A stretch of DNA of 64,000 nucleotides from Natronorubrum halophilum (GTDB lineage Archaea > Halobacteriota > Halobacteria > Halobacteriales > Natrialbaceae), in NCBI RefSeq assembly GCF_003670115.1, contig NZ_QQTY01000001.1, forward strand, positions 186,001-250,000, in the 5' to 3' direction. Under the pieces are notes generated by a model, which was not told the origin of the DNA, searched no databases, and saw only the letters and a program-made list of their open reading frames with translations. The stretch's first letter is position 1, and each line of letters starts with the position of its first letter. Shown one piece after another: positions 1 through 64,000 of this stretch. Both the position numbers and the translations under genes were made by a program.

Positions 1-232
1 CCTGGCGCTCGAGGTAATCCGTCAGGAACGACTCCGAGCCGGGAGCAGGGGCGATGAGCTCGAGTCGGGAGGCGTCGCCGAGGACGTACGTCGCCCAGGT
101 AAACTCGCCGTACTCGCTCGCCTCCTGGTGGATCTTCTCGCAGCCGAGGGCGAACAGCAGCGCTTCGGCGTCGTCGATCGATTCGACGGCGATGCCGACG
201 TGGTCGACGCGCATCGCTGGCAGCTTGGACAT
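1..232 (-). CDS. VOC-family protein (glyoxalase/methylmalonyl-CoA epimerase-like), C-terminus outside the window
   Basis: The reading frame starts at the ATG at 232 and runs off the left edge, leaving the first 77 residues. The opening MRVDHVGIAVESIDDAEALL is the first beta-alpha unit of the vicinal-oxygen-chelate fold, with the His that normally binds metal in DHVGIAV. A second strand, SRLELIAPAPGSESFL, resembles methylmalonyl-CoA epimerase and 4-hydroxyphenylpyruvate dioxygenase relatives. The substrate cannot be assigned from this fragment. It is divergent from the EthD gene at 351, so the two share about 118 bp of promoter DNA. Confidence 0.75.
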   Translation of the reverse strand, partial: MSKLPAMRVDHVGIAVESIDDAEALLFALGCEKIHQEASEYGEFTWATYVLGDASRLELIAPAPGSESFLTDYLERQ

Positions 233-350
233 ACCGCAGACACTTCGATCCGCGCACATAGCTGTTTGGTACGCGCACACGATTACCGCGACCACTGTGG
301 ACACACCGCACCGATAGAACAAAGTCGGCGGGTGCCAACAGTGGCGATGT

Positions 351-674
351 ATGATAACACTGGTCGAGTTCCTCGTCCGGGACGACGAGTACAGCCACGA
401 CGAGTTCGCCGAACGGTGGCAGGGCGACCACGCCGAGATCGCCCGCGACCTGCCCGGCCTGAAACGCTACAGCACGTCGGTTCCGGTAAACCCCGACGAC
501 GCCGAGTACGACGGCGTGCTCCAACTGAGGTTCGAGGACGGCCGCGCGCTGAACGACGCGTTCGACTCCGGCGTAGGCGAGGAGGTCGTGGCCGACGCGG
601 CCGAGTTCACCGACCCCGGCGCGGGGCCGCGAATGGTCGTCGAAGAGACGGTTCACCTGGACGCCGACGAATGA
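351..674 (+). CDS. EthD-family small protein
   Basis: A 107-residue protein starting MITLVEFLVRDDEYSHDEF with an EthD-type ferredoxin-like core (W..DHAEIARDLPGLKRY). EthD-fold proteins are small dimeric alpha+beta barrels found with degradative oxygenases and lyases; most have no proven activity of their own. Its TGA overlaps the ATG of the following ThDP enzyme by 4 bases (ATGA at 671-674), so the two are almost certainly co-translated and probably act on related substrates. Confidence 0.75.
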   Translation: MITLVEFLVRDDEYSHDEFAERWQGDHAEIARDLPGLKRYSTSVPVNPDDAEYDGVLQLRFEDGRALNDAFDSGVGEEVVADAAEFTDPGAGPRMVVEETVHLDADE

Positions 675-2374
675 CCTCGACAGCGTCCGCACTCGTCGAG
701 ATCCTCGATGACCTCGGCGTCGAGTACGTCTTCGGTTACCCGGGCGGCCGGGTCATCGAACTGCTCGAGGCCCTCCCCGACTCCGACGTCGACCTCGTCC
801 GGCCGCGGGACGAACGCGAGGCGAGCGTCATGGCCGAAATGCACGGTCGACTCACCGGAAAACCGGGGGTACTCGCCGGACAGGGACCCTGGATCGGCAG
901 CCTCGGACTGATCGGCCAGATGGAGGCGCGGCTGTCCTCGTCGCCGATGGTCGTGCTCACCGAGGCCTCCGAGCGCGGCGAGTACTCGACGCTCGCGCCG
1001 TACCAGCAGGCCCGAGGCGATTACGGCGGGTTCAGCCTGCCGAAGATCCTCGACGGCGTCACGAAGGAGTGGTGGTTCCCGCGCACGCCGGTCGAGACGC
1101 TGCGCTCGACGCAGCTGGCGTTCAAGCACGCCGTCGCCGGCCGGCCCGGCCCCACCGCGGTGATCCTGGACGGGAACGCGATCACCGAGGACGTGCCGGA
1201 CGATCCCACGCCGTCCGCGTGGGACGCGCGGGAGCAAACGCGAACGTGGAACGCCGCGCCGACCGCGAGCGACGTCGCGGCGGCCGCGGAGGCGCTCCAG
1301 GCAGCCGAACGCCCGGTTATCGTCGCGGGTAACGGAGTTCATGCCGCGGAGGCGTACGACGAACTCGAGGCGGTCGCCGACGCCTACGACTGCGCCGTCG
1401 TCACCTCCTACCTCGGGAAGTCGACCTACCCCGAGACCGGCGAGCGCGCCGCCGGGGTCATGGGCTCGTTCGGCCACGAAGGGGCGAACCGGGTCGTCAG
1501 CGAGGCCGACGCGCTGCTCGTCGTCGGTTGCCGGATGAACCCGATGGACACCAACTGGCAAGCGCCGGAGTTCATCCGACCCGACGAGCAGACGATCATC
1601 CATGCCGACGTCGACACCCGCAACGCGGGGTGGGTCTACCCCGCCGACGTGGGGCTGATCGGCGACGCGGCGGAGAGTCTGGCCGCGCTCGTCGACGCGG
1701 CCTCGAGCGACGCGTCCAACGGCTGGGCGAAAGAGCGAGCGGCCGAGGCTCGAGAGTGGTTCGACGTCCCCGAGTGCGAGGACGACTCCGCGCCGATCAA
1801 ACCCCAGCGCGCCGCAAAGGAGATACAGGCCGTCGTCGACGAAGAGACGATCGTTACGGCCGACTCCGGGAACAACCGGTTCTGGCTGCTGTACTACCTC
1901 CAGACGCCGGCGGTGCGGACGTACTTCGGGAGCGGCGGCGTCGGCGGGATGGGGTGGGCGAACCCGGCCGCGGTGTCGGCGGCGCTGACGACCGACAGGG
2001 ACGTGATCGCGGTTGCCGGCGACGGCGGGTTCTCGATGACGATGAACAGCGTCGAGACCGCCGTCGAGGAAGGCGTCGCACCGACGTTCGTCGTCCTGAA
2101 CGACACCAGCCTCGGGATGGTCCGCCAGATGCAAGCCGAGGACGGCGACATCGCCGGCGTCGAGTTCCACGACACGGACTTCGTCAAGATCGCCGACGCG
2201 TTCGGCGCGGTCGGCCGACGCGTAGCCGATCCCGGCGATTTAGCCGGCGCACTCGAGGCGGGCAAAGCGGCCGACGTTCCCCACGTGATCGACGTGCGAA
2301 TCGACCGCGAGGAGGACATGGCCGCCACGCTGGCTTCCTCGTTCTACGAGTCGGTCGGAGGACTGCATGAGTAG
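671..2374 (+). CDS. Thiamine-diphosphate-dependent enzyme, acetolactate-synthase-like
   Basis: A 567-residue protein with the three-domain ThDP layout: N-terminal Pyr domain (about 1-170), central domain (about 190-320, PVIVAGNGVHAAEAYDELE) and C-terminal PP domain (about 360-550). The Pyr domain has a Glu at residue 48 (RPRDEREASVMAE) aligned with the Glu that activates ThDP in acetolactate synthase. The PP domain has the ThDP/Mg motif starting GDGGFSM and ending VVLNDTSLG. The usual GPGATN loop is replaced by GQGPWIGS, so it is unlikely to be the housekeeping IlvB. A 2-keto acid decarboxylase, benzaldehyde-lyase-type or oxalyl-CoA-type activity is possible. It overlaps the upstream EthD gene by 4 bases. 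Confidence 0.8.
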   Translation: MTSTASALVEILDDLGVEYVFGYPGGRVIELLEALPDSDVDLVRPRDEREASVMAEMHGRLTGKPGVLAGQGPWIGSLGLIGQMEARLSSSPMVVLTEASERGEYSTLAPYQQARGDYGGFSLPKILDGVTKEWWFPRTPVETLRSTQLAFKHAVAGRPGPTAVILDGNAITEDVPDDPTPSAWDAREQTRTWNAAPTASDVAAAAEALQAAERPVIVAGNGVHAAEAYDELEAVADAYDCAVVTSYLGKSTYPETGERAAGVMGSFGHEGANRVVSEADALLVVGCRMNPMDTNWQAPEFIRPDEQTIIHADVDTRNAGWVYPADVGLIGDAAESLAALVDAASSDASNGWAKERAAEAREWFDVPECEDDSAPIKPQRAAKEIQAVVDEETIVTADSGNNRFWLLYYLQTPAVRTYFGSGGVGGMGWANPAAVSAALTTDRDVIAVAGDGGFSMTMNSVETAVEEGVAPTFVVLNDTSLGMVRQMQAEDGDIAGVEFHDTDFVKIADAFGAVGRRVADPGDLAGALEAGKAADVPHVIDVRIDREEDMAATLASSFYESVGGLHE

Positions 2375-2470
2375 CGAGTCCCGGTGGAGAGACTGGACGG
2401 AAACGAATCGGATCAGCGCGGATCGAACGATCACCAATCTATACATGACCGAGTCGAATACGAGGAACAC

Positions 2471-3436
2471 ATGACCGACGAAACGACGGTACTGGTAACC
2501 GGCGGAACAGGCTTTATCGGTTCCTACGTGGTACAGGACTTGCTCGAGCACGGCCATGACGTAGTCGCATACGATCTCTCGACGGACACGGAGATCCTCG
2601 AGAAACTCGGCGTGGCCGACGACGTCGAGGTGCGACGCGGCGACGTCTCCGAGCCGACCGACGTGATTCGGGCGATCAAGGAAACCGGAACGACCCGCAT
2701 CGTTCACCTCGCCGCGCTGTTGACGACGACGGCGCGCGAGAACCCGCGTGCGGCGGCCGACGTGAACGTCATGGGGACGAACAACGTCTTCGAGGCGGCC
2801 CGCACGCTTGACGACCAGATCGAACGCGTCGCATGGGCCTCCTCGGCGGCGGTGTACGCGCCGCCCCACAACTACGACGCGGAGTGGGTCGACGAGACGG
2901 AACTCGTCTATCCCGACACGCTCTACGGTGCGACGAAGGAGTACAACGAACACCAGGCGCGGGTCTACCACGAGGACTACGGCCTCGATCACGTCGCGCT
3001 CCGGCCGACGGTCGCCTACGGCCCGTACCGCGAAACCGGCGGCTCGGCGTTCCTCGCGAACATCATCGAGAAGCCCGCGCTCGGCGAGCCCTACAGCGTC
3101 GAGTACGGCGATCAGGCGATCGACTGGCAACACGTCGAGGATATCGCCCAGGCGTTCCGCAAGGCGGCGTTCGCTCCTGCGGACGATCTCAGCCAGCGCG
3201 TCTACAATGTCCGTGGCGTGCTCGCGACCGTCCGCGAGGCCGCGGAGGCCGTCGAGAGCGTGCTACCCGACGCCGACATCGACGTCTCCGACGAGGGGGA
3301 ACTCCCCTGGACCCAGAACCTCGATATGACGAAGGCCCAGGCGGACCTCGGCTACGAGCCCGAGTACGACCTCGAGACCGGCTTCCGGAAGTACATCAAC
3401 GTGTTGCGGGCGGAGGCGGGCCTCGAGCCGGTGTAG
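2471..3436 (+). CDS. NAD-dependent epimerase/dehydratase (extended SDR)
   Basis: A 321-residue extended short-chain dehydrogenase/reductase. The Rossmann glycine motif GGTGFIGS lies near residues 11-18, the active-site Ser is in ASSAAVY, and the catalytic pair is Tyr152/Lys156 in YGATK. The family oxidises or epimerises nucleotide sugars or acts on similar substrates; the partner here is unknown. I chose the ATG at 2471 rather than an upstream in-frame ATG because the protein starts directly with TTVLVTGG and a TATA-like CTATAC at 2439-2444 lies 27-32 nt upstream, fitting a leaderless mRNA. It follows the ThDP gene by 96 bp. Confidence 0.85.
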   Translation: MTDETTVLVTGGTGFIGSYVVQDLLEHGHDVVAYDLSTDTEILEKLGVADDVEVRRGDVSEPTDVIRAIKETGTTRIVHLAALLTTTARENPRAAADVNVMGTNNVFEAARTLDDQIERVAWASSAAVYAPPHNYDAEWVDETELVYPDTLYGATKEYNEHQARVYHEDYGLDHVALRPTVAYGPYRETGGSAFLANIIEKPALGEPYSVEYGDQAIDWQHVEDIAQAFRKAAFAPADDLSQRVYNVRGVLATVREAAEAVESVLPDADIDVSDEGELPWTQNLDMTKAQADLGYEPEYDLETGFRKYINVLRAEAGLEPV

Positions 3437-3550
3437 CGTCGCATCTGTCGTCGAATGCCGTTTGACATCGCGGTAGATCGGACCGACTGGGCGCTCGAGC
3501 AACTGTCAGTGTTGAGAAGTTTCTTATAGCGAGTCGTGCAGTAATGTACC

Positions 3551-5575
3551 ATGGTAACGGAAACCATTCCCGAGGCCGACCACCCGCTCGATCCGCTCGC
3601 ACCCGCGGAGATCGAATCGACGTACGAAATCCTGACCGACGAGCGCGACGTCGGCACAGAGAGTCTCTGCATCAAGATCGAACTGGCCGAGCCGACGAAG
3701 GACGCGCTGGCGGCGTACGATAGTGGCGGCGACGCGCCCGACCGGCAGGCGCGGATCGTCATCCGGAACGGTACGGATCGGAAGACGATCGAGGCGGTCG
3801 TCTCGCTTCGGGACGAAACCGTGGTCTCCTGGGAGCACGTCGAGGGCGCACAGCCGTCGATCGCCATCGAGGAGTTCGTCGCCTGCGAGGAGACGGTGAA
3901 GGCCAACGCGGAGTGGCAGGAAGCGGTCGAGCGACGCGGCGTCGAAAACACCGACCGGGCGATGGTCGATCCGTGGTCGGTCGGCCACGACTTCGTGCCG
4001 GAGGACGTGGACCGGTCGAAACGGCTGGCTCACGGACTAACGTTTCTTCGTCCGAGCGAGGAGGCCGGCGACGAGGGGTACGCGAAGCCGCTGACGGGTA
4101 TCCACACGTTCGTCGACCTCGACCGGATGGAGGTCGTGAAGGTCGTCGACTACGGTCCACCTGACGAGGACGAGCCGCTTCCACCGAAGGGGATGGCCTA
4201 TCGCGAGGACGACGTCGACCTCCGTGACGACCTGACGCCGTACAACGTGAATCAGCCCGACGGTCCGAGCTGGAGCGTCGACGGCCGGAAACTCGAGTGG
4301 CAGGGGTGGCACATGCGCGTGGGCTGGACCCAGCGCGAGGGACTCGTGCTCTACGATATCGGCTACGAGGACGACGAGGAGGTCCGCTCGATCATCGACC
4401 GCGCCTCCTGCGCCGAGATGGCGGTTCCGTACGGCACGACCGATATCAACGATCGGTTCAAGAACGCGATGGACGTCGGCGAGTACAACATCGGCCGCCT
4501 CGCCAAGTCGCTGACGAACGGCTGTGACTGCCTCGGGCACATGCACTACTGGGACGCCGTGATGAACACCGCGGAGGGCGATCCGAACGTGCTCGAAAAC
4601 GCCATCTGTCTCCACGAGGAGGACAACGGCACGCTCTGGGAGCGCAGCGACTGGCGGACGGAGAGCGACGAGGTCCGGCGGCGGCGTCGGCTCGTCGTCT
4701 CCTTCGTCGCCGCCGTGGGCAACTACGACTACATCTTCAACTGGTACTTCTACCAGGACGCCTCGATCGAAGTCGAGGTTCGCCTGACCGGGATCGACAG
4801 CGTCTCCGCGGTCGGATCGGACGAGGATCCGTCGGGGTACGGAGAACTCGTCGCGCCGCAACTCGCCGCACCGATCCACCAGCACTTCTTCAACTTCCGG
4901 CTCGATATGAACGTCGACGACGGCCCGAACACGCTGTACCGCGTCGAAAATCAGCAGGTTCCGTCGGGTCCAGACGGACTCGATCCGATGGGCGAGGCCG
5001 ACGACCGAACGCACAATCCCGGCGGCAACGCCTTCTACGCGAAGCGCGAGAAACTGACCAGCGAGACGCAAGCGAAGGATCTGATCGACTCGCTCAAGGG
5101 CCGATACTGGAAAGTCGAGAATCCGACCGCGGAGAACGGCCTCGGCAAACCGACCGGCTACCGGCTCGTGCCCGGTGACAACGTCGAGGCGGCGGTGCAG
5201 TCTGACTCGAGCGTGATGAACCGCTCCGGATTCATCGAGTACCACCTGTGGGCGACGCCGTTCCGCGAGGACGAGCGGTATCCGTCGGGGCGGTACCCGA
5301 ACCAGCACCCCGGCGGCGCGGGACTGCCGGCCTGGACCGAGCAGGATCGCGACCTCGAGCGCGAGGACCTCGTGTGCTGGTACACGCTCGGCGTGAATCA
5401 CGTGACGCGACCCGAAGACTGGCCGATTCTCCCGGTGCAGGTCTACAGCTTCAAGCTCCAGCCGGCGAACTTCTTCGACGAGAGCCCGGCGATCGACGTC
5501 CCGCCCCAGAACGCGATCGAGGGCCAGAACGTGCCGGGTCACGGCGGCTGCGAGGCGGACGCCGACGACGACTGA
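3551..5575 (+). CDS. Copper amine oxidase (primary-amine oxidase)
   Basis: A 674-residue topaquinone enzyme. The cofactor precursor is Tyr392 in GNYDY, matching the family N-Y-D/E rule. The copper ligands are His443 and His445 (IHQHFF) and His617 (VNHVTRP). The catalytic base is Asp308 in MDVGEY. The family oxidises primary amines to aldehydes with O2, releasing NH3 and H2O2. No signal peptide is seen, so it is probably cytoplasmic, unlike E. coli periplasmic TynA. A TATA-like CTTATAG at 3523-3529 supports a leaderless start at 3551. The phenylacetate genes 4 kb downstream suggest an arylethylamine such as phenethylamine as substrate (inference). Confidence 0.92.
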   Translation: MVTETIPEADHPLDPLAPAEIESTYEILTDERDVGTESLCIKIELAEPTKDALAAYDSGGDAPDRQARIVIRNGTDRKTIEAVVSLRDETVVSWEHVEGAQPSIAIEEFVACEETVKANAEWQEAVERRGVENTDRAMVDPWSVGHDFVPEDVDRSKRLAHGLTFLRPSEEAGDEGYAKPLTGIHTFVDLDRMEVVKVVDYGPPDEDEPLPPKGMAYREDDVDLRDDLTPYNVNQPDGPSWSVDGRKLEWQGWHMRVGWTQREGLVLYDIGYEDDEEVRSIIDRASCAEMAVPYGTTDINDRFKNAMDVGEYNIGRLAKSLTNGCDCLGHMHYWDAVMNTAEGDPNVLENAICLHEEDNGTLWERSDWRTESDEVRRRRRLVVSFVAAVGNYDYIFNWYFYQDASIEVEVRLTGIDSVSAVGSDEDPSGYGELVAPQLAAPIHQHFFNFRLDMNVDDGPNTLYRVENQQVPSGPDGLDPMGEADDRTHNPGGNAFYAKREKLTSETQAKDLIDSLKGRYWKVENPTAENGLGKPTGYRLVPGDNVEAAVQSDSSVMNRSGFIEYHLWATPFREDERYPSGRYPNQHPGGAGLPAWTEQDRDLEREDLVCWYTLGVNHVTRPEDWPILPVQVYSFKLQPANFFDESPAIDVPPQNAIEGQNVPGHGGCEADADDD

Positions 5576-5623
5576 TCGTCGGCGGATCGACGCTCTCCCC
5601 GCGATTTCCATTCCCGTGGTGGC

Positions 5624-5673
5624 GCGCGCTGAGCCGTGGTGAGTGAGTAGCGAACCACGGCTCGACAGCGCGC
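5624..5673. repeat. Long imperfect hairpin between the amine oxidase and a small gene
   Basis: GCGCGCTG (5624-5631) pairs with CAGCGCGC (5666-5673), and AGCCGTGGT (5632-5640) pairs with ACCACGGCT (5654-5662), with a 3-nt bulge and a 13-nt loop. It is followed by a GCGAGCGCAGCGAGCGAACG-type run common in haloarchaeal intergenic repeats. It lies 48 bp after the amine oxidase stop and could end transcription, but no T-run follows. Confidence 0.6.
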
Positions 5674-5848
5674 GAGGGATGAGTGAGCGAGCGCAGCGAG
5701 CGAACGAATCGGTTGGGGAGGACGTGGTGCTCATCGTTGCCAGCAACTGCAGTACGTCCTGTTCTCTCACTTCCAACTCGAGCAGTTCCCACCCGGAACT
5801 CGAGCGAGCCGTCCGCTCGCGTTCGTACCGCAGCGGACAGATACGCTA

Positions 5849-6025
5849 CTATCGACCGAGGATCCGCTCGATCTCGTCCCCGTCAAGGAAGTCGATCAGA
5901 TTCGCGTCGCCGTCACGGTACGCTTTGAGCTCCGAGTCGGTCAGCTTCCGTTCGATCTCTCCGTCGTCCAGGCGCGACTCGAGCTGTTCGTCGATGTCTT
6001 CGGGATCGTAGCCGGGAATGGGCAT
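5849..6025 (-). CDS. Small acidic hypothetical protein
   Basis: A 58-residue very acidic protein, MPIPGYDPEDIDEQLESRL..., rich in Asp/Glu and predicted helical, ending DGDEIERILGR. I do not recognise a family. Two in-frame ATGs exist (6040 and 6025). The TATA-like CTATAAG at about 6053-6059 is 28 nt from the inner ATG but only about 13 nt from the outer one, so a leaderless start at 6025 is preferred. Acidic composition and its own promoter support a real gene. It is divergent from the M24 gene at 6122. Confidence 0.6.
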   Translation of the reverse strand: MPIPGYDPEDIDEQLESRLDDGEIERKLTDSELKAYRDGDANLIDFLDGDEIERILGR

Positions 6026-6121
6026 GCGTATTCGTAGCATTCGGGCGGCCTTATAGTCCGGTGTCCGTCGCCGGTCGCCGCCAGCGGTACGATTTAGTGG
6101 GTTGCAGTGATACGTCAGCGC

Positions 6122-7396
6122 ATGACGTTCTACGAGCGGGAATTTATGGAAGGCACGCGCGGCACGCAGGCCGTCGACTGGGAGCAGCGGATCGACACCC
6201 GACGGCTTCGCGAGGAACGAAAAGAGAAGGCCCTCGAGCGCCTGCGGGAGACCGACCTCGGTGCGATACTCCTCGTCTCGGACCCCAACATCCGCTACGT
6301 GACGGGGCTGGCGATGACGGGCGGCAGCGGCGCGGACCACTACACTCTCCTGACCGAAACCGGCGATATCGTCCACTGGGACACCGCGGACCACGCGAGC
6401 AACCAGCGGTTCAACTGTCCCTGGCTGCACGACGTCCGTTACGCCTGTCCCGGACTCGGAAACGTCCCGCGGGCGTCCGGCCGCGACTCGGCTCGCGACT
6501 TCCTGCTCTCGACGATGGCCGAGGGCGTCGCCGAGGCGGCCGAGGAGTACGGCGTCGCCGACGAGACGCTCGGCGTCGACGTCGGCAACCGAGGGCTGCT
6601 CGCCGCGCTCGAGGATCAGGGCCTCGAGACCGACGTCGAGGCCTGCAACGCGATCATGGAGGACGCCCGAAAGGTCAAGACCGAAGACGAGATCGAGTGC
6701 TTGCGGATGGTCGCCTCGATCTGCGAAGCCGGCTTTCAGACCATCAAGAACGCCGCGGAGCCGGGGAAACGCGAGACTGAGGTCTGGGGCGAGGCCGTCC
6801 GCGAACTGTGGCGTCACGGCGCGTTCGTCGGGGGCGGCTACCTCACGTCCGGACCGAACACGTGGCCGAAACACCAGGCCAACACCACCGATCGGGCAAT
6901 CCGGCCGGGCGACCTGGTCTACGCCGACTTCTACAACGTCGGCTACCTCGGCTACCGGTCGTGTTACTACCGCACCTTCTCGATGGGCGAGCCGACTCAG
7001 GAGCAGCGAGAGGCCTACGAGACGGCTCGAGACAACCTCTACGACGTGCTCGAGCGCATCGAACCCGGGGCGACGACGGACGAAATCGCTCGAGGGTTCC
7101 CCGACATGGAAGGCGAACACGCCGACTACTACGACGCCGACGAACACTGGCAGATGACCACGAACCACTGGGCGCACGGGCTCGGGCTCCAGCTGTACGA
7201 GGTGCCGCTGATCTGGCGCGGCCTCTCGCCCGATCACCCGATCGAGATCGAGGAGGGGATGACGATGGCCGTCGAGACCCAGGAGCCGGCCGGTCGGCAG
7301 GGCGTCCGCGTCGAGGAGATGGTCGTCGTGCGAGAGCACGGCGTCGAAATCCTGAGCCAGTGGCCCGTCGAGGAAATCACCGTTATTGACCATTAG
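6122..7396 (+). CDS. M24-family (Xaa-Pro peptidase/creatinase fold) protein with an altered metal site
   Basis: A 424-residue pita-bread-fold protein. The N-terminal creatinase-type domain (about 1-180) has DPNIRYVTGLA. The C-terminal catalytic domain has Asp269 (VYADFYNVGYLGY), His352 (HWAHGLGL), Glu385 (AVETQEP) and Glu398/399 (VRVEEMVVV). The second Asp of the usual DxG...D metal pair is missing: the aligned stretch is RSCYYRTF. That loss is typical of members that are not ordinary two-metal aminopeptidases, such as creatinase. The ATG at 6122 was preferred over an upstream GTG at 6107 because a TTTAG-type box lies about 27 nt upstream. Confidence 0.8.
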   Translation: MTFYEREFMEGTRGTQAVDWEQRIDTRRLREERKEKALERLRETDLGAILLVSDPNIRYVTGLAMTGGSGADHYTLLTETGDIVHWDTADHASNQRFNCPWLHDVRYACPGLGNVPRASGRDSARDFLLSTMAEGVAEAAEEYGVADETLGVDVGNRGLLAALEDQGLETDVEACNAIMEDARKVKTEDEIECLRMVASICEAGFQTIKNAAEPGKRETEVWGEAVRELWRHGAFVGGGYLTSGPNTWPKHQANTTDRAIRPGDLVYADFYNVGYLGYRSCYYRTFSMGEPTQEQREAYETARDNLYDVLERIEPGATTDEIARGFPDMEGEHADYYDADEHWQMTTNHWAHGLGLQLYEVPLIWRGLSPDHPIEIEEGMTMAVETQEPAGRQGVRVEEMVVVREHGVEILSQWPVEEITVIDH

Positions 7397-7805
7397 CGTC
7401 GCTCGTACGACTCGACTTGATTTGACCCCCCTCGATATCACACGAGTCAACGACACCACGAAAGCCCCTGGCACTCTCGCTGGTTGCGACTCGCTGCGGT
7501 CCTCGCCCTTCGGGCTGCGGTCCTTATGTCGTCTCACACAGCGAGAGTGCCAGCCCCTTTCATTCCCACCCGCGGTGGCTTGCCCGACCAGCCGGTATGG
7601 GTGGGAATGAAAGGGGCTGGAACCGTCCGGGAAGACGGACGACGTAAGCACGCGACCGAAGGGAGCGCGCGCAGCGAGTCCATCGACCGGACGGTTCCAG
7701 GGGCTTTCGTGGTGTTCTCAACGGCGATGCGTACCACCAAACCGAGTCCTGTGACTGATAATCGACGTACCAACAATTAAGCCGGTCACACTGAATAATA
7801 CGAGT
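7397..7805. other. Intergenic region holding a cloverleaf inverted-repeat element
   Basis: No credible coding sequence is present. Most of the space is the repeat at 7453-7715. The rest is the promoter of the monooxygenase at 7806, with a TATA-like AATTAA at 7775-7780, 26-31 nt before its ATG. Confidence 0.6.
7453..7715. repeat. Cloverleaf-like element: outer stem plus three inverted-repeat arms
   Basis: The outer stem is a perfect 19-bp pair: ACACCACGAAAGCCCCTGG at 7453-7471 with its complement at 7697-7715. Inside are three arms. Arm 1 is TGGCACTCTCGCTG (7469-7482) with 7539-7552. Arm 2 is a perfect 22-bp pair, 7550-7571 with 7599-7620, containing CCCCTTTCATTCCCACC. Arm 3 is GGAACCGTCCGG (7619-7630) with 7687-7698. 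Neighbouring arms share bases at their junctions, so the whole could fold as a four-way junction. A related element lies at 35246-35501. It may be a non-autonomous mobile element or a structured RNA/DNA signal. Confidence 0.75.
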
Positions 7806-8813
7806 ATGAAACTCGGGACGGGCCTGTTCACCGCCCAACGGCGGCCCGACGACGATCGCGACTCGAGCGAGCTGTACGACGAGATTCTGACGCTGACCCG
7901 CGAAATCGAAAACGCGGGGCTCGACAGCGCGTGGGTGTCGGAGCACCACTTCGCCGCCGACGGGTATCTCTCCGGGACGATGCCGACCCTGGGGGCGATG
8001 GCCGCCGAGACGACCGCCCTCGAGATCGGCAGCTGCGTCGCGCTCGGCCCGCTGTACGATCCGATTCGTCTCGCGGAGGACGCCGCGACCGTCGACCTGC
8101 TCGCGGACGGACGACTAACGCTCGGGCTGGCGATCGGATCGAATCCGCGGGAGTTCGATGTCTTCGGCGTTCCGCGGGACGAGCGAGCCGATCGCCTCGA
8201 GGATCTCGTCCCCTTCCTCCGGGCCGGCTGGAGCGCGGGCGACCTCGAGTACGACTCGTCGTTTCACGACGTGCCGACGGACGTCTCGATCACGCCCAAG
8301 CCGCCCGGCGAGTCGGTGCCGATCGTGCTCGGCGGCGGCGCGAAACCGGCGGTCCGGCGCGCCGCGCGAACGGCTGACGGCTGGTGTGCCCCGTCATCGC
8401 TCTCCGTCGAGGGCGTCCGCAAGCGCGTCGAGGATATCCGTCGGGTGCGCGAGCAAGAGCGCATTCCGAGCGACTGTACGATCTACGCCCTCCAACACGG
8501 CTGGGTCGGCGACTCCCGCGAGGACGCCTGGGAGACGATGCGCGACGGCTACTTCTACATCCAGCGGCGCTATCAGGAGATCTTCTCCGGCGAGTCCGTC
8601 GACGAACTCGAGGCCGAACGCAAGGCGGAACTGAAAGAACAGGCGATCTTCGGCACCCCGGAACAGGTGGTCGACGAACTCGAGCGCTATCGCGACGCCC
8701 TCGGCGACGAGAGCCACTTCATCTTCCGGACCTACTATCCGGGCGTCGGGACCGACGAACTGATCGACTGCGTCCATCGGCTCGGAAACGACGTCGCTCC
8801 GGAGCTCGAGTGA
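7806..8813 (+). CDS. LLM-class flavin-dependent oxidoreductase (luciferase-like)
   Basis: A 335-residue bacterial-luciferase-fold TIM barrel. Recognisable segments are WVSEHHFAADGYL (the EHH of group-A monooxygenases), LADGRLTLGLAIGSNPREFDVFG, and VPIVLGGGAKPAVRRAA. These enzymes use FMNH2 or F420; haloarchaea have both, so the cofactor is open. A leaderless start at 7806 is supported by the upstream TATA-like box. Its place beside the aromatic degradation genes suggests a catabolic oxygenase or an F420 reductase acting on a CoA or aromatic intermediate, but no substrate can be read from the sequence. Confidence 0.85.
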   Translation: MKLGTGLFTAQRRPDDDRDSSELYDEILTLTREIENAGLDSAWVSEHHFAADGYLSGTMPTLGAMAAETTALEIGSCVALGPLYDPIRLAEDAATVDLLADGRLTLGLAIGSNPREFDVFGVPRDERADRLEDLVPFLRAGWSAGDLEYDSSFHDVPTDVSITPKPPGESVPIVLGGGAKPAVRRAARTADGWCAPSSLSVEGVRKRVEDIRRVREQERIPSDCTIYALQHGWVGDSREDAWETMRDGYFYIQRRYQEIFSGESVDELEAERKAELKEQAIFGTPEQVVDELERYRDALGDESHFIFRTYYPGVGTDELIDCVHRLGNDVAPELE

Positions 8814-8903
8814 GCGAGGTGGCGGTCCGATCTAGACGACGATAACGCGGAGCGGGAGCAGTACGCGACGATAAAAACGGCGTCGAAGGGGACACGACGG
8901 ATG

Positions 8904-9290
8904 TTACCCGGTCTTGTAGACGCCACGGGCGTCCGCGATGTGGGTATCGTCGTCTTCCGCGTAAACGTCGACGTCGACGACGCCGACGTCGCTGCCACAG
9001 CGAACGACGTCCGCTTCCGCGTAGAGGTCGCCCGTTCCGGCCGACAGGTAGTCGATTCGCATGTCGATCGTCGGCACGGGCTGGTCGACCATCGAGACCA
9101 GCGCCGCGCCGCCGACGGTATCCGCGAGCGTGAACGTGACGCCGCCGTGGGCCATCAACTGGTCTTCGTTCCACGAGAGTTCGTCACTCATCTCAAGGCG
9201 GCCCTCGGCGTGGCCGTCGGCGCAGTCGGTCACGTCGATTCCGAGCAGGGATGCGAAAGGCATCCCTTCGAAGAAGGCTTCGATATCCAT
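8904..9290 (-). CDS. PaaI-type hotdog thioesterase
   Basis: A 128-residue single hotdog domain. The signature is the helix-start segment NEDQLMAHGGVTFTLADTVGGAA, with Asn and the HGG turn of the PaaI/YbgC group, followed by the strand IDYLSAGTGDLYAEADVV. The family hydrolyses acyl- or aryl-CoA thioesters; in phenylacetate catabolism PaaI rescues CoA from dead-end ring-hydroxylated CoA esters. It lies 68 bp downstream of the paaK at 9359-10639 on the same strand. It also has its own TATA-like box (about 9313-9321) 24-31 nt before the ATG. Confidence 0.85.
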   Translation of the reverse strand: MDIEAFFEGMPFASLLGIDVTDCADGHAEGRLEMSDELSWNEDQLMAHGGVTFTLADTVGGAALVSMVDQPVPTIDMRIDYLSAGTGDLYAEADVVRCGSDVGVVDVDVYAEDDDTHIADARGVYKTG

Positions 9291-9358
9291 ACCAACAGTG
9301 GCTCACGAAGGGTAATAAATGTGGGAGATGGCACCGACGGACGCGACGCGCGGACCGC

Positions 9359-10639
9359 TCAGCGGTGATCGTAGACTCGTTTGACCTTCCCGACTTCGGT
9401 GCGTTCGATCGTGCCGTACTCGGCTAACTCGAGATCGTCGGGCGTAAACGAGAGCGCGTTCCCCAACCGGTCGAGGATCTCACTTCGAAGTCGGTCCCGG
9501 TCGCCGTCGAACTCGTCTTCCAGTTCGATCGTGAGCTCGAGGCGATCCAGGTTGTCGTCGCGATAGAGGTCGATGCGGTAGTAGGGGGCAACCGCGTCGA
9601 ACTCGAGGACGACGGATTCGATTTGACTCGGATAGCAGTTGACGCCGCGGACGATGAGCAGGTCGTCGGCCCGGCCGGTGACGCCGTCCATGCGCGCCAC
9701 CGTTCGTCCGCACGCGCACTGTTCGGACGTGAGCGTCGTGAGATCGCCAGTGCGGTACCGAAGCACGGGCAGCGCCTCCTTCGTCAGCGACGTCAGGACG
9801 AGTTCGCCCTCTTCGCCTTCGGGAACCGGCTCGCCGGTGTGGGGATCGATCACTTCGGGGTAGAAGTGGTCCTCCCAGATGTGCAATCCCTCCTGGGCCG
9901 CGCATTCGACGGCGACGCCGGGACCGATCAGTTCGGAGAGCCCGTAGTTCTCGTACCCTCTGACGCCGAGTCGCTCCTCGATCGCCTCGCGCATCGGTTC
10001 CGTACAGGGTTCGGCTCCGTAGAGCACCGTCGAGAGCGGGAGTTCGCGCGGATCGACGCCCATCTCTTCGGCCGTCTCGGCAAAGTAGAGGGCGTACGAC
10101 GGCGTACAGCAGAGCGCGTCGCTCTCGAGATCGCGCGCGAGTTCGACCTGCCGCTGGGTGTTACCGCTCCCGGTCGGAATCACCGTCGCGCCGAGCGCCT
10201 CGGCTCCGGCGTGAAACCCCAGCCCGCCCGTGAACAGGCCGTAGCCGTAGGCGTTCTGTACCGTATCGCTCGAGTCGAGTCCCGCCGCGGCCAACGAGCG
10301 GGCCATCACCTCGTTCCACAGCTCGAGGTCGGCGTCGGTGTAGGAAACGATCTTGGGTTTCCCGGTCGTCCCCGAGGAGGCGTGGATCCGCCGGAGTTCG
10401 GCGTCGTCGACGGCGAACAGACCGTCGGGGTACGTCTCGCGGAAGTCGGCTTTCGTCGTAAACGGCAGGGACCGGATGTCCTCGATCGAGTCGACGTCCG
10501 CGGGAGATATCCCGGCGTCGTCGAGCGTCTCGCGGTAGAACGGCACGTTCTCGCGGGCGTACTCGACGATGTCACGAAGTCGGTCCGACTGCAACTCCCG
10601 CAGTTCGTCGCGAGATCTGTGCTGGGTAGTGTCTGCCAT
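9359..10639 (-). CDS. paaK: Phenylacetate-CoA ligase (copy 1)
   Basis: A 426-residue ANL-superfamily adenylate-forming enzyme. The ATP loop SSGTTGKPKI is near residues 88-97. YGAEPCTEPM and NYGLSELIGPGVA form the core, and RADDLLIVRGVNCYPSQIE plus TEVGKVKRVYDHR mark the mobile C-terminal domain with its Lys. It activates phenylacetate with ATP and CoA, the entry step to the Paa pathway. The start was set at 10639 by alignment with the second copy at 19845-21131; an upstream extension adds unlike residues. It follows paaD and its zinc ribbon by about 146 bp. Confidence 0.92.
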   Translation of the reverse strand: MADTTQHRSRDELRELQSDRLRDIVEYARENVPFYRETLDDAGISPADVDSIEDIRSLPFTTKADFRETYPDGLFAVDDAELRRIHASSGTTGKPKIVSYTDADLELWNEVMARSLAAAGLDSSDTVQNAYGYGLFTGGLGFHAGAEALGATVIPTGSGNTQRQVELARDLESDALCCTPSYALYFAETAEEMGVDPRELPLSTVLYGAEPCTEPMREAIEERLGVRGYENYGLSELIGPGVAVECAAQEGLHIWEDHFYPEVIDPHTGEPVPEGEEGELVLTSLTKEALPVLRYRTGDLTTLTSEQCACGRTVARMDGVTGRADDLLIVRGVNCYPSQIESVVLEFDAVAPYYRIDLYRDDNLDRLELTIELEDEFDGDRDRLRSEILDRLGNALSFTPDDLELAEYGTIERTEVGKVKRVYDHR

Positions 10640-10784
10640 GTGCCCGTACTCGAGCCACGGTATCGAGTACCAAAGGTATTGGTTTTTCGCCGGGTTGGCC
10701 GTCAAGTGTCGGCTCCGAGAGCGGTAATCCGTTCGACCGCTCGCCGAACGTCGTCACAACGGAGCGCGACGGCAGGCGGTCGCC

Positions 10785-10955
10785 TCACTCGAACTTTTCG
10801 AACGGCTGGTCGCAACTGTTGCAGTAGTGCATCGACCGACAGAGCGACGGTCCCTTCGGGTGTTCGCGGACGGTATCGGTCGACTCGCAGTAGGGACACT
10901 CGGCACCCGTCGCGTCCCCGCTCGTCGTGACGCTCGGATCGAGAGTCCGTCTCAT
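10785..10955 (-). CDS. PaaD-type zinc-ribbon, encoded as a separate polypeptide
   Basis: A 56-residue protein with four Cys in two pairs, CPYC and CNSC, plus an extra Cys in GPSLCRS, ending CDQPFEKFE. This matches the C-terminal zinc-ribbon tail of bacterial PaaD, which is normally fused to the MIP18 domain. Here it is a separate gene whose ATG overlaps the paaD stop by 4 bases (ATGA, 10952-10955), so translational coupling or a frameshift could still join the two. It probably assists metal-centre assembly or electron transfer to the PaaAC oxygenase (inference). Confidence 0.8.
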   Translation of the reverse strand: MRRTLDPSVTTSGDATGAECPYCESTDTVREHPKGPSLCRSMHYCNSCDQPFEKFE

Positions 10956-11368
10956 ATGCTGAGCCCGAACTCCCGCAGGTCGTCTTTGCCTTGTTCGGTC
11001 ACCATGTCGACGGTCCACTCCGGACTCCAGACGAGTCGCAACGCGGCGTCCTTCACGCCGTCGACGGCGGCGACCGCGTCTTCGACGTCCGTCGTGAGCA
11101 TGTCTCGAGCGGGACACCCCGAGTAGGTGAGCGTCATGTCGACGGTCACGACGCCGTCGTCGACGCCGACGCCATAGATCAGGCCGAGATCGACGATGCT
11201 GATCGGCATCTCCGGGTCTTCGATCCCGTAGAGGGCGTCCCACACGTCGGCCGCGAGGCCGGTCGCGTCGTCGCCGGTCGCGGGGAGGTCGTCGCTCGCC
11301 TCGCCCGCGCGGTAGTCGGTGTACGCACAGGGCGTGGCGTCGGTGTCGTCGGATATGTTGCTACTCAT
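10952..11368 (-). CDS. paaD: PaaD, MIP18-domain component of phenylacetyl-CoA epoxidase
   Basis: A 138-residue protein with an acidic N-terminal extension (about 1-38) and a MIP18/DUF59 domain: VWDALYGIEDPEMPISIVDLGLIY, then TLTYSGCPARDML with the single conserved Cys of SufT/PaaD proteins, then RLVWSPEWTVDMVTEQGK. MIP18 proteins aid Fe-S or diiron cluster maturation, and PaaD is needed for epoxidase function in bacteria. It lies 5 bp after paaC. The zinc-ribbon half of bacterial PaaD is absent here and encoded next door. Confidence 0.9.
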   Translation of the reverse strand: MSSNISDDTDATPCAYTDYRAGEASDDLPATGDDATGLAADVWDALYGIEDPEMPISIVDLGLIYGVGVDDGVVTVDMTLTYSGCPARDMLTTDVEDAVAAVDGVKDAALRLVWSPEWTVDMVTEQGKDDLREFGLSI

Positions 11369-11373
11369 TACGG

Positions 11374-12246
11374 TTACTCCGGTTTGTCCATGATTCTGGT
11401 CGTCTCAGTGCGCCCGAGGTCGCTGTAGGTGTGCGTGAACTCGTCGTAGAGGTCGACCCACGCGTCCGTGTGGGTGCCGTCGCGACCGCGCTCCTCGGGG
11501 AGCATTTCCTCGGTCACTTCGAACTCGAACTCGTCGTCTTCGTCGTCCACCCGGCCGTCCACCGGCACCTCGAGGCCGAGCGACTCGAGGTACGGAACGA
11601 CGATCGAGAGCCACTCCTCGCCCATCTCCTCGAGGGTCGCGTCGCGGAGGCCGAGGTCGACGATGTCTTCCTCGACATCGTGATCGACGGGCTCGAACAA
11701 GGTGAGTGCGTGCGGGAACAGCCGATCGAGTGCCTTCTGGAGGCGCTCGTGACTCTCGCCCTCGTCGGCGAGCCGTTCGAGCCAATTCTGGGCGTGCTCG
11801 AGGTGGTACTCCTCCTCACTCTGGATCTTGCCGACGCGATCGGCGATCTTCGGGTGGGTGGAGTCGACGAGCGCCTCGAGTCGGATCTCTTCGGCGACGT
11901 CGTACAGGTACGACCGGAGGATCGCGTCGGCCCAGTTACCCTCCTCGAAGGGCAGTTCGACGAGCGTGCTGTGCCGGAAGTCCGCGGGATCGCGCTCGTA
12001 CACCAACTCCCGCTCCTCGAGGCCGACGTCGCCGAGGACGTCGTACCACAGGCGGGCGTGGCCGAGTTCGTCCTGGGCGATGTTCGCCAGCGCGAGGTCG
12101 GACTCGAGGCTCGGCGCGCGCACTTGCCATTCGGTGTAGCGCTCGGCCAGCACGAACTCGTCGTCGGCCAGCCGTTTCAGCAGCGTCTCGAGGGCGACCC
12201 GCTCGCGCTCGTTCAGTTCCTCGGGGTTCTCGAGGTTCGTCGCCAT
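11374..12246 (-). CDS. paaC: PaaC, structural subunit of phenylacetyl-CoA epoxidase
   Basis: A 290-residue ferritin-like helical protein (ETLLKRLADDEFVLAERYTEWQVRAPSLESDLALANIAQDELGHARLWY...). It keeps the ferritin-fold look of PaaA with DELGHA. In characterised systems PaaC pairs with PaaA in a PaaAC heterodimer but does not bind iron. The C-terminal 60 residues are strongly acidic, typical of haloarchaeal adaptation. The start codon shares one base with the paaB stop (TGATG at 12244-12248), so it is tightly coupled. Confidence 0.92.
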   Translation of the reverse strand: MATNLENPEELNERERVALETLLKRLADDEFVLAERYTEWQVRAPSLESDLALANIAQDELGHARLWYDVLGDVGLEERELVYERDPADFRHSTLVELPFEEGNWADAILRSYLYDVAEEIRLEALVDSTHPKIADRVGKIQSEEEYHLEHAQNWLERLADEGESHERLQKALDRLFPHALTLFEPVDHDVEEDIVDLGLRDATLEEMGEEWLSIVVPYLESLGLEVPVDGRVDDEDDEFEFEVTEEMLPEERGRDGTHTDAWVDLYDEFTHTYSDLGRTETTRIMDKPE

Positions 12247-12563
12247 CAGTCGTCACCCCGCTGTCTCTCGGCGGTCGCCTGCTCGCCTTCGGATTCGACG
12301 ACCTCGCGGGCGTCCTGGCCGGTCGTGTTGTACGCCGTCGCCCAGCGGTAGGCCTTGTCGGTCGTGCCGCCGAACGCGACGTCCTCGCTGTCGATCTCGC
12401 CGACCTCGTCCCGCGGGACGACCCAGAGGCTGTTGGTCGGCTTGCGTCGGCCGTGCTGGATGGCGGCGAACTGCTTTGCCATCTCGCGGTCCGGCGCGTG
12501 GACGTTGCCGCAGTGGGTGTGGTAGCCGCCGGTTTTCTCCTGACGGAAGACTTCCCAGATCAT
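12246..12563 (-). CDS. paaB: PaaB, small subunit of phenylacetyl-CoA epoxidase
   Basis: A 105-residue protein starting MIWEVFRQEKTGGYHTHCGN and containing the PaaB hallmarks EMAKQFAAIQHGRRKPTNSLWVVPRDEV. PaaB bridges PaaAC heterodimers in the E. coli complex. It begins 2 bp after the paaA stop and overlaps paaC by one base, so paaA-B-C-D-zinc ribbon form one operon read leftward. Confidence 0.93.
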   Translation of the reverse strand: MIWEVFRQEKTGGYHTHCGNVHAPDREMAKQFAAIQHGRRKPTNSLWVVPRDEVGEIDSEDVAFGGTTDKAYRWATAYNTTGQDAREVVESEGEQATAERQRGDD

Positions 12564-12565
12564 GA

Positions 12566-13507
12566 TCAGTCGGCCGCCTGCGGCGCGTGGCCGCCGGCGG
12601 CGGTGGCGTCGCTCTCGATCGTGTCGCGGACCCACTGGACGGCCTCCTGTGCGGCCTTGCGGCCGTTGATCTGGCCGAGCCCGGGTTCGTAATCGTTCTT
12701 CGCGATCGTGAAGAACTCGTCCCAGTCGAGGTCGCCCTCTTCGACCTCGTAGGTGCCGTCGTCGCGCTCGCGGATGCGTGGCTCGTCGGGGATCTCGAGG
12801 CCGTACTTTCGCGCTTTGGGGATGTACTGATCAAGGAAGGCGTTGCGAAGTTCGTCGTTGGACTGCTGTTTCAGGCCGACGGCCGACGCGAAGTCGTGGT
12901 GCGTGCTCTTGTCGTCGGTCGGGCCGAAGAACTGGATGATTCGGGGCCACCACTCCTCGAAAGCGTCCTGGGTCATCTCCTGTTCTTTTTTCGATCCCGA
13001 CATGAGTTCCCGGAGGATGTCCTCGCCGTGTTTGACGTGGAACCCTTCCTCGAAGCACACCTTGTCCATCGCGTGGGCGTAGGGTTCCCAACTCGTCCGT
13101 CGGAGCGTCGCCTGCCGGCGCATCGCGGCCCCGTCGACGAAGAAGGCGATCATCGGCGTCTCGACCCACTCCTCCATGGGGTAGTGAAAGCAGTTGAGGA
13201 ACTTCCCGTCGCCATTGGCGAGGTCGTCCAGCATCTCCTCGCGGGTCTTGATGCCCAGCGACTCCGCGGCGCGGTAGAGCAACTGCCCGTGGCCGATCTC
13301 GTCCTGAACCTTCGCGGAGCACGCCAGTTTTCGGTCGATACTCGGGGCTTGCCGGATGAACGGACGCTCCAGGTACGCGCCCATGATCTCGCTGTTCGCG
13401 TGGAACTCGATCATCCGAGTCGCCGCCTTCCGGTACTCCTCGGGAAGGTCGTCGGCGGGGCTGAACTCCCGGGGCCCCGCTCGGTCTTTGACTGTGTCCA
13501 GATCCAT
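12566..13507 (-). CDS. paaA: PaaA, catalytic diiron subunit of phenylacetyl-CoA epoxidase
   Basis: A 313-residue ferritin-like oxygenase. Likely diiron ligands are visible as Glu40 (HANSEIMG), Glu70 and His73 (QDEIGHGQ), and Glu154/His157 (EEGFHVKHG). The complex epoxidises the ring of phenylacetyl-CoA with O2 and reductant. This is the first gene of the operon. TTATATGG at 13553-13560 (reverse strand) lies 46-53 nt upstream, leaving room for a short leader that contains a GGATGA Shine-Dalgarno-like stretch. It is divergent from the regulator at 13608. Confidence 0.94.
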   Translation of the reverse strand: MDLDTVKDRAGPREFSPADDLPEEYRKAATRMIEFHANSEIMGAYLERPFIRQAPSIDRKLACSAKVQDEIGHGQLLYRAAESLGIKTREEMLDDLANGDGKFLNCFHYPMEEWVETPMIAFFVDGAAMRRQATLRRTSWEPYAHAMDKVCFEEGFHVKHGEDILRELMSGSKKEQEMTQDAFEEWWPRIIQFFGPTDDKSTHHDFASAVGLKQQSNDELRNAFLDQYIPKARKYGLEIPDEPRIRERDDGTYEVEEGDLDWDEFFTIAKNDYEPGLGQINGRKAAQEAVQWVRDTIESDATAAGGHAPQAAD

Positions 13508-13607
13508 TGTTTCATCCGAATGAACGGTGGATACGCCCTTAGGGGTTAACCGCCATATAACGAGGTTTTAAATAGTGGTGGCTGGTAACGAGGACCATAT
13601 ACGCCGT
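13508..13607. promoter_or_regulatory. Divergent promoter between paaA and its likely regulator
   Basis: A 100-bp AT-richer gap. On the reverse strand TTATATGG (13553-13560) fits as the paaA TATA box. On the forward strand TTTTAAATAG (about 13566-13575) fits as the regulator TATA box. The two boxes are back to back within 25 bp, so one bound regulator could control both directions. Confidence 0.6.
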
Positions 13608-14246
13608 ATGATCGACGAATGTCTCGCGGTCGAATTCCGGGTTCAGAACGACGATTGCCCGCTTTCGGAGGCGACACGAGCGGTCGACGTCGAGATCGGT
13701 GCCCAGCCGCCACAACACCGCAGCGACGGCTACGATCTCCTCCAGTTCGGGTCGCCGAAGAGCGACCGGCTCACGCGCATCCTCGACGACGACGATCGGA
13801 TCTCGTACCTGCACGTCTCGAAAACCGACGGTCGCTACCGGTATCGCTGTCTGTCCAAGGAGCCGTGCGTCGTCCACCGACTGATCGACGGCGGCCTCAT
13901 CGTCGAGACGCTGCGGTACCGCGACGGCGCGGCGATGATCTTCGGCGCGGTGGTCGGCCGCGACGTCCTCAAAGGCGTCATGGAGGCGGCCGGCGAAACC
14001 GTCGGGGTCAAACTCGAGCGCGTGTACCCCCTCCAGTCCGAAGCGAAGGAATCGCCCAGCCATCGGTGGGATCTCACGCCGGCCCAGGAGGAGTGCATCC
14101 GCGCGGCCCTCGAACTGGGCTACTTCTCGATTCCGCGAGAGACCACGTCGGAGGCGGTCGCCGACGAACTCGGCATCAGCAAATCGGCGTTTCTCGAGCG
14201 ACTCCGTCGCGGCGAGGCGGCCCTGTTCCGACAGCTATTCAGCTAG
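13608..14246 (+). CDS. Bat-type (bacterio-opsin activator) HTH regulator
   Basis: A 212-residue protein from the ATG at 13608. The N-terminal 150 residues resemble the ligand-sensing half of haloarchaeal Bat-like regulators. The C-terminal HTH_10 domain is WDLTPAQEECIRAALELGYFSIPRETTSEAVADELGISKSAFLERLRRGEAALF. It is divergent from paaABCD and upstream of a hotdog thioesterase, so it is the best candidate for the phenylacetate regulator. A GTG at 13575 would add 11 residues but lies inside the TATA region. Confidence 0.8.
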   Translation: MIDECLAVEFRVQNDDCPLSEATRAVDVEIGAQPPQHRSDGYDLLQFGSPKSDRLTRILDDDDRISYLHVSKTDGRYRYRCLSKEPCVVHRLIDGGLIVETLRYRDGAAMIFGAVVGRDVLKGVMEAAGETVGVKLERVYPLQSEAKESPSHRWDLTPAQEECIRAALELGYFSIPRETTSEAVADELGISKSAFLERLRRGEAALFRQLFS

Positions 14247-14295
14247 CGTGTCGGCTCCGACAGATACTTTTACTCGCAGGGAGGTGTGGTATCGC

Positions 14296-14688
14296 ATGGC
14301 AGACACCGAGACCGTTCGACGGCGCATCGAGAGCGACGCCTACTGCGAGACGCTCGGGATCGACCTCGTCTCCCTCGAGCAGGGTTTCGCGGAGACCAGC
14401 CTCGAGGTCACCGACGACCTGACGAACTTTCACGGGACGCCCCACGGCGGAGCGATCTACTCGCTCGCCGACGCGGCCTTCGCCGCCGCCTCGAACGCCG
14501 AGGGTGAGACGGCGGTCGCACTCGAGACGAACATCTCGTATCTCGAGGCCGTCGACGTCGGGACCGTGCTGACCGCGACGGCCGAGGAGACCCACGGCGG
14601 CGAGCGAACCGCCGAGTACGAAGTCGTCGTCGCCAACGAGGGCGACGACCGGATCGCGACCTTCCGCGGACGGGTGTACAAGCCGTAG
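14296..14688 (+). CDS. PaaI-type hotdog thioesterase
   Basis: A 130-residue hotdog protein with NFHGTPHGGAIYSLADAAFAAASN, the classic PaaI helix with HGG and a following Asp, and TNISYLEAVDVGTVLTATAEETHGG. It probably hydrolyses hydroxyphenylacetyl-CoA or other stalled CoA esters. The ATG at 14296 is preferred over a GTG at 14248 because a TATA-like ACTTTTACT at 14266-14274 sits 26 nt upstream. This is the second of three thioesterases in the island. Confidence 0.88.
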   Translation: MADTETVRRRIESDAYCETLGIDLVSLEQGFAETSLEVTDDLTNFHGTPHGGAIYSLADAAFAAASNAEGETAVALETNISYLEAVDVGTVLTATAEETHGGERTAEYEVVVANEGDDRIATFRGRVYKP

Positions 14689-14739
14689 CGTTCGCGGCGA
14701 ACGAGCGTGAAAAACAGGGCGGACCCGTCGACCCACTCC

Positions 14740-15462
14740 CTACGCGGTGACGCCGAGGTACTTGTCGAGGATCTCCTCGTCGTTTCGGAGCGCTTCGGAG
14801 GTTCCCTCGTAGACGACCTCGCCCTGATTGATGACGTAGTTTCGATCGGCGAGTTCGAGACAGACGTGGACGTTCTGTTCGACCAGCAAGACGGTGATCC
14901 CCCGTTCGTTGAGTTCCCGGACGATGTCCATCACGTCCCGGACGATGTAGGGGGCGAGCCCCTCGGTCGGTTCGTCGAGCAAGATGAGATCGGCGCCGCC
15001 GACGAGGGCGCGAGCGATCGCGAGCATCTGCTGTTCGCCGCCCGACAGCGACGAGCCAGCGTTTCCCGCCCGCGCCTGGAGGTTCTCGAACATCTCGAGC
15101 GCCTCGCCGACCGAGATCGAGTCGCTGTCCGGTGAGCCGCCGTAATCGGCGAGCTCGAGGTTTTCTCGGACGGTTAGCTCAGGGAAGATCTGGCGTCCCT
15201 CCGGGACGAACGCGAGTCCCCGTTTGGCCGTTTCCGTGGCGTCGAGGGCCGAGATATCCTCCCCGCGGTAGCCGATGTGGCCGTTCGTCGGGGTGAGAAT
15301 ACCCATGATCGTCCGGAGCGTCGTCGTCTTGCCCGCACCGTTGCGGCCGACGAGCGAGACGATTTCGCCCTCGTCGATCGACAGGGACAGCTCTCGCAAC
15401 ACCTGCGTCTCGCCGTATCCCGAGTCGATCCCGTCGACGTCGAGCAGCGGGTACGCACTCAT
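14740..15462 (-). CDS. livF: LivF-type ABC transporter ATPase
   Basis: A 240-residue ATPase of the branched-chain-amino-acid/HAAT class. Walker A GRNGAGKTT is at residues 39-47, the signature is SLSGGEQQMLAIARAL, Walker B is ADLILLDEPTEGLAP, and the switch His is in VEQNVH. It lacks the extended insert of LivG, as is usual for LivF. It is the last gene of the importer operon and overlaps livG by 4 bases. Beside the paa genes the cargo is probably an aromatic acid or its precursor (inference). Confidence 0.88.
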   Translation of the reverse strand: MSAYPLLDVDGIDSGYGETQVLRELSLSIDEGEIVSLVGRNGAGKTTTLRTIMGILTPTNGHIGYRGEDISALDATETAKRGLAFVPEGRQIFPELTVRENLELADYGGSPDSDSISVGEALEMFENLQARAGNAGSSLSGGEQQMLAIARALVGGADLILLDEPTEGLAPYIVRDVMDIVRELNERGITVLLVEQNVHVCLELADRNYVINQGEVVYEGTSEALRNDEEILDKYLGVTA

Positions 15463-16259
15463 TCGATCATCCCCCCGAGGTAGGCGTCCTGAACGTCCTC
15501 GTTCCCGGCGATCTCCGCCGGCGCGCCCTCCGCGAGGACTTCGCCCCGATTCAACACGGTGATGCGGTCGGAGAGTTCCATGACGAGTTCGATGTCGTGT
15601 TCGATGAGCAACAGCGTCTGATCGACCAGCACCTCCTCGATCAGGTCGATCGTCGCCCGGGTTTCCTCGACGCTCATGCCCGCCGTCGGTTCGTCGAACA
15701 GGACGAGGTCGGGTTCGGTCGCGAGGACGACGCCGATCTCGAGGCGACGCTTGTCGCCGTAGGGGAGCACGTCCGCCGTCTCGTCGGCGACGTCCGCCAG
15801 CCCGATGCGCTCGAGAACGCGGTCGGTTCGATCGTTCATCCCGTCGTACCGCCCGACCGGTTTGAACAGCGACTCGAGGAAGTTGTACTGGTCGCGGTCG
15901 AACGACTGGGCCGCCAGCCGAACGTTCTCGCGGACGGTGAGTCCGCCGAAGATGTTCGAGATCTGGAACGAGCGGCCGATGCCGCGGCGGACCCGTTCGG
16001 ACGACGAGAGCGACGTGATATCCTCGCCGTCGAAGTGGATCGCGCCCTCGGTGACGGGGAGCGCGCCGGTGATGAGGTTGAACAGCGTGGTCTTGCCGGC
16101 GCCGTTCGGGCCGATGATGCTCCGGAACTCGCCGCGTTCGACCGTCAGATCGATCCGATCCGTCGCGGTGAACTGGCCGAACCGCTTGACCAGGTTTTCC
16201 GTCCGAAGAATCGGTTCTCCTGCGGTTCGCTGTCGCGTTTCGGTCGTTTCCATAGCCAT
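15459..16259 (-). CDS. livG: LivG-type ABC transporter ATPase
   Basis: A 266-residue ATPase with Walker A GPNGAGKTT, the LivG-type RRGIGRSFQISNIFGGLTVRENVRLAAQ segment, Walker B PDLVLFDEPTAGMSVEE and the switch IEHDIELVMELSDRITVLNRG. The signature region reads DVLPYGDKRRLEIG, the usual LivG variant of LSGGQ. It shares one base with the permease stop (TAATG) and overlaps livF by 4 bases, so the cassette is translated as a unit. Confidence 0.88.
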   Translation of the reverse strand: MAMETTETRQRTAGEPILRTENLVKRFGQFTATDRIDLTVERGEFRSIIGPNGAGKTTLFNLITGALPVTEGAIHFDGEDITSLSSSERVRRGIGRSFQISNIFGGLTVRENVRLAAQSFDRDQYNFLESLFKPVGRYDGMNDRTDRVLERIGLADVADETADVLPYGDKRRLEIGVVLATEPDLVLFDEPTAGMSVEETRATIDLIEEVLVDQTLLLIEHDIELVMELSDRITVLNRGEVLAEGAPAEIAGNEDVQDAYLGGMIE

Positions 16260-18220
16260 TAATCGTCACCTCTGACGCCCGATTCTTCCGGCGTTCGGTC
16301 CGGCCCTGGTCCGGAGCCGCCCGTTACGTACGGGGCGAGTTCGGCCGGCAGCGAGACCAGACCCCGCGGGAGGAAGATCACGAACAGAACGAAGATCGTT
16401 CCGAGAACCAGCCGCCACCGAGCCGTAAAGTCGGTGAGAATCTCCTCGAGGCCGAAGAAGACGCCCGCGCCGATGATCGGTCCGTACAGCGTTCCCATGC
16501 CGCCGAGGATGACCATCACGATCACCTCGCCGGAGTGGAGCCAGTAGGCGAACGACGGCGTCGCGTAACCCGAGTTGAGGGTGAAGAGTCCGCCGGCCAG
16601 GCCGGCCAGCGCGCCGCTGATCACGAACGCGCGACGCTTGTAGACGTTCGTCTCGTAGCCGACGAACGTGGCTCGCTGTTCGTTCTCCCGGATCGATTTG
16701 AGCACGGACCCGAACGGCGAATCGAGCATCCGGCGAGTCAACAGGAACGAGGCGACGAGCGCCCCCAGCGCGATGTAGTAGAATAGCGACTGGCCGGTCA
16801 GCGCAACCGGACCGACGAAGACGCCGATGTCGTTGAGATCGATCCCCACTCCGGCGACCCCGTAGTACGTCGAGACGCCGAACAGCCCCTCGGAGCCGCC
16901 GGTGATCTCGAGGCGGGACAACATGTTGTAGAACAACTCGGCGAACGCGAGCGTGATCATCGCGAAGTAGACCCCGCCGACCCGGATCGAGAGGAAGCCG
17001 ACGAACCACGCGATGGCCGCCGAGATGACGATCGCGAGCGCAATTGCGACGAAGGCGGACTGGCTCACGTGCAACAGCGCGATCGCGACGGCGTACGCGC
17101 CGAGGCCGTAGAACAGCGCGTGACCGAGCGAGACCAGTCCCGTGTAGCCCATCACGAAGTCCAGACTGAGCGCGAACAGCCCCCAGATGATGATCTCGAC
17201 AACCAGCGTGACGGCGTACGGCGAGTACAGCGTCCCCACGCCGAGCGGCACCAGCGCCAACAGGCCGATCATGGCGATCCCCAGCCGTTTACGGGTCCGA
17301 TTGTCGAGGAGTCCGCCGTCGGTACCGGTCAGCAAGTCGCCACCCTCCTCTTCCGTTTCGACGCCGAACAGTCCGCGGGGCCGGAGGAGGAGGACGCCGA
17401 TCATCAGCAGGAAGATCACCGTCCCCTCGAATATCGGCGCGTACGTCCGCAAGAGCGTCTGGATGATGCCGACGGCGAGACCGCCGACGACGGCGCCCTT
17501 GAAGCTGCCCAGACCGCCGAGGACGACGATGACGAACGCCGGAATGATGACTGACATGCCCATCGAGGGGCTGACCATCTGGTAGCCGCCGAGGATGATC
17601 CCGGCGACGGCGGCGAGCGCCGCGCCCACGCCGAAGACCAGCGAGTAGTACCGGTCGATGTCGATCCCGAGGTTCCGGACCATCTGGCGATCCTGCGAAC
17701 CGGCGCGAATAATCAGTCCGTACTTCGTGTACTCGAGGGACGCCCAGACGGCGAACGCCATCACACCGCCGAAGACGATGATGAACGCGTTGTACACGCT
17801 GGCGTTGACTCCGAGCACGGTGATCGACCCCGTAAGAACCGCCGGAATGGGGAGACTGACGCTCCCCGGTCCCCAGACGAGGTAGATCAGGTCGTTTATC
17901 ACCAACACCAGTCCGAACGTGAGCAGGATGTGATACAGCGGGTTTCGCCCGTACAGCGGCCGCACCGTGTAGCGTTCGATCGCGACGCCGACGATACCGA
18001 CGAGCAGCGGCGCGACGAACAGGGCGGCGAAGAACGCCATCCCGCCGAACGGGGCGATCATCGCCAGCGCGAAGTACGCCCCCAGCGCGAACAGTTCGCC
18101 GTGTGCGAAGTTGATGACGTGCATGACGCCGAAAATGACGGAGAGCCCGGCGGCTAACAGGACGTACACGACGCCGATCGTCAGTCCGTCGACGAGTGGT
18201 TGTAAGAACGCGGTAGTCAT
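16259..18220 (-). CDS. Fused LivH-LivM ABC permease
   Basis: A 653-residue membrane protein that joins both permeases. Residues 1 to about 285 are LivH-like (GLTIGVVYVLLAAGLSVIFGVMHVINFAHGELF and VIVVLGGLGSFKGAVVGGL). A charged linker (about 285-315, VETEEEGGDLLTGTDGGLLD) follows. The rest is LivM-like (LSLDFVMGYTGLVSLGHALFYGLGAYA; SIRVGGVYFAMITLAFAELF; VILGGMGTLYGPIIGA). LivH and LivM are normally separate genes that form a heterodimer. The fusion has no internal stop and the second half keeps the family motifs, so it looks functional. It follows the binding protein by 30 bp. Confidence 0.9.
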   Translation of the reverse strand: MTTAFLQPLVDGLTIGVVYVLLAAGLSVIFGVMHVINFAHGELFALGAYFALAMIAPFGGMAFFAALFVAPLLVGIVGVAIERYTVRPLYGRNPLYHILLTFGLVLVINDLIYLVWGPGSVSLPIPAVLTGSITVLGVNASVYNAFIIVFGGVMAFAVWASLEYTKYGLIIRAGSQDRQMVRNLGIDIDRYYSLVFGVGAALAAVAGIILGGYQMVSPSMGMSVIIPAFVIVVLGGLGSFKGAVVGGLAVGIIQTLLRTYAPIFEGTVIFLLMIGVLLLRPRGLFGVETEEEGGDLLTGTDGGLLDNRTRKRLGIAMIGLLALVPLGVGTLYSPYAVTLVVEIIIWGLFALSLDFVMGYTGLVSLGHALFYGLGAYAVAIALLHVSQSAFVAIALAIVISAAIAWFVGFLSIRVGGVYFAMITLAFAELFYNMLSRLEITGGSEGLFGVSTYYGVAGVGIDLNDIGVFVGPVALTGQSLFYYIALGALVASFLLTRRMLDSPFGSVLKSIRENEQRATFVGYETNVYKRRAFVISGALAGLAGGLFTLNSGYATPSFAYWLHSGEVIVMVILGGMGTLYGPIIGAGVFFGLEEILTDFTARWRLVLGTIFVLFVIFLPRGLVSLPAELAPYVTGGSGPGPDRTPEESGVRGDD

Positions 18221-18250
18221 TGATTTCGGACCTGGAGATCGATATCGGTA

Positions 18251-19516
18251 CTACAGTTCACAGCCCGTTTCCTCACAGTCGGGTGCGGCTTCTTCGCCGG
18301 ACAGCTCCGTGAGGAGTTGGACGTCGGCGAGTTCGCCAGAGTCGGGTTCGACGCACTCGCCCATCCAGACCGGGTTCATCGCCTGGTGATCGCACTCGCG
18401 GAACTCGTTCGGGCCGAAGATCGTGTCGTGGTCCATCCCCGAGAGCGTCTCGGCGACCGTCGTCGGGTTCCGAGAGCCGGCTTCGCGGATGCCGTTTGCG
18501 ACCATTCTGATCGACTCGTAGCCGACGCGCGAGAAGTTGTCGGGCGGATCGCCGTACTCGCTCTCGTAGGCCTCGACGAACTCCTGATTGCTGCCGGTAT
18601 CGAGATCCGGAACGTACCGGACGCCGCTGTAGGTGTTGTAGGCCCCAGTGCCGGCACCCCCCAGGACGGCGCGGAACGATCCGGTCGTCGTCACGATCGG
18701 AATCTCGTCCTGTAATCCGCGCGAGCCGGCCTGCGAGAGGAAGATGGCGAGGTCAGCGCCGGTCATCCCCACGACGAGCGCGTCGGCCTCGTCGCTGACG
18801 TCCGCGATCTGGCTGATGAACGCCTCGAAGTTCGTCGACCCCGGATCCGACCGCGTCACGCCGACCTGCTCGTAGGAGTCGCTGATCGACTCCATTCGCG
18901 TCTCGACCTCGTCGAGGACCGAGTCGCCGTACGCGTAGTCGGCGACGTGGTAGACGATCCGGTCGCCCAACTCGTCGGCGGTCCACTGAGCCATCACTTC
19001 CGCGATCTGTGCGGTGCTCGTCTCGAATCGGAACACGTACTCGTTGCAGCTCTCTCCCGTGATCGACGTGTCCGCCGCTCCCGGCGTGTAGACGACTTCG
19101 TTCTCGAGGGCGAAGTCGTTGATCGCGAGCGCGACCGAACTCGAGATGCAGCCGGTGATGAACTGCGCTCCGTCCGACTCCACCGCCTGTCGGGCTCGCT
19201 GGGTCGCCGTCGCCGGATCGAGTTGGGTATCGTACTCGTTGTACTCGATCGTAAAGTCGTACTCGTCACTCTCGTTGATCTCCTGAATCGCGAGTTTGGT
19301 CCCCTGGTTTCGTTCCGTGGCCAGTTCGGTGAACTCTCCCGTAGTTGGCTCGAGGACTCCGAACTGCACCGTATCGAAATCCTCGTCGTCTCCGCCACCC
19401 ACCTCGTCGGGATCGCCGATACAGCCGGCTAATCCGGTAATTCCAGCAACACCACCGACGGTAATCGCTTTGAGAAGCTCGCGTCTCCGACCCTGTGATT
19501 TGCCACCTCGACTCAT
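18251..19516 (-). CDS. Tat-exported lipoprotein, ABC substrate-binding protein (Liv/HAAT class)
   Basis: A 421-residue periplasmic-binding-fold protein (type 1). The N-terminus has a twin-arginine-like RRRELLK, a hydrophobic stretch and the lipobox LAGC with Cys32, so it is probably Tat-exported and lipid anchored. The mature part begins with an acidic linker, then FGVLEPTTGEF, and QEFVEAYESEYGDPPDNFSRVGYESIRMV marks a peripl_BP_6 protein. It is the first gene of the importer operon. TTTTTATGG (about 19540-19548) is about 25 nt upstream and supports a leaderless start. Confidence 0.9.
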   Translation of the reverse strand: MSRGGKSQGRRRELLKAITVGGVAGITGLAGCIGDPDEVGGGDDEDFDTVQFGVLEPTTGEFTELATERNQGTKLAIQEINESDEYDFTIEYNEYDTQLDPATATQRARQAVESDGAQFITGCISSSVALAINDFALENEVVYTPGAADTSITGESCNEYVFRFETSTAQIAEVMAQWTADELGDRIVYHVADYAYGDSVLDEVETRMESISDSYEQVGVTRSDPGSTNFEAFISQIADVSDEADALVVGMTGADLAIFLSQAGSRGLQDEIPIVTTTGSFRAVLGGAGTGAYNTYSGVRYVPDLDTGSNQEFVEAYESEYGDPPDNFSRVGYESIRMVANGIREAGSRNPTTVAETLSGMDHDTIFGPNEFRECDHQAMNPVWMGECVEPDSGELADVQLLTELSGEEAAPDCEETGCEL

Positions 19517-19844
19517 ACCCCCAGTAGAGTGTACCCGACCATAAAAATCGACCCCGTTTTATGGCGGTTTTATAATATAATACTGGCAACAGACCGACGT
19601 ACCGTCGCCTCTGCCTGTGGGTTTGTGACAACAGTTATGAATTACTCGGATCGAGTTGACGACTCCGTCCGCATCCGGCGGAGAGCGGTTCGGTTCTCGA
19701 CCGACGGGTCGGATCTCGAGTCGGTCGTTCGGAGCGGTTCCTCGAATTCGATCTCGATCGCGTTCTTTCGATCCGGATGGCGGTCAGTGATACGTGTACA
19801 CACCCCATGATTTTTATCGAGGCACTCCGGATTGGTGGACGAGG
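19517..19844. promoter_or_regulatory. Divergent intergenic region between the Liv binding protein and paaK copy 2
   Basis: No credible gene. On the reverse strand a TTTTTATGG box serves the binding protein. On the forward strand TTTTTATCG (19811-19819) is 26-34 nt before the paaK ATG at 19845. A very AT-rich patch around 19557-19582 (TTTTATGG...TATAATATAATAC) may hold a second promoter or an operator. Confidence 0.5.
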
Positions 19845-21131
19845 ATGAGCGATACGCCAATAGAGACAGCCCCTCGGACGGAGATTCGAGAGCTGCAAAA
19901 CGAACGGCTCCGTGAAACGGTCCGCAACGCCTACGAGAACGTCGACTACTATCGGGCGGAACTCGATGCTGCGGGAATCGAACCCGAGGACATCCAGACT
20001 GTCGACGACGTACAGAAGCTGCCGTTCACGACGAAAGAGGACTTTCGGTCCGAGTATCCCGACGGCCTCTTCGCCGTTGATGACGCCGATATCCGCCGAA
20101 TCCACGCCTCCTCCGGCACGACCGGCAAGCCCAAGATCGTCGCCTACACCGAGAACGACCTCGACGTCTGGAGCGAGGTCGTCGCGCGCTGTCTCGCCGC
20201 CTCCGGGGTGGAACCGGGCGATACGGTGCAGAACGGCTACGGCTACGGGTTGTTCACGGGCGGCCTCGGCCTCCACTACGGGATCGAAGAACTCGGCGCG
20301 ACGGTGATTCCGATCGGCGGCGGGCAAACGCAACGACAGGTGGAACTGCTACAGGACCTAGAGAGCGACGTCCTCACGTGTACCCCGTCGTACTCGCTGT
20401 ATCTCGCGGAGACGGCCGAGGAGATGGGTATCGACATCACGGACCTTCCGGTGTCGACGGTGATCTTCGGCGCGGAACCCTGTACGGATCCGATGCGCGA
20501 GGAGATCGAAGAACGCCTCGACGTCACCGGTATCGACATTTACGGGCTCTCGGAGATCATCGGTCCCGGCGTCTCCAACGAGTGCCACGAGGCCCAGGAG
20601 GGATTACACATCTGGGAGGATCACTTCTACCCCGAAGTGATCGATCCGCGGACCGACGAGCCGGTTCCCGAGGGCGAAGAGGGCGAACTCGTCCTGACGT
20701 CGCTCACGAAAGAAGCCCTGCCGGTGTTCCGGTACCGCACCGGCGACCTCACGACGCTCACGTACGAGGAGTGCGAGTGCGGGCGAACGATGGCGCGAAT
20801 GGACAACGTCACCGGTCGGGCCGACGACCTGCTCATCGTCCGCGGCGTCAACTGCTACCCCAGCGAGATCGAGGCCGTCGTCCTCGAGTTCGACGCGGTC
20901 GCCCCCTACTACCGCATCGACCTCTATCGCGAAGATAACCTGGATCGCCTCGAGCTCACGATCGAGCGCGAACCCGGCTTCGACGGTGACACCGCGGACC
21001 TCCGAGACCGCATCCGGACCCGGCTATCGAACGTCCTCTCGTTTACGCCGGACGAACTGGAGATCGTCGGCCCGGACAGCATCGAGCGGACGGAAGTCGG
21101 GAAGGTAAAGCGGGTCTACGACCACCGGTAA
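19845..21131 (+). CDS. paaK: Phenylacetate-CoA ligase (copy 2)
   Basis: A 428-residue paralogue of the enzyme at 9359-10639. They align without large gaps and share SSGTTGKPKIV, GYGLFTGGLG, FGAEPCTDPMREEIEERL, GLSEIIGPGV, RADDLLIVRGVNCYPSEIE and EVGKVKRVYDHR. Differences cluster in HYGIEELGATVIPIGGGQ versus HAGAEALGATVIPTGSGN near the aromatic-acid pocket, so substrate preference may differ. The start at 19845 is supported by a TATA-like box 26-34 nt upstream; an in-frame ATG at 19794 is less likely. It is divergent from the Liv importer and may activate the imported acid. Confidence 0.92.
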   Translation: MSDTPIETAPRTEIRELQNERLRETVRNAYENVDYYRAELDAAGIEPEDIQTVDDVQKLPFTTKEDFRSEYPDGLFAVDDADIRRIHASSGTTGKPKIVAYTENDLDVWSEVVARCLAASGVEPGDTVQNGYGYGLFTGGLGLHYGIEELGATVIPIGGGQTQRQVELLQDLESDVLTCTPSYSLYLAETAEEMGIDITDLPVSTVIFGAEPCTDPMREEIEERLDVTGIDIYGLSEIIGPGVSNECHEAQEGLHIWEDHFYPEVIDPRTDEPVPEGEEGELVLTSLTKEALPVFRYRTGDLTTLTYEECECGRTMARMDNVTGRADDLLIVRGVNCYPSEIEAVVLEFDAVAPYYRIDLYREDNLDRLELTIEREPGFDGDTADLRDRIRTRLSNVLSFTPDELEIVGPDSIERTEVGKVKRVYDHR

Positions 21132-21262
21132 TCGCTTCGCACCCGCGAGGGGTCACCCGCGGCGATCAGAGAGGGATATCCTCGTTGCAACTCAGTCACC
21201 TCTCCGTCTCCGATTCTCGGAGGCGAGGTAAACTATTTGTATCACCATTGGGATGTTCACGT

Positions 21263-21721
21263 ATGGCATACAGCTACGAGCCACATTACTTCGAGGACTT
21301 CGAAGCGGGACAGGAGTTCGAGAGCGTCGGCCGAACCGTCACCGAATCCGATTTCGTCATGCACTCCGCGCTGAGCGGCGACTGGACGGAACTGCACACG
21401 AACAAGGAGTACGCCGAGGACGGTCCCTTCGACGGGCGAATCGCCCACGGCCCGATGACGTTCGTCCAGGCGACCGGCTTCGTCTACCGGACCGGGATCG
21501 TCGAGCGGACGGCGTACGCCTTCCTCGGAATGAACTACATGGATCTTCCCAACCCCGTCTACATCGGCGACACCCTCTCGCTCGAGATAACGGTGAGCGA
21601 AACCAAGGACATCGACCGCGAGGACTCGGCGATCGTCGTCCTCGACACGGAGATGACGAATCAGGACGACACGGTCGTTTTCCAGGGCGATATGAAGTTC
21701 CTGATCAAACGGCGCGAGTAG
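21263..21721 (+). CDS. MaoC-family hydratase
   Basis: A 152-residue hotdog protein of the R-hydratase type. The catalytic dyad is in SGDWTELHTNKEYAEDGPFDGRIAHGP (Asp and His spaced as in D-x4-H, followed by IAHG). The family hydrates enoyl-CoA to (R)-3-hydroxyacyl-CoA, and the hydratase domain of PaaZ belongs to the same fold. As no PaaZ is found here, a role in oxepin-CoA or enoyl-CoA hydration is possible but unproven. The ATG at 21263 is chosen because TATTTGT (21234-21240) lies about 27 nt upstream. Confidence 0.85.
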   Translation: MAYSYEPHYFEDFEAGQEFESVGRTVTESDFVMHSALSGDWTELHTNKEYAEDGPFDGRIAHGPMTFVQATGFVYRTGIVERTAYAFLGMNYMDLPNPVYIGDTLSLEITVSETKDIDREDSAIVVLDTEMTNQDDTVVFQGDMKFLIKRRE

Positions 21722-22497
21722 CGCGGGGATCGAAACGGTTCCGACGAGCGTCGGACGGTTCGTCGCGTTCCCGGAGAGCCGTCGGTGTCGGATCCGACTC
21801 CGTCGATTCGCTGTGATGATCGGCCGCGTCTTCGGTGCAACACGGGGCCGCTCGGATCGTCGCTCGAGACCGGTTGTCTCCTCTCCAGAAATTAGCAGTA
21901 GCCATAGATACCAATGTTGGTGACAGGATTTCGGATTTCTCCGTGGTTTGTACCGATGATGACCCAGCGTGTACCGTTATCCCGACCACGACGGCCGGTG
22001 AGTAGAAATCGTCAAAATGAGTATCGACATTGTGTGTCTCCAGGAACTCTATCTGTAACGATATATCGCGTATTTCCACACAAAGTATCGGTATCTCCGA
22101 TACGCGTCCCTCTTGGCGCGTGACTTGATCACAAACTGTTCTCGTCGTTCCGAGCGTAAATCGGGATAAGTCCGGAACGGCCATAAATATCAGATATAAT
22201 AGATTAGGGTGCACAGTTCAGCGATCAGATGGTTATACTGGTCGCCTCCTGTGCGAGGAATCGTCTCGGTACTCCCTCGCCGCTCGGAACACCTTCCCAA
22301 ACAGACTTTACATTGGAAACTAAATCCGAGGCATGGCTCGGGTGGAACCGCAGTGGGTGCTCACTGATTACCGCGATCCGGAACCGCGTCGCGACCGTGC
22401 GATCGGACGCCTCTCTCGACGAACGACCGCTCTGCAATCCGGTGAGAGGAACGCCGATCGGTCATCGGCCGTCCGGAACGCGGACGGAGGTGCCTAG
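21722..22497. other. 776-bp AT-richer region with no convincing gene
   Basis: Open frames here are short, give basic or low-complexity proteins unlike haloarchaeal ones, and have no recognisable domain. Base composition drops between about 21890 and 22210, including ATAAATATCAGATATAATAG near 22183-22202. It may be a decayed insertion or a long regulatory region. The 3' end carries the Shine-Dalgarno-like GGAGGTG (22485-22491) for the next gene. Confidence 0.5.
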
Positions 22498-23349
22498 ATG
22501 GTCAGCCACGACACCTGGAGCAACCAACAGTCGAGCACGGCGGTCATCGTCGACGGTCACGACCTCGAGGTCGCCTATCACGAAGCGGGTCCCGACGATG
22601 ACGACGCCGGCGGCGACCCGCCGGTCGTCTTCCTGCACGGCATTCCGACCTGGTCGTTCCTCTGGCGGGACATCGTTCCCCCGGTCGCCGAAGAGCATCG
22701 GACCATCGCGCCCGACCTGCTGGGCTACGGCAACTCCGCGATGCACGACGGGTTCGATCGGTCGATCCGCGCCCAAGAGCGGCTTCTCGAGGCGCTCCTC
22801 GAAGACCTCGGGTGCGAGACGATCGCGCTCGTCGCCCACGATATCGGCGGCGGCATCGCCCTGCGATACGCCGCGCACAACCCCGAGTCCGTCGAACAAC
22901 TCGTCCTTTCGAACGCCGTCTGTTACGACTCGTGGCCGGTGGAGTTCATTTCGACCCTCGGGCTTCCGAAGACCGCCGCTCTCGAGCGATCGGAACTCGA
23001 GGCGCGCCTCGAGTCGGCGTTCGTCGACGGTGCGTTCGGCGAGGCCGATCCCGAGTTCGTCGAGGGAATGAAAGCGCCGTGGCTGACCGACGAGGGCCAC
23101 GTCTCGCTCGTCCGGAACGCGGTTGCGACGAACACGAACCACACGACCGAACTCGACTACGAATCGATCGCCGCGGAGACGTTGTTGCTGTGGGGCGAAG
23201 ACGACGTCATGCAGCCGTATCGGTACGCCGAGCGGTTGGCGGACGACGTTTCCGAAGCCGAACTCGCCCCGCTATCGGACGCCTACCACTGGGTCCCCGA
23301 GGACCGACCGGGCGTCTACAGCGATCGGCTGCTCGAATTTCTAGAATAA
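22498..23349 (+). CDS. Alpha/beta hydrolase with Asp nucleophile (haloalkane dehalogenase/epoxide hydrolase-like)
   Basis: A 283-residue alpha/beta hydrolase. The oxyanion loop is FLHGIPTWSFLWR, the nucleophile elbow is VAHDIGGG with Asp in place of Ser, and the C-terminal triad members are probably Asp in WGEDDVM and His in DAYHWVPED. An Asp nucleophile marks haloalkane dehalogenases and epoxide hydrolases rather than esterases. The W after HGIPT resembles the halide-pocket position of dehalogenases, but this is not decisive. The start has a good Shine-Dalgarno (GGAGGTG) 6 nt upstream, unlike most leaderless neighbours. Confidence 0.82.
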   Translation: MVSHDTWSNQQSSTAVIVDGHDLEVAYHEAGPDDDDAGGDPPVVFLHGIPTWSFLWRDIVPPVAEEHRTIAPDLLGYGNSAMHDGFDRSIRAQERLLEALLEDLGCETIALVAHDIGGGIALRYAAHNPESVEQLVLSNAVCYDSWPVEFISTLGLPKTAALERSELEARLESAFVDGAFGEADPEFVEGMKAPWLTDEGHVSLVRNAVATNTNHTTELDYESIAAETLLLWGEDDVMQPYRYAERLADDVSEAELAPLSDAYHWVPEDRPGVYSDRLLEFLE

Positions 23350-23388
23350 ACAGATGCAAACCACTGAACCACAGAGAGAGACGAGACC

Positions 23389-23913
23389 ATGACTACCGAT
23401 AAATCACCGAACTGGGACTTCAAGGATCGCGATATCGCGATTCTGTGCGAGCTGTCGAACGATCCACAGCTTTCCTCGCGGGAGTTGACGGGCGTTCTCA
23501 AATCCGAGTACGACATCGACGTCTCGCACGTGACCGTCAGCGAATCGATCAGGCGAATGCGCGACGAGGGCGTCTTTCGGGAGGCGATCATCCCCAACGA
23601 GGAGTACTACACGTTCGCGCTGTTCGAGTTCAAGTTCAACACCGAACACTTCGCCGACAACTGGCGAGAGACGATGGAGTACATCAAGGGAGACAAACAC
23701 ACCCTGTTTTTCTTCCTCTCGGACGGGGAGTACCAGTGGAAGACCGTCATGATGTTTCGAGACCGCCAGCGGATCTCGAGGTGGATCCACGACTGTTACA
23801 AGGAACACGGCAGCGTCATCGCGAACATCCGCAACTCGGCGGTCCACAACGTCCTGAAGTTCCAGACCGATCCGCGAATCTACGAGGATCTGCGGGACGA
23901 ACAAACCGAGTAG
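23389..23913 (+). CDS. Winged-helix transcriptional regulator, Lrp/AsnC-like N-terminus
   Basis: A 174-residue protein. DFKDRDIAILCELSNDPQLSSRELTGVLKSEYDIDVSHVTVSESIRRMRDEGVFREAIIP is a helix-turn-helix like the Lrp DNA-binding domain. The C-terminal half (FALFEFKFNTEHF...GEYQWKTVMMFRDRQRISRWI) is a sensory or dimerisation domain that I cannot assign to RAM. It starts 39 bp after the hydrolase and may control it or the fatty-acid-type genes downstream on the opposite strand. Confidence 0.75.
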   Translation: MTTDKSPNWDFKDRDIAILCELSNDPQLSSRELTGVLKSEYDIDVSHVTVSESIRRMRDEGVFREAIIPNEEYYTFALFEFKFNTEHFADNWRETMEYIKGDKHTLFFFLSDGEYQWKTVMMFRDRQRISRWIHDCYKEHGSVIANIRNSAVHNVLKFQTDPRIYEDLRDEQTE

Positions 23914-23979
23914 CCCCGCGTTCGGTACCGACGCTCGAGCGATCGGAACTGTGCCGGAGAGACGCCGGCAATGAGCCGG

Positions 23980-24447
23980 CTACGTCCCGGTATCGTCGTC
24001 CGCACCGCCCGTCCGAAACAGCCGGTAGGTGGTGCGGCCGACGGCTGCCTCGCCGTCGGCCCCGACGACGCTGACCTCAGTAACGCCGGTCGTTCCGCCG
24101 GCCCGAACGACCTCCGCTTCGGCGCGGAGATCACCCGTCGCCGGCCGGAGGTACGAGACGTTGAGATCCGTCGTCGTCAGCCGAGCGGCGGCCGGGTCGT
24201 CGAACGTGGTCCGAAGCGCAAAGGCGCTCGAGGTATCGATCAAGGTCGCGACGATGCCGCCGTGAACCGGATCGTAGCCGTCGTTGCCGACCGGATTCTC
24301 GAACTCCTCGCTGCGCTCGATCGCGATGACCGCACGGCCATCCTCGAGGTGGGCGACCTCGAGATCGAGCCACGAGAGGTAGCCGTGACGGTCCACGAAC
24401 GTCGTCCACTCGGGCCAGTCGGTCGACGCATCCGGTTCCGATACCAT
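23980..24447 (-). CDS. PaaI-type hotdog thioesterase
   Basis: A 155-residue hotdog protein with NDGYDPVHGGIVATLIDTSSAFALRTT (the HGG turn and Asp) and DLNVSYLRPATGDLRAEAEVVRAGG. The 25 extra N-terminal residues compared with the other two copies may form a lid. It starts one base after the stop of the HAD/ECH fusion gene, so the pair is an operon. It probably hydrolyses a CoA ester from the same beta-oxidation branch. Confidence 0.82.
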   Translation of the reverse strand: MVSEPDASTDWPEWTTFVDRHGYLSWLDLEVAHLEDGRAVIAIERSEEFENPVGNDGYDPVHGGIVATLIDTSSAFALRTTFDDPAAARLTTTDLNVSYLRPATGDLRAEAEVVRAGGTTGVTEVSVVGADGEAAVGRTTYRLFRTGGADDDTGT

Positions 24448-24448
24448 C

Positions 24449-26407
24449 TTACTCGCCTTCGAACTCCGGCTCTCGGTCCTCGGCGAAGGCCGCGGTTCCC
24501 TCGAGCACGTCGTCCGTGCTCGTCAGAAGGCCGAATCCCTGGCTCTCTATGGTCAGCGCGGCCTCGAGGCTCGCGTCCTCGCCTTCGTTCATGACTTTCT
24601 TGGCGATCTCGAGGGCGATCGGCGGGCCGTTACGAAGGTCGTCGACGAATTCGTCGACGGTCTCGTCGAAGTCGTCACGCTCGACAGCACGGTTGATCAG
24701 GCCCCAGTCTTCGGCGCGGTCGGCGTCGATGTGTTCGCCGCGGAAGACCAGTTCCTTCGCGCGGGTCTCGCCGAGGACGCGGAGGAGTCGCTGGGTGCCG
24801 CCGCCGCCGGGGATCAGGCCGAGGTTGATCTCGGGAGCGCCGAACGCCGAGCGCTCCGTCGCGATCCGCAGATCGCAGGCGAGTGCGAGTTCGAGCCCGG
24901 CACCGAGACAGTAGCCGTCGACTTTCGCGAGGACCGGCCGCGGGAAGTCGTTGACCGTCTCGAAGGCGGGCGTGACGTCCATCAGGTCGGTGGGTTCGAC
25001 GCCGCTGAAGCCGGAGATGTCCGCGCCGGCGCTGAACGCGCGGTCGCCCGCACCCTCGATCGTCGCACACCGAACCTCGTCGGTGTCGACCGACGAGAAC
25101 AGGTCGTCGATTTCGGCGAGCAGGTCGCCCGAGAGGGCGTTCATACGGGACGGTCGGTCGAGTTCGACTCGCAGCACGCCGTCTTCGAGGGAGACGTTGA
25201 GGTCGTGATAGGAGTCGAGTCCGCCCTCGTCGCCGTCGTACTCGTAGAAGCCGACGCCGGCTTCCTCGCCGGTCTTGCCCGCTTCGACGAGTTCCTCGAG
25301 GTACGGGTGTGGCTCGAAGCGGTCGGAGCCGGTCTCCTCGGAGAGCGTCTCGAGTTTCTCGAGGACCGCGTCGAGACCGATCTTGTCCGCGCGTCGGCAG
25401 ATGCCTTCGGGGAAGCCCAGCCCCAGTTGGACGCCGGTGTCGACCTCCTCGGGCGTGGCGACGTCGTCGCCGACGAGGAACGCCGCGCGGTTGATCATGC
25501 GGGCTTCGACGCGCAGCCAGTCGAACTCCCCCGCATCGTCGGGCGTGTAATCCGCGCCGTTGCCGTCTTCGTAATCGTAGTACCCCTTCCCGGTCTTCTG
25601 GCCGAGTTCTTCGGCCTCGACCTTCTCCTCGATGATGGGCGGAACTTTGGTCCCGCCCTCTTTCCGGACGTGGTAGCCGACGTCGATGCCGGTCAGATCG
25701 GCGAGTTCGAACGGCCCCATCGGGTAGCCCCGTTCGTGGGCCATGGTCGCGTCGGCCTGTTCGATCGTCGCCTCGCCCTCCGAGACCATCCAGGCGGGTT
25801 CGCCGCCGAAGGGGCCGACGATGGTGTTGACGACGAAGCCGCGGACGTCCTTGCGGACGTAGATCGGCGTCTTGCCGATCGATTCGACCCACTCGTAGCC
25901 GGCTTCGGCCGCCTCGTCGCTCGTCTCCTCGCCGTAGATGACCTCGACCAAGTCCATCTTGACCGGCGGGTTGAAAAAGTGCAGGCCGAGTACGCGTTCG
26001 GGCGTGTCGACGGCCTCCGCGATGTCCGAAATGGGAAGGCTCGAGGTGTTCGTCGCGAGCAGCGTCTCCTCGTCGCAGTACTCCTCGAGGTCGCCGAAGA
26101 TGTCGTGTTTCAGGTCGAGGTTCTCGGGTGCGGCCTCGATGACGAGATCGGCGTCGGCGACGGCTTCCTCGAGGTCGGTGGTGACGTCGATCCGGTCGAG
26201 GACGTCCTCGGCGGATTCGTCGATCAGGTCCTTCTCCGCGAGTTTCTCGAGGCTCCACTCGATCGACTCGTAGCCGTCTCCGACGAACTCGTCTTTGATG
26301 TCGCGCATCGTAACATCGTAGCCGCCCATCGCGGTTACCTCGGTGATCCCGTGACCCATGTTCCCCGCGCCCAGCACGGCGACGCGGTCGATGGTTTCTA
26401 GTGACAT
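24449..26407 (-). CDS. Fused 3-hydroxyacyl-CoA dehydrogenase/enoyl-CoA hydratase
   Basis: A 652-residue fusion. Residues 1 to about 390 form an NAD-dependent 3-hydroxyacyl-CoA dehydrogenase (VLGAGNMGHGI dinucleotide motif; ATNTSSLPIS; GLHFFNPPVKMDLVEV with the catalytic His) with both C-terminal domains. About 405-652 is a crotonase-fold enoyl-CoA hydratase with Glu in GAGLELALACD and in APEINLGLIPGGGG. The order (dehydrogenase first) is the archaeal type, the reverse of bacterial FadB. It fits beta-oxidation of the ring-opened Paa product or of fatty acyl-CoA. No thiolase is nearby. Confidence 0.92.
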   Translation of the reverse strand: MSLETIDRVAVLGAGNMGHGITEVTAMGGYDVTMRDIKDEFVGDGYESIEWSLEKLAEKDLIDESAEDVLDRIDVTTDLEEAVADADLVIEAAPENLDLKHDIFGDLEEYCDEETLLATNTSSLPISDIAEAVDTPERVLGLHFFNPPVKMDLVEVIYGEETSDEAAEAGYEWVESIGKTPIYVRKDVRGFVVNTIVGPFGGEPAWMVSEGEATIEQADATMAHERGYPMGPFELADLTGIDVGYHVRKEGGTKVPPIIEEKVEAEELGQKTGKGYYDYEDGNGADYTPDDAGEFDWLRVEARMINRAAFLVGDDVATPEEVDTGVQLGLGFPEGICRRADKIGLDAVLEKLETLSEETGSDRFEPHPYLEELVEAGKTGEEAGVGFYEYDGDEGGLDSYHDLNVSLEDGVLRVELDRPSRMNALSGDLLAEIDDLFSSVDTDEVRCATIEGAGDRAFSAGADISGFSGVEPTDLMDVTPAFETVNDFPRPVLAKVDGYCLGAGLELALACDLRIATERSAFGAPEINLGLIPGGGGTQRLLRVLGETRAKELVFRGEHIDADRAEDWGLINRAVERDDFDETVDEFVDDLRNGPPIALEIAKKVMNEGEDASLEAALTIESQGFGLLTSTDDVLEGTAAFAEDREPEFEGE

Positions 26408-26763
26408 GGTCGTGTGGTCTACCGGGACCGTCTTAATACCACCGACGCCAGTTTAGCAATGTTAAGCACTTCGTTCTCGGTTGTACCGCTCGTACGCCTA
26501 TTCGGGGTTGGTGTGAACTTCGGTAACGGTCGCTCGAGTGTATTGTTGGGAACGACAACCAAGATGACTCGATGTTTCAGTGTACTCGGCTTCGTCCGTC
26601 GGATTAGCCCGATCGGCATCGCCCACTACGACAAATACGGTCCAACGAACGAGTACGGTGTAGTATCAAGTGACAGGACAGTATCCATTTCGCTAAATTC
26701 GAGGTTTGTAACGACTCTACGAGATATTATCGCCCAACACCGTTATCTCAATACGGAGACAAT
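26408..26763. other. 356-bp intergenic region, divergent promoters only
   Basis: The region has no credible gene. It holds AT-rich runs suited to promoters for the dehydrogenase (reverse strand) and the histidine kinase (forward strand; ATATTAT at 26724-26730 and TTATCTC near 26743). No inverted repeat longer than about 8 bp was noticed. Confidence 0.45.
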
Positions 26764-27867
26764 ATGGGAAACATGACCCGGGCATTCGAGCAGCAATTGA
26801 CGGAGCGCGCTGATTTTCACGAGTTCATCGATCAGTTCGATAGCGTCGCCGTCTGGTCGGGAGACGCATCCGGATTCGATTCCATGAGCACCGCCTTCGA
26901 GGATATCTACGGCCGTCCCGTCGAAGACGTACTCGAGGATATGTTCGTTGTTATCGAGGCCACCCACCCCGACGATCGCGCCCCGGTCATGGACATGATG
27001 GCGGATCGAGACGGCCGCATCGAAACCGGAGACGCCAAGCAGATGGAGCATCGCGTCATCAAGCCCGACGGCGACGTTCGATGGGTTGAGACCCGCGTGT
27101 TCCCGCTCCCCAGTGCCCCCGGTGATACGCCGCAGGTGGTCGGCGTGACGATCGACATCACGGAGCGAAAACGCACCGAACTCGAACTCGAGCGACAGAA
27201 CGAACGACTCGAACGGTTCGCCAACATTCTCTCTCACGACCTTCGCAACCCCCTGACCACCGCGAAGGGCTACCTCGACCTCGCCACGGACAAATACAGT
27301 CACAAGTACCTCGACGTAGTCGACCAGGCGCTCACCCGAATCGAGGAGATCATCACGGACGTCCTGACGCTCTCTCGGATCGGAAAAGCGGCTGAAACGA
27401 CCGAAACCGTCGATCTCGAGGCGGCGGCTAAAGAGGCGTGGCTGATCGTGGACGAAGATCGGGGCCACCTCGAGACGATGGACGATCTCGGCGCGATCGA
27501 GGCCGATCGGAGTCTCGTCGGGCAACTGTTCGAGAACGCGTTTCGGAACGCGATCGAACACGGTTCGACCGGCAGTCGGCCCGTAGCCGACGACAGTGTC
27601 GAACACGGTTCCCAGGACGTTACGGTCCGGGTCGGACCGCTCGAGGAGGCGAACGGGTTTTACGTCGCCGATGACGGGGTCGGCATCCCCGAATCCGAAC
27701 ACGAACAGGTGTTCGAGGCCGGCTACTCGACCTCCGAGAAAGGAACCGGCTACGGCCTCTTGATCATCAAGGAGATCGTCGACGCCCACGGCTGGAACGT
27801 TCGCATTACGGACTCGGAAACCGACGGCGTCCGTCTCGAGGTCACGAACGTCACCACGAACGCCTAA
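26764..27867 (+). CDS. Soluble PAS-domain sensor histidine kinase
   Basis: A 367-residue kinase with one PAS/PAC domain (about 20-140; VEDVLEDMFVVIEATHPDDRA and VVGVTIDITERKRTE), a dimerisation/phosphoacceptor helix with His158 in ILSHDLRNPL, and a HATPase_c domain with the N box FENAFRNAIEHG and G boxes DDGVGIP and KGTGYGLLIIKEIVDAHGW. There are no membrane helices, so it senses a cytoplasmic signal. No response regulator is adjacent. An alternative start at 26773 would shorten it by three residues. Confidence 0.9.
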   Translation: MGNMTRAFEQQLTERADFHEFIDQFDSVAVWSGDASGFDSMSTAFEDIYGRPVEDVLEDMFVVIEATHPDDRAPVMDMMADRDGRIETGDAKQMEHRVIKPDGDVRWVETRVFPLPSAPGDTPQVVGVTIDITERKRTELELERQNERLERFANILSHDLRNPLTTAKGYLDLATDKYSHKYLDVVDQALTRIEEIITDVLTLSRIGKAAETTETVDLEAAAKEAWLIVDEDRGHLETMDDLGAIEADRSLVGQLFENAFRNAIEHGSTGSRPVADDSVEHGSQDVTVRVGPLEEANGFYVADDGVGIPESEHEQVFEAGYSTSEKGTGYGLLIIKEIVDAHGWNVRITDSETDGVRLEVTNVTTNA

Positions 27868-27917
27868 CACGTCCCCGTTCGTCGCGGCCGAAAACGGGAC
27901 TCTGAATCGGCGTCCTC

Positions 27918-29024
27918 CTACAGCGGTTCGTCGCCGTCGATGATCCGCTTTGCGCGGTCGGCCAGCGCCGGCACTCGGTCCTCCATCTTCGGATACATCG
28001 GGTTGTCGCTGTTGCCCTCGAGATAGCGTCGGTAGAACATCTCGCCGAGGCCGGCCAGTTTGTAGACGGCGAGAGCGCGGTAGAAGCGCTCGTGTTCGAA
28101 CTCGAGACCGGTGCGGTCCTCCCAGCGGGCGACGAGTTCGGTCCGTGAGGAATAGCCCTCCCGTTCCATGAACCGGGTGGTGAGTTCGGGAATCGACGGC
28201 TCGGGGTCTTTCGCGTCGCGCCAGTAAGAGAGCATCCAGCCCAGGTCCGCACGCGGATCGCCGAGCGTGGCCATCTCCCAGTCGAAGACGGCGATGAGCT
28301 CCGGCGGCTGCTCGCGGCCGTCGCCCGCTCGCCCGTTCGGGGACTCGCGTCCCCCGCTCGGGCCGAACATCACGTTGTCGAGTTTGTAATCGCCGTGGAC
28401 GAGCGCGTGGGGGTGATCCTCGGGGACGGTCTCCTGAAGCCAGTCGCCGACCTCGCGGAGGACGGGCACCTCGCGCTCGTCCTCGGTGACCTCGAACGCC
28501 CACGAGAGCTGTTTGCCCCAGCGGTCGACCTGGCGCTGCGTGTAGCCGGCGGGGCGGCCGAACTCTCCCAGCCCGACCGCCTCGTAGTCGACGTCGTGGA
28601 TCTTCGCGAGCGTGTCGACGAGTTCCTCGCCGATTTTCTCGCGGTGTTCGGGGGCGGCGAATCGCTCGGGTTCGCCCTCCCGGAGGACGTCGCCCTCGAG
28701 TCGCTCCATGACGTAGAAGTCGCTGCCGATGACGTCGTGGTCGTCACAGGCGAGCACCGTCTCTGGGACGGGAACGTCGGTGTCAGCCAGCGCCGCGGTC
28801 ACTCGATGCTCCCGTAGCACGTCGTGGGCGGTATCGGCGGTCTCTCCCGGTGGCGGCCGGCGGATGACCAGTTCCCGTCCGCCCCAGCTAACGAACAGCG
28901 TTTCGTTCGAGTGACCTTCCTGATGACGCTCGATCTCGTAGTCGTCGACTGCTCCGAGGTGATCCTCGAGATGCGCGACAAGGGCATCCTCGTCGACGAG
29001 GCGTTCGTAGTAGTTCTCGCTCAT
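27918..29024 (-). CDS. APH-family phosphotransferase (ACAD10/11-like)
   Basis: A 368-residue aminoglycoside-phosphotransferase-fold kinase. GHSNETLFVSWGGRELVIRRPPPGET is the nucleotide-binding lobe, ALVHGDYKLDNVMF carries the catalytic Asp, and VFDWEMATLGDPRADLGWML carries the Mg-binding Asp. This subclass resembles the N-terminal domain of human ACAD10/11, which acts on 4-hydroxyacyl-CoA in fatty-acid catabolism. A similar role here is plausible beside the beta-oxidation genes but unproven. The ATG at 29024 gives the expected N-terminus; an upstream in-frame extension is not acidic and was dropped. Confidence 0.85.
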   Translation of the reverse strand: MSENYYERLVDEDALVAHLEDHLGAVDDYEIERHQEGHSNETLFVSWGGRELVIRRPPPGETADTAHDVLREHRVTAALADTDVPVPETVLACDDHDVIGSDFYVMERLEGDVLREGEPERFAAPEHREKIGEELVDTLAKIHDVDYEAVGLGEFGRPAGYTQRQVDRWGKQLSWAFEVTEDEREVPVLREVGDWLQETVPEDHPHALVHGDYKLDNVMFGPSGGRESPNGRAGDGREQPPELIAVFDWEMATLGDPRADLGWMLSYWRDAKDPEPSIPELTTRFMEREGYSSRTELVARWEDRTGLEFEHERFYRALAVYKLAGLGEMFYRRYLEGNSDNPMYPKMEDRVPALADRAKRIIDGDEPL

Positions 29025-29401
29025 AGGTGGGTAGTGAAACCGCCGTCCGATCGGACGACCGTAGCGTCGCCTCTCGAACGCTGGTCCGTGTTCGATACGA
29101 TGGTGTACAGTACCATTACATCTATGCTTAACGAAAATAGTTTTGTACCGTTCTGATTTTCCATCGTTGTGCTCTCTGGGACGAAACCTCCGCAAACAGT
29201 TTCTTGTAAACCAACCGTCTTTTCCGCGAGTATCGATCTGCTACCACTCCAGAACTTGTTGTGAACGCAGCGGCGAGAATCATCGAACGGAGTGGATCGC
29301 TCATCCGCTGGGTCGTTCGCACATCGATGAGGTGCGTTATATTTCGCTCCCCCGTATAGTTACGCTACGGGCACGGAAGCACCGTCAATCGGACCACACC
29401 C
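29025..29401. other. 377-bp AT-rich divergent intergenic region
   Basis: No credible gene. There is an AT-rich core around 29105-29165 and forward TATA-like boxes at GTTATATTTCG (about 29336) and CGTATAGTTACG (about 29353) for the VOC gene at 29402. No long repeats were noticed. Confidence 0.45.
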
Positions 29402-29818
29402 ATGGAACCGCGAATCACCGTCATCACGGCCGGCGTCGACGACCTCGAAACATCACTCGGCTTTTACCGTGACGGACTGGGCTGGCCGACGGAAGGCATC
29501 GTCGGCACCGAGTTCGAAGGCGGAGCTGTAGCGTTTTTCCCGTTACACGACGGCTTACGACTGGCCCTCTACCCGAAAGCACAGATTGCAGAAGACGCGA
29601 ACGTCGACGAAACTGCAACGAGTTCCGCCGAGTTCACCTTCGGCCACAACGTCGCGTCGAAGGAGGCAGTTGACGACGTGATCGAGACGGCGGAAAACGC
29701 AGGGGCGGAGATCACCGACCCCCCGCGCGACCGTGAATGGGGCGGATACTCGGGCCACTTCAAAGACCCCGACGAGCACCTGTGGGAGGTCGTTTGGAAC
29801 CCGGAGTTCGAAGAGTAA
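29402..29818 (+). CDS. VOC-family protein
   Basis: A 138-residue glyoxalase/bleomycin-resistance-type protein with two beta-alpha-beta-beta-beta modules: ITVITAGVDDLETSLGFYRDGLGW and SGHFKDPDEHLWEVVWNPEF. The usual second-module GYSGHFKDPDGH... pattern is present, but the first-module metal His (normally D/H-H at the start) is replaced by TVITAGV, so metal binding may be incomplete. Substrate unknown. It stands alone between a kinase and tyrS. Confidence 0.8.
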   Translation: MEPRITVITAGVDDLETSLGFYRDGLGWPTEGIVGTEFEGGAVAFFPLHDGLRLALYPKAQIAEDANVDETATSSAEFTFGHNVASKEAVDDVIETAENAGAEITDPPRDREWGGYSGHFKDPDEHLWEVVWNPEFEE

Positions 29819-29890
29819 TCGCCCGCGACACCCGGTTACTCGAGCTTCGCCGTCTCGGCGAAGGTTCCCGGTGATCGATTCCGCAGGCCC

Positions 29891-30871
29891 TCAGTTCCGC
29901 AGCTCGCGCAGTTTCTCCCGACCCGGCGCGATCAGTTCGTCGAGGTAGCTCGCGAGCGTCCCCTTCGCGTCGGCGGGGTGGAGTTCGCCGGACTCGAGGT
30001 CGTCGGCCAGATCCTCGTAGTCCTCGTAGGTGAGGTCGCCGCCGTACTTGTCGGGCCGTTCGACGACGATCTCCTCGAAACGCGGGAAGACGTGGTACTC
30101 GAAGAGTTCGAGGACGGGGTTCTCGAGGTCGCCCTCGGGATCCCGCGTCGGCGGGCAGAACGCGGAGTTGACCTTCTCCTCGAGTTCCTCGGTCGAGTCC
30201 TCCATCGAGATGGTGACGCCCTCGCTCGAGGACATCTTGCCCTCGCCGCTCGTGAGGTCAGCGACGATGGGGGTGTGGAGGGCCGGTCGGACGTCGTAGC
30301 CGAGTTCCGGTAGCTCCTCGCGGGCGAGCATGTGGACCTTGCGCTGATCGAGGCCACCGACGGCGAGGTCGAGGTCGAGGTACTCGATATCCAGACACTG
30401 CATGAGCGGGTAGACGACGTGGCTCACCTTCGCGGTCTCGCCGCCCTGGATCTCGGCCATCGCGCGCTGGGCGCGGTTGAGCGTCGTCGAGAGCTCGAGT
30501 TCGTGTAAGTCGAGCGTGTAGTCCTCGTCGAGTTGGAACTCCGAGCCGTAGACGAACTCGGTGTTCTCCTCGTCGAGCCCGTAGGCGACGAACTGGGCTT
30601 TCATCTGTTCGGCCGTCTCGCGGATCTCCTCGAACGTCCCCTTCCCGTTGAGGTAGGCGTGAACGTCCGCCAGCAAGACGACGACCTCCATGCCCGCCTC
30701 CTGGAGATCGATGAGTTTGTTCGCCGTCAGCAGATGGCCGAGATGGAGCACGCCGGAGGGCTCGTATCCGACGTAGACGCGCTTGTCCGCCGGATCGTCG
30801 GCGAGTGCGCGTACTTCCTCGTCGGTGACGACCTCCTCGGCGTTTCGCGTGATCAGGTCGTAAGCGTCCAT
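29891..30871 (-). CDS. tyrS: Tyrosyl-tRNA synthetase
   Basis: A 326-residue class I synthetase of the short archaeal/eukaryotic type without the bacterial S4 domain. The HIGH-like HLGH is at residues 43-46 and KMSSS near residue 210. YVGYEPSGVLHLGHLLT and LDQRKVHMLARE bind tyrosine and ATP. It charges tRNA-Tyr in the cytoplasm. A reverse TATA-like TATAAAT at about 30893-30899, 22-28 nt upstream, supports a leaderless start at 30871. Confidence 0.95.
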   Translation of the reverse strand: MDAYDLITRNAEEVVTDEEVRALADDPADKRVYVGYEPSGVLHLGHLLTANKLIDLQEAGMEVVVLLADVHAYLNGKGTFEEIRETAEQMKAQFVAYGLDEENTEFVYGSEFQLDEDYTLDLHELELSTTLNRAQRAMAEIQGGETAKVSHVVYPLMQCLDIEYLDLDLAVGGLDQRKVHMLAREELPELGYDVRPALHTPIVADLTSGEGKMSSSEGVTISMEDSTEELEEKVNSAFCPPTRDPEGDLENPVLELFEYHVFPRFEEIVVERPDKYGGDLTYEDYEDLADDLESGELHPADAKGTLASYLDELIAPGREKLRELRN

Positions 30872-30990
30872 ACGTGAGGAAATCGGAGGAAGAATTTATA
30901 CCCGATGAAAGGATCTCGCCGGGTAGACGGATCCGGTGGAAATGCTTGCCCAACGCTCTTCTCGCTGGCTCGCCTAGCTCCCCCGATTCC

Positions 30991-31647
30991 ATGGGTTACT
31001 CAGAGGACTTCGTCAACGCCGTCCGCCGCAGCTTCCTTCCCCAAATTCACTATCTGCTGCAGGGGCGCTTCGACGGCTACGCCGTCAGCCACACCACGGC
31101 CGACGAGTACGCGCTGACGACCAACTGCACCGAGGCGACCATCGAGGAGATTCTCGAGGAACTCGGCTTCTCGCGAAACCCGATCGCGTCGCTGAAGGTC
31201 CGGACGGACGGCAACACCTCCGAGGGATCGTGGGTCTGGCGAGCGTCGCCACTGGCCGACATGCAACTGCACATCGTGCTCCACGAGGTCGAAAACGCCG
31301 ACAAAGTCGACGTCTACGCCCACTGGGAGTGTTCGTGGATCCGCCATCCATACAAACACTACGTCGCCCGCGGCTACGACGCCGAGAAGGGGGTCGAGTT
31401 GGCCCGTCGCTGGCTCGTCAACTACGACGAGGAGTGTCTCAACGGCTCCGACGGGATCGACTACGAGATCGACGACTCGCTGTCGCGAACGGCGAGCGAG
31501 TACCTCTCGGTCTCGTACTACCGGGTCGAGGAGGCGATCGCGGGACTCAGGTCGCGACTCCCGTTCGTCGATGGTGGCGGCTCCCTCGAGATCGATCGAG
31601 AAGGCGAACGGAACGCCGTCTCCCCGCGGATCGTCGACCGGTCGTAA
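30991..31647 (+). CDS. Hypothetical haloarchaeal protein
   Basis: A 218-residue soluble protein, MGYSEDFVNAVRRSFLPQIHYLLQ..., rich in aromatic residues (GSWVWRASPLADMQLHIVLHEVE and YAHWECSWIRHPYKHYVARGYDAEKGVELARRWL). I do not recognise the family. The start at 30991 is preferred because the open frame upstream encodes a basic stretch overlapping the tyrS promoter. It is divergent from tyrS with 119 bp between them. Confidence 0.7.
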   Translation: MGYSEDFVNAVRRSFLPQIHYLLQGRFDGYAVSHTTADEYALTTNCTEATIEEILEELGFSRNPIASLKVRTDGNTSEGSWVWRASPLADMQLHIVLHEVENADKVDVYAHWECSWIRHPYKHYVARGYDAEKGVELARRWLVNYDEECLNGSDGIDYEIDDSLSRTASEYLSVSYYRVEEAIAGLRSRLPFVDGGGSLEIDREGERNAVSPRIVDRS

Positions 31648-31718
31648 CGGGAGACAGACGATCGTGCCGTTTTGCTGCTCAGCGCGTCCGGGGACGGACC
31701 CGAACGGCCAGTAGCGTT

Positions 31719-32813
31719 TCAGTCAGTACGACTGCGTACAGCAGGGAGCGTAAACGAGAAGGTCGTCCCGTCACCCGAATCGGAATCGACCCAGATCTCG
31801 CCGTCGTGGCGTTCGACGATCCGCCGGCACAGCGCGAGGCCGATCCCGGTTCCGGCGTGTTCCTCGTGGCTGTGAAGTCGCTCGAACACCTCGAAAACCC
31901 GGTCTTCGTCCGCCGAGTCGATGCCGATTCCCTCGTCGCTGACCGAGATCAGCCACTCGTCGCCCTCGCGCGTTGCGGAAATCGCCACTCGAGGCGGCCC
32001 CTCGCCGCTGTACTCGATGGCGTTATCCACCAGATTCTGGAACAGTTGGCGAAGTTGGCTGGCGTCTCCCGCGACGGTTGGCAACGACTCGCTGGTAATT
32101 TCGGCGTCGGCCTCCTCGATCCGCATCTCGAGATCGATCAGTACGTCGTCAAGCACTGCCTCGAGATCGACTGAACCGATAGAATTTCCCTGTGTATCGA
32201 TCCGAGAGTAGCTGAGGAGTCCCTCGATCATCGCCTCCATCCGCTCGGCACCGTCGACCGCGAACTCGATGAAATCGTCGGCGTCCTCGTCGAGTTCGTC
32301 GGTATACCGGTACTCGAGCAGTTGCAGGTAGCTCGTGATCATTCGGAGTGGCTCCTGTAAGTCGTGGGAGACGGCGTAGGCGAACTGTTCGAGGCGCTCG
32401 TTGGACGCCTCCAGCCGACGCTGGTACTCGTGACGCTCGGTGATGTCGAAGTGTGCGACGGCGACGTATCTTCGATCGCCGTCGGTGAACGGGGCCGCCC
32501 GCATGAGGAACCACCGTTGCTCGTCGGGGGAGTGGCACGGATATTCGAATTCGAATAGCTCCCGTTCGCCCGCGAGAATCTCAGCTAATCCGACGGCGGC
32601 AGTCCGTGCGGTCTCCGTCTCCGCCTGGGCGGTGATATCGAGATAGTTGGTGCCGATCGTATCCGGTCGAAGTTCGATATCGTTCGCTTCTCCGAACTCC
32701 TGCCACGCGCGGTTCGTATGCAGGATCGTTCCCTCGCCGTCGAGGATCGCAAAGTTGATCGGGAGTGTGTCGACGGCTGCGGGAACGAGAGTCGCTGGCT
32801 CCCGGGAATCCAT
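31719..32813 (-). CDS. Soluble PAS-domain sensor histidine kinase
   Basis: A 364-residue kinase. One PAS domain (about 15-130: LPINFAILDGEGTILHTNRAWQEFG; RYVAVAHFDITERHEYQRRLE) is followed by the phosphoacceptor His150 in AVSHDLQEPLRMITSYLQLL, typical of the phytochrome/haloarchaeal class. The HATPase_c domain has FQNLVDNAIEYS, DEGIGID and HAGTGIGLALCRRIVERHDGEIWVDS. There is no membrane segment and no adjacent response regulator. Together with the kinase at 26764 it shows orphan signalling in this region. Confidence 0.9.
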   Translation of the reverse strand: MDSREPATLVPAAVDTLPINFAILDGEGTILHTNRAWQEFGEANDIELRPDTIGTNYLDITAQAETETARTAAVGLAEILAGERELFEFEYPCHSPDEQRWFLMRAAPFTDGDRRYVAVAHFDITERHEYQRRLEASNERLEQFAYAVSHDLQEPLRMITSYLQLLEYRYTDELDEDADDFIEFAVDGAERMEAMIEGLLSYSRIDTQGNSIGSVDLEAVLDDVLIDLEMRIEEADAEITSESLPTVAGDASQLRQLFQNLVDNAIEYSGEGPPRVAISATREGDEWLISVSDEGIGIDSADEDRVFEVFERLHSHEEHAGTGIGLALCRRIVERHDGEIWVDSDSGDGTTFSFTLPAVRSRTD

Positions 32814-32876
32814 GAACGATCTCAGTTGGCCGACGGAGAAAACGTTGTTCCCGTTCGTCGAAACCCCGTCCAGTCG

Positions 32877-33343
32877 TTACGTCTGCTCGTCCGAACGGAA
32901 CCCGGCGAGAAACGCACCGGAACTCCGGTAGAGGACGGCGACGGCGGTGATGGCGACGAGGAGACCGAGAACGACGATCGGGGATCCGTACCCGCCCAGC
33001 GCAGCCGAGAGTGCGAGCCGGGTGATGAACGCGAGACCGATGCAGGCGACTGCTGCGAATCCGAGGTGGCGGACGAGTGCGAGCCGCGGGGACCCCCGCT
33101 GGAGCGCCTCCGCGCCGCCGAGTTGCAATGCGGCAACTTCGGCGGCGAGTTGAAGGCCGAGGAAGAACGACGCGACGAGGACGAGCAGGGATCCCCTGAT
33201 CCGAGACCTTGCCCCCAGCCGAGGGCCCCGAGCGCCGACCCGAACGCACTCGAGAGGAGCGCGATAGCGGGGAAGCCGACGAGGATGACCGCGCCGAGAT
33301 AGACGGCAGTAGCGATCAGCAGGGACCGGGGCGGAGACGACAT
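32877..33343 (-). pseudogene. Frameshifted four-helix membrane protein
   Basis: The ATG at 33343 opens MSSPPRSLLIATAVYLGAVILVGFPAIALLSS..., one clear membrane helix, in one frame. Around 33190-33230 the frame turns into low-complexity Ser/Arg. The -1-shifted frame continues SLLVLVASFFLGLQLAAEVAAL, then two more helices (HLGFAAVACIGLAF; SPIVVLGLLVAITAVAVLY), to a stop at 32877. Restoring one base in the G-rich stretch near 33215-33235 would give an intact 4-helix protein of about 155 residues. It is a true frameshift, a recent pseudogene, or a sequencing error. The C-terminal part also has weak TTG/GTG starts of its own. Confidence 0.6.
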
Positions 33344-33451
33344 TACTCTCTCCTTACTGGACAGTCGGATAACTGTTTTGACGGCACTACGTCCTGTCAC
33401 TGAACGCCCATCGAGACGCATCTCCGCTCACTACGGCTCGCACGGTCCAGT

Positions 33452-34228
33452 TCAGAACCCGTTTCGAATCCGCTCTTCAGCTTCCTCGAGCGCTCGTTCC
33501 CGGTCGAAATCGTCGATGATTTCTCGAAGTTCGTCTTCGTCCGCGTCGGCGAGATCGCGGGCGTGTTCGGTGATGTTGGGCACCGCACGAATGATGTTGT
33601 CGACGATCGGCACGTCCGCGACCCGTGGCGAGCGCGAGAGCGGGTTCAGATCGATCACGATCTCGGTCTTGCCCATCTCGTCGAGGGCTTCCGCACGGTC
33701 GCCGTCCTCGAGCGGGACGAGGACGACGTCAGCGGCGTAGATCCCGTCTTCGTCGACCTTTCCCCGCTGGTGATCCAGGTTCGGGATTCGGGCGTCGGCC
33801 TCGAGTCCCTTGACAGTCGCCGCGCCGTGCTCGCGGAGGTGTTCGGCGATGGCCTCGATCCGTTCCGGGGTGCGATTGAAGAGGTTGACCTCGAGATCCG
33901 CACCGGTCGCCGCGGCCAGTTCGGCCATCTCGCCGGGGACCAGCGCCGCGACGTTGCCGTTGATCGAGAGGACGGGACGGTCGGCCAACAGGAGGTGAGC
34001 CGCTGCGGCCCGTTCGGCCGCGTCGGCGCTGGGAATCGTCTCCTCGCCCAGCAGGTAGTCGAACGCGCTACCCCGCCCTTCGGCGTGCATCCCCTGTAAG
34101 TGCGTAATCCCCTTCTCGACGCCCGTCTCGATCCGGTGGCGCGTGAGCAGGTCCTGGTATCTGGGGTGGTCCTCCGGAATCTCCTCTTCGTGCTCGACGT
34201 CGGCGGAGACGGTGTCGTAATCGGTCAC
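33452..34228 (-). CDS. 4-phosphopantoate--beta-alanine ligase (archaeal phosphopantothenate synthetase)
   Basis: A 258-residue protein of the DUF137/PPS family, found only in archaea. Landmarks are HPRYQDLLTRHRIETGVEKGITHLQGMHAEGRG, LSINGNVAALVPGEMAELA, VNLFNRTPERIEAI and LNPLSRSPRVADVPIVDNIIRAVPNI. It joins 4-phosphopantoate and beta-alanine with ATP in the archaeal CoA route. Its partner enzyme, pantoate kinase, is at 39541-40374. The start is a GTG at 34228 with a reverse TATA-like TTTTTAT 24-30 nt upstream. Confidence 0.9.
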   Translation of the reverse strand: MTDYDTVSADVEHEEEIPEDHPRYQDLLTRHRIETGVEKGITHLQGMHAEGRGSAFDYLLGEETIPSADAAERAAAAHLLLADRPVLSINGNVAALVPGEMAELAAATGADLEVNLFNRTPERIEAIAEHLREHGAATVKGLEADARIPNLDHQRGKVDEDGIYAADVVLVPLEDGDRAEALDEMGKTEIVIDLNPLSRSPRVADVPIVDNIIRAVPNITEHARDLADADEDELREIIDDFDRERALEEAEERIRNGF

Positions 34229-34402
34229 GGTCGATCACTGGATTCGACCGATAAAAAGCGACCCGATCGGTCGGCGAACGGTGGCCGGATACCGCGGGTC
34301 GCTCCGGTCACGGTCGGACGAATCGATCCGCTATCGATCTCGGTATAAAGACGCGATATGCTTCGCGCGAGTATATTCGCTCGCGTCCGTCCAAGCGTGA
34401 GT

Positions 34403-35101
34403 ATGGCGACTGAACGCCGGGATCGCGATCCCGCATGCGAAACGTCCGGTTCGCACGACGGAGCGTACGACGAACACCTCGAGCGCAGTCGAACCGTCTG
34501 GGATCGGTGGAGCGACTGGTACGGCATGAGCGAGCGGGACTTCGAACCGATGCGGGAGGCGGCCATCGACCGATTGGCCCTCCAACCGGGCGACCGCGTG
34601 CTGGAGATCGGCTGCGGTCCGGGCGTCAATCTCGAGCGGATCCGCGACGACGTCGACGAGTCCGGCGAACTCGTCGCCGTCGACTACAGCCCGGCGATGA
34701 TCGCGAACGCGCGGGAGCGGATCGACGCCCACGGCTGGGAGAACGTTGAGGTTCGGCGCGCCGACGCGACGACGGCCACGTTCGACGAGCCGTTCGATGC
34801 GGCGCTCGCGACGCTCTCGCTCTCCGTCATGCCCGATATCCCTCGGGCGGTCGAAACCGTCTACCGGTCGTTGGTCCCCGACTCGACGTTCGTCGTGTTC
34901 GACGTCAGACCGTTTCCGGATGGTCCCGCTCGAGTCCTGAATCCGTTCGTCCGGCGCTTCCTGCGCTGGTACGCGAACTGGAATCCGGACGGGGACGTCG
35001 TGGCGTCGCTCGAAGCCGTCTTCGACGAGAGTGAAGTCGTCGACACCTACACGCACGGCACCACGTACGCCGTCGTCTGTGAGAAACGCGACGCGGACTG
35101 A
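34403..35101 (+). CDS. Class I SAM-dependent methyltransferase
   Basis: A 232-residue methyltransferase with motif I VLEIGCGPGVNL, motif II VAVDYSPAMIANARERI, motif III EVRRADATT and the post-core FDAALATLSLSVMPDI. It is closest in style to ubiquinone/menaquinone-type small-molecule methyltransferases; the acceptor is unknown. The ATG at 34403 is preferred over 34358 because TATATT at 34371-34376 lies about 30 nt upstream. It is divergent from the phosphopantothenate gene. Confidence 0.82.
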   Translation: MATERRDRDPACETSGSHDGAYDEHLERSRTVWDRWSDWYGMSERDFEPMREAAIDRLALQPGDRVLEIGCGPGVNLERIRDDVDESGELVAVDYSPAMIANARERIDAHGWENVEVRRADATTATFDEPFDAALATLSLSVMPDIPRAVETVYRSLVPDSTFVVFDVRPFPDGPARVLNPFVRRFLRWYANWNPDGDVVASLEAVFDESEVVDTYTHGTTYAVVCEKRDAD

Positions 35102-35556
35102 CCGAACCGGCTCTGTCGAACTCTGTAGCGGTCGATATGGCACCCACCTCTCCGGTACGTACAGGCTGCGGCGTCACCAGTCGGTTTGTCTTAGTATCAT
35201 CTTCTGATAGATGGTGGAATACAGAGAGAACGTGGCAACACCACCTCGAAAGTCCCCGCCCCTTTCAGTCCACCCGTTGGCTCGTCCTCCCCAGCCGACT
35301 CGCTCGCTGCGCTCGCTACCGCTCGCGACGACCTCGCCGGCACGCCTCGCAACTGCTCGGCACACCGTCAGCGCGCGCCACGTGGCCGGGAGTGCGGCCG
35401 GCCCTGGCGGACTGAAAGGGCGACGCGGGCTCGCGCTGAAAGAGCGTCGCTGCGGTGGCGCTATCCGCCGCAGCGGCCGCGAGCCCGCTGAGGGCTTTCG
35501 AAACCGTATCCGAGACGAGAGGACAGAGAAGACAGCAGCCAGTCGATTACCGAACC
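35102..35556. other. 455-bp intergenic region occupied by a structured repeat
   Basis: No coding sequence is credible. The dominant content is the multi-arm inverted-repeat element at 35246-35501 described separately. The flanks look like ordinary intergenic DNA. Confidence 0.55.
35246..35501. repeat. Multi-arm inverted-repeat element related to the one at 7.5 kb
   Basis: The outer pair is TCGAAAG (35246-35252) with CTTTCGA (35495-35501). Arm 1 is GCCCCTTTCAGTCC (35258-35271) with GGACTGAAAGGGC (35409-35421). Arm 2 is GCGGGCTCGCG (35425-35435) with CGCGAGCCCGC (35478-35488), holding an inner stem CGCTGCGG (35448-35455) with CCGCAGCG (35468-35475). CCCCTTTCA-TCC and CGAAAG are shared with 7453-7715. 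The 20-mer GTGGCAACACCACCTCGAAA (35232-35251) spans the left edge and recurs at 61139-61158 with one change. It may be a non-autonomous element. Confidence 0.7.
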
Positions 35557-36204
35557 CTACGGGCCGTTATCCAGAACTCGCGCTACGGCGTTCGCCTCGC
35601 CGCGACGGACCAGTTCCGACGCCGTCGAGACGGCACACTCGAGTTCGTCGGCGACCGCTTCGATACCGCCCTCGCGCGGAACCTCGTAGAACCCGACGTC
35701 CCAGGCGGCCTGCAGTGCGGTCGCCTGTCGATCTGACACTGCCGTGTCGGTGATCGCGACGTCCTGACTGACCCAGCGGACGTCCAGTCCCACCCCGTCG
35801 GGAACCTCGTCCACGACGGCGGTGAGCGCTGGCGGGTGGCCGACGACGGTCAGCCGGATCGTTCGGTCGGAACGGATCTCGATCGGCGGCACGACCACCA
35901 CGGTCTCCTGTGCGAGCGCGTCCAACAGCGACATCCCTTCCGGTCCGAGATCCCGGCGAAGGTACAGAAAGAATCCGTCGTCAGACGGCGTGATCTCGTA
36001 CTCGAGGACCCTCTCGAGGTCGCACAACAGCGACTCGTAGGCCTCGGGGTCGCCGTAGACGAACGACGTGATCGTTTCGACGCCGTCCACCGTCTGCCCG
36101 CCGACGATGATCTCCCGGTCGATATCCGGCGAGTCGCAGATCCCGGCGTGTATCGGCGGAATCGCCTCCGGGCCGTACTCGAGTTCGATGCGCACCGACT
36201 TCAT
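35557..36204 (-). CDS. Bat-type (bacterio-opsin activator) HTH regulator
   Basis: A 215-residue protein with an N-terminal sensory half (about 1-150) and a C-terminal HTH_10 domain (SDRQATALQAAWDVGFYEVPREGGIEAVADELECAVSTASELVRRGEANAVARVL). It is the same class as the regulator at 13608 but only distantly similar. A reverse TATA-like TATTTTACC about 25 nt upstream of the ATG at 36204 suggests a leaderless transcript. Its targets are not evident; the nearest gene on the same strand is the repeat protein at 36317. Confidence 0.82.
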   Translation of the reverse strand: MKSVRIELEYGPEAIPPIHAGICDSPDIDREIIVGGQTVDGVETITSFVYGDPEAYESLLCDLERVLEYEITPSDDGFFLYLRRDLGPEGMSLLDALAQETVVVVPPIEIRSDRTIRLTVVGHPPALTAVVDEVPDGVGLDVRWVSQDVAITDTAVSDRQATALQAAWDVGFYEVPREGGIEAVADELECAVSTASELVRRGEANAVARVLDNGP

Positions 36205-36316
36205 CGGTCGACGATACGGACGGAACGGTAAAATACCGACAGGTGTCGGCCGGCGACCCGCACAGCGGAGCGACGGGACGTCGAAAAATCGTTTGCGGCC
36301 GCGTTCGATCCGGTCG

Positions 36317-39214
36317 CTACTCGGTGAAGGTGATCCAGCCGTCGGGCGCGTGAGCCTTCACGTCGTTCATCGCCTCGCGGGCCTCCGTTCGGTTCTCGTA
36401 GGTCTGGGTACTCTCTGCCATCGTCGAGCCGTACTCGTCGACCAGCCGCCACACCCAGCCGTCGTCGGCGGTGTGCAGTTCGAAGGAGATGCTGTCGATC
36501 TCGAGGATGCTCGCCTCCTCGATCAGCGACCGAACGTTCTCGAGCGCCTCGCGTGCGGCCTCGCTCGAGGGATGGGTTTCGGTGCCGCTGGCGATCGTGC
36601 GACCGTCCTCGTCGATGAGCCGCCAGCGCCAGCGATCCTCGTCGTTTGCGACCAGTTCGAACGAGGCGACGTCGAAGTCGACGCGACCCGCCATCGGCGC
36701 GAGTTGACGGATGTCCTCGATCTCGTCCATTACGGCTGCCTTGGACGAGACGGACCCGACCGCGCTTGCGCTCACGTCGCGGTCGCGGTCGATGAGCTCC
36801 CACGTCCAGCCGTCGCTGTCGGACAGGCGAATCACCGCGTCCTCGATCGCGAAGATCGGTGCGTCGGCGACGTGCGTTTGCAGGGTTTTGGCACCGTCCA
36901 TCGCCTCGTCGCGATTCCCGTAGGAGACGGTCGAATCGGCGAGCTCCTCGCGGTCGCGATCGAGCAGTCGCCAGTGCCAACCGCCGCTGTCGTACAGCTG
37001 TACGGCAACGTCACCGATCGTGTGACCGCGTGCCGACGCAGCGGACTCTCGGACGTCGTCCAGGCTGTCGACGAGTTCGTCCCGGGTCGGGTAGGCCTCG
37101 TCGTCTTCCGCGACGATCTCGCCCGACGGGAGCACGAATCGCCAGTGCCAGTCCGCCGCCGCGTACGTCTGGAACACCGCTCGGTCCATGGTCCGGATAT
37201 TGGAATCCAGGTGCTCGAGAAGTCGGTCCATCGCCTGCCGTGCGGCACCGCGGGTCGGATGTGTAGCTGGGTCTTCGGCGACGAGTTTGCCGGCCTCGTC
37301 GATGAGTCGCCAGCCCCACTCGTCGTCCTCGTTGACGAACAGTTCGAACGCCGCGGTTTCGATCTCCAGGAGTTCGGCGTCGGGCGCTTGCTCTTTCAGC
37401 GTCATCATCGCTTCGGCGGCCTCCCCGCGGGAGGTGTGCTCCTGACCGCTGTCGGCGAGCACGTTGCCGTCCTCGTCGATGAGCCGCCAGCGCCACTCGC
37501 CGGAATCGGCCTCGTAAACCTGGAACGCCGCGTGCTCGAACTCGATGAGTTCGGCCTCGCTGGCCTGTTCGCGAACTCGCCGGATCGCGTCCGACGCCGT
37601 CTCGGCGTCGGGATGCGGTTCGGTGCTCCCGGCGACGATCTCGCGGTCGTCCGTGACGAGTCGCCAGTGCCAGTCGGGGCCGGCGTCGGCTTCGTACGCC
37701 AGTTCGGTCCCGCCGTCGGGTTTCGCCGCGGGATCGTCGACCGTCGCCGGGAGGTCGTCGTCCTCCCCGGTCGCCGTCGCATCATCCGCCGGATAGACTT
37801 CGTACTCCGCGTCCTCGATCTCGATGATGTCGGCCTCGAGTGCGTTCTCGCGGAACTGCTTGGTACCGGCTTCGACGGCGTTCCGGGTCGTCACATCGCT
37901 CGGATTCCGAGCGACGACGTGCTCGCTCTCGTCGACGAGCCGCCAGCGCCACTGTTCGCCCGACTGGTACAGTTCGTACGTCGGCTCGCCGGCCACGGTC
38001 ACCGACGCCGACTCGAGTGCGGGCAACAGTGCTTCGGCGGCTTCCTCGGCATCGCGCCGGGTCTCGAACGTGTCCGAACAGCTGGCGACGACGTCGTCTC
38101 CGTCGTCGACGAACCGCCACGTCCAGCCGTCGAGTTGCTCGACGAGTTCGACGCCGACGTGCCCGATGTCGAGTACGCGTGCGCGATCGAAGCGCTGGGC
38201 GAACGTCTGGGCGGCGTTCTCGGCCTCCTCCTGGGTCCGGTGACCCGTCTCGCTCGAAGCCAGCGGGGTCCGATCGTCGTCGACCAGTTGCCAGTACCAC
38301 TGGTCACGTTTCTCGGCGTAGGTGAACGCGGCCCCCTCGATCTCGATGACGTCCGCGTCGGGGCCGCGATCCTTCAGGAAGCTCACTGAGTTTTCGGCCT
38401 CGTCGCGCTGGCCAAATTCGCCGGTGCTCGAGCCGACGACGCTGCCGTCGTCGCGTGCGAGCGTCCACTGCCACGTGCCGTCGCGAGCCTCGTAGAGTCT
38501 GAACGCGGAGGTGGTCAGCTCCATCAATCCGGCGGAGCTGATCTGGGATTGAACGCGTTCGATGCCCTCGGTCGCGTCGGGCCGCGTAACCGCACTCTCG
38601 TTGCTCGCGGCGAGCGCCTCGAGATGTAGAACGTGCCACTTCCAGTCGCCGTTCTCGTCCCGGAAGACGGCGAACTGGGCGCTCTCCATCGCGTCGCCGG
38701 TCAGGATAGCCGGATCGTCGGTCGCGCCTTCCTCCTCGACGAACATGCCCTTCTGGCCGGTGAGAACGGGGACCAGGGCGGTAACGCCCGCGATAATTCC
38801 GACGCCGAGCGTGTAGACGGTGATCACCTGCACGCTGTAGTCGGTTCCGAGCTCTCGCCAGTTGTAGGGATACGCCCAGCCGAAAAAGACGACGCCGCCG
38901 AGTGCAACGAGTAATCCGAAAATACTCGCGTAAATTCCGATCCGACGGACCGGAAGCATGAGGACGATTCCGAACAGACAGAACGCGAGACCCGTTGCTG
39001 CTGCAACCCCCGATACCCTGGTCAGGGTATAGAAGTCCGCACTCCCCCCGCTCCCCGCGTAGCCGGCAACGAAGGTAAACACCCCGGCGGCACCGAGGAC
39101 GTAGCCGAAGATGAACAGCCAGTAGCCGTAGACGTCCTTGCTCGAGTCGGGTTCACCGACGTAGTGTTCGTACAGGCGAAACAGTTTTTGGTGAATTTCA
39201 GTTGCCGAAGACAT
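36317..39214 (-). CDS. Large membrane protein with thirteen DUF1508-like repeats
   Basis: A 965-residue protein. The N-terminus (about 25-155) has four to five membrane helices (YWLFIFGYVLGAAGVFTFVAGY; VAAATGLAFCLFGIVLML; IGIYASIFGLLVALGGVVFFG; VITVYTLGVGIIAGVTALV). The rest is about thirteen copies of a unit of about 57 residues with the core F-x-x-Y...W-x-W-R-L-x-D-x-x-G...A-x-S...R-x-x-A-x-x-A-x-x-x-x-K and linker ...LEIE. This is the YegP/DUF1508 repeat, usually found as one or two copies in small soluble proteins. The repeat array is probably cytoplasmic. Function unknown; it resembles a scaffold or sensor surface. Confidence 0.88.
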   Translation of the reverse strand: MSSATEIHQKLFRLYEHYVGEPDSSKDVYGYWLFIFGYVLGAAGVFTFVAGYAGSGGSADFYTLTRVSGVAAATGLAFCLFGIVLMLPVRRIGIYASIFGLLVALGGVVFFGWAYPYNWRELGTDYSVQVITVYTLGVGIIAGVTALVPVLTGQKGMFVEEEGATDDPAILTGDAMESAQFAVFRDENGDWKWHVLHLEALAASNESAVTRPDATEGIERVQSQISSAGLMELTTSAFRLYEARDGTWQWTLARDDGSVVGSSTGEFGQRDEAENSVSFLKDRGPDADVIEIEGAAFTYAEKRDQWYWQLVDDDRTPLASSETGHRTQEEAENAAQTFAQRFDRARVLDIGHVGVELVEQLDGWTWRFVDDGDDVVASCSDTFETRRDAEEAAEALLPALESASVTVAGEPTYELYQSGEQWRWRLVDESEHVVARNPSDVTTRNAVEAGTKQFRENALEADIIEIEDAEYEVYPADDATATGEDDDLPATVDDPAAKPDGGTELAYEADAGPDWHWRLVTDDREIVAGSTEPHPDAETASDAIRRVREQASEAELIEFEHAAFQVYEADSGEWRWRLIDEDGNVLADSGQEHTSRGEAAEAMMTLKEQAPDAELLEIETAAFELFVNEDDEWGWRLIDEAGKLVAEDPATHPTRGAARQAMDRLLEHLDSNIRTMDRAVFQTYAAADWHWRFVLPSGEIVAEDDEAYPTRDELVDSLDDVRESAASARGHTIGDVAVQLYDSGGWHWRLLDRDREELADSTVSYGNRDEAMDGAKTLQTHVADAPIFAIEDAVIRLSDSDGWTWELIDRDRDVSASAVGSVSSKAAVMDEIEDIRQLAPMAGRVDFDVASFELVANDEDRWRWRLIDEDGRTIASGTETHPSSEAAREALENVRSLIEEASILEIDSISFELHTADDGWVWRLVDEYGSTMAESTQTYENRTEAREAMNDVKAHAPDGWITFTE

Positions 39215-39540
39215 TCGTAAACTTAACCGGATAACTGAAACCCATCATAATAAAGCTCCGGCCATTGATACGGAGGTAGACATATTCTCAGAGTCACACG
39301 ACCGACCGATACGGCGTAGTCGGCGGGTTCAATTTGTCTCGAGACGCCCGATTTCGGACGGTACCGGCATCGTCCCTGTGAAGATGTTGCACACCGTCTG
39401 AATCGAGATGGAGTGATACTCTAATAGTGTGTGAACGTCCGGCCGTGTGAGGCGATCGGCGTTGATCGTTCCGTGTCACGCAGCCCGGTGATCCGAAACC
39501 GATCGTTTTCAGAAGAAGACGGGAACGGTGAGGGGAGAAC
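39215..39540. other. 326-bp intergenic region, promoter of the repeat protein
   Basis: No credible gene. The reverse-strand CTTTATTATG (about 39248-39257) is a likely TATA box for the 965-residue protein, giving a leader of about 12 nt. Beyond 39300 there is featureless DNA up to the pantoate kinase stop. Confidence 0.45.
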
Positions 39541-40374
39541 TCACCGCAACATCGCGCCCGCCGGATGCGTCGCACAAACCGCCGGCTCGTAGCCGGCGTC
39601 GGATAATCCCGTGCCGAGCGCGAAGACGGTCTCGCCGAGCATGGCCATCGAGGCCTGACCGTCGGCCTCCGTCACGTCGCCGATCGTCCGCGCCACCTGC
39701 TCGGTCAACAGCTCCGCTTCGCGAGCGAATAACCGGGAGGCGTACATAAAGGAGAGCAGCGTCGGTTCCTTGACGACGCGGGAAAGCGCCTGCGCTCCGG
39801 CAGCCGATAGCTGGTCCGTCTCGCCCGAGAGCACGTCAGCCGTGGAGAGCTCGCCGAACGAAACGTACTCTACGCGCGCCCGCTCGGGTATCGCATCGAG
39901 TTTGTTCTCCTGCGGCCCGCCGGGTTCGAGTCGAATCGGGATACCGCCACAGGCCTGTGCGACCACGTCTCCCAGTCCGGTTCCCGCCCGTACTTCGGCA
40001 CCGTGGGCGATCGTCACGACCTCGTTTTTCGAGAGCTTTCGCTCGAACACGTGATTGGCCGCGAGCGCCGTTCCGAGCGCCATCGCTCCCGAGACGCCGA
40101 AGCCGGAGCCGAGCGGGAGGGCCGACTCGGCTTCGACGCGAGCCGATACCTCGAGTGTCTCGAGGACGGTATCGACGGGATCGATCTGGAGTTCCTCGCC
40201 GTCCAAGACGATCGTCGACTCCGCGTCGTCGGTGGGTTCGACCGTTACGTCGACGCCGTCGGTGAGCGTCAATCCGGCACCGCGAGAGCCCGCTTTCGTC
40301 GGATCGTCAGCTGGATGTGCACTGAAAAAGCCCGTGATGTGTCCCGGAACGAACGCCGTCGCCTCCTCGCGCAT
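39541..40374 (-). CDS. Pantoate kinase (GHMP family)
   Basis: A 277-residue archaeal pantoate kinase. N-terminal AFVPGHITGFFSAHPADD and the ATP loop PLGSGFGVSGAMALGTALA identify it; GAEVRAGTGLGDVVAQACGGI is the acidic substrate segment. It phosphorylates pantoate to 4-phosphopantoate, the substrate of the ligase at 33452-34228. The two archaeal CoA genes thus lie 5.3 kb apart on the same strand but are not an operon. Confidence 0.92.
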   Translation of the reverse strand: MREEATAFVPGHITGFFSAHPADDPTKAGSRGAGLTLTDGVDVTVEPTDDAESTIVLDGEELQIDPVDTVLETLEVSARVEAESALPLGSGFGVSGAMALGTALAANHVFERKLSKNEVVTIAHGAEVRAGTGLGDVVAQACGGIPIRLEPGGPQENKLDAIPERARVEYVSFGELSTADVLSGETDQLSAAGAQALSRVVKEPTLLSFMYASRLFAREAELLTEQVARTIGDVTEADGQASMAMLGETVFALGTGLSDAGYEPAVCATHPAGAMLR

Positions 40375-40624
40375 TGGCAGGTCTTACGACTCGGATGATA
40401 TAACAGTGAAGATTCGATCTCGAGATACCGGCATCCACGCCACTATTACTGATGGAATTAACTTCCCTGTTTTATCCAAACATCTTGTTCAAAATTCCCT
40501 GTTCTAATTATCTGTGTAATTTATTATGCCGGCATGAGTTAACAACCATGGCCAACACTATATAAATAAATTCGTTACTGAGCAAGTAAAATGATGGCTT
40601 ATACGAGATATTAGAATAGTGTCG

Positions 40625-41488
40625 ATGACAGACAACGACACGCCGCACGAAACCGAGGAATCGATCACTGCAAACCGGCGGACGATGCTGAAAGGAACCG
40701 GAGCCGCAATCGTCGGCACTGCGGGACTGGCTGCGTCGTCCGGGTCGGCCACCGCCGTCTCGAGCTACGAGATCGAAGTGCTCGAGGTCGGCGACAGCGT
40801 CTTCGGTATCGGTCCGACGCCGTCGATTCCCGTCGGCGACGAAGTGTTCATCTTCGCCCACGGCTGGTTCGGCGACACGACGGTCGCGAGCCAAGCGGCG
40901 GACGTCGCGACCTCGATGGAAGACGTCGGCTACGAGGCGGACGAGTACGTCGCCATCCAGTGGGACGCCACGACGATCAACTTCCCGGCCGCGGAGAGCG
41001 AGACCGAGGACGTCGGCGAAGAGCTCGCCGAGATGCTCGAGGAGTTCTACGACGATGGCGGCGGGAACGTCCGCCTCGTCGGCCACTCGCTGGGCGGCCG
41101 CGTCGTCCTCGAGACCGTCACCCACATCGACGACTCGTACGAAGTCGAGACCGTCGCACCGATCGGTGCGGCTGCCGACGGCGATATGGTCTGTGGTGGC
41201 GGTCTCTCTCCCGGCGAGTGGTACGACGGTATCGCGAACAACGCAGACGAAGTCCGAAACTACCACTCCGAGAACGACTCGACCGTCGGATCGGCGTACG
41301 GCGGATTCTTCGGCGCTGCGCTCGGTACCGACGGGGCGGGCTGTCCGGGTGAGACGGCGGACAATTACACGGACGTCGACGTAACCGATAGCGTCGGCAG
41401 CCACCTGGGGTATCTGGGCGACGCCGCGGTCGGTGCCGACCTCGCCGAAGCGGCCGGCGTCGACGTCGACGACGGCGGCTGGTGGTAA
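40625..41488 (+). CDS. Tat-exported alpha/beta hydrolase (lipase-like)
   Basis: A 287-residue secreted hydrolase. The signal NRRTMLKGTGAAIVGTAGLAASSGSATA has the twin-arginine pattern. The mature part has FIFAHGWFGDTTVA (oxyanion region) and the nucleophile elbow VGHSLGGRVVLE. The triad is probably completed by Asp in ENDSTVGSAYG and His in GSHLGYLGDAA. It probably hydrolyses lipids or esters outside the cell. TTATAC (40599-40604) about 24 nt before the ATG at 40625 supports that start; a GTG at 40619 is the alternative. It converges on aspS and ends 55 bp from the tail repeats. Confidence 0.88.
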   Translation: MTDNDTPHETEESITANRRTMLKGTGAAIVGTAGLAASSGSATAVSSYEIEVLEVGDSVFGIGPTPSIPVGDEVFIFAHGWFGDTTVASQAADVATSMEDVGYEADEYVAIQWDATTINFPAAESETEDVGEELAEMLEEFYDDGGGNVRLVGHSLGGRVVLETVTHIDDSYEVETVAPIGAAADGDMVCGGGLSPGEWYDGIANNADEVRNYHSENDSTVGSAYGGFFGAALGTDGAGCPGETADNYTDVDVTDSVGSHLGYLGDAAVGADLAEAAGVDVDDGGWW

Positions 41489-41543
41489 GTACGAGCACCG
41501 GAAACGAACGACGCAGCGACACGGATCCGTTCAGGCCTATCGC

Positions 41544-41736
41544 CTACGGTGATAGACGCTGACGATCCGGCAAGACGCGAACAGCGTGAGCGTCTTGCTG
41601 GCTCCCAGGTTCGTCGCTTACGGCGACAAACGCTGGCGATCCCGAGGGAACACGGTCGGAGCAAAGCTCCTCCCTGCTCCCGATCGACGAACAGCGACCT
41701 CGCCTACGGCGAGAGTCGCTGTCGGTCTCTCGGGAA
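41544..41736 (-). repeat. Three tandem recoded copies of the aspS 3' end (candidate integration footprint)
   Basis: Read on the reverse strand, the aspS terminus encodes [10 protein letters not shown]-stop at 41704-41736. Downstream of its stop, 41618-41650 again encodes [10 protein letters not shown]-stop. Further on, 41544-41567 encodes DRQRLSP-stop, preceded by VLP. Codons differ mostly at silent positions (Leu CTC/TTG/CTA, second Arg CGA/CGT/CGT, Ser TCG/TCG/TCA, stop TAG/TAA/TAG in order from aspS outward). Stops are 86 and 74 bp apart. Between them lie hairpins CAAGACGC/GCGTCTTG (41571-41597) and GGAGCAAAGCTCC (41657-41669). Confidence 0.85.
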
Positions 41737-43008
41737 CAGAACTGCTTCCCGAATGTTGTCCAGGCCGAGAATCGTCATGACCAGACGCTCGCCGCCGAGT
41801 CCGAAGCCGGCGTGGGGCGGCATGCCGTACTTGAACATCTTCGTGTAGTACTCGAACTGGTCGGGATCGAGTCCCTGCTGTTCGAAGCCTTCGATGAGCT
41901 TCTCGTGGCGGTGTTCGCGCTGACCGCCGGAGACCAGTTCCATCCGTGGGTGCATCAGGTCGAAGCCCGTCGAAAGCTGCTCGTCGTCGTCGTGGTCTTT
42001 GATGTAGAACGGCTTGATCTCGCTCGGCCAATCGGTGATGAAGTAGTGTCCGCCGACGTCCTGTCCGAGCGCCTTCTCGGCTTCCGTCGACAGGTCGTCG
42101 CCCCAGACGAGTTGCTCGTCGAGTTCGCCTGTCGCGTTGATTCGCTCGAGGGCGTCCTCGTAGCTAATACGCGGGAACGCCTCATCCGGGAGTCCGAACT
42201 CCTCCTCGAGGCCGAGGGTCTCGAGTTCGTCGCTGCAGTTCTCGGCGACTGCCTCGTATGCGGCCGTGACGACGCCCTCGACGACGTCCATCGCGTCGCT
42301 TTCGTCGCAGAACGCGCCCTCGAAGTCGATCGAGGTCGCTTCGTTGAGGTGTCGCGGCGTGTTGTGCTCTTCGGCGCGGAAGATCGGTCCGATCTCGAAG
42401 ACGCGCTCGACGTTCGAGCCGGCGATCAGCTGCTTGAACAGCTGTGGCGACTGGTTCATGAAGGCCTCCTCGCCGAAGTACGTGATCGGGAAGAGTTCGG
42501 TGCCGCCCTCGGTCCCCGTGGCGACGATCTTCGGCGTGTTGATCTCCGTGCAGTCGAACGCGCGGAACTGCTCGCGGACGGCGCGGAGGATCTCGGCGCG
42601 AATCTCGAAGACCGCCTGAACCTCCTCCTTGCGGAGGTCGAGCGTGCGGTTGTCGAGTCGCGTCGAAAGCTCGGCGTCGACCTTGCCCGAGGGATCGAGG
42701 GGGAGTTCGGGATCGGCTGGCGCGACGACCTCGAGCGAGTCGGGCGTGATCTCGACGCCCGTCGGCGCGCGCGGTTCCTCTTCGACTGTGCCGGAGACCT
42801 TGATAACGCTCTCTCGAGAGACGTCGAGGCCGGTTTCGACGAGGTCGTCGTCCATCTCGTCTTTCTCGAATTTGATCTGGATCTTGCCCGAGCTGTCTCG
42901 GAGGATCAGGAAAGCGATGCCGCCGAGGTCGCGAGTTTCGTGAACCCAGCCGGCGACCGTCGCGTCGTCGCCCGGCTCGGCGTCGGCAGTATGAATTCTG
43001 TTCTGCAT
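41704..43008 (-). CDS. aspS: Aspartyl-tRNA synthetase (archaeal type)
   Basis: A 434-residue class IIb synthetase. Residues 1-100 form the OB anticodon-binding domain ([23 protein letters not shown]). The catalytic domain shows motif 2 [26 protein letters not shown] and motif 3 [34 protein letters not shown]. The ATG at 43008 is chosen over 43026 because the protein starts directly with the OB strand. Its last 11 codons are duplicated twice downstream, which leaves the gene intact and probably marks an integration site. Confidence 0.95.
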
Positions 43009-43072
43009 ACCACCCGGTTCACGCACGCGGAACTTAAGCGCAATCTTTCGCGGCCGGGAGCAATCACGGTGG

Positions 43073-43444
43073 TCAGTAGGGTGTTACCGAGGCGCGTGTC
43101 CGTTGAAATTCATCGATGTTTCTGGTGACAACGGATTTGTTCGCCTCGACTGCTGTCGCCGCGATCATCACATCGATAGCGCCGATCTGTGCACCTTGTT
43201 TTCGGAGGAGATGCTGCTCTGCCATCGCTCGTTGCGACTCCGCGAGTCCATACGGAAGGACGTCTACTCGCTGAACGATCGTCTCGAACCGTTCTCGATC
43301 GCCGTCCGACAGTCCGAACCCCACTTCTGAAACGGAGAGCGTAGAAATCGATGCTTCGCGCCAGCCGAACTCGTCTAGTTTCGCGATTGCAGCAGCGTCT
43401 TCTGCGAAGAGGTCAATAAGGAAACAGCTGTCCAGTAAAACCAT
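43073..43444 (-). CDS. vapC: VapC-type PIN-domain toxin
   Basis: A 123-residue PIN nuclease with the four acidic residues Asp5 ([11 protein letters not shown]), Glu40 ([10 protein letters not shown]), Asp91 ([10 protein letters not shown]) and Asp111 (TRNIDEF). VapC toxins cleave RNA, often tRNA or rRNA. The ATG directly follows the antitoxin stop with no spacer, the normal VapBC order. It lies 65 bp from aspS, so it may be a resident of the same integration hotspot. Confidence 0.88.
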
Positions 43445-43693
43445 TTACCGGTCCTCGCTGGATCGTTCGGTTTCATTGAACCGGTCGTCCACATCTGCAC
43501 GAAACTTATCCGACCGGTTCCGAACAGTTTCGAGTTCGTCTTCGTCGACGAGCCCAATCAACTCTCGAAGCGGGTTCGTGTCGTCTTCGGCGAGCAGGCG
43601 GTCGATTGCATCACTAAAGCTTTCGTCGTCCCGTTTTTTCCTGCTGAGCCGCCGATACGTTTCGTCCTTGATGCTCACCGTCTTGCTCCCCAT
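43445..43693 (-). CDS. vapB: VapB-type antitoxin
   Basis: An 82-residue protein, MGSKTVSIKDETYRRLSRKKRDDESFSDAIDRLL..., a ribbon-helix-helix-type N-terminus as in haloarchaeal VapB antitoxins, followed by an acidic helical tail that would neutralise VapC. An ATG at 43714 would add seven residues. A reverse TATA-like ATATAC near 43722-43728 is about 32 nt from the inner ATG but only 11 nt from the outer one, so 43693 is preferred. Confidence 0.82.
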   Translation of the reverse strand: MGSKTVSIKDETYRRLSRKKRDDESFSDAIDRLLAEDDTNPLRELIGLVDEDELETVRNRSDKFRADVDDRFNETERSSEDR

Positions 43694-43783
43694 CTGTGTA
43701 TCTACATTATTCATCCTGTGTATATGTGTTTTTCGCACGTTGCCACCGCGACGAGTTTTAGGCCTTCGGCCCAACGATCCGAT

Positions 43784-44569
43784 ATGGACGGTCTCGAGCG
43801 ACTCGCCGACGATATCTGCAGTGCAGCGACCGCCGTCGCCTTCACTGGCGCGGGGATCTCGGCCCCCTCCGGCGTCCCGACGTTCCGCGGCGACGACGGC
43901 GTCTGGGACAAGTTCGACGAAGGACAGTTCACGTACGGCCGGTTCCGGAGCGACCCCGAGGGGTTCTGGGAGGACCGGGTCGACCTCCAGCGGGAGATGT
44001 TCGACGAGGCGTACGAACCCAACGCGGCCCACGAAGCCCTGGCCGCGATGGGTCGGGGTGGCGATCTCGAGGCGATTCTCACGCAAAACACGGACGGGTT
44101 GCACGGGGACGCCCTCGAGTCAGTACTCGCCGGGTCCGCTACCGAAGAGACGAACGAACCGACGATCCTCGAACTCCACGGCACCTCCCGGCGAGTACGG
44201 TGTACCGACTGCGGGAAGCGAACCGCCGCCGATCCGATCTTCGAGCGCGCCGCCGACGGCGAACGGCCGCCGACCTGCGACTGCGGCGGCGTCTACAAAC
44301 CCGACGTCGTCCTCTTCGGCGAGCAGTTGCCCGAGGCGGTCGTCCAGCGCGCCCGTTCGCTCGCCCGCGAGAGCGACGTCTTCCTCGCGATCGGCTCCTC
44401 GCTGGTGGTCGAACCCGCCGCGTCGCTGCCCCGACTCGCCGCCTCGTCGGGGTCGACCGTCGGAATCGTCAACCTCGAGTCAACGCCGGTCGACAGTGAC
44501 GCCGACGTGGTCCTGCGTGAGGACGTCACCGAAGTGCTGCCGCGGATTCGCGACCTCGTCGAAACGTAG
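43784..44569 (+). CDS. Sir2-family NAD-dependent deacylase (sirtuin)
   Basis: A 261-residue sirtuin. The NAD motif FTGAGISAPSGVPTFRG (GAGIS at 22-26), the active-site QNTD at 101-104 and the catalytic His132 (LELHG) are intact. A zinc module has CTDC and CDCG. It removes acyl groups from lysines using NAD+. TTTTA at 43756-43760, 27 nt upstream, supports a leaderless start at 43784. It is divergent from vapBC. Confidence 0.92.
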   Translation: MDGLERLADDICSAATAVAFTGAGISAPSGVPTFRGDDGVWDKFDEGQFTYGRFRSDPEGFWEDRVDLQREMFDEAYEPNAAHEALAAMGRGGDLEAILTQNTDGLHGDALESVLAGSATEETNEPTILELHGTSRRVRCTDCGKRTAADPIFERAADGERPPTCDCGGVYKPDVVLFGEQLPEAVVQRARSLARESDVFLAIGSSLVVEPAASLPRLAASSGSTVGIVNLESTPVDSDADVVLREDVTEVLPRIRDLVET

Positions 44570-44578
44570 TATCGCTTT

Positions 44579-45283
44579 TCAGGCTTCGTTCGCCGCCTCG
44601 ACCGTCTCGCGGACGGCGTCGACCCCCTCGTCGTGGGCGAGGTCGCCGACGACGACGACGTCGGCGTGTCGGGCCATCGTCGCGGCCGAGTCGTAGTCGT
44701 GGATGCCGCCGCCGTAGAATAGCGTCGACTCGTCGGTGGCGTCGCTCGCCGCCGCGACGACGTCCTCGTCGCCGAACGTTCCGGAGTACTCGAGGTAGAC
44801 GATCTCCTGGCCGAACATTCGTTCGGCGACCTCGGCGTAGGCGGCGACGTCGTCCGCGTCGAGGTCGCAGTCGGCCTCGGTGTACGTCGCGACGTCCGCG
44901 TCGGGGTTCATCACGATGTAGGCTTCCGTCCAGGTGCGGTCCCAGTCCATATCGCCGTCGAGTCGAACCCACTCCTTGTGCGCGCCCGTGATCCAGAACG
45001 GCGAGCCGGCGTTGAAGACGGTGGGAATGAGATACCCCTCGAGCGCTCGGTTATCGATGACGACGTCGGGACTCGAGGGCTCCTGATAGAGCGGCACGTC
45101 GTGTTCGGCGCAGGCGTCGACGACGGCGGCCATCTTCTCCTCGGTGATGCCCATCGTGCCGCCGACCTCGATCGCATCGGTGCCGGTCGCACAGAGATCG
45201 CCGTACGTGACGCCCTCGGGAAGCTCCTTGTCGGGATCGATTTTGAGAACGTGGTTCCAATCGTCCCAGGGGCAAGTAGTCAT
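44579..45283 (-). CDS. Geranylgeranylglyceryl phosphate synthase
   Basis: A 234-residue TIM-barrel prenyltransferase of the PcrB/GGGPS family. [76 protein letters not shown] and [14 protein letters not shown] are the binding loops. It makes the first ether bond of archaeal lipids from sn-glycerol-1-phosphate and GGPP. It converges on the sirtuin (9-bp gap). Confidence 0.93.
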
Positions 45284-45385
45284 ACCCCGTCGTTTCCCGA
45301 CAACCGGCAAAAACGCTACGAAAGCGACGGCTATCCGGAAACGCGCTTGATTGGCCGGACACGACCCACAGCGTCCGGCTTCAGT

Positions 45386-46327
45386 TCAGGCGGTTCGCTC
45401 CTGAACGCGCTCGGAGACCGCGAGGAGGTCCTGGATCGACTCGAGTGCAGCGTCGACCGCCGCGTCCACGTCCGCGCCGCCGGAGTCCACCGCTGGCAGC
45501 GACTGGCGAAGGACGAGCGTCTCGCCGGACTCGAGGAACGACGTCGACGGCGGGATCACGGACACGTACCGAGCGGCGAACGCTTGGAGGTGCGGTGCGG
45601 CGCCCGGAATCGACAGATCGACGGTACCCGCGTCCAACTCGTGGACGAGTCGGTGATTCGGTGCGAGCGAGGCCGCCTCGAGTTCGACCGTGGTTCCGGT
45701 GTCGCCGCCCGATGCGGTCGGCGGGCGTTCGAGACTGAGTTCGATATCCGGGTTTCGCTCCGCGACCGCCGACCGATACTCTCGGACGAGCGCGTCGTCC
45801 TGGCGGCGGCCGCCGTCGAGAACGGCTTCGATCAGCGCCGTGTGGAAGTCTCCGCGGTCGGTTTCTCGAGCAGCAAATCGGTCTCGGATCGACTCGAGGG
45901 CGACCGTCGCGTCAACCGGCGATGTGCCGTCGGCATCTCGGCGTTCGATCAACGCCGCGGGCGCGAGTAGAACCGTCCGGACGTCGTCCCAGTCCTCGCC
46001 AAGGGCGCGTTCCCGGCGGGTTCGAGAGCCCTCGCGGCGGTCGCCCGGGCGAGATCGCGGATCGTCGGCCTCGAGAACCGCCGTGACGGCGACGAGAAGC
46101 CGTTCACCGTCGATCTCGAGCCCGCACTCGACGCCGGGTTGATCGGAGTCACCCGTCTCGCTACCGAGCGAGTCTCGAGTGCGAATCAGCGGCGCGGATT
46201 CGGTTTCGAGTGCCAACGCCTCGCACAGCCACGAGCGAAACGTCGACGAGACCGTCAGCTCCTCGAGGACGAGCAGTTCGATATCTCGAGGGCGGACCGA
46301 GTCGAATCGGACGGAGACCGAGGACAT
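45386..46327 (-). CDS. Hypothetical protein
   Basis: A 313-residue acidic soluble protein, MSSVSVRFDSVRPRDIELLVLEELTVSSTFRSWLCEAL..., with a strand-rich centre (GVECGLEIDGERLLVAVTAVLEADDP) and a helical end (AAVDAALESIQDLLAVSERVQERT). I do not recognise a family and there is no signal peptide. Its composition and length support a real gene. It lies on the same strand as the GGGP synthase with about 100 bp between them. Confidence 0.65.
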   Translation of the reverse strand: MSSVSVRFDSVRPRDIELLVLEELTVSSTFRSWLCEALALETESAPLIRTRDSLGSETGDSDQPGVECGLEIDGERLLVAVTAVLEADDPRSRPGDRREGSRTRRERALGEDWDDVRTVLLAPAALIERRDADGTSPVDATVALESIRDRFAARETDRGDFHTALIEAVLDGGRRQDDALVREYRSAVAERNPDIELSLERPPTASGGDTGTTVELEAASLAPNHRLVHELDAGTVDLSIPGAAPHLQAFAARYVSVIPPSTSFLESGETLVLRQSLPAVDSGGADVDAAVDAALESIQDLLAVSERVQERTA

Positions 46328-46445
46328 AGTTCGGTGCTGGCGGGCCGATCACAAGAGCGTTTTCTGTCGTAATTCTGTGAGCAGTATCGGACGAGTAGGT
46401 AACGAAGCGACGACTAATCTATCCGGGGATATCAGAAGCTGCGTG

Positions 46446-46464
46446 CTACATCCAGAGGATGTAG
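46446..46464. repeat. Perfect 8-bp hairpin with 3-nt loop
   Basis: CTACATCC (46446-46453) and GGATGTAG (46457-46464) flank AGA. It lies in the 277-bp gap between the hypothetical gene (starting at 46327, reverse) and the ilvE stop at 46605. It may be a terminator of ilvE, although the distance of 140 bp and lack of a T-run are against this, or the remnant of an IS200/IS605-type end. Confidence 0.45.
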
Positions 46465-46604
46465 TCAGCCAACCCACCGCTCTTTGTTTCGCAGTTGAGG
46501 GGTTGAAAGAGTACCGGTCACAAACCAAGAGGGACTCGAGACGCGCTAAGAAGCGATCCGAGAAGCAAAACGACCTCCCGACAGAAAGAAACCAATTCGT
46601 CAGC

Positions 46605-47534
46605 TCAGACGTAGTCGAACCACTCGTCGTACTCGTCGGTTCTGCGCTCGACGACGTCGAAGAATTTCTGCTGAACGTCCTCGGTGACGGGACCTCGGGA
46701 GCCGTCGCCGATGACCACGTTGTCGACCTTCCGGATCGGCGTGACCTCAGCCGCGGAGCCGGTGAAGAACAACTCGTCGGCGGTGTTGAGTTCGCCGCGA
46801 GAGATCGACACGCTGTCGTTGACCGTATACCCCAGATCCTCCGCGAGCTGGATCACGGTATCGCGCGTGATGCCGTCGAGGATCGACTCCGAGAGCCCGG
46901 GCGTGTAGATCTCGTCGTCGCGCACGAGGAAGACGTTCTCGCCGGGACCCTCCGCGATGTTCCCCTCCTTGTTCAGGACGATGGCTTCCGCGTAGCCGTT
47001 GCGGCGGGCTTCCTCGCCCGCGAGCATGCTGTTGACGTACAGCCCCGTCGTCTTCGCGTTGGTCGGGATCTGACTCGAGGCGTGCTTGCGCCACGAGGAG
47101 ATCATCACGTCGATCCCCTCCTCGAGCGCCTCCTCGCCGAGGTACGCGCCCCACGGCCAGACGGCGATCGCCGTCTTGGTCGGACAGTCCTTCGGGCTCA
47201 CGCCCAGCGAGTTGTAGCCGTAGAACGCGATCGGTCGAATGTAACAGGACTCGAGGTCCTGGCGTTGGATCAGCTCCTTCGTCGCTTCGGTCAGTTCCTC
47301 CTTCGTGTGGTCGATCTCCATCTCGTACGGCTTTCCGGACTGGAAGAGCCGCTCCAGGTGTTCCTCCCAGCGGAAGATCGCGGGGCCTTCCTCGGTATCG
47401 TAACAACGCGCGCCCTCGAAGACGCCGCTGCCGTAATGAAGCCCGTGCGTGAGGACGTGGACCTGCGCGTCGTCCCAGTCGACGAACTCGCCGTCCATCC
47501 AGATCGTGTCAACATCCATCTCGTCGAATCCCAT
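46605..47534 (-). CDS. ilvE: Branched-chain amino acid aminotransferase
   Basis: A 309-residue class IV (fold IV) PLP aminotransferase. Landmarks are LHYGSGVFEGARCY, CYIRPIAFYGYNSLGV, the PLP-Lys region NAKTTGLYVNSMLAGEEAR, EAIVLNKEGNIAEGPGENVFLVRD and SRGELNTADELFFTGSAAEVTPI. It makes Leu, Ile and Val from 2-keto acids and glutamate. The ATG at 47534 is set by a reverse TATA-like TACTTAGTA about 28 nt upstream and by family length. Confidence 0.93.
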   Translation of the reverse strand: MGFDEMDVDTIWMDGEFVDWDDAQVHVLTHGLHYGSGVFEGARCYDTEEGPAIFRWEEHLERLFQSGKPYEMEIDHTKEELTEATKELIQRQDLESCYIRPIAFYGYNSLGVSPKDCPTKTAIAVWPWGAYLGEEALEEGIDVMISSWRKHASSQIPTNAKTTGLYVNSMLAGEEARRNGYAEAIVLNKEGNIAEGPGENVFLVRDDEIYTPGLSESILDGITRDTVIQLAEDLGYTVNDSVSISRGELNTADELFFTGSAAEVTPIRKVDNVVIGDGSRGPVTEDVQQKFFDVVERRTDEYDEWFDYV

Positions 47535-47639
47535 AACCGAGAGTGAGGAAACCCACTCTACTAAGTATTCGTGATTTGTCGGGCGAACCGTCGGTGCGAA
47601 AGATGATCGATGGACGACAGGATCCACCGGATGTACGAG

Positions 47640-48167
47640 TTACCGCGAGTCGTGGCCGTTCTCGAGCAGTCCGTCGACGAGACGGGTGAAGCGATCGACC
47701 AGTCGGTCGGGAACCGTCGGGGTTACCTCCGAGAGCAGCGGAGCGGTTCGATCGGGGTTCGAAAGCGAGAGCGTCACTCGATTTCGCTCGTCGTAACGTT
47801 TGTCGACGATGTCACGCTCGACCAGATGATCGAGGTGGTACTCGAGCGTGCTCCGGGCGATCCCGATATCGTCCGCGACCGCGGTGGGTCGGCTCGGTTC
47901 GTGTTCGATCAGGTAAACGACGACCGCTCGAGCCGTTTCGCGACGGAACAGTGCTAACGCGGACCGTTCCCACTCGTCGTACCGCGGCGGATAGTAGTGG
48001 GTCTGTCCGTAGCGTTCCTCGCGGACGACTTCCTCGGCGTCGATCAGCCGGCGGACGTGATACTGGATCTGTCCGGGTGCGAACTCCGACAGTCGGACGA
48101 GTTCGTTGAAGTGGATACCGGCGTTCGTCTGGACGTGTGCCTTGATCTGTTGTCGAGTGTCGCTCAT
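47640..48167 (-). CDS. Double winged-helix transcriptional regulator
   Basis: A 175-residue protein with two winged helices. The first is HVQTNAGIHFNELVRLSEFAPGQIQYHVRRLIDAEEVVREERYGQTHYYPP. The second is HEPSRPTAVADDIGIARSTLEYHLDHLVERDIVDKRYDERN. This tandem pattern is common in haloarchaeal repressors that control small membrane-protein genes. It is divergent from the membrane protein at 48433, which is the best candidate target. The ATG at 48167 was chosen as the first Met giving a leader-free acidic N-terminus. Confidence 0.82.
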   Translation of the reverse strand: MSDTRQQIKAHVQTNAGIHFNELVRLSEFAPGQIQYHVRRLIDAEEVVREERYGQTHYYPPRYDEWERSALALFRRETARAVVVYLIEHEPSRPTAVADDIGIARSTLEYHLDHLVERDIVDKRYDERNRVTLSLSNPDRTAPLLSEVTPTVPDRLVDRFTRLVDGLLENGHDSR

Positions 48168-48432
48168 TGGTATCGATTGCCATCTGCGAGTCGTGCTCCC
48201 GGGCAATCGGGAACTGGCTGTTACCACGAGCTAGCACTGCGATCCTGATAACGACTTCCGATCGTTCCCGACAGGTGGGAACGGGTCGTCCGACCCGTCG
48301 TCAGTACGGCGTCTCGCTCGCCACGGCACGCTCGAGGCCCGTCCCGCGGACTCGAGGTCGTTCCCACGGCGGCGTTAACGTACGCGACCGAAGCACATAC
48401 GTAACTCTCCACCCGATGGAGAGTAAGCGCCG

Positions 48433-48804
48433 ATGGATCACACGAACCCCTTCGATATCCCGTGGCTGGACCCGCAACTGGCTCCGGTTCTCCTCGCCGT
48501 GATCATCCTCGCAGTCATCGGGACGGCGATCCTCTTTTGCTGTGGAGCCGTCGCATACGCCCGACGTCGGTCGACTCGCTACCTGCTGATCACGATCGTG
48601 CTCGGACTGCTCGTCTCGCGTTCGATCGTCGGTCTCGGCACCGTTTTCGGAGCCGTGCCGATGACCGTACACCACCTCGTCGAACACAGTTCCGACTTCG
48701 CGATCGCCGTGCTGGTTCTGTATGCGGTCTATCGAAACGGACCGATTACCGGCGAGACGACGTCTGAGACCGAAACCGTCTCGTCGAGTTCCGACGGGGA
48801 GTAG
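48433..48804 (+). CDS. Small membrane protein
   Basis: A 123-residue protein with about three membrane helices: APVLLAVIILAVIGTAILFCCGAVAYA, YLLITIVLGLLVSRSIVGLGTVF and the amphipathic HHLVEHSSDFAIAVLVLYAVYR, then an acidic Ser-rich tail. I cannot assign a function. Pairing with a divergent double winged-helix regulator recurs in haloarchaea, which suggests the two work together in a stress or redox response (inference). Confidence 0.75.
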   Translation: MDHTNPFDIPWLDPQLAPVLLAVIILAVIGTAILFCCGAVAYARRRSTRYLLITIVLGLLVSRSIVGLGTVFGAVPMTVHHLVEHSSDFAIAVLVLYAVYRNGPITGETTSETETVSSSSDGE

Positions 48805-48873
48805 TGCCGGTTCCGATGGGGAAGCCGGTTCCGTCGGCTGATGGAAACGGGTTACTCGGAGCGGTTCAAACGG

Positions 48874-49587
48874 CTATCCCAGCCGTTCGAGGACGTCGCT
48901 CCCCTCGAGGTACACGAATCCGTGGCGATCCGCGTACGCGCGGGCGTCGGCGGGAGTCAACGCCTCGCCGGTTTCGTCGTCCAGCATCTCACAGACGACG
49001 ACGGCGGGCGAGAGATCGGCGGCCTCGGCGAGGGCGACGCCGAGTTCGGTGTGGCCCTCCCGCTGCTCGAGAAGGCCGGGTGCGGCTTTCAGCAGGTGGA
49101 CGTGGCCGGGAACGCGAAACTCGTCGGCGAACGTCGTCTCGTCGACCGCGGCGGCGGCCTCGCCGAGCGCCCGGATCGTCGTCGAGCGATCGTTGTCCGT
49201 GATGCCGGTGTAGGTGTCCCGGTGGTTGACCGTCAACGAGAACGACGAGCGTTCGTCGTAGCCGAGTTCGTGGTCGCCGGTCGCGGGGTGGTCGACCTCC
49301 TCGGTGTAAAAGGGCAGGTCGAACGCGTCGGCGGTGTCGTGATCGAGTGCGACGCAGACGAGTCCACCGGCGTCGTTTCGAAGTCGGGCGACGGCGTCGG
49401 AATCGACGGCGTCGGCGTGATAGATCAGATCCGTCTCGCCCTCGCGGTCGGCCGCGTCGTGTACGAGAACGGGATCGCCGGCTCGCAGCGACTCGAGGGC
49501 GCTGTCGACGGTGCCCGCCGCGTCCGTCGCGCTCCGCTCGCTGGGCGCGCTCGCGTTCGATCGCGCCCCGGCGTGGTGGCCCGTCAT
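48874..49587 (-). CDS. ribB: 3,4-dihydroxy-2-butanone-4-phosphate synthase
   Basis: A 237-residue Rib[14 protein letters not shown] is the acidic metal/substrate loop, [26 protein letters not shown] binds the phosphate, [42 protein letters not shown] carries the catalytic HTE. It makes the four-carbon riboflavin precursor from ribulose 5-phosphate. Residues 1-25 are a haloarchaeal extension. The ATG overlaps the ribK stop by 4 bases, so the two riboflavin genes are coupled. Confidence 0.93.
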
Positions 49588-50291
49588 TGGCGATCACCGA
49601 CGTAGACGGTGACGTGATCGTCGTCCTCGAGGCCGAGTTCCGCCCGGAGTTTGTCCGGCGCGATGACCTCGAGTTGATCCTCGTCGTGGTGTGTCCGTTC
49701 GGGGGCGATGATGTGGGCGCTCTCGTAGCGGTCGCCCTCGACCGTCTCGATCGTGGCGCGATGACAGACTGCGGGGCCGTAGGTGCGTTCCTCGTCCTCC
49801 CAGCCGTCGATCGGAACCGGCTCGAGGGAGGCGATCGCGCTCCGGCGACGGACGCTGTCGTCCCGCAGGTCCACGTTCAGGGTGCCGGGGAACGGCTCGT
49901 AGCCGAGTCGGTCCTCGAACTGGCGTTTGTAGCCCGGCAGCGAGATGTAGTGACGCCCTTCACCCATGCCGCTGGTGACGGTGCCGTCGAGTTCGATCTC
50001 CGACTTCGTCTCGAAGATGCGACGGTAGTCCTCGTACTCGGCGTGGAGCGTGTGCTCGCCGTCGTCGGTGATCGCCACCCACTGGCCGTCGCTGACCGTA
50101 TCTCGCTCGAGTAACCCCGCGCTCTCGAGCCGCTGGAGTCGCCGCGAGGCGGTCTGGTTCGATGCGTTGAGTCGCTCCGCAAGGTGAGAACAGGAGATCT
50201 TGACGTCGCCCTCGAGTCCCCCCTCGAGTGCGAGCAGTTTGAGCACGGCGAGTTCGTCGTGCCCGACGGCGGACTCAGCTAGTACTGACAT
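49584..50291 (-). CDS. ribK: HTH-fused archaeal riboflavin kinase
   Basis: A 235-residue fusion. Residues about 10-75 are a winged helix ([54 protein letters not shown]). About 95-235 is the CTP-type riboflavin kinase fold ([71 protein letters not shown]). It turns riboflavin into FMN, and the DNA-binding half may sense flavin and control ribK-ribB itself. The ATG at 50291 has a reverse TATA-like TTTTAGG 22-30 nt upstream. Confidence 0.9.
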
Positions 50292-50448
50292 ACCACTCGG
50301 TAGGAGGAGGTAACCTAAAAGCATGCCGAATGTGGAACGCGTAACGGAACTGGAATGGGGTTTCCGAGCGTTTATCGTCTGTACCACGACGTTGGGGAGT
50401 CGGTGCAAAAAGGCATCGGTCACACCATCGGCAGGTCGTGCCCGCCGC

Positions 50449-51249
50449 TCAGAGTTCGCGAGCGATCGCGTCGTCGATCGCCGCGACGCGGTCCGGGCCG
50501 GTGGTCCAGAACCCGTCCCAGACTCGCGACTCGGTCTCGAGACAGAGCAGCGCCGCTGCGTCGCCAGCAGCCGACTCCGCCGGCCGATTCACGACGAACC
50601 AGGTATTCCGATAGGCCGCACTCGTGCCGGCGTGTACTGCGACGTCGAGGTCGACTGACGCTCCGTCGTCGAGGCCGTAGACGTGAACGTCGACATCGAT
50701 CGCCGCGAGCGTTTCGTAGACCGCTCGCGTCCCGTCTTCGTCGTTGATCCGCGAGAATCGCTGAAACGAACTTCGTACCGTCCCGTTGTCCGCGTTCCAG
50801 GCCAGTTGCTCGATGTACCGAGAGACGAGGATCAACAGCAACTTCTCCTTGTGTGCGAGCGGATAGCCCCGAAGTCGCAGGCGCGTGTCCTCGAGCGTCG
50901 CGAGCACGTCCGGCAACTCGATCTCGCCGAGTCCGCGTGCGCCCGTCACGAACAGGTCCGAGTTGATCGCGAGAATCGAGTCGTACAACTCCGCCATCGG
51001 CGAGACGGCGACGGGAACGCCGTCCTCGAACAGGACGACCATATCGCCGTCGCCGGCGTCGTACCCCTCGAGGCCGTCCCAGCCCTCGAGACCGTCGAAG
51101 TCGTCCACGGTTCCGGTCTCGACGTCGATCGACTGGGTCTCGAGCGTCTCGGCGAGCATCGCCTCGAGCGGTCCGGAGCCGTCGACGCTAATAACGGCGA
51201 TCGTCACCGCCGCAGGGTCGACCTCCTCGATGAACGATCGGAGGGTCAT
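50449..51249 (-). CDS. DICT-type sensory domain protein
   Basis: A 266-residue protein, [24 protein letters not shown]..., whose core ([88 protein letters not shown]...[31 protein letters not shown]) matches the DICT sensory domain seen in haloarchaeal signalling proteins. The WFVVNRP and [13 protein letters not shown] segments support this. There is no DNA-binding domain or output module, so it may act by protein interaction. Ligand unknown. Confidence 0.7.
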
Positions 51250-51389
51250 TTAGACGCGTAGTATCGAGTCAGCCTTACGTATTCTGCCTGACGTCGGCGC
51301 GGCCGTCTCGAGAGTCCCATCGCTATCGCCGATACAGACGGTTTCCAGGGATCGCGAGACGATCACCGGCGGGTTCGATCACGCGTAAC

Positions 51390-52424
51390 TCAATCACCAG
51401 TGACCGGGTCGCGCTCCCAGAACTCGCTCCCTTTCTTCAGTTTCGGCACCCACGTATCCTTCGTCTTCGAGAGCAACGACACGCGGGAGGCCGGCACCTC
51501 CTTGAGTTCCGTAAACTCGGGCATGTACTCGCCGATCTCCTCGGTGAACTCGACGACCTCTTCGTGGTCGGGCATCGCCGAGCGGTCGAGTCGGCCCCGC
51601 GAGTGGCCGACGTGCATGTACGCCTTCATCTCGATGAAGTCGGGGTCGGCCTGCTGGTAGAAGCCGGCGTACCAGTCGGGATGGTGCATGTTCTCGCCCT
51701 TGACGAGCGTCGTTCGGAGCACGGTTCGGGTCTCGTCCTTGTCGGCGAGGACGTCCATCGTCTCGAGCAGTTTCTCCCAGGCGTCGTCCTCCATCGCGCC
51801 GACGACCTGATCGAACGTGTGGCGTTCGGCAGCGTCGACGCTGACGTACAGTTGCGTCGGGTCGCACTCTCGAAGCACCTCGGGTCGCGTGCCGTTCGAG
51901 ACGAGGAAGGTCGTAATGTCGCGGTCGTGGAAGGCGTCGATGAGTTCGGGCAGGTACGGGTACAGCGACGGTTCGCCGTCGAGGGAGATGGCGACGTGAC
52001 GGGGCTCCATCGCCTGGTCGAACGCCTCGCGCGGGACCTCGTCGTTGCCGCCGAAGCCCGAGAGAAGCCGCTTTTGCAGTTTGAGAGAGGCGTCGACGAC
52101 CGCCTCGGGGTCGTCCCACTCGACGTCGTCCATCTCGTAGGAGTGGCCCTGGTGGTCGCGCCAGCAGAAGACGCAGCGCTCGTTACACCGCACGACGGGC
52201 GTCATCTGGATGCAGCGGTGGGACTCGATCCCGTAGTAGATGTTCTTGTAACACTTGCCCTCGCCGCGCAGGGCGTTGGCCGTCCAGCCGCACGTCTGGG
52301 CGGCCGTGTGATTCTCGCTGTGGTAGTCCGGGCTCGAGACCTGCATCGGACCGCCGTCGCCCTCGTCCTGGTCCTGGTCGGCGTCGGTCCCAGCATCGAC
52401 GCCCGACTCGGCGGAGTTGCTCAT
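51390..52424 (-). CDS. taw1: tRNA 4-demethylwyosine synthase (Taw1/TYW1)
   Basis: A 344-residue radical SAM enzyme. The SAM cluster motif is Cys80-x3-Cys84-x2-Cys87 (CNERCVFC), followed by WRDH. A second cluster is probably bound by Cys45, Cys58 and Cys71 (TCGWTANALRGEGKCYK...SHRC). AISLDGEPSLYPYLPELI and STDKVR-type core segments (LYVSVDAAERHTFDQVV; FIEMKAYMHVGHSRGRL) match TYW1. It builds the tricyclic base at G37 of tRNA-Phe from pyruvate and SAM. Residues 1-30 are an acidic haloarchaeal extension. Confidence 0.93.
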   Translation of the reverse strand: MSNSAESGVDAGTDADQDQDEGDGGPMQVSSPDYHSENHTAAQTCGWTANALRGEGKCYKNIYYGIESHRCIQMTPVVRCNERCVFCWRDHQGHSYEMDDVEWDDPEAVVDASLKLQKRLLSGFGGNDEVPREAFDQAMEPRHVAISLDGEPSLYPYLPELIDAFHDRDITTFLVSNGTRPEVLRECDPTQLYVSVDAAERHTFDQVVGAMEDDAWEKLLETMDVLADKDETRTVLRTTLVKGENMHHPDWYAGFYQQADPDFIEMKAYMHVGHSRGRLDRSAMPDHEEVVEFTEEIGEYMPEFTELKEVPASRVSLLSKTKDTWVPKLKKGSEFWERDPVTGD

Positions 52425-52548
52425 GTTGCCCTCGCTTGGACCGGGGCGGTCAAAAGGCGTGTGGTGTCGTGCAGGTCGAACACGGACGATCCGGCGGCCG
52501 GCGTCACGGCTCGAGTTCCGCTCGAAAGAACGCGTTCGTGTCGCTGCG

Positions 52549-52839
52549 CTATTCGTGGGGCAGTTCGCCCGGATCGGCGGGTTCGTCGTCTTCGATCGTC
52601 ACTTCGCGTTCGAAGCCGTACAGGACGATCCCGGTGTTGGCGGTCATGATGACGCCGGTCATCGGTGCCGCCGGGACGAACAGGTACAATCCGATCCCGA
52701 CCGCGAAGGGGGCCGCGACGATGGCGGCCCACAGCAGCGGGCGCGAGAACTCGACGCGGCTCGCGTCCCAGCGGGCCACGGCGAAGAGCGCGACCGTCCC
52801 CACGAGTCCGAAGGCGGCGACGAGCGTGTCTACGACCAT
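52549..52839 (-). CDS. Small membrane protein
   Basis: A 96-residue protein with three membrane helices: MVVDTLVAAFGLVGTVALFAVARW, PLLWAAIVAAPFAVGIGLYLFV and MTGVIMTANTGIVLYGFE, ending in an acidic tail. I do not recognise a family. The ATG at 52839 follows from where the hydrophobic part begins; the open frame upstream gives an Arg-rich stretch. It lies about 125 bp upstream of taw1 on the same strand. Confidence 0.7.
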   Translation of the reverse strand: MVVDTLVAAFGLVGTVALFAVARWDASRVEFSRPLLWAAIVAAPFAVGIGLYLFVPAAPMTGVIMTANTGIVLYGFEREVTIEDDEPADPGELPHE

Positions 52840-52981
52840 ACGTAACGGTTCGTCGGCCGGAAGAAAAGCGTTCTGAGTGAGACGGTCGAGCGCGCTCGAG
52901 ATTCCGTCACGACGGCGACGTCTCGCTCGAGTACTCACACTGCGGCGGCATGAGCTACCCCACGCGTGGGTTCCGCAGGGA

Positions 52982-53665
52982 TCACCCGGAGCCGCGAACC
53001 TGCTCGAGCGCGGCCAGCGTCCCATCCGCGTGGGCCTCCTCCAGAACCTCGTCCGCCGCCGCTTTCGCCGTCTCGTCGGCGTTCGCCACGGCGAAGCTTC
53101 GGCCGGCGACTTCGAACGTCGAGACGTCGTTGATCGAGTCGCCGACGGCGACGGCCGCCTCCGGGTCGAAACCGACGTGCTCGGCGACCGTCTCGAGACC
53201 GTCGCCCTTGTTCGGATCGGTATCCTTGACGTGGTAGGCGTAGCCGGTGTCGACCACCTCGAGGCCGTGTGCGGCGGCGATCTCGCGTAAGGGCTCGATC
53301 GGCTGCTCTAAATTGACGGCGATCTCGGTCTCTCGCCACCGATTCACCGTGTTCTCGGGTCCCCAACCAGTCGAGTAGCCGGCGGCGCGGTAGTCCTCGA
53401 GGACGGCCTGGGCGGCCGCCCGGTCGGCGGTGAAGAAGACGTCGTCGCCGGTGTAGACGACGCCCCCGTTTTCGGCGACGACGAGTTCCGGGATGCCGAC
53501 GAAGTGACAGAGCGCGACGGGGTAGGGGAAAGCCTTCCCGGTCGCGATAACGACGGGAGCCTCCCAGTCGCGGATGGGATCGAAAACGCGGGGGTCGATG
53601 CCCCACCCTTCGGGGCGGGTGAGTGTGCCGTCGATATCGAGAACCAGCGGCGGATCGGCGGTCAT
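52982..53665 (-). CDS. HAD-superfamily phosphatase (phosphoglycolate phosphatase-like)
   Basis: A 227-residue HAD enzyme of the Cof/archaeal PGP type. Motif I is VLDIDGTLT with Asp10 and Asp12, motif II is VIATGKAF, motif III Lys is in DPNKGDGLETVAEHV, and motif IV is AVGDSINDVSTFEVAG. The cap PELVVAENGGVVYTG is typical of archaeal phosphoglycolate phosphatases. It dephosphorylates small phospho-metabolites. A GTG at 53674 could add three residues. Confidence 0.88.
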   Translation of the reverse strand: MTADPPLVLDIDGTLTRPEGWGIDPRVFDPIRDWEAPVVIATGKAFPYPVALCHFVGIPELVVAENGGVVYTGDDVFFTADRAAAQAVLEDYRAAGYSTGWGPENTVNRWRETEIAVNLEQPIEPLREIAAAHGLEVVDTGYAYHVKDTDPNKGDGLETVAEHVGFDPEAAVAVGDSINDVSTFEVAGRSFAVANADETAKAAADEVLEEAHADGTLAALEQVRGSG

Positions 53666-54051
53666 AGCCGTCACTCGAGGGCTGCGTGACCTAAAGGAGT
53701 CGGTTCGGGTGTGCTCGAGACGGACGGTTTGCCGGCGACACGTCCCGGTCCCCCGGTCGAAAATCCGTTCAGAAGCCCTACCGAGATTCGGACCGTCGAA
53801 TCGTTTCTTCGCGGAACGCGCGTTCGCTGCACGTGCGTAGTTACCGCTGGCTTCCTACCGGTTACGGATACCGTGCGTAGCCTCGCACAAGAGATACGGC
53901 GCGAACGTGACACTCGGTGGCTGTCGATCACGAGGGGGAGTGAGCGTTCGGTGAAGTAAATCTCGAGATGCGTCAGGCCTCCTGACCTCTATCAGAACGA
54001 GATGGCAAACGGAGACTCGTTTTGGGGACGAGAAGAGGGATTTGAGAGACG
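53666..54051. other. 386-bp region without a convincing gene
   Basis: Two overlapping frames of about 80-86 codons exist on opposite strands (53671-53931 and 53711-53959), but both are basic and lack recognisable domains, so they are left out. No hairpin or repeat stands out. Confidence 0.4.
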
Positions 54052-54276
54052 CTACTCCTGAGCGGCAGGGTCGTCTCGTGGGTGGGCTTTCTTGAACAAC
54101 GGCCACGCGAGTACCATCAAACTGGAAAAAAGGACGATGAACGCGACCCCGATGACTCCACCTGAGGCTCCGAGAAGAGAGATACCGAGCGTTCCACCGA
54201 TAGCCAGTACGACTACACCCATAACCACCGCCTGTATGCCGCTATATCCGCCGGTAGCGACCGAATCACCGACCAT
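54052..54276 (-). CDS. Small two-helix membrane protein
   Basis: A 74-residue protein with two membrane helices (GIQAVVMGVVVLAIGGTLGISLLG and GVIGVAFIVLFSSLMVLAWPLF) and a charged tail ending FKKAHPRDDPAAQE. I do not recognise a family. An upstream AT-rich stretch (CTATAGATAG, about 54288-54297 reverse) could serve as promoter. The coding region is less GC-rich than its neighbours, so it may be a late arrival. Confidence 0.6.
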   Translation of the reverse strand: MVGDSVATGGYSGIQAVVMGVVVLAIGGTLGISLLGASGGVIGVAFIVLFSSLMVLAWPLFKKAHPRDDPAAQE

Positions 54277-54597
54277 GAGCGAATAATCTATCTATAGTAA
54301 CGAATACGTTCTGTCGCCGAAGTACGTGCTGCGTTCGCGCGTTCGCAGTTCTACCGAACAGTTAGTTCACTGACTTCGATGTGGAATAAGCGGAGCCTTG
54401 TGCTGAACTCAGCCGCTATATCTCGCACGCCGTTCTTGACAAGTATCGTGTAGCTCGACGCGATGAGTGGTGTATGAACTTCCCATACGTGCCGCTTGGG
54501 CGGCACTCGTCTCTTTCGTCGAGTTCTACTAGCGCCGGAAACTGAAGGTGCCAACAGGAGATCGGAAAAACGGACCGCAGTCGGAGTCCGAGTTCCT
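54277..54597. other. 321-bp region without a convincing gene
   Basis: AT-richer than its surroundings, with no ORF above background and no recognised repeat. It lies between the small membrane gene and the stop of the glycerol-cluster membrane protein. Confidence 0.4.
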
Positions 54598-55671
54598 TCA
54601 GAGCCCGAGATAGCCCGCGTTCGGAAGGACCCCGACCAGATAGAGGACCCCGATGACGAACATGAATATCGCGATCGCCATCGCCGGCGGGTCGACGTGC
54701 GTCCCGGAGTGCGAGTAGAACATCCGCTGGGTTACCTCACCGAGGAGGCCGCTGATCGCGCCGAACACACCGGCGACGAGTAACACGACCGGCTCGCTTC
54801 CGATGACGGGCATGGCGATTACCGCGCCCACGGCACCCAGCAGGCTGATGTGATGAGTGACCGGGATCTTCTCGACGCCGAGGTTGAGAAACAGCAGGCT
54901 CATCGCGGAGATCGCATAGCCCAGGAAGATGCTCCCGGTCTCGAGCCAGATGTAGCCGCCGAGGACACCGGCGACGAGGCCGATGGCGATAACCCCGGAC
55001 CACTTGTACTGGTGTGGCAGCCAGGGTTCGGTCGCCAGCCGGTTCGTCTCGGTGCCGCCGTCGGCCGACACGCGTTTCTCCTCCCGTTCGAACGGCGACA
55101 TGTCGAGGATGTTCGAGCCGCCGACCTTGCCGACGAGCGGGTAGCCGAACACCAGTCGGGCCAGGAAGGCCGTCGCCACGACCGAGAGCGCGATGTTGTC
55201 GGTCGGGAATCCGAGCTCGCCCATCGCCTGCGTGAAGAGCATCCCGATTGCGCCGAAGATCGCCCCGACCGCGAGGATGTCGGGTTTGGTCCCGAACGCG
55301 TACAGGATGTCCTTTCCGAAGTGGTAGTCCCAACCGGCGGGCTCCATTTCGGGATAGCGCTTCCCGGCGTACGCCGTGGCAGCGACACCGCCGGCGAAGG
55401 CGATGTGCGGGCCGGTAACCGCGCCGAAGCCGATGACGTCGGTAATGCCGGTCGCGAGGTCCCCCGACGGGATGCCTTCGACGTCACTGATCGTTCCCTC
55501 GAGGATCGCGATTCCTTCGCCGAGGAAGACGACGAAGCCCGTGAAGATGAACGAGGGCAGTGCGCCGAGCGCCGCGCCGAAGGCACCCCCGGCGAGGGCG
55601 GCGATAATCAGGATGACGAGCGGTTCGGCCTCCAGGCCGAAGACGGGAAGTTGAAGGAGCGCTCCGGTCAT
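54598..55671 (-). CDS. Multi-pass membrane protein, candidate glycerol transporter
   Basis: A 357-residue protein with about nine membrane helices (e.g. PLVILIIAALAGGAFGAALGAL; SGVIAIGLVAGVLGGYIWL; MAIAIFMFVIGVLYLVGVL) and conserved-looking polar loops such as GFGAVTGPHIAFAGGVAATAYAGKRYP and SPFEREEKR. It begins 3 bp after glpK, where other organisms encode GlpF, yet it has no NPA motifs, so it is not an aquaporin. A glycerol uptake role is inferred only from this position. The helix pattern with repeated small-residue runs suggests a channel or secondary carrier. Confidence 0.7.
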   Translation of the reverse strand: MTGALLQLPVFGLEAEPLVILIIAALAGGAFGAALGALPSFIFTGFVVFLGEGIAILEGTISDVEGIPSGDLATGITDVIGFGAVTGPHIAFAGGVAATAYAGKRYPEMEPAGWDYHFGKDILYAFGTKPDILAVGAIFGAIGMLFTQAMGELGFPTDNIALSVVATAFLARLVFGYPLVGKVGGSNILDMSPFEREEKRVSADGGTETNRLATEPWLPHQYKWSGVIAIGLVAGVLGGYIWLETGSIFLGYAISAMSLLFLNLGVEKIPVTHHISLLGAVGAVIAMPVIGSEPVVLLVAGVFGAISGLLGEVTQRMFYSHSGTHVDPPAMAIAIFMFVIGVLYLVGVLPNAGYLGL

Positions 55672-55674
55672 GGA

Positions 55675-57216
55675 TTACTCCCCACCGTCCCGCGCCCAGT
55701 CGAGCGATCGATCGATCGCGTCGCCCCACCGGTCGTACATCTCGTCGGCGTCGTCGCCGTCCATCTCGGGCGCGAACTCGCGATCGATCTGCCAGTTGTC
55801 GCGCAGGCTGTCGACGTCGTCCCAGTAGCCGACGGCGAGACCGGCGGCGTACGCCGATCCGAGCGCCGTCGTCTCGTCGACGACCGGCCGGACGATCTCC
55901 GAGCCGATGATATCCGACTGGAGCTGACAGAGGTAGTTGTTCTTGACCGCGCCGCCGTCGACCTTCAGGGAGGTCATCTCGATCCCCGAATCGGCCTCCA
56001 TCGCCTCCGCGACGTCCCGCGTCTGGTAGGCGATCGACTCGAGGGTCGCCCGAACGATGTGTTCCTTGCGCGTGCCGCGGGTCATCCCGACGATGGTCCC
56101 GCGTGCGCGCTGGTCCCAGTGGGGCGCACCCAGTCCCGTGAAGGCGGGGACGACGTAGACGCCGTCCGTCGAGTCGACGCTGCGGGCGAGCTCCGCCGTC
56201 TCCGCGGGATCGTCGATCAGCGACAGGTCCTCGAGCCACTCGATCGCCGCGCCGGTGATGAAGATCGATCCCTCGAGGGCGTACTGGACGTCCTCGCCCG
56301 ATTTCTGGAACCCGATCGTCGTCAGGAGGCCGTGATCGCTCTCGACGGCCTCGTTGCCGGTGTTCATCAGGAAGAACGAGCCCGTTCCGTAGGTGTTCTT
56401 CGCGTCGCCGGCGTCGAAACAGGTCTGACCGAACAGGGCCGCCTGCTGGTCGCCGAGCGCGCCCGCGACGGGGATCTCGGCCTCGAGGAAGCCCTCCTCA
56501 TCGGTCGTCCCGTACGTTTCGTCGTCGCTCGACGGACGGACCTCCGGCAACATCGCCTCGGAAACCGAGAACTCGGAGAGGAGTTCGTCGTCCCACTCGA
56601 GGTCGTGGATGTTGTACAACATCGTGCGCGAGGCGTTCGTGACCTCGGTGATGTGGTTGCCCGTGAGGTTGTAGATCAGCCACGTGTCGATCGTTCCGAA
56701 GAGGATCTCGCCCCGTTCCGCGCGGTCGCTGATGTCGTCGGGGCGCGCGCGTTCCATCTTGATCGGATCCGCGTTCTCGAGCAGCCACTCGGCTTTCGTC
56801 GCCGAGAAGTAGGCGTCGGCCTCGAGGCCGGTCTTCTCGCGGATGGGGCCGACCAGTCCGTCCTCCTCGAGTTGCTCGACGCGGTCGGTCGTGCGCCGAT
56901 CCTGCCAGACGATGGCGTTGTGGACCGGCTGACCGGAGTCCGCGTCCCACAACAGCGTCGTTTCGCGCTGGTTGGTCACGCCGATGGCCTCGAGTTGGTC
57001 GGCGCTGATACCCGCCTGCTCGAGCGCCTGCGTGATGACGTGCTTTGTATTTTCCCAGATCTCTCGCGGGTCGTGTTCGACCCAGCCGGGTTCTGGATAA
57101 ATCTGTTCGTGTTTTTCGTATGCGTTCGCGACAACCTGCCCGCCGTGATCGAACACGATGAAGCGCGTACCGGTCGTCCCTTGGTCTACCGCACCGACGT
57201 ACGTATTGTCTGTCAC
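55675..57216 (-). CDS. glpK: Glycerol kinase
   Basis: A 513-residue FGGY kinase. The N-terminal ATP/glycerol motif is YVGAVDQGTTGTRFIVFDH, the glycerol contacts include TNQRETTLLWD and VWQDRRT, and the C-terminal GTGSFFLMNTG, VPAFTGLGAPHWDQRARG and LKVDGGAVKNNYLCQLQ blocks are intact. It phosphorylates glycerol, a main carbon source for haloarchaea living with Dunaliella. The start is a GTG at 57216. It is divergent from glpA and lies 3 bp upstream of the membrane protein gene. Confidence 0.95.
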   Translation of the reverse strand: MTDNTYVGAVDQGTTGTRFIVFDHGGQVVANAYEKHEQIYPEPGWVEHDPREIWENTKHVITQALEQAGISADQLEAIGVTNQRETTLLWDADSGQPVHNAIVWQDRRTTDRVEQLEEDGLVGPIREKTGLEADAYFSATKAEWLLENADPIKMERARPDDISDRAERGEILFGTIDTWLIYNLTGNHITEVTNASRTMLYNIHDLEWDDELLSEFSVSEAMLPEVRPSSDDETYGTTDEEGFLEAEIPVAGALGDQQAALFGQTCFDAGDAKNTYGTGSFFLMNTGNEAVESDHGLLTTIGFQKSGEDVQYALEGSIFITGAAIEWLEDLSLIDDPAETAELARSVDSTDGVYVVPAFTGLGAPHWDQRARGTIVGMTRGTRKEHIVRATLESIAYQTRDVAEAMEADSGIEMTSLKVDGGAVKNNYLCQLQSDIIGSEIVRPVVDETTALGSAYAAGLAVGYWDDVDSLRDNWQIDREFAPEMDGDDADEMYDRWGDAIDRSLDWARDGGE

Positions 57217-57526
57217 TGGTGGTCACCCCTTATTGTACCGCTCGCACGATGTATTTATCGACGGTCACGTGCTACTGGTAAACAATTCCGACAATCATTA
57301 TAAATGTTGCTGAAGACCTAACACAATATTCATAAGTATACTGCCATTATATCGGTTAGTTTACCAGTATCTCACGTCATTAGCCGATATCACGGTTCTC
57401 GTTAGTATCGCCAGTCGAAAGACGATCGGAAACAGCGCAACCGGTTTCGGCGATTACTGGTTGTTATGGGCGTTCGGCAAGCGCCGATAAAATAAAGAGT
57501 GGTGGGGTCGAGGTACGAACGAAGGG
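57217..57526. promoter_or_regulatory. Divergent glpK/glpA promoter with an 11-bp inverted repeat
   Basis: TACTGGTAAAC (57273-57283) and its exact complement GTTTACCAGTA (57359-57369) are 75 nt apart and flank an AT-rich core with ATTATAAATG (57297-57306) and CATTATATCGG. A partial third copy, TTACTGGTTGTT, is at about 57456-57467. The arms are candidate operators, perhaps for a GlpR/DeoR-type repressor as in Haloferax (inference). Likely promoters are GATAAATAC (reverse, about 57250) for glpK and GATAAAATAAAG (about 57486-57497) for glpA. Confidence 0.65.
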
Positions 57527-59236
57527 ATGGCAGACGACACAGAGGTCCTCGTCCTCGGGGGCGGTTCGACGGGCTGTGGTATCGCCAGAGACCTGGCGAT
57601 GCGCGGCCTCGAGGTAACTCTCGTCGAACGGGGCAATCTGACGGATGGGACGACCGGTCGTATGCATGGGCTCTTACACAGCGGCGGCCGCTACGCCGTG
57701 TCAGACCAGGCCAGTGCGACCGAGTGCATCGAGGAGAACGAAATTCTGCGGGATATTGCGGGCCACTGCGTCGAGATGACCGGCGGGTTGTTCGTCCAGC
57801 GGCCCGAGGATTCGAACGACTACTTCCGGGAGAAACTCGAGGGCTGCCGCGAGTGCGGAATTCCCGCGCGCGTCCTCTCGGGGCGGGAGGCCCGCGACGT
57901 CGAGCCCTACCTCGCGAAAGACGTGAAACGAGCGATCGAGGTACCCGACGGCGCGGTCGATCCGTTCCGGCTCTGCGTCGCGAACGCGATCGACGCCGAG
58001 AACCACGGTGCGCGCGTCGAGACGCACGCCGAGGTGGTCGATCTCCTGCGCGACGGCGACGATATCTACGGCGTGAAGGTGCGCCACGAGTCCGGACCGG
58101 GCAAGCACATGCACGCGGCGGCCGCCGGAACGGAGGAGATCACGGCCGACTACGTCGTCAACGCGACGGGCGCGTGGGCCGGACAGATCGGTGCGATGGC
58201 GGACCTCGAGGTCGAGGTTCGTCCCTCGAAGGGCGTCATGACGATCATGAACGTCCGGCAGGTCGACACCGTCATCAACCGCTGTCGGCCGAAAGGTGAC
58301 GCCGACATCGTCGTTCCCCACGAGACGACGGCGATCCTCGGCACGACCGACGAGGAGGTGTCGGACCCGGACGACTACCCCGAGGACGGCTGGGAGGTCG
58401 ACCAGATGATCGACACCCTCTCCGAACTCGTCCCGATCCTCGAGGAGGCCCGGACGATCCGCTCGTTCTGGGGCGTTCGCCCGCTGTACGAACCGCCGGG
58501 AACCGGCACGCAGGACCCGACGGATATCACTCGGGATTTCTTCCTGTTGGATCACGACGACCGCGACGGTGTCACCGGGATGTCCAGCATCGTCGGCGGC
58601 AAGTTCACCACCTATCGAGCGATGGCCGAGGAGATTTCGGATCACGTCTGTGAAAAGCTGGGCGTGAGCGCGTCGTGTGCGACGGCCGACGAGCCGTTAC
58701 CCGGAAGCGAGAACATCGAGACGCTCGAGGCAGGCATGGACGACTTCGGGCTTCGGTCGCCCATCGCCCGCCGGAGTAAACAGCGCCTCGGGAGCCGAGC
58801 GAGCGAGGTGCTCGAGACGGACGCGGCGAATCCCGTCATCTGCCAGTGCGAAGGCGTCACGCGGGCGGAAATCTGCGACGCGATCTCCCAGTCGGGATCG
58901 GACTTGAACGCGGTACGGATTCGGACGCGCGCGTCGATGGGGAACTGCCAGGGCGGCTTTTGCTGTCAGACCATGGCCAACGAACTCCACCCGGAGTACG
59001 ACGAGGAGACGGTTCGTGCGGCCCTCGACGAACTCTTTCAGGAGCGCTGGAAGGGTGAACGCCACGCGCTGTGGGGCGAACAGCTCTCGCAGGCGATGCT
59101 CAACTACGCCCTGCACGCGACGACGATGAACCGGGACCGCGATCCGGCGAACGCGGGCGAGTCGAACTCGCTTGAGTACGCGGCGTTCGACGGCGGCCGA
59201 TCGACGACGGAGCCCCGCGCCGACGGAGGGCGGTGA
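57527..59236 (+). CDS. glpA: Anaerobic-type glycerol-3-phosphate dehydrogenase, subunit A
   Basis: A 569-residue FAD protein. The dinucleotide motif [21 protein letters not shown] and the [16 protein letters not shown] loop identify GlpA. The C-terminal BFD-like [2Fe-2S] domain is present as [19 protein letters not shown]...[13 protein letters not shown]. With GlpB and GlpC it oxidises sn-glycerol-3-phosphate to DHAP and passes electrons to the quinone pool. It is the first gene of a rightward operon glpA-glpB-glpC-orc-like. Confidence 0.94.
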
Positions 59237-59237
59237 G

Positions 59238-60530
59238 ATGGCCATCGAAGACGACGTCCTCGTCATCGGCGGCGGTCTGGCCGGCGTGACCGCGGCGCTG
59301 GCCGCCGCGGAACAGAGTGGACGGGTTCGACTCGTCACGTACAAACAGAGCACGCTGCGCCACGCGAGCGGATTGATCGACGTCCTGGGGTATACGCCGG
59401 ACGGAGCGGGACCGCTCGTCGACCCCTTCGACGCGCTCGAGGCGCTACCCGAGGGCCACCCCTACGAGCGCGTCGGGGTCGAGGCGGTTCGCGAGGCGCT
59501 CGCCTTTTTCGACGAGATCGCAGGCAACGCCTACAGCGGCTCCCACACGGACGCGAACGCGCTCGTTCCGACTCACGGCGGCACCGTAAAGCCGACCGCA
59601 CGGTACCCCGTCTCGACGGCCGCCGGGCTGGCGAGCGATCCGCAGGAGACCCTGCTCGTGGGCTTTGAGACCCTGCCGGACTTCGAAGCCCCGCTGGCGG
59701 CCGCCCATCTCGAGGCCGCCGGCGCGCCGTTTTCGGCCCGCGGCGTCACCCTCTCGTTTCCCGGCATCGCCCGGGACGATGCGAAGGTCACGCGCTACGC
59801 GCACCTGCTCGATCACGACGAGTCCGTCGCGACGAAGGCGGGTGAGATCGGGGCGCGCGAGGCCCTGGCCGCGGCCGTCGAGCCCCACCTCGAGAACGAA
59901 TCCAGAGTCGGTTTTCCCGCAATTCTGGGCGACGACCGCGCGGACGAAGTTCGGGCGGATCTCGTGGCCGCGCTCGGCGCCGACGTCTTCGAGATCCCGA
60001 TGGGGCCGCCGAGCTTACCGGGGATGCGCCTCGAGGACCTGCTCTACCGTGCGCTCGAGGACGCGGGCGTCCGAGTGACGTCGGGCGTACCGGTGATCGA
60101 GTACGAAACGCACGCGGACGACGGTGACCGAATCGATCACGTCGTCGTCGACCGCAACGGCACGGAAATCCCGTATCGGGCCGATCAGTACGTCCTCGCG
60201 ACGGGCGGGCTGGTCGGCAAGGGCGTCCGCTCCGAGCGCGAGCGCGTGTTCGAACCGATCTTCAACTGCCACGTATCCCACGCCACGGATCGCTACGACT
60301 GGTTCGTCGAGGACGTTTTCGGCGACCAGCCCTACGCGCGATTCGGCCTCGCACCCGACCGCGACCTCCGCCCGCTCGGTGCCGACGGCGAACCGGAGTT
60401 TTCGAACCTGCGGGCGGCGGGCGCAGTTCTGGGCGGCTACGACTTCGCGGCCGAGAAGTCCGGGGCCGGCGTCTCGCTCGCGACGGGTTACGTCGCCGGT
60501 ACGCGGGCCGGCGAGGAGGGCGAGCGATGA
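59238..60530 (+). CDS. glpB: Anaerobic-type glycerol-3-phosphate dehydrogenase, subunit B
   Basis: A 430-residue flavoprotein subunit. DVLVIGGGLAGVTAALAAAEQ binds the flavin, and RHASGLIDVLGYTPDG is the GlpB signature. The C-terminal YVLATGGLVGKGV and YDFAAEKSGAGVSLATGYVAG blocks complete the fold. It starts one base after the glpA stop; the ATG at 59238 is chosen over an overlapping upstream start that adds a basic stretch. Confidence 0.92.
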   Translation: MAIEDDVLVIGGGLAGVTAALAAAEQSGRVRLVTYKQSTLRHASGLIDVLGYTPDGAGPLVDPFDALEALPEGHPYERVGVEAVREALAFFDEIAGNAYSGSHTDANALVPTHGGTVKPTARYPVSTAAGLASDPQETLLVGFETLPDFEAPLAAAHLEAAGAPFSARGVTLSFPGIARDDAKVTRYAHLLDHDESVATKAGEIGAREALAAAVEPHLENESRVGFPAILGDDRADEVRADLVAALGADVFEIPMGPPSLPGMRLEDLLYRALEDAGVRVTSGVPVIEYETHADDGDRIDHVVVDRNGTEIPYRADQYVLATGGLVGKGVRSERERVFEPIFNCHVSHATDRYDWFVEDVFGDQPYARFGLAPDRDLRPLGADGEPEFSNLRAAGAVLGGYDFAAEKSGAGVSLATGYVAGTRAGEEGER

Positions 60531-60573
60531 TCGACTCGAGCGACGAGCGACTGATGGTGGAGATGTTACGCTT

Positions 60574-61968
60574 ATGAGCGACGCAGAACAACCGACCGAC
60601 GACCACGTACCGGGCGACGACGAGTTCGAACCGATTCAGGTCTTCCCCGAAGCCGAGGAGATGGACCTTCGACCGGGCGCGGACAACTGCTACAAGTGTT
60701 CGACGTGCGACACGAACTGTCCCGTCGCCGAGGTCGACGACGAGTTCCCCGGGCCGAAGTTCCAGGGACCCGAACAGTGGCGGCTCAAGCGCCAGGACGA
60801 CCAGGACATCGACGACTCCGTGATGAAGTGTTCGAACTGTATGCGCTGTGATAGCGCCTGCCCCTCCGAGGTCCCCCTCTCCCAGATGCACAACACGGCT
60901 CGAGGGGAGTACGTCGAGGAGAACATGAGCAAATTCTCTCGAGAGTACGTTCGAAACCGAATCCTCTCGAACTACCGGCGGCTGGCTCCGCTGGCGTCGG
61001 CGTTCCCCCGGACGGCGAACTTCGTCATGGGGCTCTCCGTGACCAAGTGGATGGGCGAGAAGACCCTCGGAATCACGAGCGAGCGGGAGTTTCCCGAGTT
61101 CGCGACGGAGACGTTCCGGGAGTGGTGGGCAAAGCGAGGTGGCAACGCCACCTCGAAAACGCGAGCGCGGGAGGCGCGAGTAGCGAGGGATGCGCAGGTC
61201 GAAAATCCCGACAAACGCATCGCCTACTTCCACGGCTGCTATTCGAACTACAACACGCCCGAAGTCGCGAAGGCGCTCGTCCGCGTCTACGAGCACTTCG
61301 GCTACGAGATCATGGTTCCCGACCAGTCCTGTTCGGGGACGCCGATGTTCGCCAACGGCATGTTAGACGACGCCCGCCGGGCCGCCGAGACGAACGTCAG
61401 CGAACTCCGGGACGCGCTCGAGGACGGGGCCGACATCGTCGCCTCGTGTAGCTCCTGTTCGATGTCGCTTCGCCAGGAGTACCCCGAACTGTTCGATTTC
61501 GAGGGAACCGAGGACGTCGCTTCGAACACCTGGGACGCCGTCGAATACCTCCGCGTTCACGAGGACTTAGAGGCCGAACTCGAGGGGACGTCGGTCGAAG
61601 ACGAGGAGTTCGCCTATCACGCACCGTGTCATTCACGTAACCAGGGCCTCGATGGACAGACGATCGAAGTGGTGGACGCAATCGACGGTATCGAGGCCCA
61701 CGACGTGGGCGACTCCTGTTCGGGGATCTCCGGAACGTACGGCTGGAAGGAAGAACACTACGAGACATCGATGAAGATCGGCGAGGAAATGTTCGAGCAC
61801 ATGGACGACGCGCCCGCCGAGACCGGCCTGACGGAGTGTCCGACCTGCTCGATGCAGATGGAACACGGCACGGGCTACGAGATCAAACACACGCTCGAGG
61901 TTCTCGAGGCGGCGCTCGTGGGAACGGATCGCGGCGCGGACGGACGCCGGCACCAGGAGGCGGGGTAA
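60574..61968 (+). CDS. glpC: Anaerobic-type glycerol-3-phosphate dehydrogenase, subunit C
   Basis: A 464-residue iron-sulfur subunit. Two 4Fe-4S motifs lie near residues 42-55 (CYKCSTCDTNCP) and 87-100 (CSNCMRCDSACP). Two CCG domains follow (DQSCSGTPMFANG...ASCSSCSMSL and HAPCHSR...DSCSGISGTYG...CPTCSMQMEHG). The joining segment around residues 188-208 (RGGNATSKTRAREARVARD) is basic and low-complexity, unlike the acidic rest, and its DNA matches the repeat at 35.2 kb. The protein anchors GlpAB to the membrane quinone pool. Confidence 0.92.
   Translation: MSDAEQPTDDHVPGDDEFEPIQVFPEAEEMDLRPGADNCYKCSTCDTNCPVAEVDDEFPGPKFQGPEQWRLKRQDDQDIDDSVMKCSNCMRCDSACPSEVPLSQMHNTARGEYVEENMSKFSREYVRNRILSNYRRLAPLASAFPRTANFVMGLSVTKWMGEKTLGITSEREFPEFATETFREWWAKRGGNATSKTRAREARVARDAQVENPDKRIAYFHGCYSNYNTPEVAKALVRVYEHFGYEIMVPDQSCSGTPMFANGMLDDARRAAETNVSELRDALEDGADIVASCSSCSMSLRQEYPELFDFEGTEDVASNTWDAVEYLRVHEDLEAELEGTSVEDEEFAYHAPCHSRNQGLDGQTIEVVDAIDGIEAHDVGDSCSGISGTYGWKEEHYETSMKIGEEMFEHMDDAPAETGLTECPTCSMQMEHGTGYEIKHTLEVLEAALVGTDRGADGRRHQEAG
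61139..61158 (+). repeat. 20-mer shared with the 35.2-kb element, inside glpC
   Basis: GTGGCAACGCCACCTCGAAA matches 35232-35251 at 19 of 20 bases (A to G at position 9). It is in frame within the basic linker of GlpC and is followed by a GCGAGCGCGGGAGGCGCGAG run like those after other haloarchaeal repeats. The inserted segment probably spans about 61135-61200. Confidence 0.65.
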
Positions 61969-63206
61969 TGGATCTGCAAGAGCGCATCGCTCGACGACGG
62001 TCCGCACATCAGGGTCGAGAAATAGTCGTCGATCGCGATCACCTCAGTCCGGTGGTCCACCGCGCGGAACCCGTCGGACGTGGCCCCGTGTTAGAGCGAC
62101 TGCTCGACGAGTTCGAACCCGTGTTCGACAGCGAACTGCCGCCGCCGATCGCCGTCGACGGTCCGGCGGGGTCGGGAACGTCGGCGATCGTCACCGCGCT
62201 GTTCGACGCGCTGAACGAGCGACTCGGCGAATCGACCCGGACGATCGGCACGACGACGCGCGCCGGGAGCATGGGTCCGATCACGTGGTTCGTCTACGTC
62301 GACGGCCGACGCGTCGAGAGCGCCTTCGCCTTCTATCGGACCGTGCTATCGGTGCTGTCCACCGAATCCGTTCCCGCGAGCGGCGTCGGTACCGACGAGT
62401 TTCGAGAGCGGCTTCGCGATCGACTCGATCGACCGAACCACCGCGCCGTGATCGCTCTCGATCACCACGACGAGCCCGAAACCCTCTCCTACGGACGGGT
62501 CCGTGACCTGCTCGAGCCGGTCGACGGGAGCGTCTCGACCGTCGCAGTCGGGCAGACCGTCCCCGATCGGTGGGACGACGAACAGCCCACCGTTTCCGTT
62601 CCGGACTACCGCCATCACGAACTCGTCGACATCGTTACCGATCGCGCCTCGACCGGCCTCGCGGCGGGCGCGCTGGCCCACGAATCGGCCCGTGAGCTGG
62701 CGACCTGGGCCGAGGGTAACGCTCACGACGCGCTCGCGGCCCTGTTCGGTGCCGGCGTGCTCGCGAACGCAGAGGGAAGCGATCGGCTCGAATCACACCA
62801 CCTCGAGACGGCTCGAGCCGACGTCCCCGACAACGGCGTACACCTCGATCGGGCGCTCGCCCTCTCGGAAACGCGCCAGCGAGTCCTGCTGGATCTCATC
62901 GCCGTCGACTCGACCGACACGCCCATCCGTGACGTCGCGACGAAGATCGCCGATCGCTCCTCGCTGACGACGGGGACGGTCAAACGGTTTCTCTACGAAC
63001 TCGCTGATCGCGGCGTCATCGAGCGCGTTCCGCTGCCCGCAAACGGGAGCGGCCGGCGGCCCAGCGCTGTCGTCCCGCGATTTCCGACGATCGCGTTTCG
63101 CGCGCTGGGACCGGATTCGAACGGAGACGAAACCGAGGCCGACGGTGCGAGCGAGGGCGAAGCGGCGGAGACGCCTCACGGCGACCTTCCAGATTCGTCG
63201 CCCTGA
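61968..63206 (+). CDS. Orc1/Cdc6-like AAA protein with degenerate Walker motifs
   Basis: A 412-residue protein. The AAA-like core has GPAGSGTSAIVTALFDALNERL (residues 65-86), where the Walker A Lys is replaced by Thr71, and AVIALDHHDEPETLS (160-174) in the Walker B place. The Orc1/Cdc6-style lid and a C-terminal winged helix (SETRQRVLLDLIAVDSTDTPIRDVATKIADRSSLTTGTVKRFLYELADRGVIERV) follow. It probably binds DNA but may not hydrolyse ATP. It shares one base with the glpC stop (TAATG), so it is co-translated with glycerol genes. Confidence 0.75.
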   Translation: MDLQERIARRRSAHQGREIVVDRDHLSPVVHRAEPVGRGPVLERLLDEFEPVFDSELPPPIAVDGPAGSGTSAIVTALFDALNERLGESTRTIGTTTRAGSMGPITWFVYVDGRRVESAFAFYRTVLSVLSTESVPASGVGTDEFRERLRDRLDRPNHRAVIALDHHDEPETLSYGRVRDLLEPVDGSVSTVAVGQTVPDRWDDEQPTVSVPDYRHHELVDIVTDRASTGLAAGALAHESARELATWAEGNAHDALAALFGAGVLANAEGSDRLESHHLETARADVPDNGVHLDRALALSETRQRVLLDLIAVDSTDTPIRDVATKIADRSSLTTGTVKRFLYELADRGVIERVPLPANGSGRRPSAVVPRFPTIAFRALGPDSNGDETEADGASEGEAAETPHGDLPDSSP

Positions 63207-63281
63207 TCGGGACTCGAGGTTCGAAGAACGTGTTTTTCAGCAGGCGGGCGAATCGGATTCGAGAGTCGAAGAATCCGGTAT

Positions 63282-64000
63282 TCAGTACTCGAGATCGTCG
63301 GTGTACCAGTCGACGACGAAGACGGCTCCGGCACCGATAACACCGGCGATGACGGCGACGATCGGCGTCCCCAGTGCGGTCTCGTCGAAATTCCGGCCGA
63401 CTTCTGCGACCGGGAGCCGAAGCGACCCGACCATCAAACTCACCAGAAAGGCGAGCGTCGCCGATCGGTAGTGCTCGAGGGCGTAGCCCACCGCGTGGGC
63501 CATCGTGAACAGGCCGATCAGCGCGCCGACGCCGAAGACGGAGACGACCGTCCCCGCCTCGATCACGGGTGCGAACGCGTCGCCGTTGACCAGTCCGATC
63601 AGCCCGTCGACGAACTCGCTCAGGATCCCGGTCATGTACTCGTACTGACCGAGAATGAGGAGGAAGAAGGCACCTGAGACGCCCGGCAAGATCATCGCAC
63701 AGATCGCGACCGCGCCGGCGATAAAGACGATGAGCATTCCGTGTGAGGTCCCGTTGGTAGTTACGCCCGTGACGAGAAAGGCGATGGCGATTGCGGCGAT
63801 CGAGATGAGGACGCGCTGGGGCGTCCAGGTCTCGACTTCGCCGTAGAGCACGATCGCCGACGCCGCGATCAAGCCGAAGAAAAAGCCGTAGGTCGGCACC
63901 GGATACGTCGTCGCCGCCTCGTGCATCACCCGCGAGAGGATCACGATCGCCGTTGCAACCCCTAATCCGAGCGCGATCAGGAACGGAATATCCATTCGTT
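63282..64000 (-). CDS. DUF368-family membrane protein, N-terminus outside the window
   Basis: At least 239 residues are visible. The frame stays open at the right edge, past the Met at 63995, and the family N-terminal block with its own PGVSGG motif is missing, so the gene is cut by the window end. ILPGVSGAFFLLILGQYEYM is the second conserved PGVSG block, and TYGFFFGLIAASAIVLYGEV, FGVGALIGLFTMAHAVGYALEHY and IVAVIAGVIGAGAVFVVDWY are membrane helices. DUF368 proteins have been linked to flipping of polyprenyl-phosphate carriers in bacteria. Confidence 0.85.
   Translation of the reverse strand, partial: RMDIPFLIALGLGVATAIVILSRVMHEAATTYPVPTYGFFFGLIAASAIVLYGEVETWTPQRVLISIAAIAIAFLVTGVTTNGTSHGMLIVFIAGAVAICAMILPGVSGAFFLLILGQYEYMTGILSEFVDGLIGLVNGDAFAPVIEAGTVVSVFGVGALIGLFTMAHAVGYALEHYRSATLAFLVSLMVGSLRLPVAEVGRNFDETALGTPIVAVIAGVIGAGAVFVVDWYTDDLEY

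Follow-up and report, generated by a model that had tools for sequence, protein, structure and literature searches.

The 64,000-nucleotide stretch of Natronorubrum halophilum DNA analyzed here (hereafter the window) carries, at positions 7453-7715, a set of nested inverted repeats, and the question it raises is what kind of element this represents. A preliminary description proposed a perfect 19-bp outer inverted repeat enclosing stems of 14, 22 and 12 bp whose ends abut in a four-way junction. The outer repeat and the 14- and 22-bp stems were recovered as described, while the third inner stem was found to measure 13 bp; all four are perfect (Table 1). The cloverleaf fold also stands, although the stems overlap rather than merely abut, since three bases (TGG/CCA) are common to adjacent stems at the junction, which can thus branch-migrate. 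This cloverleaf is the RNA minimum-free-energy fold of positions 7430-7740 (-188.7 kcal/mol, z = -13.5), none of 100 shuffled sequences being as stable, and the fold of positions 7440-7730 under DNA parameters (z = -9.7) was better than those of all 200 shuffles, so that the nesting indeed exceeds chance expectation. In the best DNA fold, the two halves pair mutually as a single long hairpin in which the middle arm is retained. The feature is intergenic, both flanking gene families being present in the Pfam scan of neighbouring genes described below, and the ORFs crossing it are presumably the usual spurious ORFs of GC-rich DNA. A cis-regulatory RNA at this site was rejected, as ACCAACAATTAAGCC, a conserved promoter-like element belonging to the downstream gene, is located beyond the repeat on its downstream side and is retained in the congener G005, which is without the repeat.

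Table 1. Coordinates of the repeat, its component parts and adjacent features in the window (R1, covariance model of the unit; S, variable hairpin)
Feature	Position	Strand	Details and basis
Repeat E, alone	5610-5735	+	
M24-type peptidase gene, upstream neighbour	6107-7396	+	
Left unit U, pointing left, R1 positions 1-118	7452-7571	-	R1, 98.4 bits, E 3e-18; constant flanks GGGTGGGAATGAAAGGGGC / GGGGCTTTCGTGGTG plus variable hairpin S
Outer stem, 5' side	7453-7471	.	Pairs with 7697-7715, 19 bp, perfect; 3' constant flank of left unit
Arm 1, variable hairpin S of left unit	7469-7552	-	Stem 7469-7482 / 7539-7552, 14 bp; exact positions and family alignment
Middle arm, paired 5' constant flanks of both units	7550-7620	.	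7550-7571 / 7599-7620, 22 bp
Central spacer inside middle arm	7572-7598		
Right unit U, pointing right	7599-7716	+	R1, 100.2 bits, E 1.3e-18; one of the 67 units from which R1 was built
Arm 3, variable hairpin S of right unit	7618-7699	+	Stem 7618-7630 / 7687-7699, 13 bp; exact positions and family alignment
Outer stem, 3' side	7697-7715	.	3' constant flank of right unit
Conserved ACCAACAATTAAGCC, promoter-like element of downstream gene	7769-7783	+	Sequence comparison of G000, G003, G005 and G006
Luciferase-like oxidoreductase gene, downstream neighbour	7806-8813	+	
Second copy, degenerate: constant flanks without S (GAAAGGGGCGGGGACTTTC)	35240-35275	-	R1, 31.8 bits
Repeat E, adjoining the degenerate unit at 35240	35285-35400	-	

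Each half of the cloverleaf represents one copy of a dispersed unit of ~118 nt, the two copies lying in opposite orientations, and the feature is a head-to-head (inverted) doublet of this unit. The cloverleaf arises because the two units stand head-to-head: the halves being inverted copies, the constant flanks of the two units pair with each other to form the outer and middle stems, while arms 1 and 3 are the S hairpins of the units. The functional unit is thus the single hairpin unit, and not the cloverleaf that the preliminary description had taken as the element. Comparison of copies from relatives gives the layout GGGTGGGAMTGAAAGGGGC-S-GGGGCTTTCG, in which S is a variable hairpin with conserved internal loops; the constant flanks can pair GAAAG with CTTTC, and GGG/GGG separates them from S. 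In one genus (seen in genome G140), CAAAG pairs with CTTTG in place of GAAAG/CTTTC. The unit is about 110 bp long with inverted terminal repeats (a 118-position model with flanks GAAAGCCCC/GGGGCTTTC). Its S outer stem differs between copies, with 152 distinct 9-mers among 211 units, and the S interior retains the motif GACGACGYAAGSACC ... GSRCAGCGAGTC. Internal mismatches are also kept, namely an A.A pair, the loops GAA/GA and YAA/A, and the GGG/GGG that separates stem P1 from S.

At three loci (L120, L154 and L214), the constant flanks surround a wholly different S hairpin (CGCCCGGTCGCGTT..CGACCGCGAGCGGGCG), from which the S types are regarded as exchangeable modules. Further small hairpins, e.g., TTCGAGAGAGC..GCTCTCTCG, were seen inside the S hairpin at L296 and L301 of genome G255 and at L119, L005 and L042, and the CGTTCGAGAGAGC motif reappears in unrelated loci. 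Of note, a second dispersed structured repeat, designated E (GTGGCGCGYGCTGA..hairpin..GCGAGGGATGAG..hairpin..TCGGYTGGGGAGGACGWGG), is also present in the window (Table 1); nearly all of the G140 copies examined have E immediately before the unit.

The preliminary description had allowed for a local accident, should no similar element be found elsewhere; relatives of the unit occur class-wide. By blastn, 24 of 41 related genomes contained matches, which lay on both strands and mostly covered half of the query. The pattern TGAAAGGGGC-N65-95-GGGGCTTTC was found in 74 of 121 genomes of the family, a control pattern giving a single match in one genome, and the covariance model R1 detected the unit in 167 of 194 Halobacteria genomes, representing 57 of 65 genera. 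In the phylum sample, R1 had no matches outside the class Halobacteria, and every matching genome fell within the window's own order. The matches listed from a scan of named genomes cover many genera, all of them Halobacteria, including Halorussus, Natronococcus, Halobaculum, Halomarina, Haladaptatus and Halobacterium. Copy number varies widely, with core-motif counts ranging from 0-6 to 136 per genome (6 in the present genome, 48 in G101, 82 in G140, 89 in G238 and 136 in G226). Viral contigs contained no match to the exact pattern, and phage records likewise returned no matches; a few haloarchaeal plasmids bear copies, and the Haloquadratum plasmid PL47 has no R1 match. No description of the unit was found in the literature searched, an earlier report in subscription journals being possible.

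Only 14 of 204 units lie within a predicted ORF, and their orientation relative to neighbouring genes is mixed. The 131 neighbouring genes tested are housekeeping genes, the commonest Pfam family accounting for four of them, and none encodes a transposase, TnpB or an IS605 protein. An autonomous element with an adjacent transposase was therefore rejected, as was a cis-regulatory RNA of one gene family, given the unrelated neighbours and mixed orientation. A terminator, already doubted in the preliminary description, was likewise rejected, since the units are not limited to regions between convergent genes. As a separate observation, an S15-Halobacteria ribosomal protein leader (RF03143) lies near a doublet in genome G004 (locus L003, 1304-1374, minus strand).

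The arrangement seen in the window follows a general rule. Among 67 close neighbour pairs, drawn from all loci examined, 63 are head-to-head, four are direct and none is tail-to-tail. The core gap of the head-to-head pairs is 33-36 nt in 46 cases, 23-26 nt in three and ~135-330 nt in the others; that of the window doublet, 35 nt, is a spacing that recurs class-wide. Certain doublets pair one full with one empty unit (L006, L064, L111 and L131). Since some exact TGGGACTGAAAGGGGCTTTCG matches are full units with a stem starting TTTCG, not all such matches are empty sites, and only these four loci together with L058, L060, L069, L071, L074 and L075 were taken as empty.

Individual sites change rapidly between relatives. 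The window site is empty in G005, holds a doublet in G006 and is reduced to a collapsed single hairpin in G003. In G140, the unit is embedded in a larger, ~360-bp repeat whose ends are sharp and at which no target duplication is visible; the gene junctions of two G140 copies are empty in seven and four sister species, respectively. Copies of this larger repeat at two loci (L253 and L261) were observed just downstream of putative tRNA-Gly and tRNA-Thr genes, as read by eye. When 14 sites of G140 were compared with those of its close relative G255, the same S type was present at one. A different S type was found in G255 at the sites of L234 and L240, where the flanks are well matched, and at those of L243, L247 and L251, while at the L250 site S had additional hairpins inserted. 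At L299 (G255), S is reversed relative to L248 (G140) while the flanks are unchanged, as though its two arms had recombined with each other and flipped it. The L236 and L252 sites are decayed, and those of L241, L244, L246 and L249 contain no complete unit within the stretch examined. As a side observation, L297 and L298, situated 13 kb apart on the same G255 contig, apparently have one and the same sequence from E across U and into the downstream block; this likeness, judged by eye and from identical S ends, suggests recent gene conversion or duplication.

Two orthologous sets contain both states of a site: in set g44, L072 and L073 are full while L071, L074 and L075 are empty, and in set g7, L066-L068 are full while L069 is empty. 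In both sets, a 5-bp direct repeat, GGGGC, bounds S at the full sites and is single at the empty orthologues, a pattern compatible both with an insertion that duplicated 5 bp and with a deletion by slippage, and which may thus be a deletion scar. As to the target-site duplications for which the preliminary description had proposed to look, no clean duplication of a whole unit or doublet was found. Of the three identities originally considered, i.e., a transposable element, a recombination substrate or a structured RNA, the occupied and empty orthologous sites favour a mobile or fast-turnover element, although presence and absence could reflect repeated loss instead of gain.

The fold itself is under constraint. 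Across 133 aligned units, 95.7% of pair cells hold standard pairs, and in 480 cells both partners have changed. Covariation was scored at 0.430, compared to 0.102 for shuffled and 0.017-0.051 for slid controls; this score benefits from an alignment fitted to the model, while the slid controls and the exchange of G-C to C-G in P1 (119:14) do not rest on model fit alone. The covariation of stem pairs among relatives, whose absence would have pointed to an accident, is therefore very strong. Furthermore, the tolerated mismatches reveal which strand folds. At the outer 12 positions of S, read in the orientation of the unit, G.T/T.G combinations number 102 as against 18 A.C/C.A (p = 2e-15, calculated over units that are not independent); at the outer nine positions the ratio is 16:5 in paired and 32:5 in single units. 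This bias is independent of the direction of the neighbouring genes, reaching 14:1 in units antisense to both, and the excess of G.T over A.C on one strand whatever the nearby gene orientation indicates that this strand folds. Such a bias is predicted by a self-folding strand, be it RNA or single-stranded DNA, and not by a double-stranded cruciform. It is proposed, by analogy with known bacterial repeats, that the unit is probably a non-autonomous miniature mobile hairpin, similar to REPINs and SMR-A elements, acting via a folded single strand, a reading to which we assign a probability of roughly 0.58.

An RNA could account for the strand bias equally well, and the main rival to a mobile hairpin is a structured non-coding RNA family, in which the U strand would be transcribed, its loops (GAA/GA, YAA/A, A.A) and G tracts would act in trans or be recognized by a protein, and its copies would spread as genes or cassettes. 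The covariation and the conserved asymmetric loops look RNA-like, although a folded single DNA strand predicts the same covariation, and C-G, U-G and U-A interchange at one pair, in agreement with the preference for G.T on the U strand. Against this, no consistent upstream sequence or promoter-like motif was found in 111 single units, which, together with the independence of the wobble bias from gene orientation, makes single-stranded DNA slightly more likely than RNA in ordinary transcripts. Moreover, sites are not conserved between sister species, and at gathering threshold Rfam returned no family over the feature, nor for the repeat in the window or in five loci; under permissive settings only weak, sub-threshold microRNA-hairpin matches to the middle arm appeared. 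An RNA family is considered rather unlikely.

The exchange, inversion and nesting of S at fixed sites, its deletion between flanking GGGGC repeats, and the two G255 copies that are apparently the same element would suit a further explanation, namely passive selfish palindromes devoid of a dedicated enzyme, which, in polyploid haloarchaea, would arise, spread and become homogenized through gene conversion, template switching and replication slippage. Similar selfish palindromic repeats of 10-100 nt in Volvox organelles are described, in the passages concerned, as inserted into one another (PMC2670323). Template-switch correction would, however, erase the internal mismatches that are kept class-wide, so that the pairing is probably not a mere by-product of such correction, and neither the strict head-to-head orientation and fixed spacing nor the strand-specific wobble is expected of passive repeats, which makes this explanation quite improbable. 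A DNA structural site, i.e., an extruded cruciform and/or a G-quadruplex serving chromosome organization, termination or recombination, is very improbable: four G runs that could possibly form a quadruplex show conservation of 0.92-1.0, with a variable base separating the first two of them (GGGYGGG-N7-GGGG-S-GGGG), and the haloarchaeal cytoplasm is rich in K+, but in doublets the G tracts can pair with C tracts instead, copy number varies from 0 to >100 among related species, sites are not conserved and there is no functional link to neighbouring genes.

With regard to the mobile hairpin, recognition of a folded single strand is the best explanation by analogy with REPINs, given the doublets, the singlets that are probable remnants of them, and the alternative long-hairpin and clover folds. 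Mobilization would begin when one strand becomes single-stranded, allowing the unit or doublet to fold; an enzyme supplied in trans would then recognize the fold, and the doublet, the putative moving unit, would be transferred or copied from one intergenic site to another. Once a site is occupied, its S would be exchanged, inverted or deleted via recombination and slippage between the constant arms. As to the enzyme, a REP/RAYT system was rejected since the Y1 transposase family (PF01797) is absent from the seven high-copy genomes G140, G142, G146, G238, G046, G197 and G028, and retro-mobilization was rejected since a reverse transcriptase is present in one of the 40 genomes tested. More tentatively, and with some doubt, one may envisage a class-wide two-level system, in which a small conserved hairpin (GAAAG-GGG-CTTTC) has a tip that accommodates exchangeable hairpin cassettes, and in which an enzyme that is neither a Y1 transposase nor a reverse transcriptase, acting on one folded strand, produces head-to-head doublet copies of it.

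These data provide a covariance model for an unannotated repeat found in most of the Halobacteria genomes tested, a repeat that gives rise to recombination, rearranged genomes and wrongly annotated ORFs. Its exchangeable hairpins naturally record how palindromes turn over in polyploid cells, and the question of what mobilizes such repeats becomes directly testable in culturable haloarchaea.

Several known systems resemble the unit in part. As in the Volvox palindromes, its hairpins are nested, confined to non-coding DNA and subject to fast turnover (passages of PMC2670323), while the unit is longer (118 nt) and non-organellar, and the Volvox passages report neither a fixed doublet rule nor a strand-specific wobble. 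PATEs and the ends of IS605-type transposons are likewise palindromes that would act as single-strand hairpins; the present unit differs in having no adjacent transposase or tnpB and in forming head-to-head doublets with fixed spacing. The closest haloarchaeal entity, compared by description, is SMR-A of Haloquadratum walsbyi, an element of ~110 bp with inverted repeats, no transposase gene and up to tens of copies, which tends to sit within a small palindrome, whose mobilization is enigmatic, which targets IS605-type transposons and PATEs, and whose copies of the same type are nearly identical (PMC3119063). The unit shares with SMR-A its haloarchaeal host, a length of ~110 bp, inverted terminal repeats and the lack of an ORF, whereas its neighbours are housekeeping genes, with no IS605 proteins, and its S is highly variable. 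REPINs, or BIMEs, are inverted doublets of REP sequences in bacteria (PMC3116915, PMC2817692), for which two alternative folds, hairpin and clover, have been described (PMC3116915). Like them, the present units are extragenic dispersed hairpins, recurrently arranged as inverted doublets but also found as singlets, with alternative hairpin and clover folds and a non-autonomous nature; inverted doublets with a short spacer are over-represented compared to other arrangements, and dispersal in the extragenic space of one genome is also seen. They differ in length (~118 nt with a variable internal hairpin, as opposed to short REPs), in their archaeal host and new sequence family, and in that several high-copy genomes lack the RAYT (Y1) gene that repeats flank in REPIN systems. 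The unit would thus work like a REPIN or SMR-A and is assigned to neither, because the REPIN analogy fails at the enzyme and SMR-A was compared by description. REPIN-like inverted hairpin doublets are thereby extended to a whole archaeal class, apparently without the transposase thought to move them.
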